This document shows, in pieces, positions 1 through 64,000 of a stretch of DNA of 64,000 nucleotides. Within the stretch, counting starts at the first letter, position 1, and every line of letters starts with the position of its first letter. Origin of the DNA: Chloroflexota bacterium (GTDB lineage: Bacteria; Chloroflexota; Anaerolineae; Anaerolineales; Villigracilaceae); the NCBI GenBank assembly GCA_019873735.1, contig JAIOAQ010000002.1, forward strand, positions 1 through 64,000. The letters run 5' to 3'. The notes beneath the pieces were generated by a model. It was not told the origin of the DNA. It ran no database searches and saw only the letters and a list, made by a program, of their open reading frames with translations. The translations under genes were made by a program, and so were the position numbers.

Positions 1-387
1 AAAGAGCCGTTCCCGTTCCGTTAGGGGCGCACTAATTGTACCCAATCTTTGTCTTTTCAGACTCCGAAAGAGGTATCCAGACCACTTTTACAGAAAAATC
101 CTTGCACTATCCAATTGTTGCCCGTCACGTTGCACTGTTGCCTGTTATGCAACTGGAAGGCGTATACAAACTTGCCTATCTAGAGAGGGGGTTGAACTTA
201 GGGGAAAATCGTTATATAGTGAATGTGACTTCGTGCCGTTTTGATTCCCGGGGTCAAGTTATGAAGAACCTACCCCGTTTATTCTGCTGTTGGAGCCTTT
301 TTGCGGCTACAGCTTCATCTTGCCGCGCCCGCTTCGCTGGACGCGAAACGCCTGCCATCCGCCCTTGTCTTTCAGGAGGGGTATAAA

Positions 388-2433
388 ATGCGTAACATCT
401 TTCACCTTGTCTCTTGCTGGTTGTCTACCGCTCTGCTAATAACATTTGCCCTTTTGCCAGAGCGTTCTGAGAGTCAATCCCCTCCTGAAAACTTTGTTTA
501 TGTTGAAGGCACCTACTTGATGCTGAACGGCGAGCGCTTCATTGTCAAAGGCTTTAACTATTTTCCGCGGGATTACGGCTGGACCGATATGACAACCTGG
601 GATTGGGAAGCGGTAGATCGCGAATTTACCCTTGCTCAGGCCTATGGAGCCAATACCATCCGCACCGGTCTGCACATGCCGTCAGCCATTGGCGATCTTA
701 CCTGTGCAAGGGCGCGCACTTTCCAGCAGGTCCGGCCGGAATATCTGGAGGCGGTCCACAGGCTCATCAGCGTCGCCAAAAAACACGATCTGCGGCTGAT
801 CCTTTGGCTGGGGGATTTGTGCCCTCAAACCCTTTCTCCTGCCTACTATCCCGGCCTGCAGAGATACATTGGAGAAATTGTGCCCGTCTTCGCCAATGAA
901 CCCCAAATCATCGCCTGGGACTTGCAAACGGACATTGACGGATATGCCCTGCAGAAGCCCCCGATTGGCTGTTATGGAGAGAGGGCGGATTGCACGAAGA
1001 CCAACATGCTTAACATGCTGCGCTTTATGGCCGACACTATCCGTCCGCTGGACCCAAATCATCTCATCACGGTCGGATTCTGCTGGCCGACTTCCTCCCT
1101 GCTGGCGCAGGATTTCACCGATTTTCTCATGCCGCAGATCTTAGGCGGCGATATGCCCGAAATTCTGGAGGGGGATCCGGCGGCCCAACTTACAGGATAT
1201 GGCCAGGGCGCCGGCCTGGACTACGACACCATGGTGCGCACGCTGGAAGACAAAATTCGTTTCCTGCAAAGCCATATGACCCGTCCAATGCCGATTGTCT
1301 TCGCCGAATATGGCTCGCCAAGCGCCGGAGAAGATTATTATTCTCCCGAAGTGCAGCAGCAGATCTACGCTGCCGCGCTGGAAGTGGCTTTTGTGCGCCT
1401 GAAACTGGCCGGCGCGCTCAACTGGGCTTTGACCGATTTCACCTGGCCGCCAAAATCACAACCACTTGCCTACTTGGATAGGCCGCTTCCGGTCACAGAG
1501 CAGACCTTTGGCGCCTTCAACCTAGACTATTCGCCCAAGCCGGCGGCAGAAACCGCCAAAGCCTATTACGCCGACGCACCCACCATTACCTTTCAAGACC
1601 GACCGGAAGAGTTGAAATTCATCTTCAGCAAAACCTTTGTCCCAGGCGGGGAAGACACCCGCGTGCTGGCTGTTGCTTTCGATTCCATCACCTTCCTGAA
1701 CAAAGATCGCTCATCGCTGTTAAAACTCGATATTGGCGACCCCTCGGCGCGGCCATTTCTGGCACAGGGCTTTTCTGGGGATGAAGGCCCTTATCAAGGA
1801 GATCCTACAACCTTTGTCTGGGCAGGTGGCGAGGAAAAAACCGCGCGGCTGTGGCTACCCTTTCCCGCAGAAGCACAGTACATCTCCCTGCGCATCAGCA
1901 GCGGCATAGAAGACATGAAGATGACCGTCCTGGTGGACGATGAAGAGATCAAGACCCTCTCCGTAGCAGTTGGTTGGAAGACGTATACGATCCAACTCCC
2001 CAAAGAACAACCGCTGACTGTTGGCAGCACCCTTAAACTGCGCGGCAAGTTCAACCTGCCAGTTTCGGAAGGAACGGTCACAATCCAGATGAGCAGCGAC
2101 CAGACCACCTGGCAGGATGTTGCTAGCGTTGTGCCAAAAAGAGGACGCTTTGCAACTTCTGTACCAATTGAACACACCGGAACCCTCTGGCTACGCGCAG
2201 TCTGGAGCGGCGACGGGCTGTACCGATCAGCGATGAGCGAGGCAATCTCTCTCGACATCCCGGCTCCGCCGGTCGCGCCAACTGTTGTCCCGACTGCTAC
2301 GATTGCCAGCCCAACTCCCGCGATGGAATCGATGCCCCAGGCGCCCGTTGGCCTTTATGAGGGGATAGGGGCTATTCTCTTGTTGCTGGTTGGACTGGGC
2401 ATCTACTTTGTGCTGCGGCGCAAGCAAGCGTAG
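388..2433 (+). CDS. Secreted, membrane-anchored GH5/cellulase-like glycoside hydrolase with C-terminal Ig-like region and TM anchor
   Basis: ORF 301..2433; ATG at 388 has an AGGAGGGG upstream; signal peptide; TIM-barrel-like motifs (NGERFIVKGFNYFP, PIVFAEYGSPS); C-terminal hydrophobic helix plus RRKQA. Confidence 0.75.
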   Translation: MRNIFHLVSCWLSTALLITFALLPERSESQSPPENFVYVEGTYLMLNGERFIVKGFNYFPRDYGWTDMTTWDWEAVDREFTLAQAYGANTIRTGLHMPSAIGDLTCARARTFQQVRPEYLEAVHRLISVAKKHDLRLILWLGDLCPQTLSPAYYPGLQRYIGEIVPVFANEPQIIAWDLQTDIDGYALQKPPIGCYGERADCTKTNMLNMLRFMADTIRPLDPNHLITVGFCWPTSSLLAQDFTDFLMPQILGGDMPEILEGDPAAQLTGYGQGAGLDYDTMVRTLEDKIRFLQSHMTRPMPIVFAEYGSPSAGEDYYSPEVQQQIYAAALEVAFVRLKLAGALNWALTDFTWPPKSQPLAYLDRPLPVTEQTFGAFNLDYSPKPAAETAKAYYADAPTITFQDRPEELKFIFSKTFVPGGEDTRVLAVAFDSITFLNKDRSSLLKLDIGDPSARPFLAQGFSGDEGPYQGDPTTFVWAGGEEKTARLWLPFPAEAQYISLRISSGIEDMKMTVLVDDEEIKTLSVAVGWKTYTIQLPKEQPLTVGSTLKLRGKFNLPVSEGTVTIQMSSDQTTWQDVASVVPKRGRFATSVPIEHTGTLWLRAVWSGDGLYRSAMSEAISLDIPAPPVAPTVVPTATIASPTPAMESMPQAPVGLYEGIGAILLLLVGLGIYFVLRRKQA

Positions 2434-2695
2434 AGGCAGATGCTTGAACGATTAGAATCCGGTCACTTGGTGCACCGCCAGGAAGAAATCGGCGCGGCCG
2501 GAAACCGTGGTGCAGCACAGGAGGCTTGCGCCTGCGCCAATGCAGTTGTGCGGCTTGCTTGCCTGCCTGCCATTTTTGAGTATACACTGTAATGAGATGT
2601 TGCACCTGACGCCGCTCCGCTACGCTTCGCGGCGCAGGTAAAGCGCAAGCCGTTGGGCTTTTCCGAAAAGACCTATCATATAACTGGAGGAACAA

Positions 2696-3649
2696 ATGAA
2701 GACAAAATTTACCACCCCTTTATTGGCTATGTTCGTTCTGCTTGTTATCGCCTGCGCCTGTCCGTTCACACTGCCCAGCGCAACGCCTACGCCACAGGTC
2801 ATCTATCGCTCCCCAGACGACATGAATATCCAGCCTGGCGATATACCCGATCTGAAAGAGACACCCATTGAAAACCCCGCCACAAAAAAACTCCTGCCAG
2901 AGGCGGAAGACCAAAGCCAGCGTGCCTTTAAGGACAGCAAGCGGGATATCTACGTCGAGACCAACGTCATCCTGGTCAGCGATCCGTCCAAACGTTCCTA
3001 CGACGACATCTACGAGCACACCGTCAGCCAGCGCCGACCCAATTCTCACCGTTCGAGCGGCGACAAGAGAGTTAATATCAGCGAACAGGGCTACCTGATA
3101 CCCTTTAGTGACAAGACATGCGGAGAAGGACTGGTCCTCATCCTAATCCGCAGTAACGTGATCATGGTCATCATCGCTTGCGGCGAGAACGTGGACGAGG
3201 AATACGTGGTCAACATTGGCAAGATCATGGACGAGCGTGTTCAAGCGCCGCCCGAAGAGATCGGCATAGAGGACAAGCCACCAGGCTTGGGCGGCGAAGA
3301 ACAGTGTGCCGGCCTAGACTTGAGCTTGGAAGAATGTGCCAATGCAGGTACCCATACTTATTTCCATCGAGAAATCGCGAACACTTGCAACGCGCTCCCT
3401 AGCGAACCAATAAATGTCCAGGTAGCAATCACCTTCTTTCAAGGTGGCGTAGAGATGAGAAACTTGAATGATGATACTACAGCCACATATACAAAGATCG
3501 CAACAAACACCTATACTGGCGAATGGTCAAACGAAATAGAAACAATCACATATACGATTACCTTTACCTTGAGCGGATTTAAACTTCACGGCCATAGCTC
3601 TGCACCGGCTAGAAATTGTGATTGGGAGTGGGAGGCGACAAGACAATAA
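2696..3649 (+). CDS. Hypothetical lipoprotein
   Basis: ORF with lipobox-like N-terminus (MKTKFTTPLLAMFVLLVIACACPF); RBS-like ggagga upstream. Confidence 0.65.
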   Translation: MKTKFTTPLLAMFVLLVIACACPFTLPSATPTPQVIYRSPDDMNIQPGDIPDLKETPIENPATKKLLPEAEDQSQRAFKDSKRDIYVETNVILVSDPSKRSYDDIYEHTVSQRRPNSHRSSGDKRVNISEQGYLIPFSDKTCGEGLVLILIRSNVIMVIIACGENVDEEYVVNIGKIMDERVQAPPEEIGIEDKPPGLGGEEQCAGLDLSLEECANAGTHTYFHREIANTCNALPSEPINVQVAITFFQGGVEMRNLNDDTTATYTKIATNTYTGEWSNEIETITYTITFTLSGFKLHGHSSAPARNCDWEWEATRQ

Positions 3650-4162
3650 ACAAGTAACGACCTGCCCGGTTTCAGTAATTCGCGAAACGGCGTGGACATG
3701 GTTTCTTGGCTATGACCAGGCAAACCAGAGAGCCGTGTCTAAGCGTGTCATCAACAATAACCGAATTCTGCGTTCCCGAGAAGTCCCAAACACCTGGATT
3801 GTCATGGTGCGTTCCACTCTGCCGTTGGTCTTCCGGCGCGCGGATCGCGGAAAAATCGTCTCAATCATCGGATAAAATCCACGGTTCATCGTACTTCTTC
3901 TGGTACTCGTTCACGCTCGCCGCGCGGCGCTTGTTGCGCCAAAAATTGTTGTAAAATGGAATCGCAATCGGCAAAATCCGCGTCTTGGGGCGCTGAAGTC
4001 ACCACGAAACGGGGCTAGGCGGAGCGAAAAACCGCCCCCGGCGGGCGGAGTCTCCCCTCCGGCGGGCTGTCCGAAGGTTTGTGAAAAGAGGTTTTTTGAC
4101 AGTCTCGTTGGGCATCTGGAGTTGCAATACCATACTGCTGAGGAGAAGGAGATCATCTATCT

Positions 4163-4615
4163 ATGGCGTCCAATAATCTTCCCAGAGGACTGAGTGGCAT
4201 AGCAGGCGAATACTTTGTGGCGGGCGAGCTATCACGTCTCGGCTACATTGCTTCTATCACATTGCGGAACACAAAGGGAATTGATATCCTTGTTTCAAAT
4301 GCTACCGCCACACGGCAAATCGCGATCCAAGTAAAGACGAATCAAGGTAGCAGACCAGAATGGGTCTTGAACAAAGAAGCCGAGAATTTCTATGCCGACA
4401 ACCTGTTTTATGTGTTTGTAAACCTTAAAAAACCTGAAGAACGGCCTGACTTCTACATCGTTCCGAGCAAATTTGTTGCCGATTTTGTCATGACGGATCA
4501 CCAAGAATGGTTGGAAACGCCGGGGAAAAAAGGCCAAGACCATAAAGATAATCCTGTAAGGCAATTTCGTAATCCCAAGCAATTTTTAGAGCGTTGGGAT
4601 TTACTTGGCCTCTGA
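4163..4615 (+). CDS. Small PDDEXK-like (restriction endonuclease-fold) hypothetical protein
   Basis: 150 aa; GEYFVAGEL...GIDILV...IAIQVKT matches the E...D...xVK layout of PDDEXK folds. Confidence 0.55.
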   Translation: MASNNLPRGLSGIAGEYFVAGELSRLGYIASITLRNTKGIDILVSNATATRQIAIQVKTNQGSRPEWVLNKEAENFYADNLFYVFVNLKKPEERPDFYIVPSKFVADFVMTDHQEWLETPGKKGQDHKDNPVRQFRNPKQFLERWDLLGL

Positions 4616-4862
4616 CATCAGAAACGGCCTAACTCCCCGCTCTGTTGCGCTGGGGTGGCTGGGATGAACGCTGGTCATCCTCAACCTGATCACAGATTGT
4701 CTCATTACCCGGTGAACTAAATAGCGTAAAACCGGCTTATTTGGCGATCAAACGCGATCAGTGCAAAGACAGTAAAACGCTCTTCCTCAATAAAATATTC
4801 CCTGTTACCTTTCTACCGCCTCCTGCAACATACTAGGTGTGCATCACTCACGCAGGAGGCTT

Positions 4863-5435
4863 ATGTATCCAGATATTCTACGAACCGAAAGCCTGCACAT
4901 GGATGAAATTCAACTGGCTCGCGAAGCGCTAACCAGCGCCGAAGCCTTCGCCGAACTCTATCGGCGTAACGTGACGCGCGTCTACCGTTATCACATGGCG
5001 CACACGGGAAACGTCAAAGACGCCGAAGACCTGACCTCACAGACTTTTCTCGCCGCGCTGGAGGGCCTGCACATGTTTCGCGGGAACGGTTCCTTTGCCG
5101 CGTGGCTGATGGGAATCGCCTCGAGACGCCGCGCCCTCTTCTTTCGCGGACGCCGGCTCGAGGTCCCGCTGGAGGCGGCGCTGGATATCTCCTCGGGTCC
5201 GCCCACCGACAAGTCTGCCATGCTGCGGATACAAATTGAATCCGTCGCCCGCGCCCTGCGCCAGATCAGCCCCGACCGCGCCGAAGCCGTCACGCTGGTG
5301 CACTTCAGCGGGCTGACGTACGCCGAGGCAGCGCGCCTGCTCGGCAAAACGGAAGCCGCCGTCAAAATGCTCGTCTCGCGCGGCCTGACAGATTTGCGCG
5401 AGCGGACCTCCCTTGCGCTGGAGATGGAAAAATGA
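4863..5435 (+). CDS. ECF-type RNA polymerase sigma factor
   Basis: Sigma70 region 2 (DAEDLTSQTFLAAL) and region 4 (LTYAEAARLLGKTEAAVKMLVSRGL); ATG at 4863 preceded by CAGGAGG. Confidence 0.88.
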   Translation: MYPDILRTESLHMDEIQLAREALTSAEAFAELYRRNVTRVYRYHMAHTGNVKDAEDLTSQTFLAALEGLHMFRGNGSFAAWLMGIASRRRALFFRGRRLEVPLEAALDISSGPPTDKSAMLRIQIESVARALRQISPDRAEAVTLVHFSGLTYAEAARLLGKTEAAVKMLVSRGLTDLRERTSLALEMEK

Positions 5436-7906
5436 CTCAGCACAATTTGAATCCCCGCGGCGATGAAATGAAAGACGAACTGGAACGCATCGCCGAAGCC
5501 GTTCATCCAAACCCCGCCTTTGTCGCCGAACTGGAAGAAAAACTCAAAGCCGCGCACAAACCCAAAAGCAGGTTTGCATTCCCGGCCTGGAAAAACATCC
5601 TCCCTGCCCTCGGCTGGGCGGCGGGACTCGCCGCCCTGGCTTTCCTCCTGAACTGGGGGATTCGCAACCTCGCGCCGATTCCCCCGCAGCCCGCATCAGG
5701 CGGCACAGCCACACCGTCCGCGCCTGAACCGATCATCTCCACCGCGGTCGTTTTGCCGTCGGAGGGTGAAACTTATGACTGGCGCGGCGCGACGCTGATT
5801 CTGCAAGCCGAATTACCCGCTGCGCCGAGCCAGGCGCAAATCTATGAATATCAACCGCCCGCTCCCATCACGCTGGAGGAAGCGCGCGCCTTTGCCGCCC
5901 AAATGGGACTGAACGGCGCAATCTACGGCAACCCCGGCGCCTATCTCATCGTGGATGGCGACCAGCGTTTGAGCATCTCCGCCGAGGGCCGCTTCGAGTA
6001 CTACCCCGATTACCCGCGCTACCCGGCCTGGGCGCGGCTGGGCAACAGCCCGGCGACCATGCCGGTCAATGCCGGAGAGCAGATCGGACAGTTCCTGCAA
6101 AGTCACGGTTTCACTTTCGATTACGTGATTCGCCCCAGCGCGGTGTTTGGCGGCTATTTCGTCCTGCCGCTCACGCCGGATGGTTACCCGGTCTGCCATG
6201 AGTATTTCCGCTGCGCCGGCCTGCTGGTGACGCTGGATGAACAGGGTATCCTTTCGGTAGAAGGCAGCCTCGTGCGCTATGCCCCTGTGGACGTGACCAA
6301 AACCTACGAAATCATCAGCGCCGAAGAAGCCCTGCAAATCGTCCTCGCCGCCAACGGTCAGGCGGGGATGATCGAGGGGATGAACTCTGCCGGCGGCCCC
6401 CTTCCCACCTGGTACCGCCCCTATCCGCTCGAACAGACGGTGACCTACTACGGCTGGCTGAGCGTGATTCCCTCCGCCGAGGGCGGCGCGCCGCTGGTGC
6501 TGCTCGACGGCTACCCGGCGGCAGGCAGCGTCGCCGGTCTTAACAGAGGGAATGAGAGTTTCGTTGCCGCTCGCGGGCGCTTCCGCATGCAGAACGGCGG
6601 GCTGGTCTTTGAACTCGAAAGTTATGAGCCGCTATCGGGTTTTGTGGACGGCCTGTTAGGTACGATTCGCCAACGTTCCGATGGGACGACCGTGCTGGAG
6701 AGCGCCGAAGGCGAGACGCTGATCCTGCCTGATCCTCCCGCCAGCCTGTCTCTGCCGCTGGAAAACGCCTTTGTGCTGGGCGTGCGCCAGGGCGAGACCT
6801 TCGACTGGAAATCCATTGACCTGCGTATGACACATGGCGGCGGAGGAGGCGGCGGAGGTGGACTGGGCTTCTACCGCCTCAACCTGAGCGGGACGCCTGT
6901 CCCCTTCCCCACGCCCGAAGCCGCGCCGCAGTTCGGCGGTGGTGGCGGAGGCGGCGAGGGCGGGCAGACCTACACCGTGCAGGAGGGCGATACGCTCTCG
7001 AAAATCGCCGAGCAGTTTGGGGTCACGGTGGAGGCGCTGATGCAGGCCAACGGCCTCAATACCCCCGGCCTCATCTTCATCGGGCAGACGTTGGTCATCC
7101 CCGCCGAGGCCTCCTTCCAGCCGCAGCGCGTCGAGGCATTGCGCGGCACGCTCTCCATCACCATCTATCAGCGCACTGACGGCAGCCAGCGGGCGGACTA
7201 CCAACTCATCAACAATGGCACGCCCTTCCCGTCCCTGCCGCTGGCCGGCGAGAACCTGGAGGCATTACAGCCTTATCAATACATGCCCGTGGACGTGTGG
7301 GGCGTGATCGAAACGCGCGATGGCCAGCCCGTGCTTAATGTGGAACGCTATGAAGTCCCCTTCCCCGACCTGCAATTCCAAATTCTGCACGGCACACAGC
7401 AAAGCGTCACGCTGGAGGGGCAGACGGCGACACTCTTCACCGCCACAAACGGCACAACCTACGTCCAGATGTCGCCCGACGGCTTTTGGGTGGACGGCTC
7501 AACAGCCGGACTGCCCGGCGACGAAGTTGCCATCGAAGCGTTGATCGTCCCCGGCGAATCCTTCGGCGGCTACCCGGCGGCGCGGGTCTTTGCCGCCACG
7601 ATGGTGCCGCAGGGCGGGCCGACGCATGAACTAACCGTCACCGCCAACCAAATCCCGGTGTACGACGAGCCCCAGCCCGGCGACTTCACCCCGCCCACAG
7701 CAGTCATCGAACGCGTCGAGTTGGTCTACTACCTGCCCGACCCCAACGGCAACACCGACCTCAACGACCCGGACGCGCGTTACCTCCAGCCCGCCTGGAT
7801 GTTCAGCGGCCGCTACAGTGACGGGACCGCCTTCTTCATCCTCGTGCAGGCGCTGAAACAAGAGTATCTCCTGCCGGAAATAGCGCCATATACACCGCCG
7901 GGGTAA
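5432..7906 (+). CDS. Single-TM membrane protein with LysM domain, candidate partner (anti-sigma-like) of the upstream ECF sigma
   Basis: ATGA overlap with sigma stop; N-terminal TM (LGWAAGLAALAFLLNW); LysM (YTVQEGDTLSKIAEQFGVTVEALMQANGL); poly-Gly linkers. Confidence 0.75.
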   Translation: MTQHNLNPRGDEMKDELERIAEAVHPNPAFVAELEEKLKAAHKPKSRFAFPAWKNILPALGWAAGLAALAFLLNWGIRNLAPIPPQPASGGTATPSAPEPIISTAVVLPSEGETYDWRGATLILQAELPAAPSQAQIYEYQPPAPITLEEARAFAAQMGLNGAIYGNPGAYLIVDGDQRLSISAEGRFEYYPDYPRYPAWARLGNSPATMPVNAGEQIGQFLQSHGFTFDYVIRPSAVFGGYFVLPLTPDGYPVCHEYFRCAGLLVTLDEQGILSVEGSLVRYAPVDVTKTYEIISAEEALQIVLAANGQAGMIEGMNSAGGPLPTWYRPYPLEQTVTYYGWLSVIPSAEGGAPLVLLDGYPAAGSVAGLNRGNESFVAARGRFRMQNGGLVFELESYEPLSGFVDGLLGTIRQRSDGTTVLESAEGETLILPDPPASLSLPLENAFVLGVRQGETFDWKSIDLRMTHGGGGGGGGGLGFYRLNLSGTPVPFPTPEAAPQFGGGGGGGEGGQTYTVQEGDTLSKIAEQFGVTVEALMQANGLNTPGLIFIGQTLVIPAEASFQPQRVEALRGTLSITIYQRTDGSQRADYQLINNGTPFPSLPLAGENLEALQPYQYMPVDVWGVIETRDGQPVLNVERYEVPFPDLQFQILHGTQQSVTLEGQTATLFTATNGTTYVQMSPDGFWVDGSTAGLPGDEVAIEALIVPGESFGGYPAARVFAATMVPQGGPTHELTVTANQIPVYDEPQPGDFTPPTAVIERVELVYYLPDPNGNTDLNDPDARYLQPAWMFSGRYSDGTAFFILVQALKQEYLLPEIAPYTPPG

Positions 7907-7975
7907 AGAGCAGTCAACCAGATTCAACAGTTCACTCCTTCATCAGTGCTGCCCGCCAGGGCAGCCTGTTTTTTT

Positions 7976-8004
7976 TTGCAAATCCCTGCACCATGTGGTA
8001 TACT
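7976..8004 (+). promoter_or_regulatory. Predicted sigma70-type promoter of tetR
   Basis: TTGCAA - 17 nt - TATACT directly upstream of the operator palindrome. Confidence 0.6.
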
Positions 8005-8013
8005 TCTGCCGCT

Positions 8014-8037
8014 TGTAGACCGACCAGTCGGTCTACA
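8014..8037. promoter_or_regulatory. TetR-type operator palindrome
   Basis: TGTAGACCGAC-CA-GTCGGTCTACA, perfect 11+2+11 inverted repeat just upstream of the tetR start. Confidence 0.75.
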
Positions 8038-8050
8038 ACAGGAGAAAAAC

Positions 8051-8641
8051 ATGGTTGAAGAAAACGCCCAAGAAACCCGAACGCGCATCCTTGAGGCGGC
8101 GGTCAAGGTCTTTGCCACCAAAGGCTATCACGAGACCAAGGTGGACGATATCGTCAACGAATCGCGCACCTCCAAGGGCGCCTTCTACTTTTACTTTCCC
8201 AGCAAGCAAGACATCTTCCTCGCCCTGGTAGATACCTTTGCCAAATTGTTAGAAGACCGCCTGAACGAGGCGCTGCAATCCAAAGCGCACGGCCTGGAAC
8301 AGATGGACGCTGCCCTGACCTCCATTCTTGGCCTCTTCAGCCAGTATCGCGGGCTGGCAAAGATCGCCCTTGTCCAGGCGGTAGGCCTGGGAGCCGCTTT
8401 CGAAGAGAAGCGCCGCGCCATCAACGACCGCCTGACGCAACTGGTTCAGGCCCGGCTCGACCAGGCAGTCGCCGATGGCAGCCTGCCGCCCCAGTCCACC
8501 GAGATCGCCGCCCGCGCCTGGATCGGCGCGCTGAACGAAATCGTCACCCACTGGATTTACACCGGCCACCCGCCGCTCGAGGCCTGCCTCCCCGACGTGC
8601 GCCGCTTTCTGGCACGCTCGGTCGGCGCGCCCACAGACTAA
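8051..8641 (+). CDS. TetR/AcrR family transcriptional regulator
   Basis: N-terminal HTH TRTRILEAAVKVFATKGYHETKVDDIVNESRTSKGAFYFYFPSKQDIF. Confidence 0.9.
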   Translation: MVEENAQETRTRILEAAVKVFATKGYHETKVDDIVNESRTSKGAFYFYFPSKQDIFLALVDTFAKLLEDRLNEALQSKAHGLEQMDAALTSILGLFSQYRGLAKIALVQAVGLGAAFEEKRRAINDRLTQLVQARLDQAVADGSLPPQSTEIAARAWIGALNEIVTHWIYTGHPPLEACLPDVRRFLARSVGAPTD

Positions 8642-8701
8642 ATGCCTTGTTTGAAAACGCCTCCCCAGGGAGGCGAAATCACATCCACGGAGGAATCCAT
8701 G

Positions 8702-9613
8702 AACGAAAAACTCACCCTCAAAGACATCCTTGGCCCGATGCGGCTGCCCTTCCTGCTCCTGCCGCCCGTCTGCGTGGCGCTCGGCGCCAGCGTCGCCTTT
8801 TGGCGCAGCGGCGAAATCAACGGCTGGTACGCCCTCCTGGCGCTCATCGGCGCCATCGCCGCGCACATCAGCGTCAATGCCTTCAACGAATTCTTCGACT
8901 TCAAAAGCGGACTGGACGCCATCACCCAAAAGACCCCCTTCAGCGGCGGAAGCGGCACCCTGCCGGCGCGTCCCCAGGCAGCCAAAGCCGCCCTGCTCAC
9001 GGCCATCCTCACCCTGCTCATCACGGCTGCCATTGGCCTGTTCTTCTTCAACATCCACGGCTGGGGCATCGTGCCGCTTGGCCTCGCCGGCCTGATTCTG
9101 ATCGTCTTCTACACCACCTGGATCACCCGCAACTGGCTGCTGTGCTTGTTAGCGCCCGGCGTGGGCTTTGGCATCCTGATGGTCATGGGCACCGACTTTG
9201 TCCTGACGGGCAGTTACTCCCTCGCCGCCGCGCTGGCCTCGCTCATCCCCACCTTCCTGGTCAGCAACCTGCTCCTGCTCAACCAATTCCCCGACGCCGA
9301 GGCCGACCGCCAGATTGGGCGGCGTCACCTGCCGATCGTCGCCGGCCGCCGCACCAGCAGCATCGTCTATGCCGTCTTCCTGGCGCTGACCTACCTGAGC
9401 ATCGTCCTGAGCGTCGCTCTTCATTACCTCCCCCCGCTCTCCCTGCTCGGCTTGGTCACCCTGTTCATCGCCATCCCCGCCGGACGGGGCGCATACACCT
9501 TCTCGGAAGACATTCCCCGCCTCCTGCCGCACATGGGACAGAACGTCCTCATCAACCTGCTCACCCCCCTGATGGCAGCCATCGGCATCACCATCGCCTC
9601 GTTCCTGGCCTGA
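8702..9613 (+). CDS. UbiA-family prenyltransferase (MenA-like)
   Basis: Polytopic; NAFNEFFDFKSGLD and NQFPDAEADRQIGRRHL match the two Asp-rich UbiA motifs; followed by ubiE-like gene. Confidence 0.83.
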   Translation, partial: NEKLTLKDILGPMRLPFLLLPPVCVALGASVAFWRSGEINGWYALLALIGAIAAHISVNAFNEFFDFKSGLDAITQKTPFSGGSGTLPARPQAAKAALLTAILTLLITAAIGLFFFNIHGWGIVPLGLAGLILIVFYTTWITRNWLLCLLAPGVGFGILMVMGTDFVLTGSYSLAAALASLIPTFLVSNLLLLNQFPDAEADRQIGRRHLPIVAGRRTSSIVYAVFLALTYLSIVLSVALHYLPPLSLLGLVTLFIAIPAGRGAYTFSEDIPRLLPHMGQNVLINLLTPLMAAIGITIASFLA

Positions 9614-9689
9614 CCCCTCACCCGTTCCCGTTATAATCTGCGGCGGCTGCCCCTCGTGCAGCCGCCGCTTTCTTTCTGCAGGAGTCCGT

Positions 9690-10403
9690 ATGACCCACCT
9701 CACCGGCGATGAACGCGCCGCCTACATCCGCAACCTGTTCACCCGCATCGCGGCGCGATACGACTTGATGAACCGCCTGATGACCGGCTTCCAGGATGTC
9801 CGCTGGCGGCACGAAGTCATTCGGCTGGCTAGGCTCAGTCCCGGCGCTTCGCTCCTCGACCTGGGAACCGGCACCGGCGACCTGGCGCGCCAGGCCCGAC
9901 GGCAAATCCCCCAGGTGCGCCTCGTCGCCGCCGACTTCACCCTGACCATGATGCAGGTCGGCAGTCAGCGTTACGGGCCGCTCCCCTGGTGCGCTGCCGA
10001 CGCCTTGACCCTCCCCTTTCCCTCCCAAACCTTCGACGCGGTCGTCTCCGGCTTCCTGATGCGCAACGTGATTGACATCCGGCAGGCCTTGCAGGAACAA
10101 TACCGCCTCCTCAAACCCGGCGGGCGGATCGTCATCCTCGACACCACCCGTCCCAAGAAAAACCTGCTCTCGCCGCTCATCTGGCTGCACATGCACCTGA
10201 TCATCCCCGTCCTGGGGCGGCTGCTCGCCGGCGAAGCCGAAGCCTATCATTACCTGCCGGATTCAACCGAGGGCTTCCTCTCTGCCGAAGAACTCGCCAG
10301 CCGCCTGGCCGCGGCCGGATTCGTCGAAATCGGCTACCGGCGGCTGATGTTCGGCACAATCGCCATCCACTGGGGCAAAAGACCAGAAGACGCCTCCCGC
10401 TGA
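9690..10403 (+). CDS. ubiE: Demethylmenaquinone/ubiquinone methyltransferase
   Basis: RYDLMNRLMTGFQDVRWR, LLDLGTGTGDLA, PGGRIVILDTTRP: UbiE/MenG signatures. Confidence 0.87.
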   Translation: MTHLTGDERAAYIRNLFTRIAARYDLMNRLMTGFQDVRWRHEVIRLARLSPGASLLDLGTGTGDLARQARRQIPQVRLVAADFTLTMMQVGSQRYGPLPWCAADALTLPFPSQTFDAVVSGFLMRNVIDIRQALQEQYRLLKPGGRIVILDTTRPKKNLLSPLIWLHMHLIIPVLGRLLAGEAEAYHYLPDSTEGFLSAEELASRLAAAGFVEIGYRRLMFGTIAIHWGKRPEDASR

Positions 10404-10404
10404 T

Positions 10405-10514
10405 GTAGCCCAAGTCTCTGACTTGCACATCCAGAGCAAAGCAACGCTTTGTCCACCGGCGGCGGGATCAATCCCCCGCTCAGGTCGTGAAAGTCGGCTG
10501 GAAGCCGACTACAC
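10405..10514. repeat. Two back-to-back REP-like double-hairpin elements
   Basis: GTAGCCCAAGTCTCTGACTTGC...GCAAAGCAACGCTTTGTCCACC, then an inverted copy ...GCGGGATCAATCCCCCGC...AAGTCGGCTGGAAGCCGACTACACC. Confidence 0.65.
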
Positions 10515-10648
10515 CTCCGCATTTGGCGGTTTGGATATTGAGCCAAAACCTGCGGGAGGGTAGGCGGTTCCCTTTTTTGCAGGAAAGTGGAACAAACGGG
10601 CCAACATCCTGTATAATAGAATTGTCAGACAACCCACAAGGAGGCGCA

Positions 10649-11401
10649 ATGATTCAGAGTTACTTTCGCCCGGCCACGCTGGAAGAAGCCCTGCAACTGC
10701 TTGCTCAGCCAGGCACCTACCCGCTGGGCGGCGGGACGATCTTGAACCAGCAAAAAGATGCCGATTTCTCCGTTGTTGACCTGCAAGCCCTCGGCCTGGA
10801 CAAAATTCACAAAGTCGGCGAAAAACTGGAAATCGGCGCAACCGTCACCCTGCAATCCCTTCTTGACTATACGCATACCCCCGAAGCGCTCAAAACCGCT
10901 CTACGTCTCGAAGCCCCGCTCAACCTGCGCAACATGGGCAGCGTGGCCGGCGCGCTCGTCTCCTGCGACGGCCGCTCGCCCTTTGCCGCGGCGATGATGG
11001 CGCTGGACGCGAAGTGCACAGTCGTCAGTCATCAGTCGTCAGTCATCAGTCTGGGAGACCTGCTGCCGCTTCGAGAAGAACAGTTGCGCGGCAAACTCAT
11101 CACCAAAATCGAGATTCCCCTCAACGTCAAACTGGCTTACGAACAGGTCGCCCGCACGCCCGCCGACAGGCCGATCGTCTGCGCGGCGCTGGCGCAGTGG
11201 GCCTCCGGCCGGACGCGCCTGGTCATCGGCGGGTGGGGCGGCTCCCCCTCCCTCGCCATGGACGGCCGCGACGCGACCGGTCTCGAACCGGCCGCCCGCA
11301 ACGCCGCCCACGACGCCGCCGACGAATGGGCCTCCGCCGAATACCGGCGCGAGGTGGCCGTTGTGCTGGCAAAGAGATGCCTGGAACAGATACAAGGCTA
11401 A
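10649..11401 (+). CDS. FAD-binding subunit of molybdenum hydroxylase (xanthine dehydrogenase/CoxM family)
   Basis: YFRPATLEEALQLLAQPGTYPLGGGT and NMGSVAGALVSCDGRSPFAAAMMALDA: FAD_binding_5 signatures. Confidence 0.85.
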   Translation: MIQSYFRPATLEEALQLLAQPGTYPLGGGTILNQQKDADFSVVDLQALGLDKIHKVGEKLEIGATVTLQSLLDYTHTPEALKTALRLEAPLNLRNMGSVAGALVSCDGRSPFAAAMMALDAKCTVVSHQSSVISLGDLLPLREEQLRGKLITKIEIPLNVKLAYEQVARTPADRPIVCAALAQWASGRTRLVIGGWGGSPSLAMDGRDATGLEPAARNAAHDAADEWASAEYRREVAVVLAKRCLEQIQG

Positions 11402-11509
11402 TACATCATGAAACAATTTTGGTGGCCCCTGTTTGTTCTGATGCCAACCTCCCTGGCCGCATCATTGGTTGCGCCAGCAGGCCTGAGCGCGGTGATTGGG
11501 AAACGTAGA

Positions 11510-11560
11510 ACAAGTCTTTAGACTTGTCCGATTTAGACTTGTCCGATTTAGACTTGTCCC
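11510..11560. repeat. REP hairpin plus 15-bp tandem repeat upstream of RAYT
   Basis: ACAAGTCTTTAGACTTGT hairpin, then TTTAGACTTGTCCGA repeated about 3 times. Confidence 0.7.
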
Positions 11561-11570
11561 CTGAAAACTC

Positions 11571-12224
11571 ATGGCCGAAATCTTCTACCGCCACCTGCCC
11601 CACCTCCACCTGCCCAACGCCACCTACTTCATCACCATCCGGCTGGCAGGCAGCCTGCCTCTCGACGCCCTGGCACGGCTGCAGCAAGAGCACGAACAGC
11701 AGGAACGGCTGCTCAAAGCGCGTTTGCAGGGACAGGCGTTGGTAGAAGAACGTTACAAACTCCAGAAAAAGTTCTTTGCCCGCTACGACCAGATGCTCGA
11801 CGCCGCCATACACGGGCCGCGCTGGTTGGCAGAGCCGCGCGTGGCCGAAATTGTTGCCGGCGAAATCCATGCCCTACACCCTGAATACTATCATCTGCAA
11901 GCCTATTGCCTGATGAGCAATCATGTACATCTGCTCATAGATCAACAAGACATTCCCGAGCCCCCGCCGCGCAAGGACGGAAAACGTTACACTGCGCTCA
12001 GCCGGGCGATGAGACAACTGAAAAGCAAAAGTGGCTATGCCTGTCTCCAGCAAATTGGGCAACATGGCGATTTTTGGCAACATGAAAGTTACGATCATGT
12101 AGTAAGAAACGAAAATGAATTCCAGCGAATCCTGACCTATATCATCGAGAACCCGGTCAAAGCCGGGTTGGTAAAAGAATGGCAACAGTGGCCATACACT
12201 TACGTTAATCCGGAGTTGTTGTAG
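11571..12224 (+). mobile_element. REP-associated tyrosine transposase (RAYT, Y1_Tnp/IS200-like)
   Basis: YFITIRLAGSLP, LMSNHVHLLI (HUH motif), YIIENPVKAGLV: Y1 transposase family; flanked by REP hairpins on both sides. Confidence 0.88.
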
Positions 12225-12276
12225 GACAACTCTTAAGAGTTGTCCTACTACAAGAGTTGTCCTACAAGAGTTATCC
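12221..12276. repeat. REP palindrome downstream of RAYT
   Basis: GTAGGACAACTCTTAAGAGTTGTCCTAC perfect 28-nt palindrome followed by half-site copies; RAYT stop TAG lies inside it. Confidence 0.75.
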
Positions 12277-12371
12277 AAAATTCTGGCAACCTGCAATCAA
12301 ATTCGTGATCGTCAACCCACTTCCCCTCCCTGCAGGGGAGGGGCCAGGGAGAGGTCCCAAGGAGCAAAAGC

Positions 12372-15300
12372 ATGAACCTTACCTTGAAAATCAACGGCAC
12401 TTCTTACGAAATCGAAACCTCCCCATCGGCGAGCCTGCTTTCGGTCATTCGCTCGCTGGGCTTTCACTCGGTTAAATTCGGCGACGAGCACGGTCTGACA
12501 GGCGCGGACACGGTGCTGCTGGACGGCCGCCCGGTCAACGCGGCGGTGATGCTCGCCGCTCAGGCGGAGGGACATCAGATCGCCACGCTGGAGGCCCTCG
12601 GCGAACACCCCGAACAGGGCTGGAAAAAGACCGGCGGCTTGCACCCGCTTCAGCAGGCTTTCATCGAGAGCGGCGCAATTCAGTGCGGATACTGCACCCC
12701 GGCGCAGATTCTCGCCGCCAAGGCCCTGCTCGACCGCAACCCCAACCCGACCGAAGCCGAAGTGCGCGAAGCCATCGCCGGCGTGCTGTGCCGCTGCACG
12801 GGCTACGTCAAGCCGGTGCAAGCGGTGTTGAAGGCGGCGGCGGTGATGAGGAAAGAACCAGTAATCAGTGGACAGTTATCAGTGATCAGTGGACAGTCAT
12901 CAGTGATCGGTGAGCAGTTGCCCGGCAAAGACGAGGGAACGGAGTTGCCCCCCGCCACGCCCGGCGACAGGACGATGACACAGCCGCGCACCATGCCGAA
13001 AGTCATCATCGCTCCCGAAACCGACGGCTGGCAAACGGTCGGCAAGCCCGAGGTCAAGGTGGACGCGGTCAAACTGGCGCAGGGCAAGCCGGCCTTCGCT
13101 GCCGATTTCGAGAAGCGCGGCCTGCTCTACGCCAAAGTCCTGCGCTCGCCGCATGCCCACGCCCGCATCAAGCGCATTGACGCCAGCCGCGCCCGCGCCC
13201 TGCCCGGCGTGGCCGCCGTCCTGACCTGGCAGGACATCCCGCGCGTCGTCTATTCCACCGCCGGCCAGTCCGACCCGATTCCGGGTCCGCTCGACACGTT
13301 CTCGCTCGACAACAAAGTCCGCTTCGTCGGCGACCGGGTGGCCTTCGTCGCTGCCGAGACGCCCGAAATTGCCGAGGCGGCGCTGAAACTGATTGACGTG
13401 GAGTACGAAGTCCTGCCGGCCGTGTTGGACGTGCGCGAGGCGACGAAACCCGACGCGCCGGTCATTCACGATGAGCCGGAATACGTGCCGTTTGCCGTCT
13501 GCGACCCGCAAAAGAACCTGGCCGCCGAGATCCGCATTGACATCGGCGACGTGGAGAAAGGCTTTGCCGAGGCGGACGAAATCTTCGAGGCCGAGTACGT
13601 CGTTCCGAAGGTGCAGCAGGCGCACATCGAACCGCACGTCGCCCTGACGTATTGGGACGAGGACGACCGCCTCGTCATCCGGACCTCGACCCAGGTCCCG
13701 TTTCACGTGCGCCGGCAACTCGCCCCGGTGCTGGGACTGCCGGTCAAGCGCATCCGCGTCATCAAGCCGCGCATCGGCGGTGGATTCGGCGGCAAGCAGG
13801 AGGTCCTCATGGAAGACGTGGCCGCTCACCTGACGATCGCCACCGGCCGCCCGGTTCTCTACGAATACACCCGCGAGGAAGAGTTCATCGCCGCCCGTTC
13901 GCGCCACCCGATGCGCATCCGCCTGAAGACGGGCGTCAAGCGCGACGGGACGATCACTGCCAACGAAATGTACGCCCTCTCGGATACGGGCGCCTACGGC
14001 TGCCACGCCTTGACCGTGACCGGCAACACCGGCCACAAGTCCATGGCGCTCTACGTCGGCGACGGCGAATACCGCAAAGCACCCAACATCCGCTTCTACG
14101 CCGACATTGTGTACACCAACACGCCGCCGGCCGGGGCCTACCGCGGCTACGGCGTGCCGCAGGGATTTTGGGCGGTGGAGCGGCACATGGAAAAAATTGC
14201 CCGCGCCCTGGGCCTCGACCCGCTCGAATTCCGGCTGAAGAACGCCCTGCGGCCCGGCGAGTACCATCCATTCAGCACCGCCTGGAACGAGGGCCGCGAG
14301 CCGCGCCCGGAGATCATCCACACCGTTGGGCTGGAGGAATGCGTCCGCCAGGGCAAGGCGGCGATCGGCTGGGATCAGAAGTTTGGGAATGAGGAATGGC
14401 ATGTAGGACGGGCTTTTAGCCCGTCTGGACAGGCTGAAAGCCTGTCCCACAAGCGCAAAGGCATCGGCGTTGCCCTGGTCATGCAAGGCACCGCCATCCC
14501 CTACCTGGACATGGGCGGGGCTTCGATCAAGATGAACGACGACGGCTCGTTCAACCTGCTGATCGGCGCAACCGACCTCGGCACCGGCTCGGACACCGTC
14601 CTGGCGCAGATGGCCGCCGAGGTGTTGGGCGTGCCGACCGAAGACATCCTGGTCTATTCGTCCGACACCGACTTCACGCCCTTCGACAAGGGCGCGTATG
14701 CCTCCTCGACAACCTACATTTCCGGCACAGCCGTCACCAAAGCGGCGCAGATTTGCGCCGAGCGCATCAAGATTCGGGCGGCGAAGATGCTGAATGAAAA
14801 GGTAGATAAGTACACAAGTACACAGGTCAAGGCGGAGGAGATACGCCTGGCAGAGAAAAAGGCCATCGCGCCAGATGGAAGGTCGGTAACTCTGACCGAA
14901 ATCGCCCTCGACAGTTTGCACCGCAACGAACAGGAGCAAATCATGGGCGTGGCGTCATACGTCTCGCCCTCCTCGCCGCCGCCGTTTGCTGCCCAATTTG
15001 CCGAAGTGACCGTGGACACCGAAACCGGTCAGGTGACGGTGGACAAACTGGTCATGGCGGTTGATTCGGGCGTCATCGTCAATCCGCTCACCGCTTCGGG
15101 GCAGATCGAAGGCGGCATGACGCAGGCCCTCGGCTACGCCGTCTGCGAAGAGATGACCTGGGACGAGCAGGGGCGCATCCGTCAACGTGACTTCGACCGC
15201 TACCACATCTTCCGCGCCGATGAAATGCCCGAACTGGAGACCATCTTCGTCGAGACCTTCGAGCCGACGCACCCGTTCGGGGTCAAAGCCGTGGCCGAAA

Positions 15301-15431
15301 TCCCGATGGACGGCGTCGCCCCGGCGGTGGGCAACGCCGTGCTGGACGCGGTCGGCGTGAACGTTGACGAGAACCCGGTCACGCCGGAGAAGGTCTGGCG
15401 GGCGATTGTCGCTGGTCAAACAGGGAAATAG
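12372..15431 (+). CDS. Fused [2Fe-2S] small subunit plus molybdopterin large subunit of xanthine dehydrogenase-like hydroxylase
   Basis: N-terminal CGYCTPAQILAAKALLDRNPNP and CRCTGYVKPV (2Fe-2S); C-terminal Ald_Xan_dh_C2 motifs (GGGFGGKQEV, PPAGAYRGYGVPQG, AVGNAVLDAVG). Confidence 0.9.
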   Translation: MNLTLKINGTSYEIETSPSASLLSVIRSLGFHSVKFGDEHGLTGADTVLLDGRPVNAAVMLAAQAEGHQIATLEALGEHPEQGWKKTGGLHPLQQAFIESGAIQCGYCTPAQILAAKALLDRNPNPTEAEVREAIAGVLCRCTGYVKPVQAVLKAAAVMRKEPVISGQLSVISGQSSVIGEQLPGKDEGTELPPATPGDRTMTQPRTMPKVIIAPETDGWQTVGKPEVKVDAVKLAQGKPAFAADFEKRGLLYAKVLRSPHAHARIKRIDASRARALPGVAAVLTWQDIPRVVYSTAGQSDPIPGPLDTFSLDNKVRFVGDRVAFVAAETPEIAEAALKLIDVEYEVLPAVLDVREATKPDAPVIHDEPEYVPFAVCDPQKNLAAEIRIDIGDVEKGFAEADEIFEAEYVVPKVQQAHIEPHVALTYWDEDDRLVIRTSTQVPFHVRRQLAPVLGLPVKRIRVIKPRIGGGFGGKQEVLMEDVAAHLTIATGRPVLYEYTREEEFIAARSRHPMRIRLKTGVKRDGTITANEMYALSDTGAYGCHALTVTGNTGHKSMALYVGDGEYRKAPNIRFYADIVYTNTPPAGAYRGYGVPQGFWAVERHMEKIARALGLDPLEFRLKNALRPGEYHPFSTAWNEGREPRPEIIHTVGLEECVRQGKAAIGWDQKFGNEEWHVGRAFSPSGQAESLSHKRKGIGVALVMQGTAIPYLDMGGASIKMNDDGSFNLLIGATDLGTGSDTVLAQMAAEVLGVPTEDILVYSSDTDFTPFDKGAYASSTTYISGTAVTKAAQICAERIKIRAAKMLNEKVDKYTSTQVKAEEIRLAEKKAIAPDGRSVTLTEIALDSLHRNEQEQIMGVASYVSPSSPPPFAAQFAEVTVDTETGQVTVDKLVMAVDSGVIVNPLTASGQIEGGMTQALGYAVCEEMTWDEQGRIRQRDFDRYHIFRADEMPELETIFVETFEPTHPFGVKAVAEIPMDGVAPAVGNAVLDAVGVNVDENPVTPEKVWRAIVAGQTGK
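14404..14451. repeat. REP-like double hairpin inserted in frame inside the xdh large subunit
   Basis: GTAGGACGGGCTTTTAGCCCGTCTGGACAGGCTGAAAGCCTGTCCCAC, 48 nt (16 codons), encodes VGRAFSPSGQAESLSH. Confidence 0.8.
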
Positions 15432-15432
15432 T

Positions 15433-15554
15433 GTAATTGCCCACCCTTAACCCTCCCGCAGGTTAGAAGAGGGCCGGCAAGCCATACCGGCAATCATTGA
15501 GACGTCTTCTGGCCTGGAAATTCGGTCAAAACCTGCGGGAGGGTAGGTAGTTAC
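15433..15554. mobile_element. MITE-like element, copy 1 (about 122 bp)
   Basis: GTAATTGCCCACCCTTAACCCTCCCGCAGG...CCTGCGGGAGGGTAGGTAGTTAC; near-identical to copy at 55321; no clear TSD here. Confidence 0.75.
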
Positions 15555-15649
15555 CAACAACAGGAAAGTCTTTCCCTGAAAAGTAAAGAAAACCATCGAC
15601 AAGCCAGCCAGCAAAGGCACAGAATGGTGTAAAATCATTCCAAGAGCCT

Positions 15650-16006
15650 ATGACGCTTCAAATTCCTCCAACAGTAGCCCCTACAGGTTTTCCCCCGGTC
15701 GCAGAGACGCTGATGGCGGCAGTCGAGAAGATTGTCAACTCGCTCCACCCGCAAAAAATTATTCTCTTTGGCTCTTACGCTTACGGGCAACCTACACCCG
15801 ATAGCGATGTGGATTTGCTGGTCATCATGGAAACGGACAAGCCTCCTCGCGAACGGGTCGTGGCAGTTTCGCTGGCGTTGTATCCCCGCCCTTTCCCGGT
15901 GGACATTCTGGTCAAGACCCCGCGTGAATTAGAGGAAGAGGCGCCCCGCAACTTTTTCCTGCGTGAGATCATAGAGAGGGGGGTGGTTTTATATGAGCGT
16001 AGATGA
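15650..16006 (+). CDS. MNT nucleotidyltransferase-domain protein (antitoxin of HEPN-MNT pair)
   Basis: IILFGSYAYGQPTPDSDVDLLVIME: GSxxxGxxxxxSDxDL motif. Confidence 0.85.
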   Translation: MTLQIPPTVAPTGFPPVAETLMAAVEKIVNSLHPQKIILFGSYAYGQPTPDSDVDLLVIMETDKPPRERVVAVSLALYPRPFPVDILVKTPRELEEEAPRNFFLREIIERGVVLYERR

Positions 16007-16376
16007 CCCTGTCGAATGGGCACGTTATGCCGAAGAAGACTGGAATGTAGCCGCCTCGCTCATGCGGCGGAAACATCCTCCTTCCACGGCAATTTGTTTC
16101 CACGCTCAGCAAAGCGCAGAAAAATATCTCAAAGCCCTTTTGCTCGCCAGCAAAGTCAACTTCCCAAAAACGCATGATTTGGCTGCCCTGAACTCCCTGT
16201 GCGAACAACATGGCATTCTGACCGGATTCTCGCCACAGTTGCTGACCCTGCTGACCGATCACGCGGTTGCGGCGCGTTATCCCGGCCAGGAACCAACGCT
16301 GGAAGAAGCCCGCCAATCCCTGGAAATTGCCAAAAGCGTGCGCAAGTTTGTCCGCAAGTGGCTGGGAATGAAGTAA
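15993..16376 (+). CDS. HEPN-domain protein (toxin of HEPN-MNT pair)
   Basis: Overlaps MNT gene by 14 nt; WNVAASLMRRKHPPSTAICFHAQQSAEKYLKALLLA...ARYPGQEP: HEPN signature. Confidence 0.85.
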   Translation: MSVDDPVEWARYAEEDWNVAASLMRRKHPPSTAICFHAQQSAEKYLKALLLASKVNFPKTHDLAALNSLCEQHGILTGFSPQLLTLLTDHAVAARYPGQEPTLEEARQSLEIAKSVRKFVRKWLGMK

Positions 16377-16449
16377 CCGTTCATCCCGCCTTGGTTGCCA
16401 GCCTTGTTATGACCTTCAGAAGGATTAAAAACTGAGATTTGCCCCACGC

Positions 16450-16489
16450 AAAAAGCGCCCGCGGCGGGGAGCATTCCCAGGCCGCGGGC
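16450..16489 (-). terminator. Rho-independent terminator downstream of the DGR template repeat
   Basis: Minus strand GCCCGCGGC-CTGGGAATGCTCCCC-GCCGCGGGC-GCTTTTT; 9-bp perfect stem. Confidence 0.75.
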
Positions 16490-16608
16490 AAATTCAATAT
16501 TTGCCCGGCGCAGCGAGCGCGGGCAGGAGCCGGCCCGGCCATCATCCAAAAGCCTCGGCAGGGCAGGGATGCCCGCCCCGCATTTCTGGCATCTTCGCAG
16601 GATAATGT

Positions 16609-16718
16609 AGAGCAAACCAAACGAAAACCGACGTTGTTGTTGAAGTTGTCGGGTTCGTTCCTGTTGCGGTAAGCGCAACGGGCGTTGTTTCGATTGTTGT
16701 TCCACGCGCCGCCGCGCA
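16609..16718 (-). repeat. DGR template repeat (TR)
   Basis: 110 nt; minus strand encodes ..[35 protein letters not shown] (AAC-rich); matches VR at 18234..18347 with differences at TR adenines. Confidence 0.95.
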
Positions 16719-16746
16719 CCTGAGGGCCGCCCCTTCACCACGCGCC

Positions 16747-17097
16747 TTACGGCGCGGCAGTGACTGTCTTTTGCCAACCGCCCAAGAGTCTGCCTATTTC
16801 TGCCACCATTTTCGAGACGTGACGGTATTGTGCAGAAGTGAGCCAGCCCCACTTCTCACACAAACGCAGATACAGGCGCACCTTGCGCAACTCCGTATCC
16901 GCAGCACGCAACAATTCAGCGCGCCGGGTGTTCCTGCAGGCGTTGGCCTCAATGAGCAACTCTTGAAAATTCAGCGCCGCATTGTGCAAACGCTGGGTGA
17001 CTACAAAACGTTGACTGCGTGGGAAACCTTCAGCAACCGGAATCAGCCAGGTGATAAAGTCATAAGTGCGGGTAAAAATCACCATTTCTTCAGACAT
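16747..17097 (-). CDS. avd: DGR accessory protein Avd (four-helix-bundle)
   Basis: 116 aa helical protein between RT and TR; overlaps RT 3' end by 8 nt; Avd/S23-like pattern. Confidence 0.88.
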   Translation of the reverse strand: MSEEMVIFTRTYDFITWLIPVAEGFPRSQRFVVTQRLHNAALNFQELLIEANACRNTRRAELLRAADTELRKVRLYLRLCEKWGWLTSAQYRHVSKMVAEIGRLLGGWQKTVTAAP

Positions 17098-18130
17098 AGA
17101 GCAAGCCTGTATCAGCCAGCAATTTTTCTCTCAGATGGAAGGTATTACCATGGGAGGCATGATTCAGCCAACCCTGCAACGAGGCGCGCAAACATGACAG
17201 GGGAACACCCTCGCGCAGCAGCCTCCAAATTTTACGCCGGAAGGCATATCCTTTGCGCGCCTTCAAACGGCGATGAGTAGGAAAGACAATAAAGCCCAAA
17301 AATGGAATACCCTGCGTCACCGGCCTCGGGTGGGCGGCGCCGCAATGCAGAGTCAGCCGCAAGCGCGCCAAACGCTCAAGGATTCTATCCCGCCAGTCCA
17401 TCAATTGCTTTTTATCATTTCCAAACAGAAGAAAATCATCTACATAGCGCAGGTAGGCTTTGCAGCCCAACTCGCGGCGAACAAAATGATCGAAAGGATT
17501 AAGATAGCAGTTTGCCCACCATTGCGAAGTCAGATTGCCAATCGGCAGGCCGCGCGGCCGGTTAATAGCAAACAAATCATCGCCGGGGAAATACACCATG
17601 TCATACTCTTCTGCCAGCACACCGCGCCCGCTAAGCAGGATGCGTTCAATAAGCCACATGACACTCTCATCAGGGAGCATTTTACGCAGCGTCTCGACCA
17701 GAATGGCATGGTCAATCGAAGGGAAAAACTGCACAACATCACAGGGCAAAACGTAACGGAAACGGCGCGCATACCCCTGGCAGGTATCCAGCGCACGATG
17801 TGTACCCTTCCCTACCCGATTGGCAAAACTATTGGCAATGAACAGGCGCTCGAAATACGGCGTGGTGACCAGGCATAAAGCATGATGTACCACCCGGTCG
17901 CGAAAAGGCGCAGCGGAAATCAGACGCCTTTTGGGTTCGTGAATATAGAAAGAATGATAGGCTCCCGGCTGCCAGGTTTGTTCGCGCAATTCCCCTTCCA
18001 GCGCCAACAACTGGTCAGCCAGGTCAAATTCGAAGGCGGCCGTGGCGCCCCGCCCGCGCTTGCCGCGGGCGGCCTTGTCATACGCCAGGCGCAGGGTTTC
18101 CCATGCACACAATTGATCTTGAAGCGTCAT
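17090..18130 (-). CDS. DGR reverse transcriptase
   Basis: RT motifs: YLRYVDDFLLF catalytic site; GLPIGNLTSQWWANCYLNPFDHFV with the IGNxxSQ motif typical of DGR RTs. Confidence 0.95.
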   Translation of the reverse strand: MTLQDQLCAWETLRLAYDKAARGKRGRGATAAFEFDLADQLLALEGELREQTWQPGAYHSFYIHEPKRRLISAAPFRDRVVHHALCLVTTPYFERLFIANSFANRVGKGTHRALDTCQGYARRFRYVLPCDVVQFFPSIDHAILVETLRKMLPDESVMWLIERILLSGRGVLAEEYDMVYFPGDDLFAINRPRGLPIGNLTSQWWANCYLNPFDHFVRRELGCKAYLRYVDDFLLFGNDKKQLMDWRDRILERLARLRLTLHCGAAHPRPVTQGIPFLGFIVFPTHRRLKARKGYAFRRKIWRLLREGVPLSCLRASLQGWLNHASHGNTFHLREKLLADTGLLYV

Positions 18131-18185
18131 ATAAAAACTCCAAAAATTTTTAACGCGGCCCGCCTTACGGCGGGGAAGGGCGAGT

Positions 18186-18222
18186 CAGAGATTCAGAGTC
18201 CAGAGATTCAGAGTTCAGAGAT
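18186..18222. repeat. 15-bp tandem repeat immediately 3' of the VR
   Basis: CAGAGATTCAGAGT(C/T) repeated about 2.4 times. Confidence 0.8.
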
Positions 18223-21200
18223 GGGGATGATGGAGAGCAAACCAAACGAAAACCGACGCTGTCGTTGAAGTCGTCGGGTCCGAGCCTGAAGCGGGAAGCG
18301 CAACGGGCGAAGTTTGGACCGCTTGTTGTTCCACGCGCCGCCGCGCAGAACACGCTCTTCACCGTGTTCGGGCCCAAAGGGGTCACGGACGGCCTGCCCG
18401 GCGCACAAGCGGTACGTTTCGGGCGCATACCAATCCGCACACCATTCCCAAACATTGCCGGCCATATCGAGAAGCCCACGGGGGGTGTTGCCGCGCGGGT
18501 AAGCGCCAACGGGTGAAGGCCTCATCACCCGCCCCTCCAGGGTGTTGGCGCAATCGGGCTGCCAGCGGCTGCCCCAGGGCCAGAGGGCTTGCTGCGCCCT
18601 GTCTCCCAGCCAGCGGGCGGCTTTCTCCCATTCCGCCTCGCTCGGCAGGCGGATCCGCCAGCCGGCGGGCAGGCGGTTAAGGGCGCGCAGCGCCGCCTCC
18701 AGCCAGGCAGCGTAGGCGCAAGCCTCGTACCAGGTGACGCCGATTACCGGCTGATTCTCCCCCATGAACTCGCCCTGCCCCCACAGAAAAGGACGGACAA
18801 CACGGCCGCGTTCATCGCGCTTTTGCGCTTCGAAGCGCTCCCACTGCTGGCGCAGGGCATCGTCCTGCATGCGCATCTGTTCACGATACCATTCTGCCTG
18901 CGCAGGAGAGAGCGCGCCGCGGCGCACCAGCGCCTCGATTTGTTTCAACACCCGGGCCTCGTTTTGGCGCAGAAGCCGAATATAGCGCGCCTGATAACTT
19001 TCCTCAAACGGCAGAGGGGCATCGCGCCAGCGGCGGGCGCCGGGCGCCTGCCAGTAGGCGTCGTCTTCGTAACCGCCCGACTCGATGAAACAGCGGTACT
19101 CGGCCACCGTCACCGGCCAGCGGGCGATCTCAAAAGCGCTGACAAAGAGGCGGTGGGCGGGGAGTTCGTCGGCGGCGGGCGAAAAGCGGTGAAAGAGCAT
19201 CAGTGAGAGGGCCTGGCGGGGTGTGCAGCCCCTGACATATTCGCCAGCCGGAATGGTCACCCAATCGGGTTCAATGCAGGCGGCCTCCTTCCCAAAGGCG
19301 CCCGGCAAGGCATGGCGCCGCCCCAGCAGGCGCGGGTCGCCCAGACGGGCCAGGGTGCGGCCGGCCTCCAGGCGGGCAGGCAGGCGGGCGCCGGGGGATT
19401 GCAATTCGTCCAGCAGGCGGCTGCGGAGGGTTTTGAGCGTTTGTTCGGGAAGGTCGAAGCCGGCCTGCAGGGCAATCTGCCCGGCGAGAGGGCGGTTATC
19501 GTTCATTACGGCTTGCAGCAAGCGCTCGGCCTGCTGCGGCGGCAATAAGCCGGCTGCCAGGATGATGGTCTCTTCCCAGCCGGTGCGCGGCGGGGGCGGC
19601 AAAGGGTCCCAGCGGCTGCGGACAAACTTCCAACGCCGCCAGGGCGTGCGCCACTTGGAGCGCAAATTGCGGGCCTGAGCGAAGCGGCGGGCAAATTCAC
19701 GGGCGGCGAAAAACTCTTGCAAGAGTTGATGCTGAAAACGCACACTGAAGGGAGTGAGATCGAGCAGGCTGCAATCGCGCCCCAGTGCCAGCAAATCTTC
19801 GGCAGAGAGGGCCGTCTGGGCGGCGCCCAGGATACGGCAGGCTTCGGCGCGGGAGAAGGTGTAGTTTTGGCTGCGCTCCAGTCCACGCCAGGCCAGGCGG
19901 GTCAGTCCATCTGCAAAAGCCTGACGATGCTCATCGGTAAGCAAACGTCCGCCGGGGCGGGCAGCCTCGTAATCCAGCCAGGTGCAGATGAATTGATCCA
20001 GCAAGGCAGCACGGTTGGGCGGCAGGCCGCTCTGCCCGCTCAGGCGGGTGAGCATGACCAGCCAGAAAGGGATTTGCGCCAGGGCGAACATGTCGCCGCG
20101 GCCTTCGCGGCGGTCCTGTTCCAATTGCTGCCAGAGGGTTGCGGCACGTCCGGGCAGGCGTTTTTCGAGGAAGGCGCGAATGCGCTCTTCGTCCATGTCA
20201 TGAATCACCAGGCGCGGCGCGGCAATGCCTTCGCCATAATCGGCAATGCGGCAGGCCACCAGGGCGCGGTTGCCGCGTCCGGCGAATTCATCGCTGTGCA
20301 AAAAAGCGCGCCACTGCGCCAGGCGCGTCTCGTAGCCGGCGCGCGGCATTTCGTTCAGGCCATCGGCAAAGAGCCAGATTTGCCCATTTGCCAGCGCCTC
20401 ATCCAGGCCATCGAATCCCAGAGCCGCCTTCCAGGCCTGGCGCAGGAAGGTGAGCGGCGTGCCGCTGCGATGGGCGCTGAGCGAGACGAAGAACGGCAGG
20501 CGTTCGGCAGAGTCGGCCAGGCGGCGCTCCACCTGCAAACGGGCAAAACGGCGCATCAGCGTGCTTTTGCCGGCGCCCGGCTCACCAAGCAAGGCAAGGA
20601 CGGCATAGGGCTGGCCGGTGCGTTCATCGGTGGCCTGCAGGGCTTCCTCGAGGTTCTTAAAGGTCCGTTGTTCGCGAAAAAGTTGCTCCGGGTTGAAGGG
20701 TTGGGCGCCGAGGCGCAGCCGCCCGGTCAGCCGCGCCCACCATGAGCGTGGTTCCTCCGATCCGCCCAGGTGCAATCCCAGGCGCGGCGTCAATTCTTCG
20801 CTCAAACCGCCCTCGAGGGGAACGTAGAACTGCTCTTCAGAGGGTTTGAGAGGGAGTTCGTGTTGGCGCAGGGCACGCAGGTAAGCGTCCAGGTCAGCAG
20901 CCGGGTCTTTGGGGTCAAGAGAGCGCCGCAAGTCGCTCAGGTAATTCTCTTCCCGCCGCTGAATTTCCTCTGCCGTTGGCGGCCTGCCGCGCAAGAGCGG
21001 CAGCGAACGCGCCCAGTCTTCAATCCGCCCTTGCAGCACTTTGCCCACCGGGGTAAGGAGGAAAGAGAGCAGGGCCGCCAGCGCCAGCAGAAGCAGGCCG
21101 GGCACACCGTAGGCCTGCCAGATATCGGGCAGGCATTTGCGCAAACCATCGGTCAGGCAGGAAACGATCGGGCTTTCGGGCGGCGGAGCAGGCGTCGCGG

Positions 21201-21291
21201 TCGCAGGAGCAGGCGGGGTAACCCCTGCGGGCGACGTGCAGGCCGCCAGGAAGGAAAGAAAGAGGAGCCAAAAGAAATTTTTCCAGCGCAT
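18208..21291 (-). CDS. DGR target: N-terminal lipobox/TM, NACHT NTPase, C-terminal FGE-sulfatase (CLec-fold) domain with VR; C-terminus frameshifted in VR
   Basis: ORF 18208..21627; Met at 21291 (MRWKNFFWLLFLSFLAACTS); Walker A LLGEPGAGKSTLMRRFA; FGE motifs (WVTIPAGEYVRG, RLPSEAEWEKAARW, GNVWEWCADW, RVLRGGAWNN). Confidence 0.93.
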   Translation of the reverse strand: MRWKNFFWLLFLSFLAACTSPAGVTPPAPATATPAPPPESPIVSCLTDGLRKCLPDIWQAYGVPGLLLLALAALLSFLLTPVGKVLQGRIEDWARSLPLLRGRPPTAEEIQRREENYLSDLRRSLDPKDPAADLDAYLRALRQHELPLKPSEEQFYVPLEGGLSEELTPRLGLHLGGSEEPRSWWARLTGRLRLGAQPFNPEQLFREQRTFKNLEEALQATDERTGQPYAVLALLGEPGAGKSTLMRRFARLQVERRLADSAERLPFFVSLSAHRSGTPLTFLRQAWKAALGFDGLDEALANGQIWLFADGLNEMPRAGYETRLAQWRAFLHSDEFAGRGNRALVACRIADYGEGIAAPRLVIHDMDEERIRAFLEKRLPGRAATLWQQLEQDRREGRGDMFALAQIPFWLVMLTRLSGQSGLPPNRAALLDQFICTWLDYEAARPGGRLLTDEHRQAFADGLTRLAWRGLERSQNYTFSRAEACRILGAAQTALSAEDLLALGRDCSLLDLTPFSVRFQHQLLQEFFAAREFARRFAQARNLRSKWRTPWRRWKFVRSRWDPLPPPPRTGWEETIILAAGLLPPQQAERLLQAVMNDNRPLAGQIALQAGFDLPEQTLKTLRSRLLDELQSPGARLPARLEAGRTLARLGDPRLLGRRHALPGAFGKEAACIEPDWVTIPAGEYVRGCTPRQALSLMLFHRFSPAADELPAHRLFVSAFEIARWPVTVAEYRCFIESGGYEDDAYWQAPGARRWRDAPLPFEESYQARYIRLLRQNEARVLKQIEALVRRGALSPAQAEWYREQMRMQDDALRQQWERFEAQKRDERGRVVRPFLWGQGEFMGENQPVIGVTWYEACAYAAWLEAALRALNRLPAGWRIRLPSEAEWEKAARWLGDRAQQALWPWGSRWQPDCANTLEGRVMRPSPVGAYPRGNTPRGLLDMAGNVWEWCADWYAPETYRLCAGQAVRDPFGPEHGEERVLRGGAWNNKRSKLRPLRFPLQARTRRLQRQRRFSFGLLSIIPISEL
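18234..18347 (-). repeat. DGR variable repeat (VR), 114 nt
   Basis: Aligns with TR 16609..16718; substitutions at TR adenines, plus a 4-nt insertion; shared 3' block GTCGGTTTTCGTTTGGTTTGCTCT is the IMH-like region. Confidence 0.95.
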
Positions 21292-21344
21292 CCAACCCTC
21301 CGCGTTGCACTCCATATAGCGACAGAGGTATTTTAGCATAAGTC

Positions 21345-21467
21345 GTAACTGCCTACCCTCCCGCCGGTTTGGCGCAATTTCCAAACCACAAGACGCCTCT
21401 GTGCAGTTGCTGACATCGGTTATCAGCCCCGTTCTAACCTGCGGGAGGGTTAAGGGTAGGCAATTAA
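21345..21467. mobile_element. MITE-like element, copy 2 (123 bp, inverted orientation)
   Basis: GTAACTGCCTACCC...GGGTAGGCAATTAA flanked by CATAAGTC / CATAAGTA (7/8 TSD). Confidence 0.85.
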
Positions 21468-21505
21468 CATAAGTAGCATATTGTCTCCCGTAACGGAACA
21501 CGCTT

Positions 21506-21574
21506 GTGGAGCGGGGTCGAAGTCGGCTTCCAGCCGACTTGCATGGACTGAGGCGGGGGATTGATCCCCCGCCA
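21506..21574. repeat. REP-like double hairpin
   Basis: AGTCGGCTTCCAGCCGACTT...GGCGGGGGATTGATCCCCCGCCAC; same two hairpins as at 10458..10514. Confidence 0.65.
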
Positions 21575-21625
21575 CTTGCGCCACATTTCTGCCCAATGGT
21601 GTAAAATACCCCCAGGAGAAAAACC

Positions 21626-22972
21626 ATGAGCGACCGCGTCTACGTCATCGGCCATGTCAACCCGGATACCGACACCATCGCCGCGGCGATGGGCTACGCC
21701 TGGTTGCTGCACGAACGCGACCTGGCCGACACGGTGCCGGCGCGCGCCGGGGCCGTCAACCCGCAGACGGCCTGGGTCTTGAAGAAAGTCGGCCTGGAGC
21801 CGCCGCTGCTGCTCAATGACGCCTCGCCGCGCTTCGAAGCCGTCGCCCTGCGGCTGGATACCGCCCTGCCCGATGCCCCCCTGCGCGAAGCCTGGGCAAT
21901 CGCCTCACGCACCTGGGGCGTGGCCCCGATCGTCACCGAGGAGGGCGTCCCGTTCGGCCTGGTGACCGGCAAGAGTCTGTTTGGGCTGGTCAGCCAACTG
22001 GTCGGTCCGAACCCACAGCGGCGCGACATCCGCCTGACGGAGATTCTCGATACCCCCTGCCGCGAAGCCTGCGACACCCGCGTCCCCAAATTCGCCTTCA
22101 ACGGACGCATCCGCGACTCGCTCAACCGCATCCTGCGCGAAGAGGGCGACGACTTCTTCGTGGTAGACGAAAAGGGCAACTACATGGGCGTCTGCCGTCA
22201 GCGCGACCTGCTCAACCCGCCGCGGCTCAAGGTCATCCTGGTGGACCACAACGAACCGCGCCAGGCGATCGCCAACCTGGAAGAAGCCGAACTGCTCGAG
22301 ATTCTCGATCACCATCGGCTGGGCAACCCGTCCACGCACGTGCCGATCAAATTCACGGTGGACATCGTCGGCTCGACCAGCACCCTGGTCTCGGAAAAAA
22401 TCGAAGAGGCCGGCCTCTCGGCCCCGCCGCCGATCGCCGGGATGCTGCTGGCCGGCCTGCTGTCGGATACGCTCATCCTGACCTCGCCCACCACCACCGA
22501 GCGTGACAAGAAGGCCGCCGAGCGGCTGGCGCGCTGGGCCTTTGTCCGCAGCGGGCCGCTGGCCGGGGAGACGATTCAGTCGTACGGTCAGCAGGTGTTG
22601 AACGCCTCGGCCGGCCTGGCGGCGCGCGCCCCGGAGGAAATCGTCAGCACCGACCTGAAACTATACGAAGCGGGCGGCTACCGCTTTGCGATTGCCCAGG
22701 CCGAAGTCACCGACCTGGTGCAATTGACCGAGACCCAAGAAAAACTGCTCACCGCCCTGACCGCCCTGCGCGACAAACGCGCCCTCGACTTTGTCATGCT
22801 GATGGTCACCGATGTGGTGCGCGGCTCCAGCCGTCTGCTGCTGACGAACGAGCCGCCCGAACTCTCCGACCTGCCCTACCCGCCCCAACCGGATGGCACC
22901 CGCCTGGCCGAAGGTGTGGTCTCGCGCAAGAAGCAATTGCTGCCGGTGGTGTTGGGGCTGCTGGAGAGGTAA
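21626..22972 (+). CDS. ppaC: Manganese-dependent inorganic pyrophosphatase (DHH/DHHA2) with internal CBS domains
   Basis: YVIGHVNPDTDTIAAAMGYAW; LVDHNEP; EILDHHRLGN; CBS-like insert between. Confidence 0.9.
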   Translation: MSDRVYVIGHVNPDTDTIAAAMGYAWLLHERDLADTVPARAGAVNPQTAWVLKKVGLEPPLLLNDASPRFEAVALRLDTALPDAPLREAWAIASRTWGVAPIVTEEGVPFGLVTGKSLFGLVSQLVGPNPQRRDIRLTEILDTPCREACDTRVPKFAFNGRIRDSLNRILREEGDDFFVVDEKGNYMGVCRQRDLLNPPRLKVILVDHNEPRQAIANLEEAELLEILDHHRLGNPSTHVPIKFTVDIVGSTSTLVSEKIEEAGLSAPPPIAGMLLAGLLSDTLILTSPTTTERDKKAAERLARWAFVRSGPLAGETIQSYGQQVLNASAGLAARAPEEIVSTDLKLYEAGGYRFAIAQAEVTDLVQLTETQEKLLTALTALRDKRALDFVMLMVTDVVRGSSRLLLTNEPPELSDLPYPPQPDGTRLAEGVVSRKKQLLPVVLGLLER

Positions 22973-22985
22973 ACAAGTCACCGGC

Positions 22986-24188
22986 ATGCACAATAAACGA
23001 TTGCTCAAGATAGCGCTGGGTATTTTTGTTTGCGTCCTTGCTGCCTGCTCGCCAACCGGCGAACCACTTGCAACCCCAACATTTGCCCCGTCTGCAACAG
23101 CCACGCCTGTCCCCAATCCAACCGCATCTGTAACGCCCACCGCTGTCCCAACAGAAATGCCGTTCTACCTGTCTGTGACGGTCTGGCCCTCCGATCCGGT
23201 TGCCCCTATCCTTGTCTACCATCAGTTCAAATCTTCAAGCAGTCAATCCACCATTAACAAGGTGACGTATTCGGATTTCCGCGCGTCGCTTGAAAGGCTA
23301 TACCAGAGCGAATATGTCAGCGTACCGCTTGAACAATGGCTGGCCGGAGATCTGCGCCTGGCAGCGGGAAAACGCCCGCTTATTTTCAGCATGGACGACC
23401 TTTTCTATCGCAACCAGATCAAACTCATGCCCGACGGAACCCCATCCACAGAGACGGGTCTGGGAATTGCCTGGCAGTTTTACCAGGAATACCCAGAGTT
23501 TGGTTTCCATTGGGCGCTATTTGCCTCGCTCGGAGATAAGCCTTATGGCAGCGCTCCCTACCCTGAGTGGGAGCAACAGTTGACAGACGTGATCATCTGG
23601 TGCCTGGAACACAACGCCAAAATCTATAACCATACCTACCGCCACGCTCAATTAAGCCAGACAGACGGCATTGGGGTAAAGGCCGAACTCGCCTGGAACG
23701 ACCAATACCTGCGCAAACTCTTGAGGAAGGCTGGACGCGAAGATCTGATCGCCGGCCTGGGAAATATCTTTGCCATCCCCTATGGCAAATGGCCGCGTTC
23801 GCAGGATGGACAAAACGCAATTGTCAACTACAAAAACCCGGAGGGACTGCCCATTCAGGCAGCCATGGATGTGGATTTCATAACGCGGCCGGCCTTCATG
23901 CAGCCGCCTTATACAGCAGGGTTCAACCGCTGGCGCGTGCCGCGCATGGTGGCTAACCTTAAAGCGATTGATTATCTGGTTGAGAATCGGGAAAAAATCC
24001 CCGCGGCTCAAGCCTGCCGGCTTGGACCGTTAGAGGAGAGCCGCATTGGAGAATCTGCTTATCTCCAGGAGCAAATTGGCCATGCAATCCGAGACAAGCA
24101 GTGCGGGCCGGGAATTTACGCGACAGAATATTTCGTCTTCCGCGCCACCGAAACACAGGTCGAGTTGATACACACGGTAAGAAAATAA
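22986..24188 (+). CDS. Polysaccharide deacetylase-like lipoprotein
   Basis: Lipobox (FVCVLAACSPTG); PVAPILVYHQF...RPLIFSMDD; NodB-like layout. Confidence 0.7.
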   Translation: MHNKRLLKIALGIFVCVLAACSPTGEPLATPTFAPSATATPVPNPTASVTPTAVPTEMPFYLSVTVWPSDPVAPILVYHQFKSSSSQSTINKVTYSDFRASLERLYQSEYVSVPLEQWLAGDLRLAAGKRPLIFSMDDLFYRNQIKLMPDGTPSTETGLGIAWQFYQEYPEFGFHWALFASLGDKPYGSAPYPEWEQQLTDVIIWCLEHNAKIYNHTYRHAQLSQTDGIGVKAELAWNDQYLRKLLRKAGREDLIAGLGNIFAIPYGKWPRSQDGQNAIVNYKNPEGLPIQAAMDVDFITRPAFMQPPYTAGFNRWRVPRMVANLKAIDYLVENREKIPAAQACRLGPLEESRIGESAYLQEQIGHAIRDKQCGPGIYATEYFVFRATETQVELIHTVRK

Positions 24189-24251
24189 ACCGACACCCAT
24201 GGAACAAAAGGTCCAACCACACACATTAGCCCACACTAAGAAGAGTAAGCC

Positions 24252-25049
24252 ATGAAATCCATTTTTCAAGCCCTCGCCGAACTCGAAGCCACACACCAGC
24301 CTGCCGCCCTGTGCACAGTGGTCAAAACCAGCGGCTCGACCCCGCGTCACAGCACCAGCAAAATGTTGGTCTATCCTGATGGCCGTATCCTCGGCACGGT
24401 CGGCGGCGGGGAACTGGAAAACCGCGTCCGTCAGGAGGCGCTGGCCTCCATCCAGGACGGGAAACCCCGCCTGCTCAGTTACAACATGACCGATCCCTCA
24501 CGCGGCGATGTGGGCGTGTGCGGCGGTCAAGTGGAGGTATTTGTGGAACCGATTCTCCCGCCCCCCATGATCGTAGTCGTCGGCGGCGGGCATGTAGGCA
24601 AAGCGGTGGCGCACCTGGCCAAATGGCTCGGCTTCCGAGTCGCCGTCAGCGACGACCGGCCCGAATTTTGCACCCCCGAAGCCAACCCCGACGCCGACGA
24701 ATTCTACAACTGCCCACTGGCCGAACTGCCGCTCCATCTCACCATCACCCCGCAGACTTTCCTCGTCCTGACGACGCGCGGCTCGCAAGTAGACGCCGCC
24801 GGCCTGCCCGCCCTGCTGGAGACGCCCGCCGCCTACATCGGCGTCATCGGCTCCCGGCGGCGCTGGGCCGAGACCTGCAAATTGCTCAACGAAGCGGGCA
24901 TCTCCGACGAACAGTCGAAGCGCGTCCACTCGCCCATCGGGCTGGGCATCGGCGCCGAAACGCCCGAGGAGATCGCCGTCAGCATTCTGGCCGAAATCCT
25001 GATGTTGCGCGGCGGCGGTTCGGGCAGACAGATGAAAGAGCCAAAGTAG
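24252..25049 (+). CDS. XdhC/CoxI family molybdenum-hydroxylase maturation protein
   Basis: ALCTVVKTSGSTPRHSTSKMLV, GGGHVGKAVAHLAKWLGFRVAVSDDRPEF, GVIGSRRRW. Confidence 0.88.
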   Translation: MKSIFQALAELEATHQPAALCTVVKTSGSTPRHSTSKMLVYPDGRILGTVGGGELENRVRQEALASIQDGKPRLLSYNMTDPSRGDVGVCGGQVEVFVEPILPPPMIVVVGGGHVGKAVAHLAKWLGFRVAVSDDRPEFCTPEANPDADEFYNCPLAELPLHLTITPQTFLVLTTRGSQVDAAGLPALLETPAAYIGVIGSRRRWAETCKLLNEAGISDEQSKRVHSPIGLGIGAETPEEIAVSILAEILMLRGGGSGRQMKEPK

Positions 25050-25058
25050 GCCGCGGCA

Positions 25059-25637
25059 TCAGTTTCGGCTCAAATACTCCGCGATGACCGTATCATAACG
25101 GGCGGTCGCGCGGAAGCCTTTAACGGCCAGCCGCTTGCGGGTCTCGGCTCGGACTCCGCCGGAGGCGGCTTCCGCTAAAACGGCAGGATAATCCGCCGGA
25201 TCGCAGACGAGCGTGACGCGCTCGTGGTTCTTGGCCGCCGCCCGGATGAGCGTCACGCCGCCGATATCAATATTCTCGATCACCTCGGCGTAGGTCACAC
25301 CCGGCCTGGCAATGGTGCTCTCGAAAGGGTACAGGTTAACCGCCACCAGGTCAATATAGTCCCAGCCAAGGCGGAGGAGTTCCTGACGGTCTTCTTCGGT
25401 CGGACGCGCCAGCAGGCCGCCATGGATGGCCGGATGCAGGGTCTTCACCCGCCCGCCCAGAATTTCAGGGGAGTGAGTATAGTCCGCCACCTCGGTGACT
25501 TCCACACCACTTTCGCGTAAAAGCCTTGCCGTGCCGCCAGAGGCGAGCAAACGCCACCCCAGAGATGCCAGCCCGCGGGCGAAATCGAGCAGACCGGTCT
25601 TGTCGTACACAGAAAGAATGGCTTGAGGCATTAACAA
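25059..25637 (-). CDS. purH: IMP cyclohydrolase (PurH N-terminal domain only)
   Basis: [66 protein letters not shown]; ends at 192 aa. Confidence 0.9.
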
Positions 25638-26224
25638 CTCCTTTCCAGAACGGCTTTAAGCGTGTCCACCAACAAGCGATGCTCCACTTCATGAACCCGC
25701 GCCTCAAACGTTTCCAGCGTCTCGCCTGGGTTGAAGAAAATCTCTTCCACCCCCAGGACGGGACCGGCATCCACCCCCTCGTCGGGGACGAGATGCACCA
25801 TCACGCCCGAACGGTCAATCTCGCCCCGCGTCCAGGCAGCATAGGCGCGCTCGATCGCATGCGTGCCGGGAAAGGCGCCGGGCAAGGCCGGATGCAAATT
25901 GATCACCCGGTTGGGAAAGCGGCCAAGAAAAGCCATGGTCAACAGACGCATCCAACCGGCCAGGATGACATACTCCGGAGCATGGGCCGCGACCGCCTCG
26001 GCGAGACGGTCATCGTACTCTTGGCGGGATTCGCCCTCCCGCTTCGGGAAAGCGATCGCCGGGACGCCGGCCCGCCGCGCCCGTTCCAGACCGTAGGCCT
26101 CCGGCCGGTTAGAGAAGACGGCGGTCACACGCGCCGGCAGAGTTCCATCGGCGCAGGCATCCAGAATGGCCTGCAGATTGCTGCCGTTTCCGGAAATCAG
26201 GATAACAAGACGAGAGATTCCCAT
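25631..26224 (-). CDS. purN: Phosphoribosylglycinamide formyltransferase
   Basis: [57 protein letters not shown]. Confidence 0.92.
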
Positions 26225-26231
26225 AAGCCAG

Positions 26232-27419
26232 TTAGTGGTGAAACAAGCGCACACCGGAGAAGACCATCACCATGCCGTATTCGTCACAGGCGCGGATGAC
26301 CTCCTCGTCGCGGGTCGAGCCGCCAGGCTGAAGGACATACTTCACGCCGGAGAGCGTCGCCCGGTCAATCGAGTCGCGGAAAGGGAAAAAGGCGTCCGAA
26401 CCGAGCGTTACGCCGGTCAGTTTGTCCAACCAGGCGCGCCGCTCCGCCGGCGAAAGCGGCTCGGGAATCTCGGCGAAAACGTCTGCCCAGCCGGCTTTTT
26501 CGGCAGCAGTGACATCGGGCTGCAGATACTGGTCAATGGCATTGTCCCGATCGGGGCGCTTGACCTCGGGCCGGAACTTCAGCCCAAGCACGGCCGGGTG
26601 CTGACGCAGCCACCACAAGTCCGCCTTCAGGCCGGCCAGACGGGTGCAGTGGACGCGCGATTGCTGCCCGGCCCCCACGCCAATGACCTGGCCGTTCAGA
26701 GCATAACAGACCGAGTTAGACTGGGTGTACTTGAGCGTAATCCAGGCCACGATCATATCGCGCACGGCGTTCTCGGGTAAATCTTTGTTAGCCGTGACCA
26801 CATTCGAGAAATCCTCAGGCGTCACGGCGCGGTCGTTGCGGCGCTGCTCGAAGGTGAGACCAAAGACTTCGCGGCTCTCCAGTTCGCCGGGCGTGTAATC
26901 CGGGTCAATCTGGATCACGACGTACTTGCCGTCTTTTTTATTTTTCAAGATCTCGAGCGCCTGCGGTTCATAAGCCGGGGCAATGACTCCGTCCGAAACT
27001 TCGCGCCCCAGCAGAGCGGCCGTCGAGGCATCCACCACGTCCGAGAGGGCGACGAAATCGCCGAAAGATGACATCCGGTCGGCGCCGCGGGCGCGGGCAT
27101 AGGCGGTCGCCAGCGGCGAGAGGACCATGTCGTCCACAAAACAGGCTTTCTGCAGGGCCGTGGACAGAGGCACGGCCACCGCCGCGCCGCTCGGGCTGAC
27201 ATGCTTGAACGAGGCCGCCGCCGGCAGGTTCAGAGCCGCCCGAAGTTCGCGCACCAACTGCCAGCCGTTGAGCGCGTCGAGCAAGTTAATATAGCCCGGC
27301 GAGCCGTTCAGGACGGTGATCGGCAGGTCGCCGTCCCTGACGTAAACCCGGGCCGGGGTCTGGTGGGGATTCGTACCATAGCGCAAGGGGAGTTCAGCGG
27401 GCATAAAATTCTCCTTCAT
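26232..27419 (-). CDS. purH: AICAR formyltransferase (stand-alone PurH C-terminal domain)
   Basis: [68 protein letters not shown]. Confidence 0.9.
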
Positions 27420-29713
27420 TCCAAAATGACAGTTCGTTCTCCGGAAATCAATTCGCCGATCACATAGGTCTCCTCGTCAATGGCCTGCTGGAAAGCCCGC
27501 ACCCCGTCTCTGGCGACGACGGCCATCATCCCAATGCCCATGTTGAAGACGCGGTGCATCTCGAACGAATCCAGCGCGCCGAGGGATTGAATCAGGCAAA
27601 AGAGGGGAGGAACCGGCCAGGTGCCGCGGCGGACGAGGGCGGCAACCCCCTCGGGCAGGACGCGCGGGAGGTTTTCGATAAAGCCGCCGCCGGTAAGATG
27701 GGCCAGAGCCTTGAGATGCGGCGCAGCGCCAATCAGCGGCCACAGCAGGGACAGGTAGGAGCGGTGCGGCGCCAGCAGCGCCTCGCCCAAGGGGATGCCC
27801 AGTTCAGGGAACACCGTATCGAGCGGAACATTCTCGAAGATGCGGCGGATGAGCGAGTAGCCGTTGGTGTGCGGCCCAGACGAGCGCAGACCGACCAGCA
27901 CGTCGCCGGGAACGATTCCCGGGCGCGGCAAAGCGGAGGCGCGCTCCAGCACACCGACGATTGTCCCGGCCAGATCGAACTCGCCCTCGGCGTAGACGCC
28001 GGGCATCTCGGCCGTCTCGCCGCCGAGCAGAGCCATCCCCGCGGCGCGGCAGGCTTCGGCTGCGCCGGTGACCACTTCGGCGACCAGGTTCGGGTCAAGT
28101 TTCGAGGCGGCAAAATAATCGAGAAAAAACAGCGGGCGGGCGCCTTGAACCAGGATGTCATCAATGCAGTGATTGACGATGTCATGGCCGATCGAACGAT
28201 AGCGGCCGACCGCGGCCGCCAGTTTGACTTTGGTGCCGACCCCGTCCGTCGAAGCGACCAGCACCGGCGACTTCATCTCCTTGAGCATCGCCGCATCGTA
28301 CAACCCGCCAAAGGCGCCGATCCCCGCCAACACTTCCGGCCCGTACGTGGAGCGGACGGCATCTTTCATCAGTTCGACGGCGCGGTTGCCGGCGTCAATA
28401 TCCACGCCCGCGGCGGCATAAGCGCCGCTCCGTCCCGCCGTCCGCCGCGCGGCGGGCAACGCTTGATGAGCAATATCCTTGCGATAGTGCATTCCTTCAA
28501 AACGAATCGACGCGACTGCGTCGTACGCCGATTGGACGGCTTCGGCCAGCGACCCGCCTCGTCCGGTGACCCCCAACACGCGCCCGCCGGCGGTAACGAG
28601 CCGTCCATCCACGATTCTTGTCCCGGCGTGGAAACAAAACACGTCGGGGGGCAAGGCATCCAGGCCGTGCACCGGTTTGCCGATCTCGGGCGCGGATGGG
28701 TAGCCCCTTGAGGCCAGCACCACACAAACGGCCGCGCCGTCTTTCCAGCGGACCTTGACCTCCTGGAGCCGCCCCTCGGCGCAGGCCAGCGCAATCTCCA
28801 GCAAATCCGATTCCAGCAGGGGCAGAACCGCCTGCGTCTCCGGGTCGCCGAAACGACAATTGAACTCCAACACCTGCGGGCCGCTCTCGGTCAACATCAA
28901 GCCGGCATACAAAACCCCGACGAATGGCCGCCCCTCCAATCGCAGACCGCTCACCGCCGGCTGAAGAACCGTCTCGGTAATTTCGGCCACCATCTCTGGC
29001 GGGCAAATCGGCACCGGCGCGTAAGCGCCCATTCCCCCTGTGTTTGGGCCCTGGTCGCCGTCCAGCAAACGCTTATGATCCTGGGCCGGGATCATCGGCG
29101 CCACCGTCCTGCCATCCGAAAAAGCCATCAACGAGACCTCCGGCCCGCGCAGGCGTTCCTCGATCACCACTTCCTCACCGGCCGCGCCGAACTCCCGATG
29201 CACCATCATCGCCTCCAGCGCAGCGCCGGCCTCCTCATTCGTCTCGGGCACGATCACGCCCTTGCCGGCTGCCAGGCCAGAAGCCTTGAGCACGACCGGA
29301 TAATCTACCCTCTTGAGAAACTCAACCGCCTCGGCATATCTCTGAAAGACGGCGTAGCGCGCCGTGGGAATGCCATGCCGGGCCATGAAATGTTTGGCAA
29401 AAACCTTCGACGCTTCTATCTGTGCCGCCGCCCTGGACGGGCCGAAGACCCTGAATCCAGAGGCCGATAAATCGTCCGCCAGCCCCGCCGCCAGCGGCGC
29501 TTCGGGGCCGATCAACACCAGGTCGATCCGCTTTTCCTTGCAAAAACGGACCACCGCGGCGTGATCCTCTATCTTCAGAGCCACGCATTCCGCCAGCGCC
29601 GCCATCCCAGGGTTGCCCGGCAAGACGTAGAGACGGCTCAGATTCGGCGACTGAGCCACCTTCCACGCAATGGCATGTTCCCTGCCGCCCGACCCCACCA
29701 AAAGCACATTCAC
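27416..29713 (-). CDS. purD: Fused phosphoribosylamine-glycine ligase (PurD) and AIR synthetase (PurM)
   Basis: N-terminal PurD ([16 protein letters not shown]..., [22 protein letters not shown]); C-terminal PurM ([19 protein letters not shown]..., [34 protein letters not shown]) in one 765-aa ORF. Confidence 0.93.
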
Positions 29714-29732
29714 TGTGCACCCTCCTCGTCTT

Positions 29733-31151
29733 TCACTTGATGTTTTTCTCGAACCCCGTCTTGGCCGATTTCAAGTCCACCGGCAAAGGATACTGCCCCG
29801 TAAAACAGGCCTGACAATATCCGTCTGTATATCCTATCGCCTGCCTCATCCCCTCCAAGGACAGATAATACAGCGAATCGGCGCCGATGTGCTGGCGTAT
29901 CTCCTCTGTCGTCCGCTTATGCGCGATCAAATCCTCATACGTCCCCATATCCACGCCCATGAAGCAAGGATGGACAATCGGCGGGCAGGTCACGCGCACA
30001 TGCACCTCTGCCGCCCCGGCCTCGTAGAGCAGCCGCACGATCGGGCCGGTGGTATTGCCGCGCACAATCGAGTCGTCAATCATAACGACGCGCCGGTTGA
30101 GCACATTTTCATTGATGACGTTGAACTTCAAGGCCACGCCGCGCTTGCGCAACGAATCGGTCGGCTCGATAAACGTCCGACCGACATAGCGATTCTTGAT
30201 AAAACCATCGTTATACGGGATCCCCGACTGCATAGCATAGCCAATCGCCGCCGGGATGGCCGAGTCGGGGACCGGCATGACCAGATCGGCCTGCGTCGGA
30301 CACTCCCGCGCTAACTGCCGCCCCAAATTCTGCCGCACCTGATGGACGCTCTTGCCATCCCAAACGGCGTCCGGGCGGGAAAAGTAAATCATCTCGAAGA
30401 CGCAGCGCGCCAGAGAATCGGCCGGCGGAAGCGCCTGGGTGACGACCAACGCCTTATCCGAGAGGGTGACGATTTCGCCTGGCCAGACCTCGCGAATGGC
30501 GCGGCAGCCCAAAGTCCGCAAAGCGCCGGTCTCGGAGGCCGCGGCGTAACCGCCGGAGGGCAGCAGTCCAACGCTGAGAGGCCGAAAGCCCCAGGGGTCG
30601 CGCGCCGCGTAAACGCACTCGCGCGTCAACACCACCAGCGAGTAGGCTCCCTGCCAGCGCTGCATGGCATGCCGAATGCGCTCCACCCAATCCTTCCCGC
30701 CGTTGCGGGCCAGCATCATCGTCATCACCTCGCTGTCCGAAGACGAGGACAACCCCACGCCGGCAGCCATCAACTCTGCCCGCAGCGCCGCCGAATTGAC
30801 CAGATTGCCGTTATGCGCCAGCGCCACCGGCCCGTGAATCGTCTCAATCATGAACGGCTGCGCGTTGCGGATGGACGACGAGCCGGTGGTCGAATAGCGC
30901 GTGTGGCCAATGGCATACATTCCCTGCAACTCGGCCAGATGACGCCCATGGAAGACCTGGGAAACCAGCCCAACATCCTTGTGCATGCGCAGCGTCGTCC
31001 CGTCCGAGACGGCAATCCCGGCCGCCTCCTGACCGCGGTGTTGCAGCGCGAACAGGCCAAAGAAAGCCATGCGCGCCACGTCCTCGTTGGGAGCAAAAAT
31101 GCCGATGACGCCGCACGCTTCGCGCGGAGACTCCTCAAAAGAACCGTTCAT
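29733..31151 (-). CDS. purF: Amidophosphoribosyltransferase
   Basis: EACGVIGIFAP, GHTRYSTTGSSSIRNAQPF, VVMIDDSIVRGNTTGPIVRLL. Confidence 0.95.
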   Translation of the reverse strand: MNGSFEESPREACGVIGIFAPNEDVARMAFFGLFALQHRGQEAAGIAVSDGTTLRMHKDVGLVSQVFHGRHLAELQGMYAIGHTRYSTTGSSSIRNAQPFMIETIHGPVALAHNGNLVNSAALRAELMAAGVGLSSSSDSEVMTMMLARNGGKDWVERIRHAMQRWQGAYSLVVLTRECVYAARDPWGFRPLSVGLLPSGGYAAASETGALRTLGCRAIREVWPGEIVTLSDKALVVTQALPPADSLARCVFEMIYFSRPDAVWDGKSVHQVRQNLGRQLARECPTQADLVMPVPDSAIPAAIGYAMQSGIPYNDGFIKNRYVGRTFIEPTDSLRKRGVALKFNVINENVLNRRVVMIDDSIVRGNTTGPIVRLLYEAGAAEVHVRVTCPPIVHPCFMGVDMGTYEDLIAHKRTTEEIRQHIGADSLYYLSLEGMRQAIGYTDGYCQACFTGQYPLPVDLKSAKTGFEKNIK

Positions 31152-31627
31152 CGTACTGTCGCGTCGTCCTCCAAAATTTTCTCGGCCGCCCGCCGGCGCG
31201 ACCCGGCAACTGCCTCCCGCACCCCGGCATCGACCAGGCCGAGGATTTTCGCCGCCAACAACGCCGCGTTGGCCGGCTCCAACACCACCGCCGGGGCAAT
31301 CCCCGAAGGCATGCGCAACGACGAGTAAACATCTGCGCCGCCGAAAGCATCAGAAGGGGGCGGACAGGCGATGACCGGCGCGTTGACGGCGCCGTCGGTG
31401 AAACCGCTCAAGGCGTTGCTCCGCCCGGCGATGGTTATATACACCTTCGGGCGCGGATCGGCCTCGTACTCCTGCAGCAGGCGGATGACATGTTCGGGCG
31501 TCTTGTGCGCCGACCCAACCCGCAGCACGGTCTCCAGCCCGTAGCCCCGACAGGCCTCGGCAATTTTCTGGCCGTGTTCCAGGTCCGCTTTGGAGCCCAT
31601 TAAAATGACCACAAGGGGATTTGCCAT
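31148..31627 (-). CDS. purE: N5-carboxyaminoimidazole ribonucleotide mutase
   Basis: VVILMGSKADLEHGQKIAE, SAHKTPEHVIRLLQEYE, ITIAGRSNALSGFTDGAVNAPVIACP. Confidence 0.93.
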   Translation of the reverse strand: MANPLVVILMGSKADLEHGQKIAEACRGYGLETVLRVGSAHKTPEHVIRLLQEYEADPRPKVYITIAGRSNALSGFTDGAVNAPVIACPPPSDAFGGADVYSSLRMPSGIAPAVVLEPANAALLAAKILGLVDAGVREAVAGSRRRAAEKILEDDATVR

Positions 31628-31639
31628 CGTTTTTCTCCT

Positions 31640-32635
31640 CTATGCCAATATTTTGGCTATGCGCAAATTGTCCAGCAGGCGCGGCTCAATCGGGTAGTCG
31701 CCTGCCTCAAAGGCCTGGCCGGTCAACATTTCATAAATGGCAATGTACCGCTCACTGGCCGCGACCCACAACTCGTCGGGCATCTGCGGAATCGCCCCAT
31801 CGCCTCGATATCCTTTCTCAGCATACGCCAGGCGCACAAACTCTTTGTCGAAATTCTCCGGCTCTTGTCCGGCGGCGAAACGCTGCTCGTAAGTATCCGC
31901 TTTCCAAAAACGGGACGAATCGGGCGTGTGGACCTCGTCAATCAGCACCACGCGGCCATCGGCGGCGCGGCCAAACTCATATTTGGTGTCCACCAAAATC
32001 AGGCCCGCCTGCAGCGCCACCTGCTGCCCGCGCTTGAAAATTGCCAGCGCCGCCTGCTGGACCTGATCCCAGGTGGCCGCATCCAGCAGGCCCTTCTCGA
32101 CCACTTCGGCGCAGGTCAGACGTTCATCGTGACCGGTTGCGCCGCCCTTGGTGGTGGGCGTAATGATCGGTTCGGGTAAACGCTCGTTTTTGTGCAAATT
32201 TTCGGGAAAACGATAGCCGTAAATCTCGCGCTCCCCCAGGGAATAGCGATACCAAAGCGCCGTGCTGGTGACGCCGGTAATGTAGCCGCGCACAATCACC
32301 TCGACCAGGAACGGCTCGACCAATTCGGCCACCACCGCGTTGGGGTCAGGCACCGAAATTTTATGGTTGGGAATAATATCCGCCGTCTGGTCGAACCACC
32401 AATTGGTCAACTGATTGAGCACTTGCCCCTTATAGGGAACGCATGCCAGGATACGGTCAAACGCCGACAGGCGGTCGGTGGTGACAAAGAGACGCCTGTC
32501 GGCCGAGACATCGTACCAGTCGCGCACCTTCCCGGAGGTCCGACCGGGAAGCGGCAGATTGGTGGTCTGCAGGGCATGAGGGAGAATTTGAAGCAAAGAC
32601 TTTTGATTAATCATACGCATCCTTTCCTGAATCAA
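31640..32635 (-). CDS. purC: SAICAR synthetase
   Basis: GKVRDWYDVSADRRLFVTTDRLSAFD, EVIVRGYITG, LVDTKYEFG, LIDEVHTPDSSRFW. Confidence 0.95.
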   Translation of the reverse strand: MIQERMRMINQKSLLQILPHALQTTNLPLPGRTSGKVRDWYDVSADRRLFVTTDRLSAFDRILACVPYKGQVLNQLTNWWFDQTADIIPNHKISVPDPNAVVAELVEPFLVEVIVRGYITGVTSTALWYRYSLGEREIYGYRFPENLHKNERLPEPIITPTTKGGATGHDERLTCAEVVEKGLLDAATWDQVQQAALAIFKRGQQVALQAGLILVDTKYEFGRAADGRVVLIDEVHTPDSSRFWKADTYEQRFAAGQEPENFDKEFVRLAYAEKGYRGDGAIPQMPDELWVAASERYIAIYEMLTGQAFEAGDYPIEPRLLDNLRIAKILA

Positions 32636-33417
32636 AGTTGGGCCGCATAGCGGACACCATTCTCAAAAAGAGGTAACCCGCTCATCGCGCTTGCGCCGCG
32701 CCGCCAGAGCGGATGCTGCCAGGGATGAATGTGATTTTCGGGGTGCGGCATCAGTCCGAGGACGTTACCGGCCGGGTTGCAAACGCCGGCAATGTCCAAC
32801 AGCGAACCGTTCGGATTGGCCGGATAAGCGCCATGTGCCGGCGAGCCATCCGGACAAACGTAGACGAGGGCGATCTGCTCCTTGAGCCGATCGGCTTCCA
32901 CGGCCTGAAAATTCCCCTCCCCGTGGGCGACCGGACAGGTGATCAGATCGGCCAATCCGCGCGTCCACAGACAGGTTTGCGAGACCGGCTTGAGCGTCAC
33001 CCAGCGGCACTCAAACCGGCCGCGGGCGTTGAAGGTCAGCGTCGCTTCAGGGTGACGGTCATCGGCAAGGGCCGGGGAAGCCGCCCTTCGTCCCGGCAGA
33101 ATGCCGGATTTGACCAGCGCCTGGAAGCCGTTGCAGATGCCGATCACCGGCTTGCCAGAGACCACAAACGCCTGAATCTGGTCAGAGAAGTAAGCCTGCA
33201 GGTCAATGGCCAGCAATTTGCCGGCACCCAGGGCATCGGCGTAGGAAAAGCCGCCGGGCAAGACCAGCATCTGATAGTCCCCGAACCGCCGCCTGCCCTG
33301 CCGCAGCAGGTTCAGGGGGACGATTTCGGGGTCCGCGCCCGCCAGGCGCAGCGCCTCGGCGGCATCGTGATCGCGATTCGTGCCATGAGCGAGAAGAATG
33401 AGGGCTTTAGGCTTCAT
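32632..33417 (-). CDS. purQ: FGAM synthase glutaminase subunit
   Basis: [52 protein letters not shown]. Confidence 0.93.
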
Positions 33418-33439
33418 AATCGTTTTGCTTCAGGACAGA

Positions 33440-36328
33440 TTACGGCTGTAAAGGCGTGTTCCAGGCGGCGACCAGATCGGCAAGCGGGAGGACAAAAAGC
33501 AAATCATTGTTGTTCACTTTCAAGAAAGGATCTGTAATTATCTTGGCTACACGCAAAAAGGGCAGCCCGGTGAACTGACGCTCAAAGGCCGGCACCTGCG
33601 CCGGTTCGACCTCCACCAACAGGCAGCCGGTCGTCTCGCCGAATAAGAGGCGCGCCGGATCGCCGGGCGGCAGCGTCAGGTCGAGGCCGAGCCGTCCGCC
33701 GATGCACATCTCCGCCGCCGCAACCGCCAGCCCGCCCTCCGACAAATCGTGGGCCGAACGGACGAGTCCGGCAGTCACCGCTGCATGGAGAGCCGCATAA
33801 ACGCGCGGCGTGATTTCGGCCACCAGCGGCACGGCCTCTTCACCGCCGGAGGAATGGCCGCCTTCGCTCACCAAATGGAAGTGGCTGCCGCCGAAGGTCG
33901 GGTCAAACGCGCCGACCAGATACAACCAATTGCCGGCCGCCTTCAAGTCCATCGTGAGGGCGTCGGTTACATCGGCCATGACGCCGATAGACGAGATGAG
34001 CAGCGTCGGCGGGATGGCGTGACGCTGCCCATCGGCGCCGAGATACTCGTTGTTGAGCGAATCTTTGCCGGAAATGAAGGGCGTCCCGAAGAGCAAAGCG
34101 GCGTCATGGCAGCCGCGCGCCGCCTGGACCAGCGCGCCGAGCGTTTCGGGCCGCAAGGGGTCGCCCCAGCAGAAATTGTCGAGCAGGGCAATCCGCGCCG
34201 GGTCCGCGCCCACCGCAATCAGGTTGCGGACCGCCTCGTCCACCACCGCCATCGCCATGCGGTAGGGATCGCGCTTGCCGTACTCCGGATTGATTCCGTT
34301 GGCCAGGGCGATTCCGGCCCGCCCTTTGGCCCCCAGCGGCCGCAAGACGCAGGCGTCTGACGGGGCATCCATCTGGACGCCGGTCAACGGTTTGATCACC
34401 GTCCCCCCCTGCACTTCGTGGTCATAGATGCGGATGATGGCCGATTTCGAGGCAATGTTCGGGTGAGCAAGCAGCCTGAGCAAAATGGAGGCACAATCTA
34501 CTTTTGGGTGCTGCTCACCGGCTTGCAGCCCCGATTCCCGCCGCTCTCCAATCACGGCGGTCAGGCGGCGCTGCGGCAGGCCGTGGTGCAGAAATTCGTT
34601 CTCCAGGTCGAGCACCACCCGGCCATGATAACGAACGACCAGCCGGCCCGTGCCGGTGAACTCGCCGATATCCATCCAGTCCACGTTGTGCAGGGCGCAC
34701 AATTCCTGCAAGGCCGGCAGATTTTCGGGCGGGACGGCCAGCACCATGCGTTCCTGAGCCTCGGAAAGCCAGATTTCCCAGGGCGCCAGGCCGGGGTACT
34801 TGAGACGGACATGGGCCAGTTCGACTTCACAACCGATTTGCGAGGCCATCTCGCCGACCGCCGAGGATAAACCGCCCGCGCCGCAATCGGTGATGGCTGT
34901 GTAGAGGCGGCGGTCGCGGGCCGGCAAGATGACGTCCACCAGGCCTTTCTCGACGATCGGGTTGCCGATCTGGACCGAGGAGCCGGACACCTCGCCCGTT
35001 TGGGCGTCCATGGTCATCGAGGAGAACGTCGCCCCGCGCAGGCCATCGCGCCCGGTGCCGCCGCCGAGGACGACGACGCGGTCGCCGCGCCGCGGCGTGC
35101 GGACGTGCAGCCCGCGCGGCGCAATCCCCACCGTCCCACAGAAGACGAGCGGGTTGGCGGCATAGCCCCGGTCAAACAGAATCGCTCCGTTGACGGTGGG
35201 GATGCCCATCTTGTTGCCGTAATCCTGCACGCCGGCCGCCACGCCCGAGAGGACGCGGCGCGGATGCAGCACGCCGGCAGGCAATTCATCGAAGGAGGCG
35301 TCTTGCATGCCAAAGCACAGCACGTCGGTGTTGGCAATCGGCTTGTGCGAGACGCCCAGCACATCGCGAATCACCCCGCCGACGCCGGTGTTGGCCCCGC
35401 CGAAGGGTTCGATCGCCGAGGGATGATTGTGGGTCTCCACCTTGAAAGAGACCTCGTTTTCCCCATCCAGGTCAATGATGCCGGCATTGTCAACGAAGGC
35501 GGACAACACCCACGGCGCGGCAATTTTTTCGGTCGCGGCGCGGATGAAGGTCTTGAAAAGAGCGTCCACCGCGTAGCGCCGGCCGGCATCTTCGACCTCG
35601 ATCAGCGCTTTGAAGGTCTTGTGGACGCAATGTTCAGACCAGGTCTGGGCGATGGTTTCGAATTCGACATCGGTCAAATCGCGGCCCTCGCGCTCACAAT
35701 AGGCGCGGATAGCCCGCATCTCATTCAGGTCAAGGGCGGCGCGGCGCTCGGCAGAAAGCGCCAGCAAAGCCTCATCCCCCAGGCCGCGCAGGCGGAGAAC
35801 CTCCACTTCGTCGCTGGAGGCCGCCTCGATGGGGAAAATCGGCTCGATCTCGCCGCGCGCCCAGCGCTGGATGACGGCATTGGCAAGAAGACGCTCGACC
35901 AGGACTTCGAGCGCCGCATCGTCAACCTGGGCGGAGGGTTCGAAATGGAGCAGGTAGCGGAAACCGGTCGCAGCATGGCGGACGCCCGCCCAGCCCAGTT
36001 GGTGGGCAGCGCGGACGATTTCATCCGCCACCGGGTCGGTCACGCCCGGGCGCAGGGCAACCTCGATCGTGACCGCGCCAGGCGGCGGTTCAGCCGCGCC
36101 AGTCGGCAGCGCGGCCCATTCGACCGATTGGGTCAGCGGGTCAATTAAAAGCGAGAGGGCCAACTGCTGACATTCGTCTGGAGACAGTTGGCCCTCGATG
36201 AAATAGAGGTCTTGTGGTTCAATGCGGATGAGGTTATCAAAGCCCAAAGCGCGCGCATCTGACAATAGAGATGCCGCCCGCGGGTTGTCTGGCAAGGCGG
36301 GGCAAACCAAAAAACGATAGAAAGGCAT
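33440..36328 (-). CDS. purL: FGAM synthase large subunit with N-terminal PurS-like region
   Basis: ORF 33440..36409, likely start 36328; PurL motifs (TWSEHCVHKTF, VETHNHPSAIEPFGGANTGVGG, DCGAGGLSSAVGEMA); about 160 aa N-terminal region with two PurS-like segments. Confidence 0.92.
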   Translation of the reverse strand: MPFYRFLVCPALPDNPRAASLLSDARALGFDNLIRIEPQDLYFIEGQLSPDECQQLALSLLIDPLTQSVEWAALPTGAAEPPPGAVTIEVALRPGVTDPVADEIVRAAHQLGWAGVRHAATGFRYLLHFEPSAQVDDAALEVLVERLLANAVIQRWARGEIEPIFPIEAASSDEVEVLRLRGLGDEALLALSAERRAALDLNEMRAIRAYCEREGRDLTDVEFETIAQTWSEHCVHKTFKALIEVEDAGRRYAVDALFKTFIRAATEKIAAPWVLSAFVDNAGIIDLDGENEVSFKVETHNHPSAIEPFGGANTGVGGVIRDVLGVSHKPIANTDVLCFGMQDASFDELPAGVLHPRRVLSGVAAGVQDYGNKMGIPTVNGAILFDRGYAANPLVFCGTVGIAPRGLHVRTPRRGDRVVVLGGGTGRDGLRGATFSSMTMDAQTGEVSGSSVQIGNPIVEKGLVDVILPARDRRLYTAITDCGAGGLSSAVGEMASQIGCEVELAHVRLKYPGLAPWEIWLSEAQERMVLAVPPENLPALQELCALHNVDWMDIGEFTGTGRLVVRYHGRVVLDLENEFLHHGLPQRRLTAVIGERRESGLQAGEQHPKVDCASILLRLLAHPNIASKSAIIRIYDHEVQGGTVIKPLTGVQMDAPSDACVLRPLGAKGRAGIALANGINPEYGKRDPYRMAMAVVDEAVRNLIAVGADPARIALLDNFCWGDPLRPETLGALVQAARGCHDAALLFGTPFISGKDSLNNEYLGADGQRHAIPPTLLISSIGVMADVTDALTMDLKAAGNWLYLVGAFDPTFGGSHFHLVSEGGHSSGGEEAVPLVAEITPRVYAALHAAVTAGLVRSAHDLSEGGLAVAAAEMCIGGRLGLDLTLPPGDPARLLFGETTGCLLVEVEPAQVPAFERQFTGLPFLRVAKIITDPFLKVNNNDLLFVLPLADLVAAWNTPLQP

Positions 36329-36359
36329 GACAATTCCTGAGGGGAAAGATACGGGCGGT

Positions 36360-36388
36360 ATTTTACCCGCTACAGGTTGTCCAGTCAA
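36360..36388 (-). promoter_or_regulatory. Predicted sigma70-type promoter of the purine cluster
   Basis: Minus strand TTGACT - 17 nt - TAAAAT, about 30 nt upstream of the purL start. Confidence 0.65.
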
Positions 36389-36390
36389 GT

Positions 36391-36414
36391 AATTTGTGCG
36401 TTTTTGCACAAATT
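36391..36414. promoter_or_regulatory. Palindrome directly upstream of the -35 box
   Basis: AATTTGTGC-GTTTTT-GCACAAATT, perfect 9-bp inverted repeat. Confidence 0.55.
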
Positions 36415-36447
36415 GTCAGACAAGTGGTAAAACGCCCGCCAAACCGT

Positions 36448-38487
<2,040 letters not shown>

Positions 38488-38562
38488 GAGATGAGAGGGA
38501 GAAAACAGAGAACAGTCGTTCTATTTTACCGCAAAATGACGAAAAAGAACGGGGAAAATCTT

Positions 38563-38643
38563 AACGCAAAGACGCGAAGGCGCAAAGGAAACGGAAATCT
38601 TCTCGCCGTAAAACCCTGGCGTCTCTGCGCCTTCGCGTTGAAA
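38563..38643. repeat. Inverted-repeat element between uvrB and the ornithine cyclodeaminase-like gene
   Basis: AACGCAAAGACGCGAAGGCGCAAAGG ... CCTGGCGTCTCTGCGCCTTCGCGTT. Confidence 0.65.
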
Positions 38644-38709
38644 ATGAGCGTTTTTGCAGAAGTAAGTCACGCTTCAAGCGTGACCTTCTCGACAACAGAC
38701 AAAAGCCGC

Positions 38710-39684
38710 TCAAAGCGGCAGCCAGGTGCCAAGTCCCTTGGCCTGGGCCTGACGGTAAATCTCAGGAGCAACCGCCATGTCGTCCATCGCCAGGCCGAGG
38801 TTGATGGCCAGCGTCCGCTCCTTGTCCGATTGGCGTCCCGGCTTCAAGCCGGCAGCCAGTTCGCCCAGGTCGGCATACGGATCAGGCGTCTGCTGGAAGT
38901 AGCCGATGGACTTGTAGTACTGGAACTGGGCATGGTCATCGGTGGCAATGCGGTCCATCTGGGCCAGCGCCGCGCCGGTCCAGTAGGAATCGAAGTCAAC
39001 GGCTGAACCATAGGCGCCGGGACGCAGCCAGTCTTTCTCAATCGTGGGCGTAGGATGTTTCAGAATCGGGCCGGAGGTCACCACCAGGTCCGATTCGACC
39101 ACCGCCTGTTTCGGTTCTTTGACGCCCACAATCTCAAAGTCAAATTTCTGCCGCATTTCGGCGATGTATTTTTCCTGCACTTCCGGCAGGATGTCATAGG
39201 CGTACACCCTTTTGATGGGGAACAAACAAGCCAGCGCTTCAAGATTGGTACGTCCCTGCACGCCGCAGGCCAGAATGCCCACCACCTCGCTCTGCGGACG
39301 CGCCAGGTATTTGGCCGAAAGCGCCGAAGCCGCCCCCGTGCGCTTGGCCGTAATCCAGGTGCAATCCATCACCGCGTAAGGGATACCGGTCTCAACGTCA
39401 TTCAAAATAAGCAGGCCGGTAATGTAAGGCAAACCGCGCTTGTAATTTTCAGGATAGCCGCTCACCCACTTGATGCCCGCCGAGCGCATGGCCGGGATAT
39501 AGGCTGGCATGGCGTGAATGAAAGCGTCGGGCATGGTGTGAACGCCCGGTTTGGGGGGCATCTCCACCTTGCCGTGACCCTTGTCAATAAAAGCCTTCTC
39601 GAGCAGGTCAATGATCGTCTTCATGGGCAAATCCACGGCCTCGACATCGGCGCGGGACAGATAGAGAATTCGGTTCTCGGACAT
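38710..39684 (-). CDS. Ornithine cyclodeaminase/mu-crystallin family protein
   Basis: Start MSENRILYLSRADVEAVDLPMKTIIDLLEKAF; KWVSGYPENYKRGLPYITGLLILND; GILACGVQGRTNLEAL. Confidence 0.85.
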   Translation of the reverse strand: MSENRILYLSRADVEAVDLPMKTIIDLLEKAFIDKGHGKVEMPPKPGVHTMPDAFIHAMPAYIPAMRSAGIKWVSGYPENYKRGLPYITGLLILNDVETGIPYAVMDCTWITAKRTGAASALSAKYLARPQSEVVGILACGVQGRTNLEALACLFPIKRVYAYDILPEVQEKYIAEMRQKFDFEIVGVKEPKQAVVESDLVVTSGPILKHPTPTIEKDWLRPGAYGSAVDFDSYWTGAALAQMDRIATDDHAQFQYYKSIGYFQQTPDPYADLGELAAGLKPGRQSDKERTLAINLGLAMDDMAVAPEIYRQAQAKGLGTWLPL

Positions 39685-39771
39685 GGTTTTCTCCTTAGGG
39701 CAAAAAAGTGACTGGGATCTGCTGCCAATTATAGCATTGACAGGCCTGCCCGCCAGCCGTTCTGTTTTATA

Positions 39772-40521
39772 ATGACGGGCATGAAACAAGCCTGGTTCGA
39801 ATTTGATGAGGGGCTGCGCTTCTTCCTCTCGCCGCAAAACCGTCTGGGGACTGTGCGCCTTTCTTTTCGCGGGCCGCAGAGCGCCAAACATCTCATCGAA
39901 TCGTTGGGAGTGCCGCATACTGAAATCGGCCAGGTGCGAATCAACGGCCATAGCGTAAGGCTGGATTATCAGGTTCAAGACGGAGACCGGCTGGAAGTAG
40001 ACTCGATCGCCCCCTGCGGTTCAAGCCCGGACCCCGCGCCGGCTGAGGCCGTCCCCGAGCCTTGCTTTGTCCTGGACGGTCACCTCGGCCGCCTGGCTGC
40101 CTATTTGCGCATGTTGGGCCTCGATTGCCTGTACCGCAGCGATTACACCGACGAGGAACTGACAGATATCAGCGTCAACCAGGGCCGCATTTTACTGACG
40201 CGTGACCGCCGTCTGCTGATGCAAAAGGTCATCAGTCTGGGCTATTGCTTGCGCAGCCTGAATCCCGGCCAGCAACTCGAAGAGGTGGTGCGGCGCTTTG
40301 GTCTGGTGCGCTGGGTGCGGCCCTTTCGGCGTTGTTTACGCTGCAATGCCCTGCTTCAACCGGTCGACAAAGAAGCCATTCTTGAGCGCCTGGAACCGCT
40401 AACCAAAAAATATTTCGACAAATTTCACATCTGCCCCGCCTGCAATCAAATTTACTGGCAAGGCTCACACTACGAGAGGATGCTGAAAATGATTGAGCGG
40501 TTAACCTCCTCCTCAGGTTAA
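39772..40521 (+). CDS. Mut7-C RNase-domain protein with N-terminal ubiquitin-like domain
   Basis: [32 protein letters not shown]...RILLTRDRRLL; C-terminal CxxC...CxxC zinc ribbon; ThiS-like N-terminus. Confidence 0.83.
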   Translation: MTGMKQAWFEFDEGLRFFLSPQNRLGTVRLSFRGPQSAKHLIESLGVPHTEIGQVRINGHSVRLDYQVQDGDRLEVDSIAPCGSSPDPAPAEAVPEPCFVLDGHLGRLAAYLRMLGLDCLYRSDYTDEELTDISVNQGRILLTRDRRLLMQKVISLGYCLRSLNPGQQLEEVVRRFGLVRWVRPFRRCLRCNALLQPVDKEAILERLEPLTKKYFDKFHICPACNQIYWQGSHYERMLKMIERLTSSSG

Positions 40522-40551
40522 CCGCTCCCAAGCGCAGGTCAAGGCAGTGCT

Positions 40552-41973
40552 CTAAGCGTCAAAGTACAGGCTCATCTCGTAGGGATGGGGGCGATTGCGG
40601 ACAGGGTAATATTCCTGCTCGCGTTTGTAGTCAATCCACTGTTTAATGAGTTCTTCACTAAACACGTCGCCGGCGAGCAAGAACTCGTGGTCGGCTTCCA
40701 ATGCCTCCAGGGCCAGATTGAGCGAAAACGGCAGGGGTTTGATTTTGGCGCGCTCCTCATCGCTCCAGGCGAAGACATTCTGGTCAATCGGGCCAAAGCC
40801 GGCCTCGGTCGGGTCAATCTTGCGCTGGATGCCGTCTAACCCGGCCAACAACTGGGCCGCCAGCGCCAAATAGATGTTGCAGGTTGCATCCGGCGGGCGG
40901 AATTCAATCCGCGCCGAATCGGGGGTGTTGGCATATTTCGGAATCCGCACTGCCGCGCTGCGATTCCCAAGCGAGAAGAAGGCGTTGACCGGGGCTTCAA
41001 AGCCCGGCACAAGGCGGCGGTAGGAATTGGTGCTGGGGTTGGTGATTGCCAGCAAGGCAGGGCCATGGGTCAGCAAACCGCCAATGTAGTATAACGCCTC
41101 GCGGCTCAAACAACCGTAGCCGCTTTTATCATAAAAAACGTTTTTGCCGTTCTTAAACAAATGCTGGTGAAAATGCATGCCCGAACCCGCCTCGCCATAC
41201 AGCGGTTTGGGCATAAAGGTTACCGTCTGCCCATATTTGCGGGCCGTCATTTTCGTCACATACTTGATGAGCATCGTCGCATCACCGGCTGCCACCAAAC
41301 CCATCATGGGCGTCTCAATTTCAGACTGGCCCGGGCCGCCCACTTCATGGTGATGGTATTTCACCGGCACGCCCATCTTCTCAAGGTGCAGGCAAATTTC
41401 AGTGCGCAGGTTATACAACTGGTCTTTAGGCGGAATGGCATGATAGCCGCCATGCAGAGGGATGTAGTGGCCATGACCGTCCTGGCCGCTGTTCCAATCG
41501 GCTTCGCGGCAGGAAATATTGTAAGAGGCCCGATTGACGCCATTATCAAAACTGATGCTGTCAAAAATATAGAATTCAAATTCCGGCCCCCATTTCGACT
41601 CATCGGCAATGCCGGTAGTTTTCATGTATTCTTCGGCACGGATGGCCAAATTGCGCGGGTCGTTCGCAAAAATGGCATGCGTATCGGCCTCGTAAGTCGT
41701 GCAGATGAATGAGAGGGTGGATGCCTCCCAAAACGGGTCATGCGTCGCGGTAGACAGGTCAGGAATCAACACCATGTCCCCGGCCTTGACCGACTTCAGC
41801 CCTACCGCCGAGCCGTCAAAACCTATGCCTTTCTTCATCAACTCCGGCGTGAACTGGCTGGCAGGGACGGTCAAATGATGCCAGCGTCCCCACAGGTCAC
41901 AGAATTTTAAATCAATGACATCAATGTTATACTCATCAACGTACCGCCGCGCCTGCTCAAAAGATTGAAACAT
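40552..41973 (-). CDS. glnA: Glutamine synthetase
   Basis: GFDGSAVGLKSVKAGDMVLIPD, GSGMHFHQHL, NPSTNSYRRLVPGFEAPV. Confidence 0.95.
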   Translation of the reverse strand: MFQSFEQARRYVDEYNIDVIDLKFCDLWGRWHHLTVPASQFTPELMKKGIGFDGSAVGLKSVKAGDMVLIPDLSTATHDPFWEASTLSFICTTYEADTHAIFANDPRNLAIRAEEYMKTTGIADESKWGPEFEFYIFDSISFDNGVNRASYNISCREADWNSGQDGHGHYIPLHGGYHAIPPKDQLYNLRTEICLHLEKMGVPVKYHHHEVGGPGQSEIETPMMGLVAAGDATMLIKYVTKMTARKYGQTVTFMPKPLYGEAGSGMHFHQHLFKNGKNVFYDKSGYGCLSREALYYIGGLLTHGPALLAITNPSTNSYRRLVPGFEAPVNAFFSLGNRSAAVRIPKYANTPDSARIEFRPPDATCNIYLALAAQLLAGLDGIQRKIDPTEAGFGPIDQNVFAWSDEERAKIKPLPFSLNLALEALEADHEFLLAGDVFSEELIKQWIDYKREQEYYPVRNRPHPYEMSLYFDA

Positions 41974-42019
41974 GCTGCCTCCCGTAGTGGTGGTGAATTT
42001 TGTCTGATTCTAACAGGTT

Positions 42020-42532
42020 TTACAAACGATGAATTAAATCCTTCAAGGCGCGGCGCTGGCGGTATTTTGGCTCCTGAGCGGGGTATCCAATGGGCAGCAT
42101 GGCCACCGGCCGCTGTCCCTGCGGTGAACCCAAAGCGCGCCAAACCGCATCGTCGTCAAAGGCGCCCACCCAAACACTGCCCAGCCCCAGGGCAGTCGCC
42201 GCCAGCATGGCATAGGTGCAGGCAATGGTCGCATCCTGCAGGCAATACAGGTCCGCCCCTCGGGCGCCATACTTGGCCGACCTGGCCGCATGCGTACAGA
42301 AGACCAAGACTACCGGCGCCTGAGCAACAAAAGCCTGATCCCAGGCGGCGTGCATCAAAGCCGTCCGCTCTTCGGGACGGGTGACCAGGTATACTTCATA
42401 GGCCTGAAGATTGCCCGCCGATGGGGCCAGGTTGATACTTTCCAAAATGCGTTGAAGTTTTTCGTCCTCCACCGCTTGAGGCGTAAAGGCGCGCATGGAA
42501 CAACGTGTTTTGATCAATTCAAAGAAATCCAT
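42020..42532 (-). CDS. Nitroreductase family protein
   Basis: Start MDFFELIKTRCSMRAFTPQAVEDEKLQRILE; NLQAYEVYLV; ATALGLGSVWVGAF. Confidence 0.88.
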   Translation of the reverse strand: MDFFELIKTRCSMRAFTPQAVEDEKLQRILESINLAPSAGNLQAYEVYLVTRPEERTALMHAAWDQAFVAQAPVVLVFCTHAARSAKYGARGADLYCLQDATIACTYAMLAATALGLGSVWVGAFDDDAVWRALGSPQGQRPVAMLPIGYPAQEPKYRQRRALKDLIHRL

Positions 42533-42633
42533 AACAACCTCCTCTTTGATTGTACCGCATCGAAAGGCCGAAGGATGGGTTTCAAAATAAGGTATGGCAT
42601 CCCGGCAATCCTTTAATTGGACAGGAGACAAAC

Positions 42634-43371
42634 ATGGAAAACTTTTTCGCAAAAGACTGGAACGGTGCACCTTTTGTCTTTCTTGGCCCGGCGCACCTCT
42701 TCGCCCTGGGACTAATCGTCCTGCTGAACATTGGGCTGGCGCGCTTCAAAAATGCGCCTGAAGGCACGCGCCGCTGGATTGCCCTGACAATGGCGATTGT
42801 CTTGTGGCTGAATGAACTGGGATGGCACATCTGGAACTATGCCGTGGGTCAATGGCGGCTGGACACCATGCTCCCCCTGCACGTCTGCAGTCTGCTGGTG
42901 TGGACCGGCGGTCTTATGCTGTTGACCAAAAACTATACCATTTACGAGTTCTGCTATTTTCTGGGCATTGGCGGCGCCACCCAGGCTTTGATGACTCCCG
43001 ATTTAGGAGTGTATGGCTATCCGCATTACCGCTTTTTCCAGACTTTTATTTCTCACGGACTGATTGTCACAGCCGCCATTTACATGACAGTGGTGGAGGG
43101 CTTCCGCCCGACCTGGAAGTCTTTGCTGCGCGTGGCTGTATTGAGCAATATTTACATGGGAATCGTATTTCTGGTCAACCTGGCTCTGGGAAGCAATTAC
43201 ATGTTCATTAACCACAAACCGCCTACCGCCAGTCTGTTGGATGTGCTGCCCGAATGGCCTGTGTACCTGCTTTACCTGGAAGGAATCGGAGTAGTGGTAT
43301 TTTTGCTGTTGTACCTGCCGTTTGCCGTCAGAGATTGGCGCACTGCCCGCCGGACACAAACAGAAAGTTAG
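42634..43371 (+). CDS. TIGR02206/YwaF-like integral membrane protein
   Basis: Polytopic; LPLHVCSLLVW, YFLGIGGATQALMTPDL, FFQTFISHG. Confidence 0.78.
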   Translation: MENFFAKDWNGAPFVFLGPAHLFALGLIVLLNIGLARFKNAPEGTRRWIALTMAIVLWLNELGWHIWNYAVGQWRLDTMLPLHVCSLLVWTGGLMLLTKNYTIYEFCYFLGIGGATQALMTPDLGVYGYPHYRFFQTFISHGLIVTAAIYMTVVEGFRPTWKSLLRVAVLSNIYMGIVFLVNLALGSNYMFINHKPPTASLLDVLPEWPVYLLYLEGIGVVVFLLLYLPFAVRDWRTARRTQTES

Positions 43372-43372
43372 C

Positions 43373-43431
43373 GTACCCATCCTCCCGCAGGTTTCCAATA
43401 ACCTGCGGGAGGGTTAAGGGCAGGCAATTAC
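43373..43431. mobile_element. MITE-like element, copy 3 (internally deleted, 59 bp)
   Basis: GTACCCATCCTCCCGCAGG...CCTGCGGGAGGGTTAAGGGCAGGCAATTAC flanked by perfect 8-bp AAGTTAGC. Confidence 0.88.
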
Positions 43432-43609
43432 AAGTTAGCGCCGGAGAAGCGACAAACAAAACTGTCCGACAGGTCTCCCTGCCGGACAGTTTTCAATTCG
43501 GGCGGCAAACGCAGCGTATGAAACAGGATATACAGGATAAACGGGATTTTTTGCGCACCTCAATCGTTCATCCTGCCTATCCTGTTCAAAAGGGCAGATG
43601 GTTACCGGG

Positions 43610-46600
43610 TCAGGCTTTAATCAGCCCAATGGTCACCGTCTCGCCATCGAACTGATCGCTGGTCTGCACCGCTGAGCCGGGCGGAGCCTCAAATGCCAGG
43701 TGAACCGTCAACGTCTCGCCGGTGATGTATTCGCGATGCGCCTCAATGGCGTCCTTCAGGCCGGGGCTGGCCTGGACATAGAGTTTGATGCGGTCGGCCA
43801 CCTCCAATTCGGCCTGCTTGCGCAGGTCCTGCACGCGGCGAACGAACTCGCGCGCCAGGCCTTCACGAATCAGTTCCGGCGTCAGGTCGGTCACCAGGGC
43901 GGCCAGATAGGCGCCTTCAGAGGCCACAGCAAAGCCGGCCCTGGCATCGGCGCGCACTTCCACCTCGTCGGGCAGGATGTGATAGGTCTCGCCGGAGACG
44001 GTCACCTTCAGGGCCTGGCCAGAGAGCAGGGTGCGCGCGGCCATTTCCGGGTCCATAGAGAGAATCGCATCTCGAATGGCCGGGAAGCGGCTGCCGTATT
44101 TCTGTCCCAGTTGCCTGGGTAAAGGCTTTACGCTGTACAGCACCACTTCGCTGCTGGCATCCAGCAAATGGACTTTCTTCACATTGAGTTCGTCCATGAT
44201 CAGGTCGGCATAGGCCTCCACAGCATGACGTTCGTCCAAATTGCCGACCGAGAAAGCGGCTTCGGCCAAAGGCTGACGCACCTTGCGGTTGGCCTTGTTG
44301 CGGGCGGCATGACCAAGCGAAACCAGGCGCATCACCACCGCCATCTCGCGATTCAAACTCTCGTCAATGAGAAGCGGGTCAAAGGTGGGCCAGAGGGAGA
44401 GATGCACCGATTCGGGCGCGTTCTCGTCCACAGAGCGCACCAGATTCTGGTACAGTTCTTCGGCCAGGAAAGGCATCGCCGGAGCCAGTAATTTGGAGAG
44501 GGTGACCAGGGCCGTGTACAACGTCTGGTAGGCAGATTGTTTGTCTTCGTCCGATTCGGATTTCCAGAAGCGGCGGCGGGAACGACGCAGGTACCAGGTG
44601 GACAGGTTTTCGACAAATTCCTGTAAAGGCCGTGTGGCAGCCGGAACATCATACGTCTCATAAGCGACGGTGACATCGCGAACCAGCGTATTCAACGTAG
44701 AAAGCAGCCACTTGTCCAGCAAAGAGGACGGCCGGAAGGCAGCCGGCGCCGGCTTCCATTCATCCAGGTTGGCATATGTGACAAAAAACGCGTAGACGTT
44801 CCAAAGGGTGAGCGTAAAATTGCGCACCACTTCGCCGACTAAATCGCTGGAGAAGCGGCGTTCCTGGCCGGGCGGCGTGGCCGTGTAGAGGTACCAGCGG
44901 AAGGCGTCCGCGCCGTGGAGATTGAGCACATCCCAGGGATCAACGATGTTGCCGCGGCTCTTCGACATTTTCTGGCCTTCGCCGTCCAGAATCAGACCCA
45001 GACAGATGACGTTCTTATAGCAGGGCTGATCAAAAAGCAGGGTGCTGATAGCGTGCAGGGAATAGAACCAGCCGCGCGTCTGGTCAACCGCCTCGCAGAT
45101 GTAATCGGCGGGGAACTGCTCTTTAAACTTATCGGCATTCTCGAAGGGGTAGTGCCATTGAGCCACCGGCATGGAGCCGGAATCGAACCAGACATCAATC
45201 AGTTCCGGCACGCGCTGCATCGTCCCGCCGCATTCCGGACACGGGAAAGTGATTTTGTCCACGTGCGGACGGTGCAGGTCAAGCCCGCTCAGGTCCTGGC
45301 CTGCCTTTTCAGACAGTTCAGCGCGCGAACCGATGGCGGTCTGGTGTTTGCAGGCCTGGCACTCCCAAACCGGCAGGGGTGTGCCCCAATACCGTTCGCG
45401 CCCCAGAGCCCAGTCAATATTGTTCTCCAGCCAGTTGCCAAAGCGGCCGTGTTTGATATGCTCGGGCACCCAGTTGATTTGCTCGTTGTTGGCCACCAGC
45501 CGGTCCTTATACTGGCTGGTGCGGATGTACCAGGTGGCGCGGGCGTAATACAGTAACGGCGTTTTACAACGCCAGCAGAAGGGATAGGTATGCGTATACG
45601 ACTCAACCCGGAACAACAGGCCGCGCGCTTCCAGGTCTTGTGTAATCAGCGGGTCGGCATCTTTGACAAACATTCCGCTCCACGGCCGCACTTCGGGAAT
45701 AAAAGTGCCATCCGGAGCAACGGTCATCAGCACGGGCAGGTCATATTCCAGGGCCGCCTGCATATCCTCCGCGCCGAAGGCGGGAGCCATATGCACCAGG
45801 CCGGAACCGTCTTCGGTGGTGACAAAGTCACCCAAGACCACATAATGAGCGGGCTTATCCGGCGGGACAAAGGTAAACAGCGGGCGATACTTCTGGCCTT
45901 TGAGTTTTTTGCCCTTGAAGGTTTCTACAATTTTGACCTCTTCGCCATGGAAGACCTTTTCAAGCAGGGCCTGCGCCAGAATCAGGCGCTCTTTGCCGTT
46001 ATCGGGCATCTCCCGCTCAACCGTGACGTAATCCACATCCGGGTGGGCGGCGACGGCCACATTGCCGGGCAGCGTCCAGGGAGTTGTGGTCCAAACCAGA
46101 AGCGAGGTATCGGGCCGGTCCACCAGCGGCATGCGCACAAAAACCGAAGGGTCCGACACTTCGTCGTAGCCGAGGGCCACCTCGTGGTCCGAAAGAGGCG
46201 TTCCGCAGCGCGGACAATAAGGCACCACCTTGAAGCCCTGATACAGCAGGCCGCGTTCCCAAAAGTTCTTCAAAATCCACCAGACCGACTCGATGTAGTC
46301 GTTCTCGTAGGTAATGTAGGCGGTATCCAGATCCACCCAAAAGGCGATGCGCTCGGTCAGGCGTTCCCAATCCTGGATGTAGGTAAAGGCCGACTTGCGG
46401 CAAAGTTCGTTAAAGCGGTCAATGCCGTAATCTTCGATTTGCTGTTTGTTGGTGAAACCCAGTTGTTTCTCTACTTCAATCTCGACCGGCAAGCCGTGGG
46501 TATCCCAGCCGCCGCGGCGCGAGACGTGGTAGCCGCGCATAATTTTGTAACGCGGGAACATGTCCTTGAAGGCGCGCGCCAGGACATGATGCACGCCCGG

Positions 46601-46759
46601 CTTGCCGTTGGCGGTAGGCGGGCCTTCATAAAACACATATTCGGGTCCACCCTTGCGCTGCTCGACCGTTTTCTCAAAAATCCTGGCACTGCGCCAGAAC
46701 TTCATGATGGCGGTCTCCATTGCAGGAATGTCAAGTTTGGGAGAAACGGGTTTGAACAT
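43610..46759 (-). CDS. ileS: Isoleucyl-tRNA synthetase
   Basis: YEGPPTANGKPGVHHVLARAFKD (HIGH region), KMSKSRGNIVDPWDVL (KMSKS), IleS-specific core. Confidence 0.96.
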   Translation of the reverse strand: MFKPVSPKLDIPAMETAIMKFWRSARIFEKTVEQRKGGPEYVFYEGPPTANGKPGVHHVLARAFKDMFPRYKIMRGYHVSRRGGWDTHGLPVEIEVEKQLGFTNKQQIEDYGIDRFNELCRKSAFTYIQDWERLTERIAFWVDLDTAYITYENDYIESVWWILKNFWERGLLYQGFKVVPYCPRCGTPLSDHEVALGYDEVSDPSVFVRMPLVDRPDTSLLVWTTTPWTLPGNVAVAAHPDVDYVTVEREMPDNGKERLILAQALLEKVFHGEEVKIVETFKGKKLKGQKYRPLFTFVPPDKPAHYVVLGDFVTTEDGSGLVHMAPAFGAEDMQAALEYDLPVLMTVAPDGTFIPEVRPWSGMFVKDADPLITQDLEARGLLFRVESYTHTYPFCWRCKTPLLYYARATWYIRTSQYKDRLVANNEQINWVPEHIKHGRFGNWLENNIDWALGRERYWGTPLPVWECQACKHQTAIGSRAELSEKAGQDLSGLDLHRPHVDKITFPCPECGGTMQRVPELIDVWFDSGSMPVAQWHYPFENADKFKEQFPADYICEAVDQTRGWFYSLHAISTLLFDQPCYKNVICLGLILDGEGQKMSKSRGNIVDPWDVLNLHGADAFRWYLYTATPPGQERRFSSDLVGEVVRNFTLTLWNVYAFFVTYANLDEWKPAPAAFRPSSLLDKWLLSTLNTLVRDVTVAYETYDVPAATRPLQEFVENLSTWYLRRSRRRFWKSESDEDKQSAYQTLYTALVTLSKLLAPAMPFLAEELYQNLVRSVDENAPESVHLSLWPTFDPLLIDESLNREMAVVMRLVSLGHAARNKANRKVRQPLAEAAFSVGNLDERHAVEAYADLIMDELNVKKVHLLDASSEVVLYSVKPLPRQLGQKYGSRFPAIRDAILSMDPEMAARTLLSGQALKVTVSGETYHILPDEVEVRADARAGFAVASEGAYLAALVTDLTPELIREGLAREFVRRVQDLRKQAELEVADRIKLYVQASPGLKDAIEAHREYITGETLTVHLAFEAPPGSAVQTSDQFDGETVTIGLIKA

Positions 46760-46804
46760 GACAGGTCTCCAATCGTAGAATCATCGTGATGGATGGTTAC
46801 CAAA

Positions 46805-47095
46805 AAGAAAACGCCCATCCCAACAGGGACGAGCGTGACGCCCGCGGTACCACCCCGATTCCTGCCGGAGGCAGGCACTCAGTCAGGTACGGCCAATGGC
46901 TTATACCTGCATCCTGCTAACGGTGGATGTTTCCGGCTTACCTACTCTCGGCCGGCAATTGCGCCCGACCGATTTCAGCGCGCGGCTCCGGGAGGATTTT
47001 CAACCCGCTTCACGCACCCGGCTCACACCACGCCCGGGCTCGCTGACCGTTTCGACGGGTTTACTCGTTCCCATCATCGCCTTTAGGGAGTGCCC
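46805..47095 (-). promoter_or_regulatory. T-box riboswitch leader of ileS
   Basis: Minus strand T-box GGGGTGGTACCGCGGGCGTC, then terminator ACGCTCGTCCC-TGTT-GGGATGGGCGT-TTTC; AGTA-type stem I start; candidate Ile specifier ATC in GTTGAAAATCCTCC. Confidence 0.88.
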
Positions 47096-47182
47096 ATATT
47101 ATACACTTTTCGCAATAGATGACAAGAGAGCAGCAAAAGCCAGCCTCTGACTGCCCGCGTAAGTCAGAGACTGGCGCCACAA

Positions 47183-47231
47183 GTAGGGCAGGTCTTTGAC
47201 CTGCCATGCGCAAGTCAAAGACTTGCGCCAC
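47183..47231. repeat. REP-like double hairpin abutting the NACHT-HEAT stop codon
   Basis: GTAGGGCAGGTCTTTGACCTGCC-ATGC-GCAAGTCAAAGACTTGCGCCAC. Confidence 0.75.
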
Positions 47232-50200
47232 TCACTTGCGCCACTTCCCCTTTCCAAGCCAGCGCTGCAACGCCCAGCCCAGCGCGCCGAGCAAGAGCAC
47301 CGAGCCCAGGAGCAGGAGAAACGGCTGCGCGGCCCAAAGCGGAGCGAGCCAATCGCCCAGCGCCTTCCCGGCCCCGCTGAGCAGGACGGCCAGCAGACCG
47401 GCCAAGCCGGCCAGCAGAGCCAGGCCTACCCCTTGCGCCGCCTGCTGGAATCGTGCCCGGCGCCCCTCCTGCGGCGGCGGTTGGAGCGGATCCTTCCACG
47501 GCGAGAGGGCGACCTCCAGCGCGTCGCGGTAGGTCAACGCGGCGGAGAGGAGAGAAACGCCTCTGGCTTTCTTTAGCCGCCAAAGCATTTGCCACGATCG
47601 GAGCACTCTCAAGAGCTTTCGCTGCGTCTTTGACTCTTGGGGCGGTCGCAGAGCATCAAAGATTTTCTCTAGTGCTGCGACTGCCTTCTGGCGTACATTT
47701 TCGTATTCATCCCCCAGGGCCTGGATCAGGGTCGAGACGGCTTGAGGGTCGCCAATTTGCCCCAGCGCCTTCGCCGCTGCTCCGCGTACTAGCCAATCTT
47801 CATCCCGCGAGGCCTGGATCAGGGCCGGCACGGCTTGCGGGTCGCCGATTTGCCCCAGCGCCTCGGCCGCCGCCTCGCGCACATCTTTGTCTTCATCCTG
47901 CAAGGCCTGGATCAGGGCCGGCACGGCTTGGGGGTCGCCGATTTTCCCCAACGTCCAAATCGCCGCTCGGCGCACATTATCTTTGTCTTCATCCCGCAAG
48001 GCCTGGAGCAGGGCGGGCACGGCAGGGGCGCCGATTTTCCATAAAGCCACGCCCGCCGGCCGGCGCACATCTTCGTCTTCATTCCGCAAGGCCTGGATCA
48101 GGGCCGGCACGGCAGGGACGCCGATTTCCCCCAACGCCCAGACCGCCACCCGGCGTACATCTTTGTTTTCATGCTGCAAGGCCTGGAGCAGCGGGGGCAC
48201 GGCTTGGGGGTCGCCAATTTGTCGCAGTACCGAGACCGCCGCCCGGCGCACATCTTCATCTTCATCCTGCAAGGCTTGGAGCAGGGCGGGCACGGCAGGG
48301 GCGCCGATTTTTCCTAGACTCAAAGCCGCCGCCCGGCGCACATCTTCGTTTTCATCCTGCAAGGCCTGGATCAGGGCCGGCACGGCTTGCCGGTCGCCGA
48401 TTTGCCCCAACGCCCAGGCCGCCGCCCGGCGCACATCTTCGTCTTCATCCTGCAAGGCCTGGATCAGGGCAGGCACGGCAGGGGCGCCGATTTTCCCCAG
48501 CGCCTCGGCGGCCGCCCGGCGCACATCTTTTTTACCTTGATCTTCAAAGTACTGGATCAGGTCGGGCACGGCTTGAGGGTCGCCGATTTTCCCCACTGCC
48601 CGGCGTACATCCTTGACTTCATCCTGCAATGTCTGGATCAGGGCGGGCATGGCTTGGGGGTCGCCGATTTCTCCCAGCGCCTCGGCGGCCGCCCGGCGCA
48701 CCCAGATATTCTTATCCTGCAAGGTCTGGATCAGGGCGGGCACGGCTTGGGGATCGCCGATTTTCCCCAGCGCCTCGGCCGCCGCCCGGCGTACCCACCT
48801 GTCTTCATCCTGCAAGGCCTGGACCAGGGCGGGCACAGCAGAGGCACCAATTTTCCCCAACGCCCAGGCAGCCTCTCGGCGCACATCTTCGTCTTCATCC
48901 CGCAATGCCTGGACCAGGGCGGGCACGGCTTGCGGATCGCCGATTTCTCCCAGCGCCTCGGCGGCCGCCCGGCGCACCCACCTATTCTTATTCGGCAAGG
49001 CTTGGATCAGGGCGGGCACAGCAGGGGCGCCGATTTCGCCCAAAGCCTCCGCCGCCCAGCGCACCGAAATCTTTTCATCTTGCAAGGCCTGGATCAGGAC
49101 CGGCACGGCAGGGGCGCCGATTTTCGTCAACGCCCAGACCGCCACCCAGCGCACATTTTCGTCTTCATCCTGCAAGGCCTGGATCAGGGCGGGCACGGCT
49201 TGGGGGTCGCCGATTTTCTTCAACGTCTCCGCCAGCCGGCGCATCCCCCTATTCTTATCCGGCAAGGCCTGGATCAGGGCCAGCACGACTTGGGGGTTGC
49301 CAATTTCCCCCAGCGCCTCAACCACCGCCTCGCACACACCCATGTCTTCATCCTGCAAGGCTTGGATCAGGGTGGGCACAACTTGCGGGTCGCCAATTTC
49401 CCCCAGCGCCTTGGCTGCCACCAGGCGCATACCCTTGTCTTCATCCTGCAAGGCTTGTAGAAGATCAGGACGCAAGGATGAAGCCAGACCTTCCCAATGT
49501 CCGGCTTCCACGGCTAGTTCAGCCGCCAGGAACAGGCTGCGACGGGTAGCGCGCTCAAAAGGATCGCATCGTGACCAGAGGCCAGAGATCAGCGTCTGGA
49601 GTTGATCTGCTTCCAGCGCCCCGACCAGCAAGATGATCGGCTCGCGCCATTCGGGCAGGTGCCAGCGCGGGCGCAGGAAGGCCCGCGTGCGCCGCGGGTT
49701 CTGCTTCCAGGCGCGCTGCAGGCGGCGGGCAACGAAATACTCGCCGATGGTAGCATGGGCAAAGGCATGCTGATCCCCCTCCAGGCGCGCCAACAGGCCG
49801 GTCTTCTGGCGCAGCAGGGCCAGCAACGCCCGCGCGGCCTCCGCATCACTGGCCAGGCGCTTTTCCTGCAATAGTTGGAGCAGGCGCTCTTCAACGCGCT
49901 CACCGCCGCTATGCAGGTGCCAGGCGATCGCTTCCAGGGCCTGCAAAGCCGTCTCCCGCTGTTTGGGATCGGCGCTGCGGCGTTCGGCGCGCCGCCAGGC
50001 TTCGGCGACGTAACGGGCGTAGAGGTCGGCGCGGTTGCGGGCGATCTCCCCCTGGCGGGCATAGACCTCGGCGCTCAGGCGCAGCAAGAGGGGGTTATCC
50101 AGCACGCGGCGCAGGGCCGGAATGGCCCGCATCTTCTCCAGCAGGGTCTGCGCTTCGGTTTCTGGATTACCTTCAATCCCCAGCACTCCCAGCCAGCCTT

Positions 50201-51116
50201 GCAGGTAACCTTGGATATGGGCCGAATCCTCCAGCGGCTGGAGGGTGTATTCCTTCAGCCCTTGCAAGGCGCTAAACCCGGCAATGCGGGAGGCCACCAC
50301 CAGGCGGGCGTTCTGACCGGCCGGGGCGCGGGCAAAGGCTTCAATTTGCTCGCGCACCTTCTCTCGTTGCTCCGGCACTTCATCCAGCCCATCGAGCAGC
50401 ACCAGCAATTGGTTGTCCCGTTCCCAGGCTTCGTATACCTTCTCGGCGGTAGCGGTGGATTTTTGCAAACGCCGGGCGACTTCCTCGATCAGCACACGGC
50501 GCAGGGCATCGCCGCCCTTGCTCAGTTCACCGGCACAGGCCGGCAAGCGCAGGAAAATGGGCACTCGGGCTTCTTGCAGGAGGAGTTTCTCCTGCGCCCA
50601 GTTCTCCTCCCGCCTGGCAAAGCACAGCCCGATGAATTGCAGCGTGGTGCTCTTGCCGCTGCCGGGTTCACCCAGCAGCGCCAGGTGGGCGGCCTCCTGC
50701 AGCGCTTTCCCCAGCGGTACGGGCGGCGGGGGAGGCGGGGGAGGCGGTTGATGCTCCTTGCGCGCTTTTTCTTCTTCGGGAGGCATGGAAGGCGGTTGCG
50801 GCCCGGCATGCTCCAGCCGCTCTTCGGAAGCGGGCAGATCGGGACGGGGAGGATCGGACGGTTTGGGCGGCGGGATGTACCGGGCCTGTAGCAGCACGTA
50901 GACATCGGTCAGCGGGATACCGCGCTCTTCTTCATCCCCTTCGTAGAGGCGCAGCGTGGACCAGTCAGCGGCCACATGCTGCAGGTAGGCCTGCGTCAGG
51001 TGCTCCTGCTCTTCCGGGGGCAGCGCAGGCACACCCTGGTTCACAATGTTGTGGTCGCCGATGATAATGATACTGTTATTGGCGTCGCCGCCGATGGAGA
51101 GGTTACGGTCGCCCAT
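47232..51116 (-). CDS. STAND/NACHT NTPase with about 20 HEAT repeats and C-terminal TM helices
   Basis: Walker A LLGEPGSGKSTTLQF, Walker B LLVLLDGLDEVPE; about 20 copies of PALIQALQDEDEDVRRAAAEALGKIGDPQAV-type repeats; hydrophobic helices near C-terminus. Confidence 0.93.
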   Translation of the reverse strand: MGDRNLSIGGDANNSIIIIGDHNIVNQGVPALPPEEQEHLTQAYLQHVAADWSTLRLYEGDEEERGIPLTDVYVLLQARYIPPPKPSDPPRPDLPASEERLEHAGPQPPSMPPEEEKARKEHQPPPPPPPPPVPLGKALQEAAHLALLGEPGSGKSTTLQFIGLCFARREENWAQEKLLLQEARVPIFLRLPACAGELSKGGDALRRVLIEEVARRLQKSTATAEKVYEAWERDNQLLVLLDGLDEVPEQREKVREQIEAFARAPAGQNARLVVASRIAGFSALQGLKEYTLQPLEDSAHIQGYLQGWLGVLGIEGNPETEAQTLLEKMRAIPALRRVLDNPLLLRLSAEVYARQGEIARNRADLYARYVAEAWRRAERRSADPKQRETALQALEAIAWHLHSGGERVEERLLQLLQEKRLASDAEAARALLALLRQKTGLLARLEGDQHAFAHATIGEYFVARRLQRAWKQNPRRTRAFLRPRWHLPEWREPIILLVGALEADQLQTLISGLWSRCDPFERATRRSLFLAAELAVEAGHWEGLASSLRPDLLQALQDEDKGMRLVAAKALGEIGDPQVVPTLIQALQDEDMGVCEAVVEALGEIGNPQVVLALIQALPDKNRGMRRLAETLKKIGDPQAVPALIQALQDEDENVRWVAVWALTKIGAPAVPVLIQALQDEKISVRWAAEALGEIGAPAVPALIQALPNKNRWVRRAAAEALGEIGDPQAVPALVQALRDEDEDVRREAAWALGKIGASAVPALVQALQDEDRWVRRAAAEALGKIGDPQAVPALIQTLQDKNIWVRRAAAEALGEIGDPQAMPALIQTLQDEVKDVRRAVGKIGDPQAVPDLIQYFEDQGKKDVRRAAAEALGKIGAPAVPALIQALQDEDEDVRRAAAWALGQIGDRQAVPALIQALQDENEDVRRAAALSLGKIGAPAVPALLQALQDEDEDVRRAAVSVLRQIGDPQAVPPLLQALQHENKDVRRVAVWALGEIGVPAVPALIQALRNEDEDVRRPAGVALWKIGAPAVPALLQALRDEDKDNVRRAAIWTLGKIGDPQAVPALIQALQDEDKDVREAAAEALGQIGDPQAVPALIQASRDEDWLVRGAAAKALGQIGDPQAVSTLIQALGDEYENVRQKAVAALEKIFDALRPPQESKTQRKLLRVLRSWQMLWRLKKARGVSLLSAALTYRDALEVALSPWKDPLQPPPQEGRRARFQQAAQGVGLALLAGLAGLLAVLLSGAGKALGDWLAPLWAAQPFLLLLGSVLLLGALGWALQRWLGKGKWRK

Positions 51117-51189
51117 GGCCGCCTAGGGAGAGAGAATTTGGAATCAATTTTAGCATAAGAGAGCATGGAAAATGCAGCGCGGAGGCCGT

Positions 51190-51435
51190 CCACGAATAAA
51201 CGAATGGCTGCCTGCCCCCATTCGTTTATTCGTTCCCCATTCGTTTATTCGTTCCCCATTCGTTGACGGTCGGCCCCCCGTAGAATAGGTTTCCAACCTG
51301 TTCCTGCACAAGTCAAAGACTTGCGCCACATCGCCCCCATTCGTTTATTCGTTCCCCTATTCGTTGACGGTCGGCCCCTGTCCCCGTGGAACAGGTTTCC
51401 AACCTGTTCATGCGCAAGTCAAAGACTTGCGCCAC
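51190..51435. repeat. Duplicated composite intergenic module: CATTCGTTTATTCGTTCCCC repeats plus two REP double hairpins (51280..51329, 51386..51435)
   Basis: Two about 100-bp units, each CATTCGTTTATTCGTTCCCC...CATTCGTTGACGGTCGGCCCC...GGTTTCCAACCTGTTC-nTGC-(G/A)CAAGTCAAAGACTTGCGCCAC. Confidence 0.8.
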
Positions 51436-51666
51436 TCATCCCTGCCACAACCTCACCCCGCCCGGCGCGTTTGCCCGGCAGGCTGCTTTCAGACTGCAGC
51501 CGCCGCAGGCCTCGCCGCAGGTTTCGTAGGGGCGCAATTGACCGAGGCGCTGGAGATGATCGAGCATCGCCTCCACCAGGGCGGGCGTCGTGCCGAGACG
51601 GGCAGCCAGGACGCCGGTCTCGAACGTGCCGCCGGAACGGATTTCGGCCAGGAGTTTTTCGAGCAT
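51436..51666 (-). CDS. feoC: FeoC-like small winged-helix protein with Cys cluster
   Basis: MLEKLLAEIRSGGTFETGVLAARLGTTPALVEAMLDHLQRLGQL...CGEACGGCSLKAAC; immediately downstream of feoB. Confidence 0.75.
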   Translation of the reverse strand: MLEKLLAEIRSGGTFETGVLAARLGTTPALVEAMLDHLQRLGQLRPYETCGEACGGCSLKAACRANAPGGVRLWQG

Positions 51667-51668
51667 CG

Positions 51669-53708
51669 TCACACCCCCATCCAGACGGCCAGGTGATAGG
51701 TCACCGCGCCGGCGGCCATGGAAAGCGCCAGCAGGAGAAAGACGCTCAGCAGCGTCCAGCGCCAGGAGCCGGTCTCTTGCCTCGTCACGGCCACGGTCGC
51801 CATGCAGGGGATGAAGAGCATCGTCACCACCAGAAACGAGAGGGCAGTGGCGGTGGAGTAGGAGGCGGCCAGCAACTCGGTCAGGCCGGCCTCCGGCGAG
51901 ACGCCGAACAGCACGCCCAGGGTGGCGATGGCGTTCTCCTTGGCCGGGAAACTGGTGATGAGCGCCACCGTCAGCCGCCAGTCGAAGCCCATCCAGCGCC
52001 CGACCGGTTCGAGGAACTGGCCGAAGCGCGCCAGGTAACTGCTGTTCAGGTCGCCGCCCGGCAGGTACGACAGCGCCCAGACCAGCATCGCCATCGCCAG
52101 GATGGCCGTCCCGGCCTTTTTGACGAAGGCGATCGAACGCTGCCAGACCAGCAGCCCGATGGTGCGCAGGTTGGGGATGTGATAGAGCGGCATCTCCATG
52201 ATGAAGGCCGAGCGCTGCCCCTTGAAGATGACCCGGTTGAGCAGCGCGCCGCTCGCCACCAGCGCCAGCAGCGAGAGCAGCACCAGCCCCCAAGTGACCC
52301 AGAGAGCGTTCGCCCCGAAGAAGGCCGGGGCGATGAAGGCCACCACCGCCATGCGCGCCGTGCAGGGCACCAGCGGGGCGATCAGGATGGTCAGCAGACG
52401 CGCCGGCCAGGAGTCGATCACCCGCGTCCCCATCACCGCCGGCACGTTGCAGCCGAAGCCCAGGAAGAGCGGCAGGAACGACTTGCCGTGCAGGCCCATC
52501 AGGTGCATCAGGTTGTCCATCACGTAGGCGGCGCGGGCCATGTAGCCCACGTCTTCCAGCAGGGCGAAGGCGGCGAAGAAAATGACCAGGATGGGCAAAA
52601 AGGTCAGCACCGAGCCAACTCCGCCGATCAGCCCGTCCACCATCAGGCCCTGCAGCCAGAACGGCACCTCGGTCAGCGCCTCGGCGGCCAGACCCGCCAG
52701 CGGGGCGACCGCGGCCTGCTCCAGCCAGGCCTGCAGCGGCGCGCCGATGGTGAAGGTCAGCCAGAAGACCAGGCCGAGAATCCCGGCCAGGAGGACCAGC
52801 CCCCAGAACGGGTGCGCCGCCCAGCGGTCGAGGCGTTCGGTCAGGCCGATTTGCCCGACCCGCGGCCGGGTCACGGCAGCGCGCACCAGCCGCCCGATCC
52901 ACTCGTAGCGGCCGGAGGCCACCGCCAGGAAGGCGTCGTCGTGGGCGCGCAGGATGTCGTGGACGGCCTCCCAGGTTTCGGGCGGCATGGAGGCCTGCAT
53001 CAGGCGCGTCACCTCGGCGTCGCCCTCCAGCAGTTTCAGGGCGATCCAGGAGGACGGATAGGGGGCGGGGACGTGCGGGGCGATCTGCGCCTCGATTTGG
53101 GCCAGGATTTGACAATGGTCGGCGCGCACTTCGGGCGGGCGCGGACCGGCGGCCTGCTCGCCGTTTAAGACGCGCTCGGCCACCGTCAGCAACTCGCGCA
53201 CCCCGGCGGCTTTGGAGGCGACCATCGGCACCACCGGCACGCCCAGCGCCGCCTCCAGCACGTGCGGCTCAACGCGCAGCCCCTCCTGCTCGGCCACGTC
53301 CATCATGTTGAGGGCCACCACCAGCGGCGCATCCAGGGCGGCCAGTTCGGCCACCAGATAGAGGCTGCGCTCCAGGTTGGCGGCGCTGACCACCGCCACC
53401 ACCAGGTCGGGCTTTTCGCGCAGGATGAACTCGCGGGCGATGACCTCCTCCGGCGAGTTAGCGGTGAGACTGTAGGTGCCGGGCAGGTCCACCAGCAGCG
53501 CCTGACGGCCGTTCAGGTCGAAGCGGCCCTCGCGGCGCTCGACCGTCTTGCCCGGCCAGTTGCCGACGTGCTGGTTGAGTCCGGTCAGCAGGTTGAACAC
53601 GGTGGACTTGCCCATGTTGGGCTGTCCGGCCAGGGCGATGACCGGCGTCCCGGCCTCGGCCAGGCGCGTCCGCTCCGGCGCGGCGACGGCGGCGTGACAA
53701 TCAGGCAT
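51669..53708 (-). CDS. feoB: Ferrous iron transport protein B
   Basis: G1 AGQPNMGKSTVFNLLTG, HVGNWPGKTVERREG, DLPGTYSL, polytopic C-terminal Gate domains. Confidence 0.95.
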   Translation of the reverse strand: MPDCHAAVAAPERTRLAEAGTPVIALAGQPNMGKSTVFNLLTGLNQHVGNWPGKTVERREGRFDLNGRQALLVDLPGTYSLTANSPEEVIAREFILREKPDLVVAVVSAANLERSLYLVAELAALDAPLVVALNMMDVAEQEGLRVEPHVLEAALGVPVVPMVASKAAGVRELLTVAERVLNGEQAAGPRPPEVRADHCQILAQIEAQIAPHVPAPYPSSWIALKLLEGDAEVTRLMQASMPPETWEAVHDILRAHDDAFLAVASGRYEWIGRLVRAAVTRPRVGQIGLTERLDRWAAHPFWGLVLLAGILGLVFWLTFTIGAPLQAWLEQAAVAPLAGLAAEALTEVPFWLQGLMVDGLIGGVGSVLTFLPILVIFFAAFALLEDVGYMARAAYVMDNLMHLMGLHGKSFLPLFLGFGCNVPAVMGTRVIDSWPARLLTILIAPLVPCTARMAVVAFIAPAFFGANALWVTWGLVLLSLLALVASGALLNRVIFKGQRSAFIMEMPLYHIPNLRTIGLLVWQRSIAFVKKAGTAILAMAMLVWALSYLPGGDLNSSYLARFGQFLEPVGRWMGFDWRLTVALITSFPAKENAIATLGVLFGVSPEAGLTELLAASYSTATALSFLVVTMLFIPCMATVAVTRQETGSWRWTLLSVFLLLALSMAAGAVTYHLAVWMGV

Positions 53709-53952
53709 GATTGCCTCGTTCGACCAGGATTTTGGCCGCCTCGCCGCGTCCCAGGGCCAGGCGCGTGCCGCGGGCGGTGACGATGAGCGGGCCGCGGCCG
53801 TAGTTCTGCACCATGTTGACGCGCACGCCGGGGGTGAGCCCCAGCGAGGCCAGGCGGCTGGTCACGGCCCGCCCGGCCTTGAATTCGACGATGACAGCCT
53901 CCCGCCCGGCTTCGAGGTCGGCGAGGGGAAAGGGGGGTTGGGAATCGGGCAT
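53701..53952 (-). CDS. feoA: FeoA family protein
   Basis: Start MPDSQPPFPLADLEAGREAVIVEF; SRLASLGLTPGVRVNMVQNYGRGPLIVTARGTRLALGRGEA. Confidence 0.88.
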   Translation of the reverse strand: MPDSQPPFPLADLEAGREAVIVEFKAGRAVTSRLASLGLTPGVRVNMVQNYGRGPLIVTARGTRLALGRGEAAKILVERGNHA

Positions 53953-54195
53953 AGAGACTCCTGAAAGTGCCAGAAGGGTTGAAACAAAAGTTTTCGCCAC
54001 GAATTTCACGAATGAGCACAAATTTTTGGTAGTGCCATCATGTAAGTGATGGCCTGTGCGGGCGGGATGGAATTCCGCCAAATTATGGGTGTGCGGAATA
54101 CCATAAAACGCCCTGTGGTTGCTACCATCGGTTGCCGGTCATGGGCTAACCTGCGGGAGGATGAAGGCAGATACCTGCCCATTTCGTGTAATTCG

Positions 54196-54338
54196 GTAAC
54201 TGCCTACCAACAGCCAAAAGGGGGAAGAAAGACACCGCTGTGTGTCATTGCGAGGGCGCAGCCCGAAGCAATCTCCGGCCTTTGCAGGGAGACTGCCACG
54301 CTCGCTGCGCTCGCTCGCAGCGACAGGTAGGCAGTTAC
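54196..54338. mobile_element. MITE-like element, copy 4 (143 bp, foreign interior)
   Basis: GTAACTGCCTACC...GGTAGGCAGTTAC with perfect 8-bp TSD GTAATTCG (54188..54195 and 54339..54346). Confidence 0.88.
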
Positions 54339-54407
54339 GTAATTCGTGTCATTCGTGGCTCGAAAAAAAACAAACAGGCACAAGCCCATGGCTTGCTAAA
54401 CGGCATG

Positions 54408-55226
54408 TCATGCCAGCGCTGGAGCAGCGGAGGCGTTTTGGCGCCGCAGGCCGAGGAAGATCAGCCCAAAATAGGCCAGGTAGGCCAGCACCTCGGTCAG
54501 CGAGGGATTGCCGTTGTAACCAAAGAGTGCCTTGAGCAAACTGCCGACGGTCGAGTTCTCGTCCAGCCAGGGGTTGACATCCCAGACATGCTCGATGACG
54601 GCGGGAATCCAGCCGGCCTCGTTGAATTCATGCACGCCGTGCGCCACCAGCCCGGCAGCGAACAAAATCAGCAGGATGCCGGTCACCTGGAAGAAGCGGC
54701 GCAGGTCGAGACGCAGGGCGGCCGAGAACAGCAGCCAGCCCAGGGCGACCGCAGCCGCCAGCCCGAACAACGCGCCGAGGATGGTCTGCCCGGCCTGGAC
54801 GATGAAGGCGTTGGCCGTCAGGAAGAGCGCCAGTTCGATGCCCTCGCGCACCACCGCCAGGAAAGCCAGCCCGAAGAGGGCGCGGCGGCCGGTCTTCAGC
54901 GCGGCCTGACGCGTGCTGTTTTCCAGTTCGGCGCGCAGGTGGCGGCCCTGACGATTCATCCAGAAAATCATCCACGTCAGCAGCCCGGCGGCGAAGAGCA
55001 TGGCAAAGCCCTCGAAAATTTCCTCCGCCTTGCCTTCCAGCGAAATGCCCAGGGCGGTGAGCAGGCCGCCCGTCAGCAGGCTGAGCAGGACGGCGGTGAA
55101 CGTCCCGCCCCAGACGGCCGGTTTCAGGTCGGGGCGGTTGATCTTTTTGAGCGCGCCAAGGACGATGCCGATGATGAGGGCGGCTTCCAGCCCTTCGCGC
55201 AGCGAGAGAAGAAAAGCAGAGAACAT
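54408..55226 (-). CDS. FTR1 family high-affinity iron permease
   Basis: MFSAFLLSLREGLEAALIIGIVLGAL (REGLE motif); second REGIELALF motif. Confidence 0.92.
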   Translation of the reverse strand: MFSAFLLSLREGLEAALIIGIVLGALKKINRPDLKPAVWGGTFTAVLLSLLTGGLLTALGISLEGKAEEIFEGFAMLFAAGLLTWMIFWMNRQGRHLRAELENSTRQAALKTGRRALFGLAFLAVVREGIELALFLTANAFIVQAGQTILGALFGLAAAVALGWLLFSAALRLDLRRFFQVTGILLILFAAGLVAHGVHEFNEAGWIPAVIEHVWDVNPWLDENSTVGSLLKALFGYNGNPSLTEVLAYLAYFGLIFLGLRRQNASAAPALA

Positions 55227-55251
55227 GAGAGACACCTCTAAAATTTTGATA

Positions 55252-55303
55252 ACCACAGATTACAGCCACAGATTACACAGATTACACAGATTACACAGAG
55301 GAG
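55252..55303. repeat. ACAGATTACAC short tandem repeat upstream of FTR1 gene
   Basis: CCACAGATTACAGCCACAGATTACACAGATTACACAGATTACACAGAGG. Confidence 0.7.
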
Positions 55304-55320
55304 GAAAATTGAAAATCTGT

Positions 55321-55442
55321 GTAATTGCCTACCCTTAACCCTCCCGCAGGTTAGAACGGGGCCGGCAAGCAATACCGGCAATCATAGGGATGTCTTCTGG
55401 CCTGGACATTGCGCCAAAACCTGCGGGAGGGTAGGCCGTTAC
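55321..55442. mobile_element. MITE-like element, copy 5 (122 bp)
   Basis: GTAATTGCCTACCC...GGGTAGGCCGTTAC with perfect 8-bp flanking AAATCTGT. Confidence 0.85.
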
Positions 55443-55569
55443 AAATCTGTTTGAAAATCTGTGCTCATCTGTGTCAATCTGTGGCAAATACTTTCCGTGC
55501 CAATCGGCAAACTTTCGACTTTCCTGCGGATTCAAGTTATAATTACCTTGAAACACCAGCAGTTATTAT

Positions 55570-55592
55570 ATGCTAATTTTTAAAATTAGCAT
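55570..55592. promoter_or_regulatory. Candidate metal-regulator (DtxR-family) operator
   Basis: ATGCTAATTTT-T-AAAATTAGCAT perfect 11+1+11 palindrome 25 bp upstream of the dtxR-like start. Confidence 0.7.
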
Positions 55593-55616
55593 ACCATAAT
55601 ATTCAGAATAAATGCC

Positions 55617-56303
55617 ATGACAAATGTCACAACTTCCGAGGCCATCGAAATCTCCGGCCTGAGTTCCACCATCCAGGACTACCTCTCGCTCATCTACGTC
55701 ATGGAGCGCGACGGCGAGCCGGTGATCGGCTCGCGCCTGGCCGAACTGCTCGGCGTCACGCCCCCGACGGTCACCAACACGCTCAAGCGCATGACCCGCG
55801 ACGGCCTGCTGACAATGGACAAGAACGGCACCCACCTGACCGAAAGCGGCTGGGCAGCGGCGCGGGTGGTGATGCGCCGTCACATGTTGATGGAGTGGAT
55901 GATGGTCCAGACCCTGCCCTGGTCGAAACTGCACGCCGAGGCCCATCACCTGGAACACGCCATCTCTTCCATGACCGAAACCGCCCTGATGGAACAACTC
56001 GGCCACCCGCGCACCTGTCCGCACGGCAACCCGCTGCCTGGCTGCGAGCAGGCGGTCAGCGCCTGGCTGCCGCTGACGCAGATCGCCGAGGGCGAACAGG
56101 TCATCCTGCGGCGCATCCACGAACTGGCGGAGGAAAACGCCCCTCTGCTCGCCTACCTGGAGGCCAAACAACTCCTCCCCGGCGCCTCGCTGCGCGTGAC
56201 CGAAATCCTGCCCTTCAACCAGACCATCACGGTGGAAGTCAACGCTCAGGCGGTGACGCTCGGCAACGCCGCGGCGCGCTATCTTTTTGTGGAAAAAACG
56301 TAA
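55617..56303 (+). CDS. DtxR/MntR family metal-dependent transcriptional regulator
   Basis: TIQDYLSLIYVMERDGEPVIGSRLAELLGVTPPTVTNTLKRMTRDGLL; VMRRHMLMEWMMV; GHPRTCPHGNPLPG; C-terminal SH3-like FeoA domain. Confidence 0.93.
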   Translation: MTNVTTSEAIEISGLSSTIQDYLSLIYVMERDGEPVIGSRLAELLGVTPPTVTNTLKRMTRDGLLTMDKNGTHLTESGWAAARVVMRRHMLMEWMMVQTLPWSKLHAEAHHLEHAISSMTETALMEQLGHPRTCPHGNPLPGCEQAVSAWLPLTQIAEGEQVILRRIHELAEENAPLLAYLEAKQLLPGASLRVTEILPFNQTITVEVNAQAVTLGNAAARYLFVEKT

Positions 56304-56401
56304 CTGCCTATCATCCCACAGGAGGCTTAAACGAAAAACGGGATAAAAACAACCGCCGGTTGCGCTTCGGACAACCGGCGGTCAGTTCCACAGGAAAGCC
56401 C

Positions 56402-59400
56402 TTATTTCACAACAAACACACTGCCGGCCCCGCGCCCGGCCACATCCGGGAAATAAAACTCAAAAGCAGAGGGTGGAATGACCTGGAAAGTCCCGGCCGT
56501 TCCAGCGCGTGCCAGATAGGTGTAAACATAGGTCCCGGCGGGCAAGTAGTCGGCAGAAAGAACCACCTTCTCATCCCGCAGTTCAACATGATTGAAGTAC
56601 CACCACCCCCAGCCGCGCAGATCATAGTCACGGCGGTTGTAGGAGGCTGGCAATTCCATATCGGTCGCCAGGGTGGTGTCTAAGGGTTCCAATCCGGCAG
56701 GCAGAGGATCATTGATCACCACGTAATGCGCGGCATTTGGTACGACCAGGGTCAGGCGCACGCGCACCAGATCACCGCGCTTTACCTGCGTCACCGGCGT
56801 TTTCGGGTCAGACAAGTTGAAGTATTGGCGCGAGATGAGCATCCCCTGGTCCAGCGGCTGGATAGAGGCCACCGGCAAATCCACCTTCATGTAAGCGGTG
56901 TAATACAGGTTGCCCGGCCCGGCTCCGCGCGTGAAGACCAGGCGATTGGCCTCGTCTTTGAGCAGCTTTTCAAGTTCAATGTTCAGATAGACGGGGGAGG
57001 TCAGGTTTTGGCGCGTGGCCACACCGCTCTCAATTTTCTCTCCGTTCAGCCCAACGGCATAGGCATAATTGGTCTCAAACTCGCTGGATACTTCCAGCCA
57101 ATTCGTCAGAGCCATCAACACCCAGGCCGTTTCTTGCGTGGACTTCCAGCGGCCGCCGTCTCGATGAGCCATCAGCCAGCGGACAGTATTCGCCGTGAGC
57201 GGATTCTGCGGATCAATCTGAGTGAAAGCATTCAGCACGATGGCCGTTGTGCGGACATCGGTATTCCAGTTCCAGTAATCGTGAAACTCCTCCTCCCAAT
57301 GACTGCCGGCCGATGACATAACGGAAGCAGACACCAGGTCCGACATGAGCGTGGCAATGCGCTCATCATCAGGGTTTTCCAAATGCAGCGCCATGGCCAG
57401 ATAAGCCTTTCCATACAGACTAAGTTGATGACGGTATTCATATAAGACATTGGCCTGCGCCGGCAGTTCGCCGGTCGCGCGCCTGAGCACCCAAACGATC
57501 AAGGCCTGGCGGTTATACTGCCAGGAGGCATCGTTGGGGTGCAGGCTGGGAGTGCTTCTCTGCAAGTATTTGATTCCCCTGGAGAGAGCGCCATCCGCAA
57601 CCACGTAACCAGACTGCTTTGCCTCTAACAAAGCCAGCACAACATAGGCACTGGTCAGCGGGTCGCTTTGGGAGTCATCCCACCATGCCCAGCCGCCATC
57701 ACCCCGCTGTTTGGCGTAAATGCGCTGCAGCGCCTTGCCAACGTTCTCATCCAACCCCTGCTGAAGCGGCAGGTTGGGCAAGCCTGCATCCTTCAAGGCG
57801 CGGGCGGTAATGACATTGGGCAAAACGCTCGAAACGGTTTGCTCCAGGCAATCGTAAGGATAGGTCTTGAGGTACTCCAGGCCGTTGGTCATCGAGGCAG
57901 CCAGGGAAGGAGAGAGTTCAACCGCCACCTTTGCATCAGAATACGCAAAGGTTGTCGGCAAAACCAGGCTCTCGCTCACCGAGCCGCTTTCCCGCAGGAT
58001 ACCGGCGGTGCCGACCGTTTCGGTGACAGCATAGGTATAGACCGGGATTCCCTGTCCCGGCAGTGTGCCCAGCGAAGGCTTGCTGGCATCGCGGTACCCG
58101 CCGCCCGAGACGCTGGCCGTCAGGTCGAGACGCGTGACGCCTTGTGGAATCTTCAAGTCCCAGGTGACGTAACCTTGCTGGCGCGCCGGTACCTCTACTT
58201 TTTGATTGACGGCCGACGTAACCTCCGCGCCGGTGGCCTCCAGTGAGACATCCACATTGAGAGCCTGATCGGTGGTATTTCGAATCAATGCCCCGACCCT
58301 GGCCTGGTCGCCGGCCACAAAGAAACGCGGCGTTTGTAACTGGACAAAGAGCGGCTTGGTGCTGAGCAACTCATGCGTGCCTTGCCCTACCAGGCTGTCG
58401 ACAGTGACGGCGCGTGCGTCCATGCGCCAGGTGGTCAGGTTTTCGGGCAACGTCACGGTAACTTGCGCTTCGCCGTTTTTATCGGTTAACACCTGCGCTG
58501 TCCAGTAAGCCGTATCGCGAAAATCCTGCCGGACGGTAATGATTCCATAGTCCCCTTCTCCCTTCCCGTCGCCGCCGCCAGAGCCGCTACCATCACCCTC
58601 TGGAATAATCTCATCGTAATTGGCATTGAAGTCCTCGGCGGTGAGGACAATGCTGACAGAGGTGCGTACGCTGAGGGCTTTCTGCGGATAGAACTGACTC
58701 AAGATGGGCAAAGAGTTGGAGGGCGCCAGCGCCAGCAGAGACTTATCCACCAGTGCCAGCGAGACTTCGGCCTGCACCGGCTTGCCGCGGTAATCGGTGG
58801 TTTTGATCGTGTAAGTCACCTGTTCACGCGGCCCGGCAGATTCTTTATCCGTGCTGATCTTTACATCCAACTCTTGCTGCTCGGTATCCACATTCAGCCG
58901 CAGCATCGCAACTTTGAAATCGGGGCTGCCAGTATTGTCTGCGCCGCTGACCACGATCACAGAAAGGTATGAAACGGGCGCCATCTCCTTGGTAATGGGC
59001 AATTTGTAAATCGTGCTATTGCCTTCCAGGCGGACGACCTCGCGAGCATAAATGTGACCGCGTTCATACGTCACCAGGGCATAGACTTCTCCCTGAAAGG
59101 GCTGGGCAATCAAAATTTCGGCCGTTTCGCCCGGCGAGTAGGAGTCCTTATCGGCCACCAGGGCAAAACTGCGATCGTTGGTTTGCCGCCAGGAGACATA
59201 TTCATCACTCGACACCCACAGATAAGTAGATGCCTGATGTTTGTTCCCCTTGCTATCCCGCACGGTAACGGTCGCCTTAAAGACCCCGCCATTGGGGGGC
59301 GTAAAGGCAATGCTGGCCGTGCCGTCCTCGCCCACGACCAGGCGCGAGAAACTCTTGACCGGAATCTCCTGCACAGACGTCACCCAGCGCAGGCGGCCAT

Positions 59401-62344
59401 AATCATCCTGCTCCTGCACACTGTACCAGCGCCGCTCAACAATATCCACCCGGGCGGCCTGGCCGGGAACCGGCTCGGAATTCCAGTTTACAGCGGCAAT
59501 TTCCAGCCTCTGCTCTTCGCCTGCCCGGCCGACGTAACGCTCCGAACGAATGCCGCCATAGACCGCGCTCTGGTGGACGACGAAACTCGTCTCGCCGCTG
59601 ACGACATTCCCCGCCACGTCCGTCACATTTGCGTTGAAGGAGACCTGGCGGCTGGTCTTGTTCTCACCCAGGCTGGCAGTCTGCGGGACGTCCAGGTGGC
59701 CGTTCTCATCCGTCCGCCCGCGGCCCTCGGCCAAGACGCCCCCGCGCGTGCTGAGAGATGGCGACCAGTACGTATCCCGGTCCCAGTCCATGAAACTGAA
59801 GCGGCTGAAATCGTCTGAAGGGGTAAAGTAATAGGGACGCGCCTCAATAAACCAGGAGACTTCTGCATCCCCTACGGCGCCTCCGGAATAGTAAACGGCA
59901 TCCACGCCCAGGTTAACGCGCTCTCCGGCCAGGACATCCTGCTTGTCGGTTGTGGCGCGTACTTCATAGTCCGGCTTGCGATATTCGGCTACGCGAAAGC
60001 CGACATACCCATAATCATTGCCGTCGGGCGTGTTACGCACAAAAATATCGTAATTGCCCAGCGCAGCCTCGTCGGCCAGGCGGAACGAACCCTCGAAACT
60101 GCCCATCTCCGAAAGCGGCAGGTATTCTGCAAACAGCCGCTCGCCCTGGTACTCAACGGTGACGTAAGCCTGGCTACGCGCCGGCAGGCTGTATTTCAAA
60201 TCGTCATTTTGCCGCACGATTCCTTTGAAATAGACATCCTGCCCGGGGCGATAGAGCGGACGATCGGTATAAACATAAGCAAAATCGCCCGAAACGCTCT
60301 GATAATAGTTCTCCCACAGGCCAAAGTCGCTCGGCGAAACGCCGCTGCCCCAATCCAACGAGGTGAAAGCCACGTGGCCGGGCGAATCGGTCTGGGCATA
60401 ATACGGCTTGACCGCCGACTGCAGGGCAGCCAGGCCATCCTTATCGGTCTTTACGCGGCCTACTTCTTTGAATTTCTCGTCATAGAAAACGACCGTCACA
60501 TTGGGCACCGGCTTGCCGGTTTGCAAATCGGTCACCCAGGCAAGCGCCTCGCTCTGGGTGGCCTTGAGCGTCAGACTATCGGTTGCAACCACAAAGACGG
60601 CGCCTTCGTAAAAACGGCTGTAATATTGAAGCGGCGCGCCCTTTAGCCCGATGAAATAATACCCCGGCGTCAACGGTTTATCGTCAGCATCCTTCAGGCT
60701 AAGGCGCGTGCGGGCAAACTTGTTGCGGACCTGATTAAGCGCCGGCGTAATCTCGCGCACGGCCTTTTCCTGCGGGATGTAATTTGCCATCTCCAACTCG
60801 CCGCGCACCAGTTTGCCAAAATGCTCTACCGGCAGCGGATAGACATTCAACGCAGCCGAATCTAGATTGACATAATCGAAAAACAGTTCCTGCGCCCCCT
60901 GAGCGCGATAGACCAGCGGCTGCCAGGGCAGCAACATGTGAGCATAAGGAGACATGCTGCCCGTGCGAAATGAATAGGTGTATTCCGTCTTGATGGTATT
61001 GCCATACACATCCGACATTCCAGGCAAGATGCGGATGGTGTACTCGGTATCGGGCTCCAGGCCGTAGCCGTACAATTCCCAGTCATATTCATTGTAGTAC
61101 CAGTTCATTTCCCGCGGTTCAGGCGAAATTTTGACCTTTCCCTTGGTGCTATTAAAATTCATCGGCGAAGCAAAACGAATGGTCAGCGACGAATCGTATT
61201 CCGAAGCCTGCGAATCGGGCGCAGGACGCACCCAGAGAATAGACGGCAAGGGGACGGTCGTGAAGTGAAACGTCAGACCTTCCTTGAGCGGCGCGCCATC
61301 CGCCGAGAGGGCCTCCTGCAAGAGCGTCAGCGTATAACGCGTGGCGATCTGGTAACGTTCTGCCGGCTGAATGCTAACCTCGGTTTTGGCATCGTTCCAT
61401 TTCAGGCGCACAGGCAAAGGCAAACCGCTGTCACTTTCTGCTACAGATATGGCCTGTGCAACACTGGCAGGTTCCATTGGCTGCAAGAAGGTGATGACAA
61501 AAGCCTGATCCAGACGGACATTTTGAATATCATCGGGCGGATTCTGCTCGCCGCCGCGCAGAGAAAAATGTGCGATGCCGGGAGCGCGGGTTGTGAACGC
61601 GGCAACGAAATCAGAACCCAATACACTGCCGGAGGCATCTTGCAAGCCGGCTCCAACGCGGACCTCGTAGGTAGTGCCGCTCTTGAGCAATTCTTCCGGC
61701 TGAAAGACATACACCGAAGAATTCAGCCAGTCGCCGCTTCCCTTGACTTCTGGCGTAAGGGTCAGCGGTTGGGGCAGGTTGGGCTGCTCTTCCTCAATAG
61801 TAAGGGGAACTACCGGCCGGTTGAAGATCAGCGTAATGGTGCTATCCAAATCCACATTCTGCGCCCCGTCTGCCGGAAAAAGTTGTCCCACAGCAAGCGC
61901 CTCGGTGGTATAGAACTTTAACCCTATGGGTTCCGACAAAGCCTGCCCATCCAGGGCAGCAGCCTGCACCGAAAAGACTCCCGTGTAGGCAGCGCCGGGC
62001 TGCAATTTGCCGGGTTTAAAGACAAAGGTGCGGCGGTCTGCCCAGGTAACGGAACCAGGTATCGGTTTGCCGTCAGAACCGGAAAAAGTCCAGGCCGCCT
62101 GTGTCTTCGTCTGATCCATATCCCGGTCAAAGGTGAGCCGAATCTCCGGTTCCAGGGCCAGTCTTTCCCCTTCCATTGGAGAGCGATGCACAATCTGCGG
62201 CCCAGCAGGCGCCGATTCGACCGTGAGCAATTCAGGGTTCGGAGGGGTGGGCTCAGGCATAGAAGTGGGCGTGGACGTCAGCGGACCACAGGCCACCAGA
62301 AATGCAAGCAAAAGAAAAATTGCCTTACGGAAAATGGGTTTCAT
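56402..62344 (-). CDS. Bacterial alpha-2-macroglobulin-like lipoprotein with thioester motif
   Basis: Start MKPIFRKAIFLLLAFLVACGPLTS (lipobox); Ig-like repeats; TDRPLYRPGQDVYFKG; thioester YPYDCLEQTVSSVLPN. Confidence 0.92.
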   Translation of the reverse strand: MKPIFRKAIFLLLAFLVACGPLTSTPTSMPEPTPPNPELLTVESAPAGPQIVHRSPMEGERLALEPEIRLTFDRDMDQTKTQAAWTFSGSDGKPIPGSVTWADRRTFVFKPGKLQPGAAYTGVFSVQAAALDGQALSEPIGLKFYTTEALAVGQLFPADGAQNVDLDSTITLIFNRPVVPLTIEEEQPNLPQPLTLTPEVKGSGDWLNSSVYVFQPEELLKSGTTYEVRVGAGLQDASGSVLGSDFVAAFTTRAPGIAHFSLRGGEQNPPDDIQNVRLDQAFVITFLQPMEPASVAQAISVAESDSGLPLPVRLKWNDAKTEVSIQPAERYQIATRYTLTLLQEALSADGAPLKEGLTFHFTTVPLPSILWVRPAPDSQASEYDSSLTIRFASPMNFNSTKGKVKISPEPREMNWYYNEYDWELYGYGLEPDTEYTIRILPGMSDVYGNTIKTEYTYSFRTGSMSPYAHMLLPWQPLVYRAQGAQELFFDYVNLDSAALNVYPLPVEHFGKLVRGELEMANYIPQEKAVREITPALNQVRNKFARTRLSLKDADDKPLTPGYYFIGLKGAPLQYYSRFYEGAVFVVATDSLTLKATQSEALAWVTDLQTGKPVPNVTVVFYDEKFKEVGRVKTDKDGLAALQSAVKPYYAQTDSPGHVAFTSLDWGSGVSPSDFGLWENYYQSVSGDFAYVYTDRPLYRPGQDVYFKGIVRQNDDLKYSLPARSQAYVTVEYQGERLFAEYLPLSEMGSFEGSFRLADEAALGNYDIFVRNTPDGNDYGYVGFRVAEYRKPDYEVRATTDKQDVLAGERVNLGVDAVYYSGGAVGDAEVSWFIEARPYYFTPSDDFSRFSFMDWDRDTYWSPSLSTRGGVLAEGRGRTDENGHLDVPQTASLGENKTSRQVSFNANVTDVAGNVVSGETSFVVHQSAVYGGIRSERYVGRAGEEQRLEIAAVNWNSEPVPGQAARVDIVERRWYSVQEQDDYGRLRWVTSVQEIPVKSFSRLVVGEDGTASIAFTPPNGGVFKATVTVRDSKGNKHQASTYLWVSSDEYVSWRQTNDRSFALVADKDSYSPGETAEILIAQPFQGEVYALVTYERGHIYAREVVRLEGNSTIYKLPITKEMAPVSYLSVIVVSGADNTGSPDFKVAMLRLNVDTEQQELDVKISTDKESAGPREQVTYTIKTTDYRGKPVQAEVSLALVDKSLLALAPSNSLPILSQFYPQKALSVRTSVSIVLTAEDFNANYDEIIPEGDGSGSGGGDGKGEGDYGIITVRQDFRDTAYWTAQVLTDKNGEAQVTVTLPENLTTWRMDARAVTVDSLVGQGTHELLSTKPLFVQLQTPRFFVAGDQARVGALIRNTTDQALNVDVSLEATGAEVTSAVNQKVEVPARQQGYVTWDLKIPQGVTRLDLTASVSGGGYRDASKPSLGTLPGQGIPVYTYAVTETVGTAGILRESGSVSESLVLPTTFAYSDAKVAVELSPSLAASMTNGLEYLKTYPYDCLEQTVSSVLPNVITARALKDAGLPNLPLQQGLDENVGKALQRIYAKQRGDGGWAWWDDSQSDPLTSAYVVLALLEAKQSGYVVADGALSRGIKYLQRSTPSLHPNDASWQYNRQALIVWVLRRATGELPAQANVLYEYRHQLSLYGKAYLAMALHLENPDDERIATLMSDLVSASVMSSAGSHWEEEFHDYWNWNTDVRTTAIVLNAFTQIDPQNPLTANTVRWLMAHRDGGRWKSTQETAWVLMALTNWLEVSSEFETNYAYAVGLNGEKIESGVATRQNLTSPVYLNIELEKLLKDEANRLVFTRGAGPGNLYYTAYMKVDLPVASIQPLDQGMLISRQYFNLSDPKTPVTQVKRGDLVRVRLTLVVPNAAHYVVINDPLPAGLEPLDTTLATDMELPASYNRRDYDLRGWGWWYFNHVELRDEKVVLSADYLPAGTYVYTYLARAGTAGTFQVIPPSAFEFYFPDVAGRGAGSVFVVK

Positions 62345-62482
62345 AAGAGGCGCTCCTTCGAGGATGAATCGAGTATGCCCCGGCTTGAGGAGTCTGTCAA
62401 GCAAGAAAAAGGTCAGGTTTTGGGGAGAGACGCAGAGAAAACGACAAAAGTTCCCCAGGGCAGGCGCGCAAATTGCCAGACG

Positions 62483-62556
62483 GTAACTGCTTACCCTCCC
62501 GCAGGTTTCGGCGGCCCCGTTCTAATCTGCAGGAGGGTTTAAGGGTAGGCCATTAC
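62483..62556. mobile_element. MITE-like element, copy 6 (internally deleted, 74 bp)
   Basis: GTAACTGCTTACCCTCCCGCAGG...TTTAAGGGTAGGCCATTAC; flanks GCCAGACG / ATCAGATG differ only by transitions. Confidence 0.75.
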
Positions 62557-62606
62557 ATCAGATGGTAAAATTCCACCTGAAACAGACACCCAAGAAATGA
62601 GGAAAC

Positions 62607-64000
62607 ATGGTCTCTTCACCCGCACCCGTTCCCCGCTTTGACCCGGCTCACGACGTCCTGCATTACCAGCCGCACGCCCTGGATGCGATCTTCAAACCGC
62701 GCAGTGTCGCCGTCATCGGCGCCACCGACAAGCCGGGCAGCGTTGGCCGCACTTTGCTATGGAATCTGATTCGCAGCCCCTTTGGCGGGACGGTCTTCCC
62801 GGTCAACCCCAAGCGGGAAAACGTCCTTGGCATCAAGGCCTATCCGGCCATCGCCGACATCCCCGATCCAATTGACCTGGCCGTGCTGGTCACGCCCGCG
62901 CCTACCATTCCCGACCTGATCGGTCAGTGTGTGGATGCAGGCGTAAAAGGCGCCATTGTCATCTCTGCCGGCTTCAAGGAAATCGGCCCCGAGGGCGCAG
63001 AACTGGAGCGGCGCATCATGGAGCATGCCAATCGAGTCAAAATGCGCATCATCGGCCCAAACTGCCTGGGTGTGATGAATCCGCTCACCGGCATGAACGC
63101 CACCTTTGCGGCCGAAATCGCTCAGCCCGGACATGTCGGCTTTATCAGCCAATCGGGGGCGCTGCTCACCTCCGTGTTGGACTGGTCGTTGCAGGAAAAT
63201 GTCGGCTTCTCGGCCATTGTCTCGCTGGGCTCCATGCTCGATGTGGGCTGGGGCGACTTGATTTATTACCTGGGCAACGACCCTAACACGCACAGTATCG
63301 TCATCTACATGGAGACCATTGGCGATGCCCGTTCCTTCCTTTCGGCTGCGCGTGAAGTCGCCCTGACCAAGCCGATCATCGTCATCAAACCAGGACGCAC
63401 CGAAGGCGCCGCCCGTGCGGCTGCTTCGCACACCGGCTCCTTAACCGGCTCCGACGAGGTGCTGGAAGCCGCCTTCCGGCGCTGCGGCGTTTTGCGAGTC
63501 AATACCATTGGCGAACTTTTCTCCATGGCCGAAGTGCTGGCCAAGCAACCCCGCCCGCAAGGCCCCCGCCTGACCATCCTGACCAACGCCGGCGGTCCGG
63601 GCGTGCTTTCTACCGACGCCTTGCTTTCCACAGGCGGCGAACTGGCCGACCTGCCTGCCGATACGATGGAACGGCTCAATCAAATCCTGCCGCCGGCCTG
63701 GAGTCACAACAACCCGGTGGACATTCTGGGCGATGCCGACCCCAGCCGCTATGCACAGGCTTTGGAAATTGTGGCCGATAACCCCCACAGCGACGGCACA
63801 CTTGTCATCCTCACGCCGCAGGCAATGACCGAACCGACGGCCACCGCCGAAGCCTTGAAAGCCTACGCCAACCGCTACGACAAGCCCATCCTGGCCTCGT
63901 GGATGGGTGGGCGGGACGTAGCCGCCGGCGTTGCCATCCTGAACACCACCACCATTCCCACCTTCAATTATCCTGATACGGCCGCGCGTGCCTTTACGTA
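62607..64000 (+). CDS. ADP-forming acyl/acetyl-CoA synthetase (partial, runs off window)
   Basis: My translation from ATG 62607 (not in the ORF track): [62 protein letters not shown]. Confidence 0.9.

What the first reader, a model, noticed from the sequence alone, without database searches (positions are those of the whole stretch)
16450..21291. Complete DGR whose target is a membrane-anchored NACHT-FGE protein
Seen: on the minus strand, target gene (lipobox/TM, NACHT Walker A/B, FGE-sulfatase domain ending in GGAWNN), RT (IGNLTSQ, YVDD), 8-nt overlapping Avd, TR, then a strong hairpin-T terminator. Order target-RT-avd-TR differs from the classic BPP-1 order (target-avd-TR-RT). Family knowledge: DGR targets often carry VR at the end of CLec/FGE-fold domains. 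Inference: the diversified ligand-binding tip is coupled to a signalling NTPase, resembling a self-diversifying recognition/conflict system.
Basis: partly seen in the sequence, partly recalled or inferred. Interest (0 to 1): 0.88.

Follow-up and report, generated by a model that had tools for sequence, protein, structure and literature searches.

The report
DGR-diversified membrane NACHT sensor, frameshifted
This is a real self-mutating gene cassette (a diversity-generating retroelement) in an Anaerolineales-type Chloroflexota genome that rewrites the tip of a membrane-anchored, NLR-like NACHT-FGE protein; that kind of system is already published for multicellular bacteria, and here the rewritten tip carries a 4-base insertion that throws the sensor protein out of frame.

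Summary
The cassette is real: target, RT, Avd, template repeat (TR) and variable repeat (VR). TR and VR differ at 14 aligned positions, 12 of them TR adenines (P about 1e-6). Across 108 related TR/VR pairs, adenines are changed at 54% and other bases at 1-2%. The RT groups with DGR RTs (100/100) and away from group II RTs; Avd passes the NCBIfam cut-off. The target has an exported N-terminus (lipobox), a TM helix, NACHT and FGE/CLec domains, and its ortholog models like NOD2/NLRC4 plus FGE.

Three points were missed. (1) The VR is 4 nt longer than the TR, so the target reading frame breaks inside the VR; the FGE C-terminal core (ARCAS...GFR) sits in another frame. The closest relative is in frame. 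About 7% of related VRs carry frame-breaking indels. (2) The "terminator" is the last helix of a conserved, strongly covarying RNA 3' of the TR, probably the DGR spacer RNA. (3) Target-RT-avd-TR is the commoner order here (36 of 53 loci).

NACHT/STAND-CLec DGR targets in multicellular bacteria, filamentous Chloroflexi among the hosts, are already published (Doré 2024). This is a new member of a known kind, with a currently broken sensor allele that a further homing round should restore. Its immune role is inferred.

The parts
18208..21291 (-). DGR target ORF as it reads in the assembly: lipobox signal sequence, P/T-rich linker, TM helix, NACHT, FGE/CLec domain; frame broken inside the VR
20161..20601 (-). 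NACHT domain (Walker A GEPGAGKS)
   Evidence: Pfam PF05729 E 9.4e-7; ortholog model matches NOD2/NLRC4
18307..19269 (-). FGE-sulfatase (CLec-fold) domain; match stops at profile position 232 of 255 because of the frameshift
   Evidence: Pfam PF03781 E 8.8e-45; in-frame ortholog reaches 253 of 255
18225..18347 (-). variable repeat (VR)
18316..18319 (-). approximate place of the 4-nt insertion in VR relative to TR (placement ambiguous by several bases); fits an A-mutated tandem duplication of TR 'AACA'
18165..18315 (-). C-terminal FGE core (ARCASRFRLGPDDFNDSVGFRLVC...) in the other frame, open to a stop at 18165
18159..18174 (-). stem-loop CCCGCC-GTAA-GGCGGG about 50 nt after the VR; same sequence and offset in L033; candidate for the DGR stem-loop 3' of IMH
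17090..18130 (-). DGR reverse transcriptase (346 aa, IGNLTSQ, YVDD)
16747..17097 (-). Avd accessory protein, overlaps RT by 8 nt
   Evidence: NCBIfam NF033474 99.4 bits, cut-off 80; Pfam bAvd 1.8e-22
16600..16718 (-). template repeat (TR); 15 adenine-bearing variable codons, none able to mutate to a stop
   Evidence: 32 pairs, 25 with compensatory changes in 14 loci

Best explanation
It is a DGR of the cellular type that diversifies the C-terminal CLec (FGE) tip of a membrane-anchored NACHT protein. Proposed working: a transcript carrying TR and the structured 3' element is bound by RT and Avd; RT copies TR into cDNA with random bases opposite adenines; the cDNA replaces the VR at the end of the target gene, guided by the 3' IMH-like end and the stem-loop after it. 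The target N-terminus is exported, one TM helix brings the chain back, and the NACHT and CLec domains lie in the cytosol at the membrane, where the variable loops would recognise a ligand (most likely of phage or competitor origin) and trigger NACHT oligomerisation. In this assembly the VR carries a 4-nt insertion, best explained as a slippage error of mutagenic reverse transcription on the A-rich template, so this allele is out of frame. RT, Avd and the TR are intact, so a further homing round should restore the frame. Shown by sequence: cassette, adenine mutagenesis, domains, RNA covariation, frameshift. Inferred: topology, ligand, signalling, defence role, origin of the insertion, repair.
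For: A-specific TR/VR differences in the window and in 108 pairs. RT inside the DGR clade (100/100), best PDB match 8ub7, chain named only 'Reverse transcriptase' (to my knowledge the BPP-1 bRT-Avd complex), 1e-48 against 2.5e-14 for the next, a group II-type RT. Avd over cut-off. RT and Avd under strong purifying selection, dN/dS 0.06-0.08 against L033, dS high. Terminal A-to-C TR/VR difference in most pairs, as expected of IMH*/IMH. Stem-loop near +50 after VR. Covarying RNA 3' of TR: 91.9% of cells paired against 72.1% shuffled, covariation 0.618 against 0.232, at most 0.21 when slid. Ortholog (48% identity, in frame) models with NOD2/NLRC4 and FGE folds. Frame switch inside VR; every net insertion fits a TR-templated tandem duplication as well as a free insertion does. 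TR-templated restoration of a defective target is shown for the BPP-1 DGR reporter (PMC12875486). NACHT/STAND-CLec DGR targets as putative sensors: PMC10907252.
Against: No population reads, no transcript, no activity data. No effector gene was recognised next to the target. The frameshift means the assembled allele would not make the sensor. For the window alone the duplication fit is weak (44-45% of random 4-mers would fit as well). The adjacent HEPN-MNT pair is not a conserved neighbour.
Confidence: 0.75

Rival explanations
1. The frameshift is an assembly or consensus error: the true population is a mixture of in-frame VRs and the assembler joined variants wrongly.
For: The genome is a 71-contig draft and the VR would be hypervariable in a population. 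The other frame-breaking VRs also come largely from draft MAGs.
Against: The insertion fits a TR-templated duplication with changes at A only; length changes that are multiples of three make up 10 of 19 (counted), more than the third expected of random errors, though not significantly in the first set (P 0.07). Flanks carry almost no non-A mismatch.
Confidence: 0.3
2. The target is a decaying pseudogene and the DGR is on the way to loss.
For: The target ORF loses the end of its FGE domain. RT fragments, some with stop codons, occur in the family.
Against: RT and Avd are intact and under strong purifying selection, target dN/dS about 0.22 before the VR; the out-of-frame part is still open and shows almost only A-type changes, so the event is recent.
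Confidence: 0.25
3. The diversified protein is not a defence sensor but a receptor for other ligands (cell-cell contact, nutrient or regulatory signalling).
For: No PADLOC match for the target and no effector recognised at the locus; FGE/CLec domains bind many ligands.
Against: NACHT domain with NLR-like fold, 17 of 22 related targets carry NACHT and a few carry TIR or EAD1, the pattern published for putative conflict systems (PMC10907252).
Confidence: 0.3

Closest known systems
Clade 5 DGRs with STAND/NACHT-CLec targets (Thiohalocapsa PB-PSB1 DGR 3 and 6 and relatives; Doré et al. 2024, PMC10907252)
   Same: NACHT or STAND NTPase fused to a C-terminal DGR-diversified CLec/FGE domain; filamentous Chloroflexi among the hosts; membrane or periplasmic placement predicted for some targets.
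   Different: Single target here, often two there; no effector or adaptor domain found in or next to this target; VR frameshifted. Clade placement against their tree not tested.
BPP-1 DGR of Bordetella phage
   Same: RT, Avd, TR followed by a structured RNA, A-specific mutagenesis, an IMH-like 3' end and a stem-loop after the VR; avd-TR-spacer order kept.
   Different: RT lies upstream of avd rather than downstream of the spacer; target is a NACHT protein, not a phage receptor-binding protein.
Treponema denticola TvpA (PDB 2y3c)
   Same: Weak sequence match to the FGE/CLec part (5.8e-5); a DGR variable protein with a CLec fold (fold and role from my own knowledge).
   Different: TvpA has no NACHT domain (own knowledge, not tested here).
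Bacterial NACHT / Avs anti-phage STAND proteins
   Same: NACHT NTPase core with a C-terminal sensor.
   Different: Sensor is FGE/CLec and diversified; no known N-terminal effector; no PADLOC match.

Membership tests
Diversity-generating retroelement | TR/VR pair with differences concentrated at TR adenines | tested here: met
   12 of 14 at A, P 9e-7; 108 related pairs
Diversity-generating retroelement | RT of the DGR clade with IGxxxSQ in place of QGxxxSP | tested here: met
   IGNLTSQ; 100/100 split from group II-type RTs; 8ub7 1e-48
Diversity-generating retroelement | accessory protein Avd | tested here: met
   NF033474 above cut-off
Diversity-generating retroelement | VR at the end of an intact target reading frame | tested here: not met
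   4-nt insertion breaks the frame inside VR; met in L033 and L034. This lowers the claim 'complete', not the claim 'DGR', since all other parts are met.
Diversity-generating retroelement | active mutagenic homing in the population | not testable with these tools
   no reads; only one genome of this genus is held
Clade 5 STAND/NACHT-CLec DGR conflict system (Doré 2024) | target with NACHT/STAND NTPase and C-terminal CLec/FGE holding the VR | tested here: met
   (domain end lost to the frameshift in the window)
Clade 5 STAND/NACHT-CLec DGR conflict system (Doré 2024) | RT within Roux clade 5 / 5D | not tested
   reference sequences of the clade were not assembled; RT did not separate from the Nostoc RT
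Clade 5 STAND/NACHT-CLec DGR conflict system (Doré 2024) | effector or adaptor domain in the target or next to it | tested here: not met
   none found in the target or among the Pfam-scanned neighbours at 11571-16376 and 21626-25049; the paper reports targets without one, so this is not decisive
Anti-phage bNACHT/Avs | protects against phage | not testable with these tools
   no experiment

The most novel reading that the evidence does not exclude
The DGR acts as an error-and-repair switch for its own immune sensor: reverse transcriptase slippage on the A-rich template now and then puts the sensor out of frame (off), and the next homing event, templated by the in-frame TR, restores it with a new specificity, so a filamentous population always holds some sensor-null cells.
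Probability: 0.1. Interest if true: 0.6.

Novelty: new member of a known kind. Interest (0 to 1): 0.4.

Why it matters
It adds an Anaerolineales-type case to the proposed DGR-diversified NLR-like sensors, with a conserved covarying spacer-like RNA that had no Rfam match, and a first count in this group (about 18% length changes, about 7% frame-breaking inside the VR) of VR indels in assembled genomes. If the indels are real, sensor loss and restoration become directly testable by counting VR alleles in reads.

Tried and rejected
Insertion bias: the first 61 pairs gave 11 longer and 1 shorter VR (p 0.006); 108 pairs gave 12 against 7 (p 0.36), so the bias was dropped. Rfam match for the RNA: none. 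Second VR in the genome: none found. HEPN-MNT pair as a conserved partner: not supported. A same-genus relative for allele comparison: none held. Wu 2018 NAR and Handa 2025 Nature are not held, so AAC slippage is cited through PMC12875486. Surface clustering of VR residues was judged only from DSSP on the ortholog model: variable codons fall mostly between the strands 958-962, 977-981 and 995-998; no coordinates were available for a surface calculation.

Full report
Observation. On the minus strand the window holds a target ORF (18208-21291), an RT (17090-18130), an Avd that overlaps it by 8 nt (16747-17097), a TR (16600-16718) and a VR (18225-18347). Of 14 aligned TR/VR differences 12 lie at TR adenines (P 9e-7). 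The RT carries IGNLTSQ and YVDD, groups with DGR RTs at 100/100 support against group II-type RTs, and its best PDB sequence match is 8ub7 at 1e-48; the table names that chain only 'Reverse transcriptase', and that it is the BPP-1 bRT-Avd complex is my own knowledge. Avd passes NF033474. The genome has one RVT_1 match and one TR/VR pair.

Family context. The order target-RT-avd-TR is found in 36 of 53 loci of the first set; 17 have TR upstream of RT (counted). Across 108 distinct TR/VR pairs A is changed at 54%, C at 1.0%, G at 1.1%, T at 2.0%. Pairs were selected for at least 65% of mismatches at A, so the contrast is partly built in, but the selection asked for far less than was found. Most pairs also show one fixed A-to-C difference near the 3' end, usually 19 nt or more from the previous mismatch, as expected of an IMH*/IMH pair. 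A GC-rich stem-loop lies downstream of many VRs, often near +50; 57 of 107 reach shuffle P 0.05 or less, and the window and L033 share CCCGCCGTAAGGCGGG (the window alone is at 0.07).

RNA. About 140 nt after TR are conserved in 14 loci: 32 consensus pairs, 25 with compensatory changes, 91.9% of cells paired against 72.1% shuffled, covariation 0.618 against 0.232. By position it matches the spacer RNA that recruits RT and Avd in BPP-1 (described in PMC12875486). No Rfam family matched in 16300-18400.

Target. Lipobox LAAC, P/T-rich linker, TM helix, NACHT and FGE. Orthologs L034 and L036 have a hydrophobic signal-like N-terminus and a TM helix, which places NACHT and CLec in the cytosol if the N-terminus is exported (inferred). 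The L034 ortholog (48% identity, in-frame VR) models at pLDDT 78 and matches ToxD/FGE and NOD2/NLRC4. Of 22 related targets 17 have NACHT and 22 FGE; two have TIR, one EAD1. The neighbours that were scanned are the ORFs at 11571-16376 and 21626-25049; no effector was recognised there.

Frameshift. The VR has 4 nt more than the TR. A profile from 64 in-frame relatives matches the upstream part in one frame and the ARC...GFR core in another. L033, the closest relative, is ungapped and in frame. Of 108 pairs 19 have a net length change, 9 not a multiple of three; two of these (L149, L196) lie outside the A-rich part. Each net insertion is explained by a tandem duplication of TR sequence with A changes as well as by a free insertion; for the window alone this is weak (chance 0.44-0.45). 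PMC12875486 cites AAC-repeat slippage for indels in an earlier DGR survey.

Verdict. A genuine DGR with an NLR-like, membrane-anchored target, of a kind proposed by Doré et al. 2024 (PMC10907252). The assembled sensor allele is out of frame. RT and Avd are under purifying selection (dN/dS 0.06-0.08 with high dS; target 0.22 before the VR), so the system has been maintained until recently. Function in defence is an inference from domains and published proposals.

Noticed in passing
window 15650-16376 (+): MntA-like nucleotidyltransferase and HEPN pair, convergent with the DGR; not a conserved DGR neighbour.
   Followed up: partly
window 11571-12224 (+): Weak Y1_Tnp (IS200-like/REP-associated) transposase match, below Pfam cut-off.
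   Followed up: no
window 25059-29713 (-): Purine genes read from the ORF list: what look like split PurH halves, a PurN and a PurD-PurM fusion ORF of 765 aa; not tested by profile search.
   Followed up: no
window 16744-16753 and 18162-18171 (-): The same GCCGTAAGGC hairpin core lies just before TR and after VR, the only two copies in the window.
   Followed up: partly
G000:C5:121675-122061 and G000:C15:32487-32957 (L122, L123): Two further FGE-like matches in the genome; the TR search of the genome found no VR there.
   Followed up: no
L117 (Nostoc plasmid pn2): DGR with two formylglycine-type targets, avd and RT near ParA/ParB genes; a match to the window's TR region lies downstream of the RT.
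   Followed up: no
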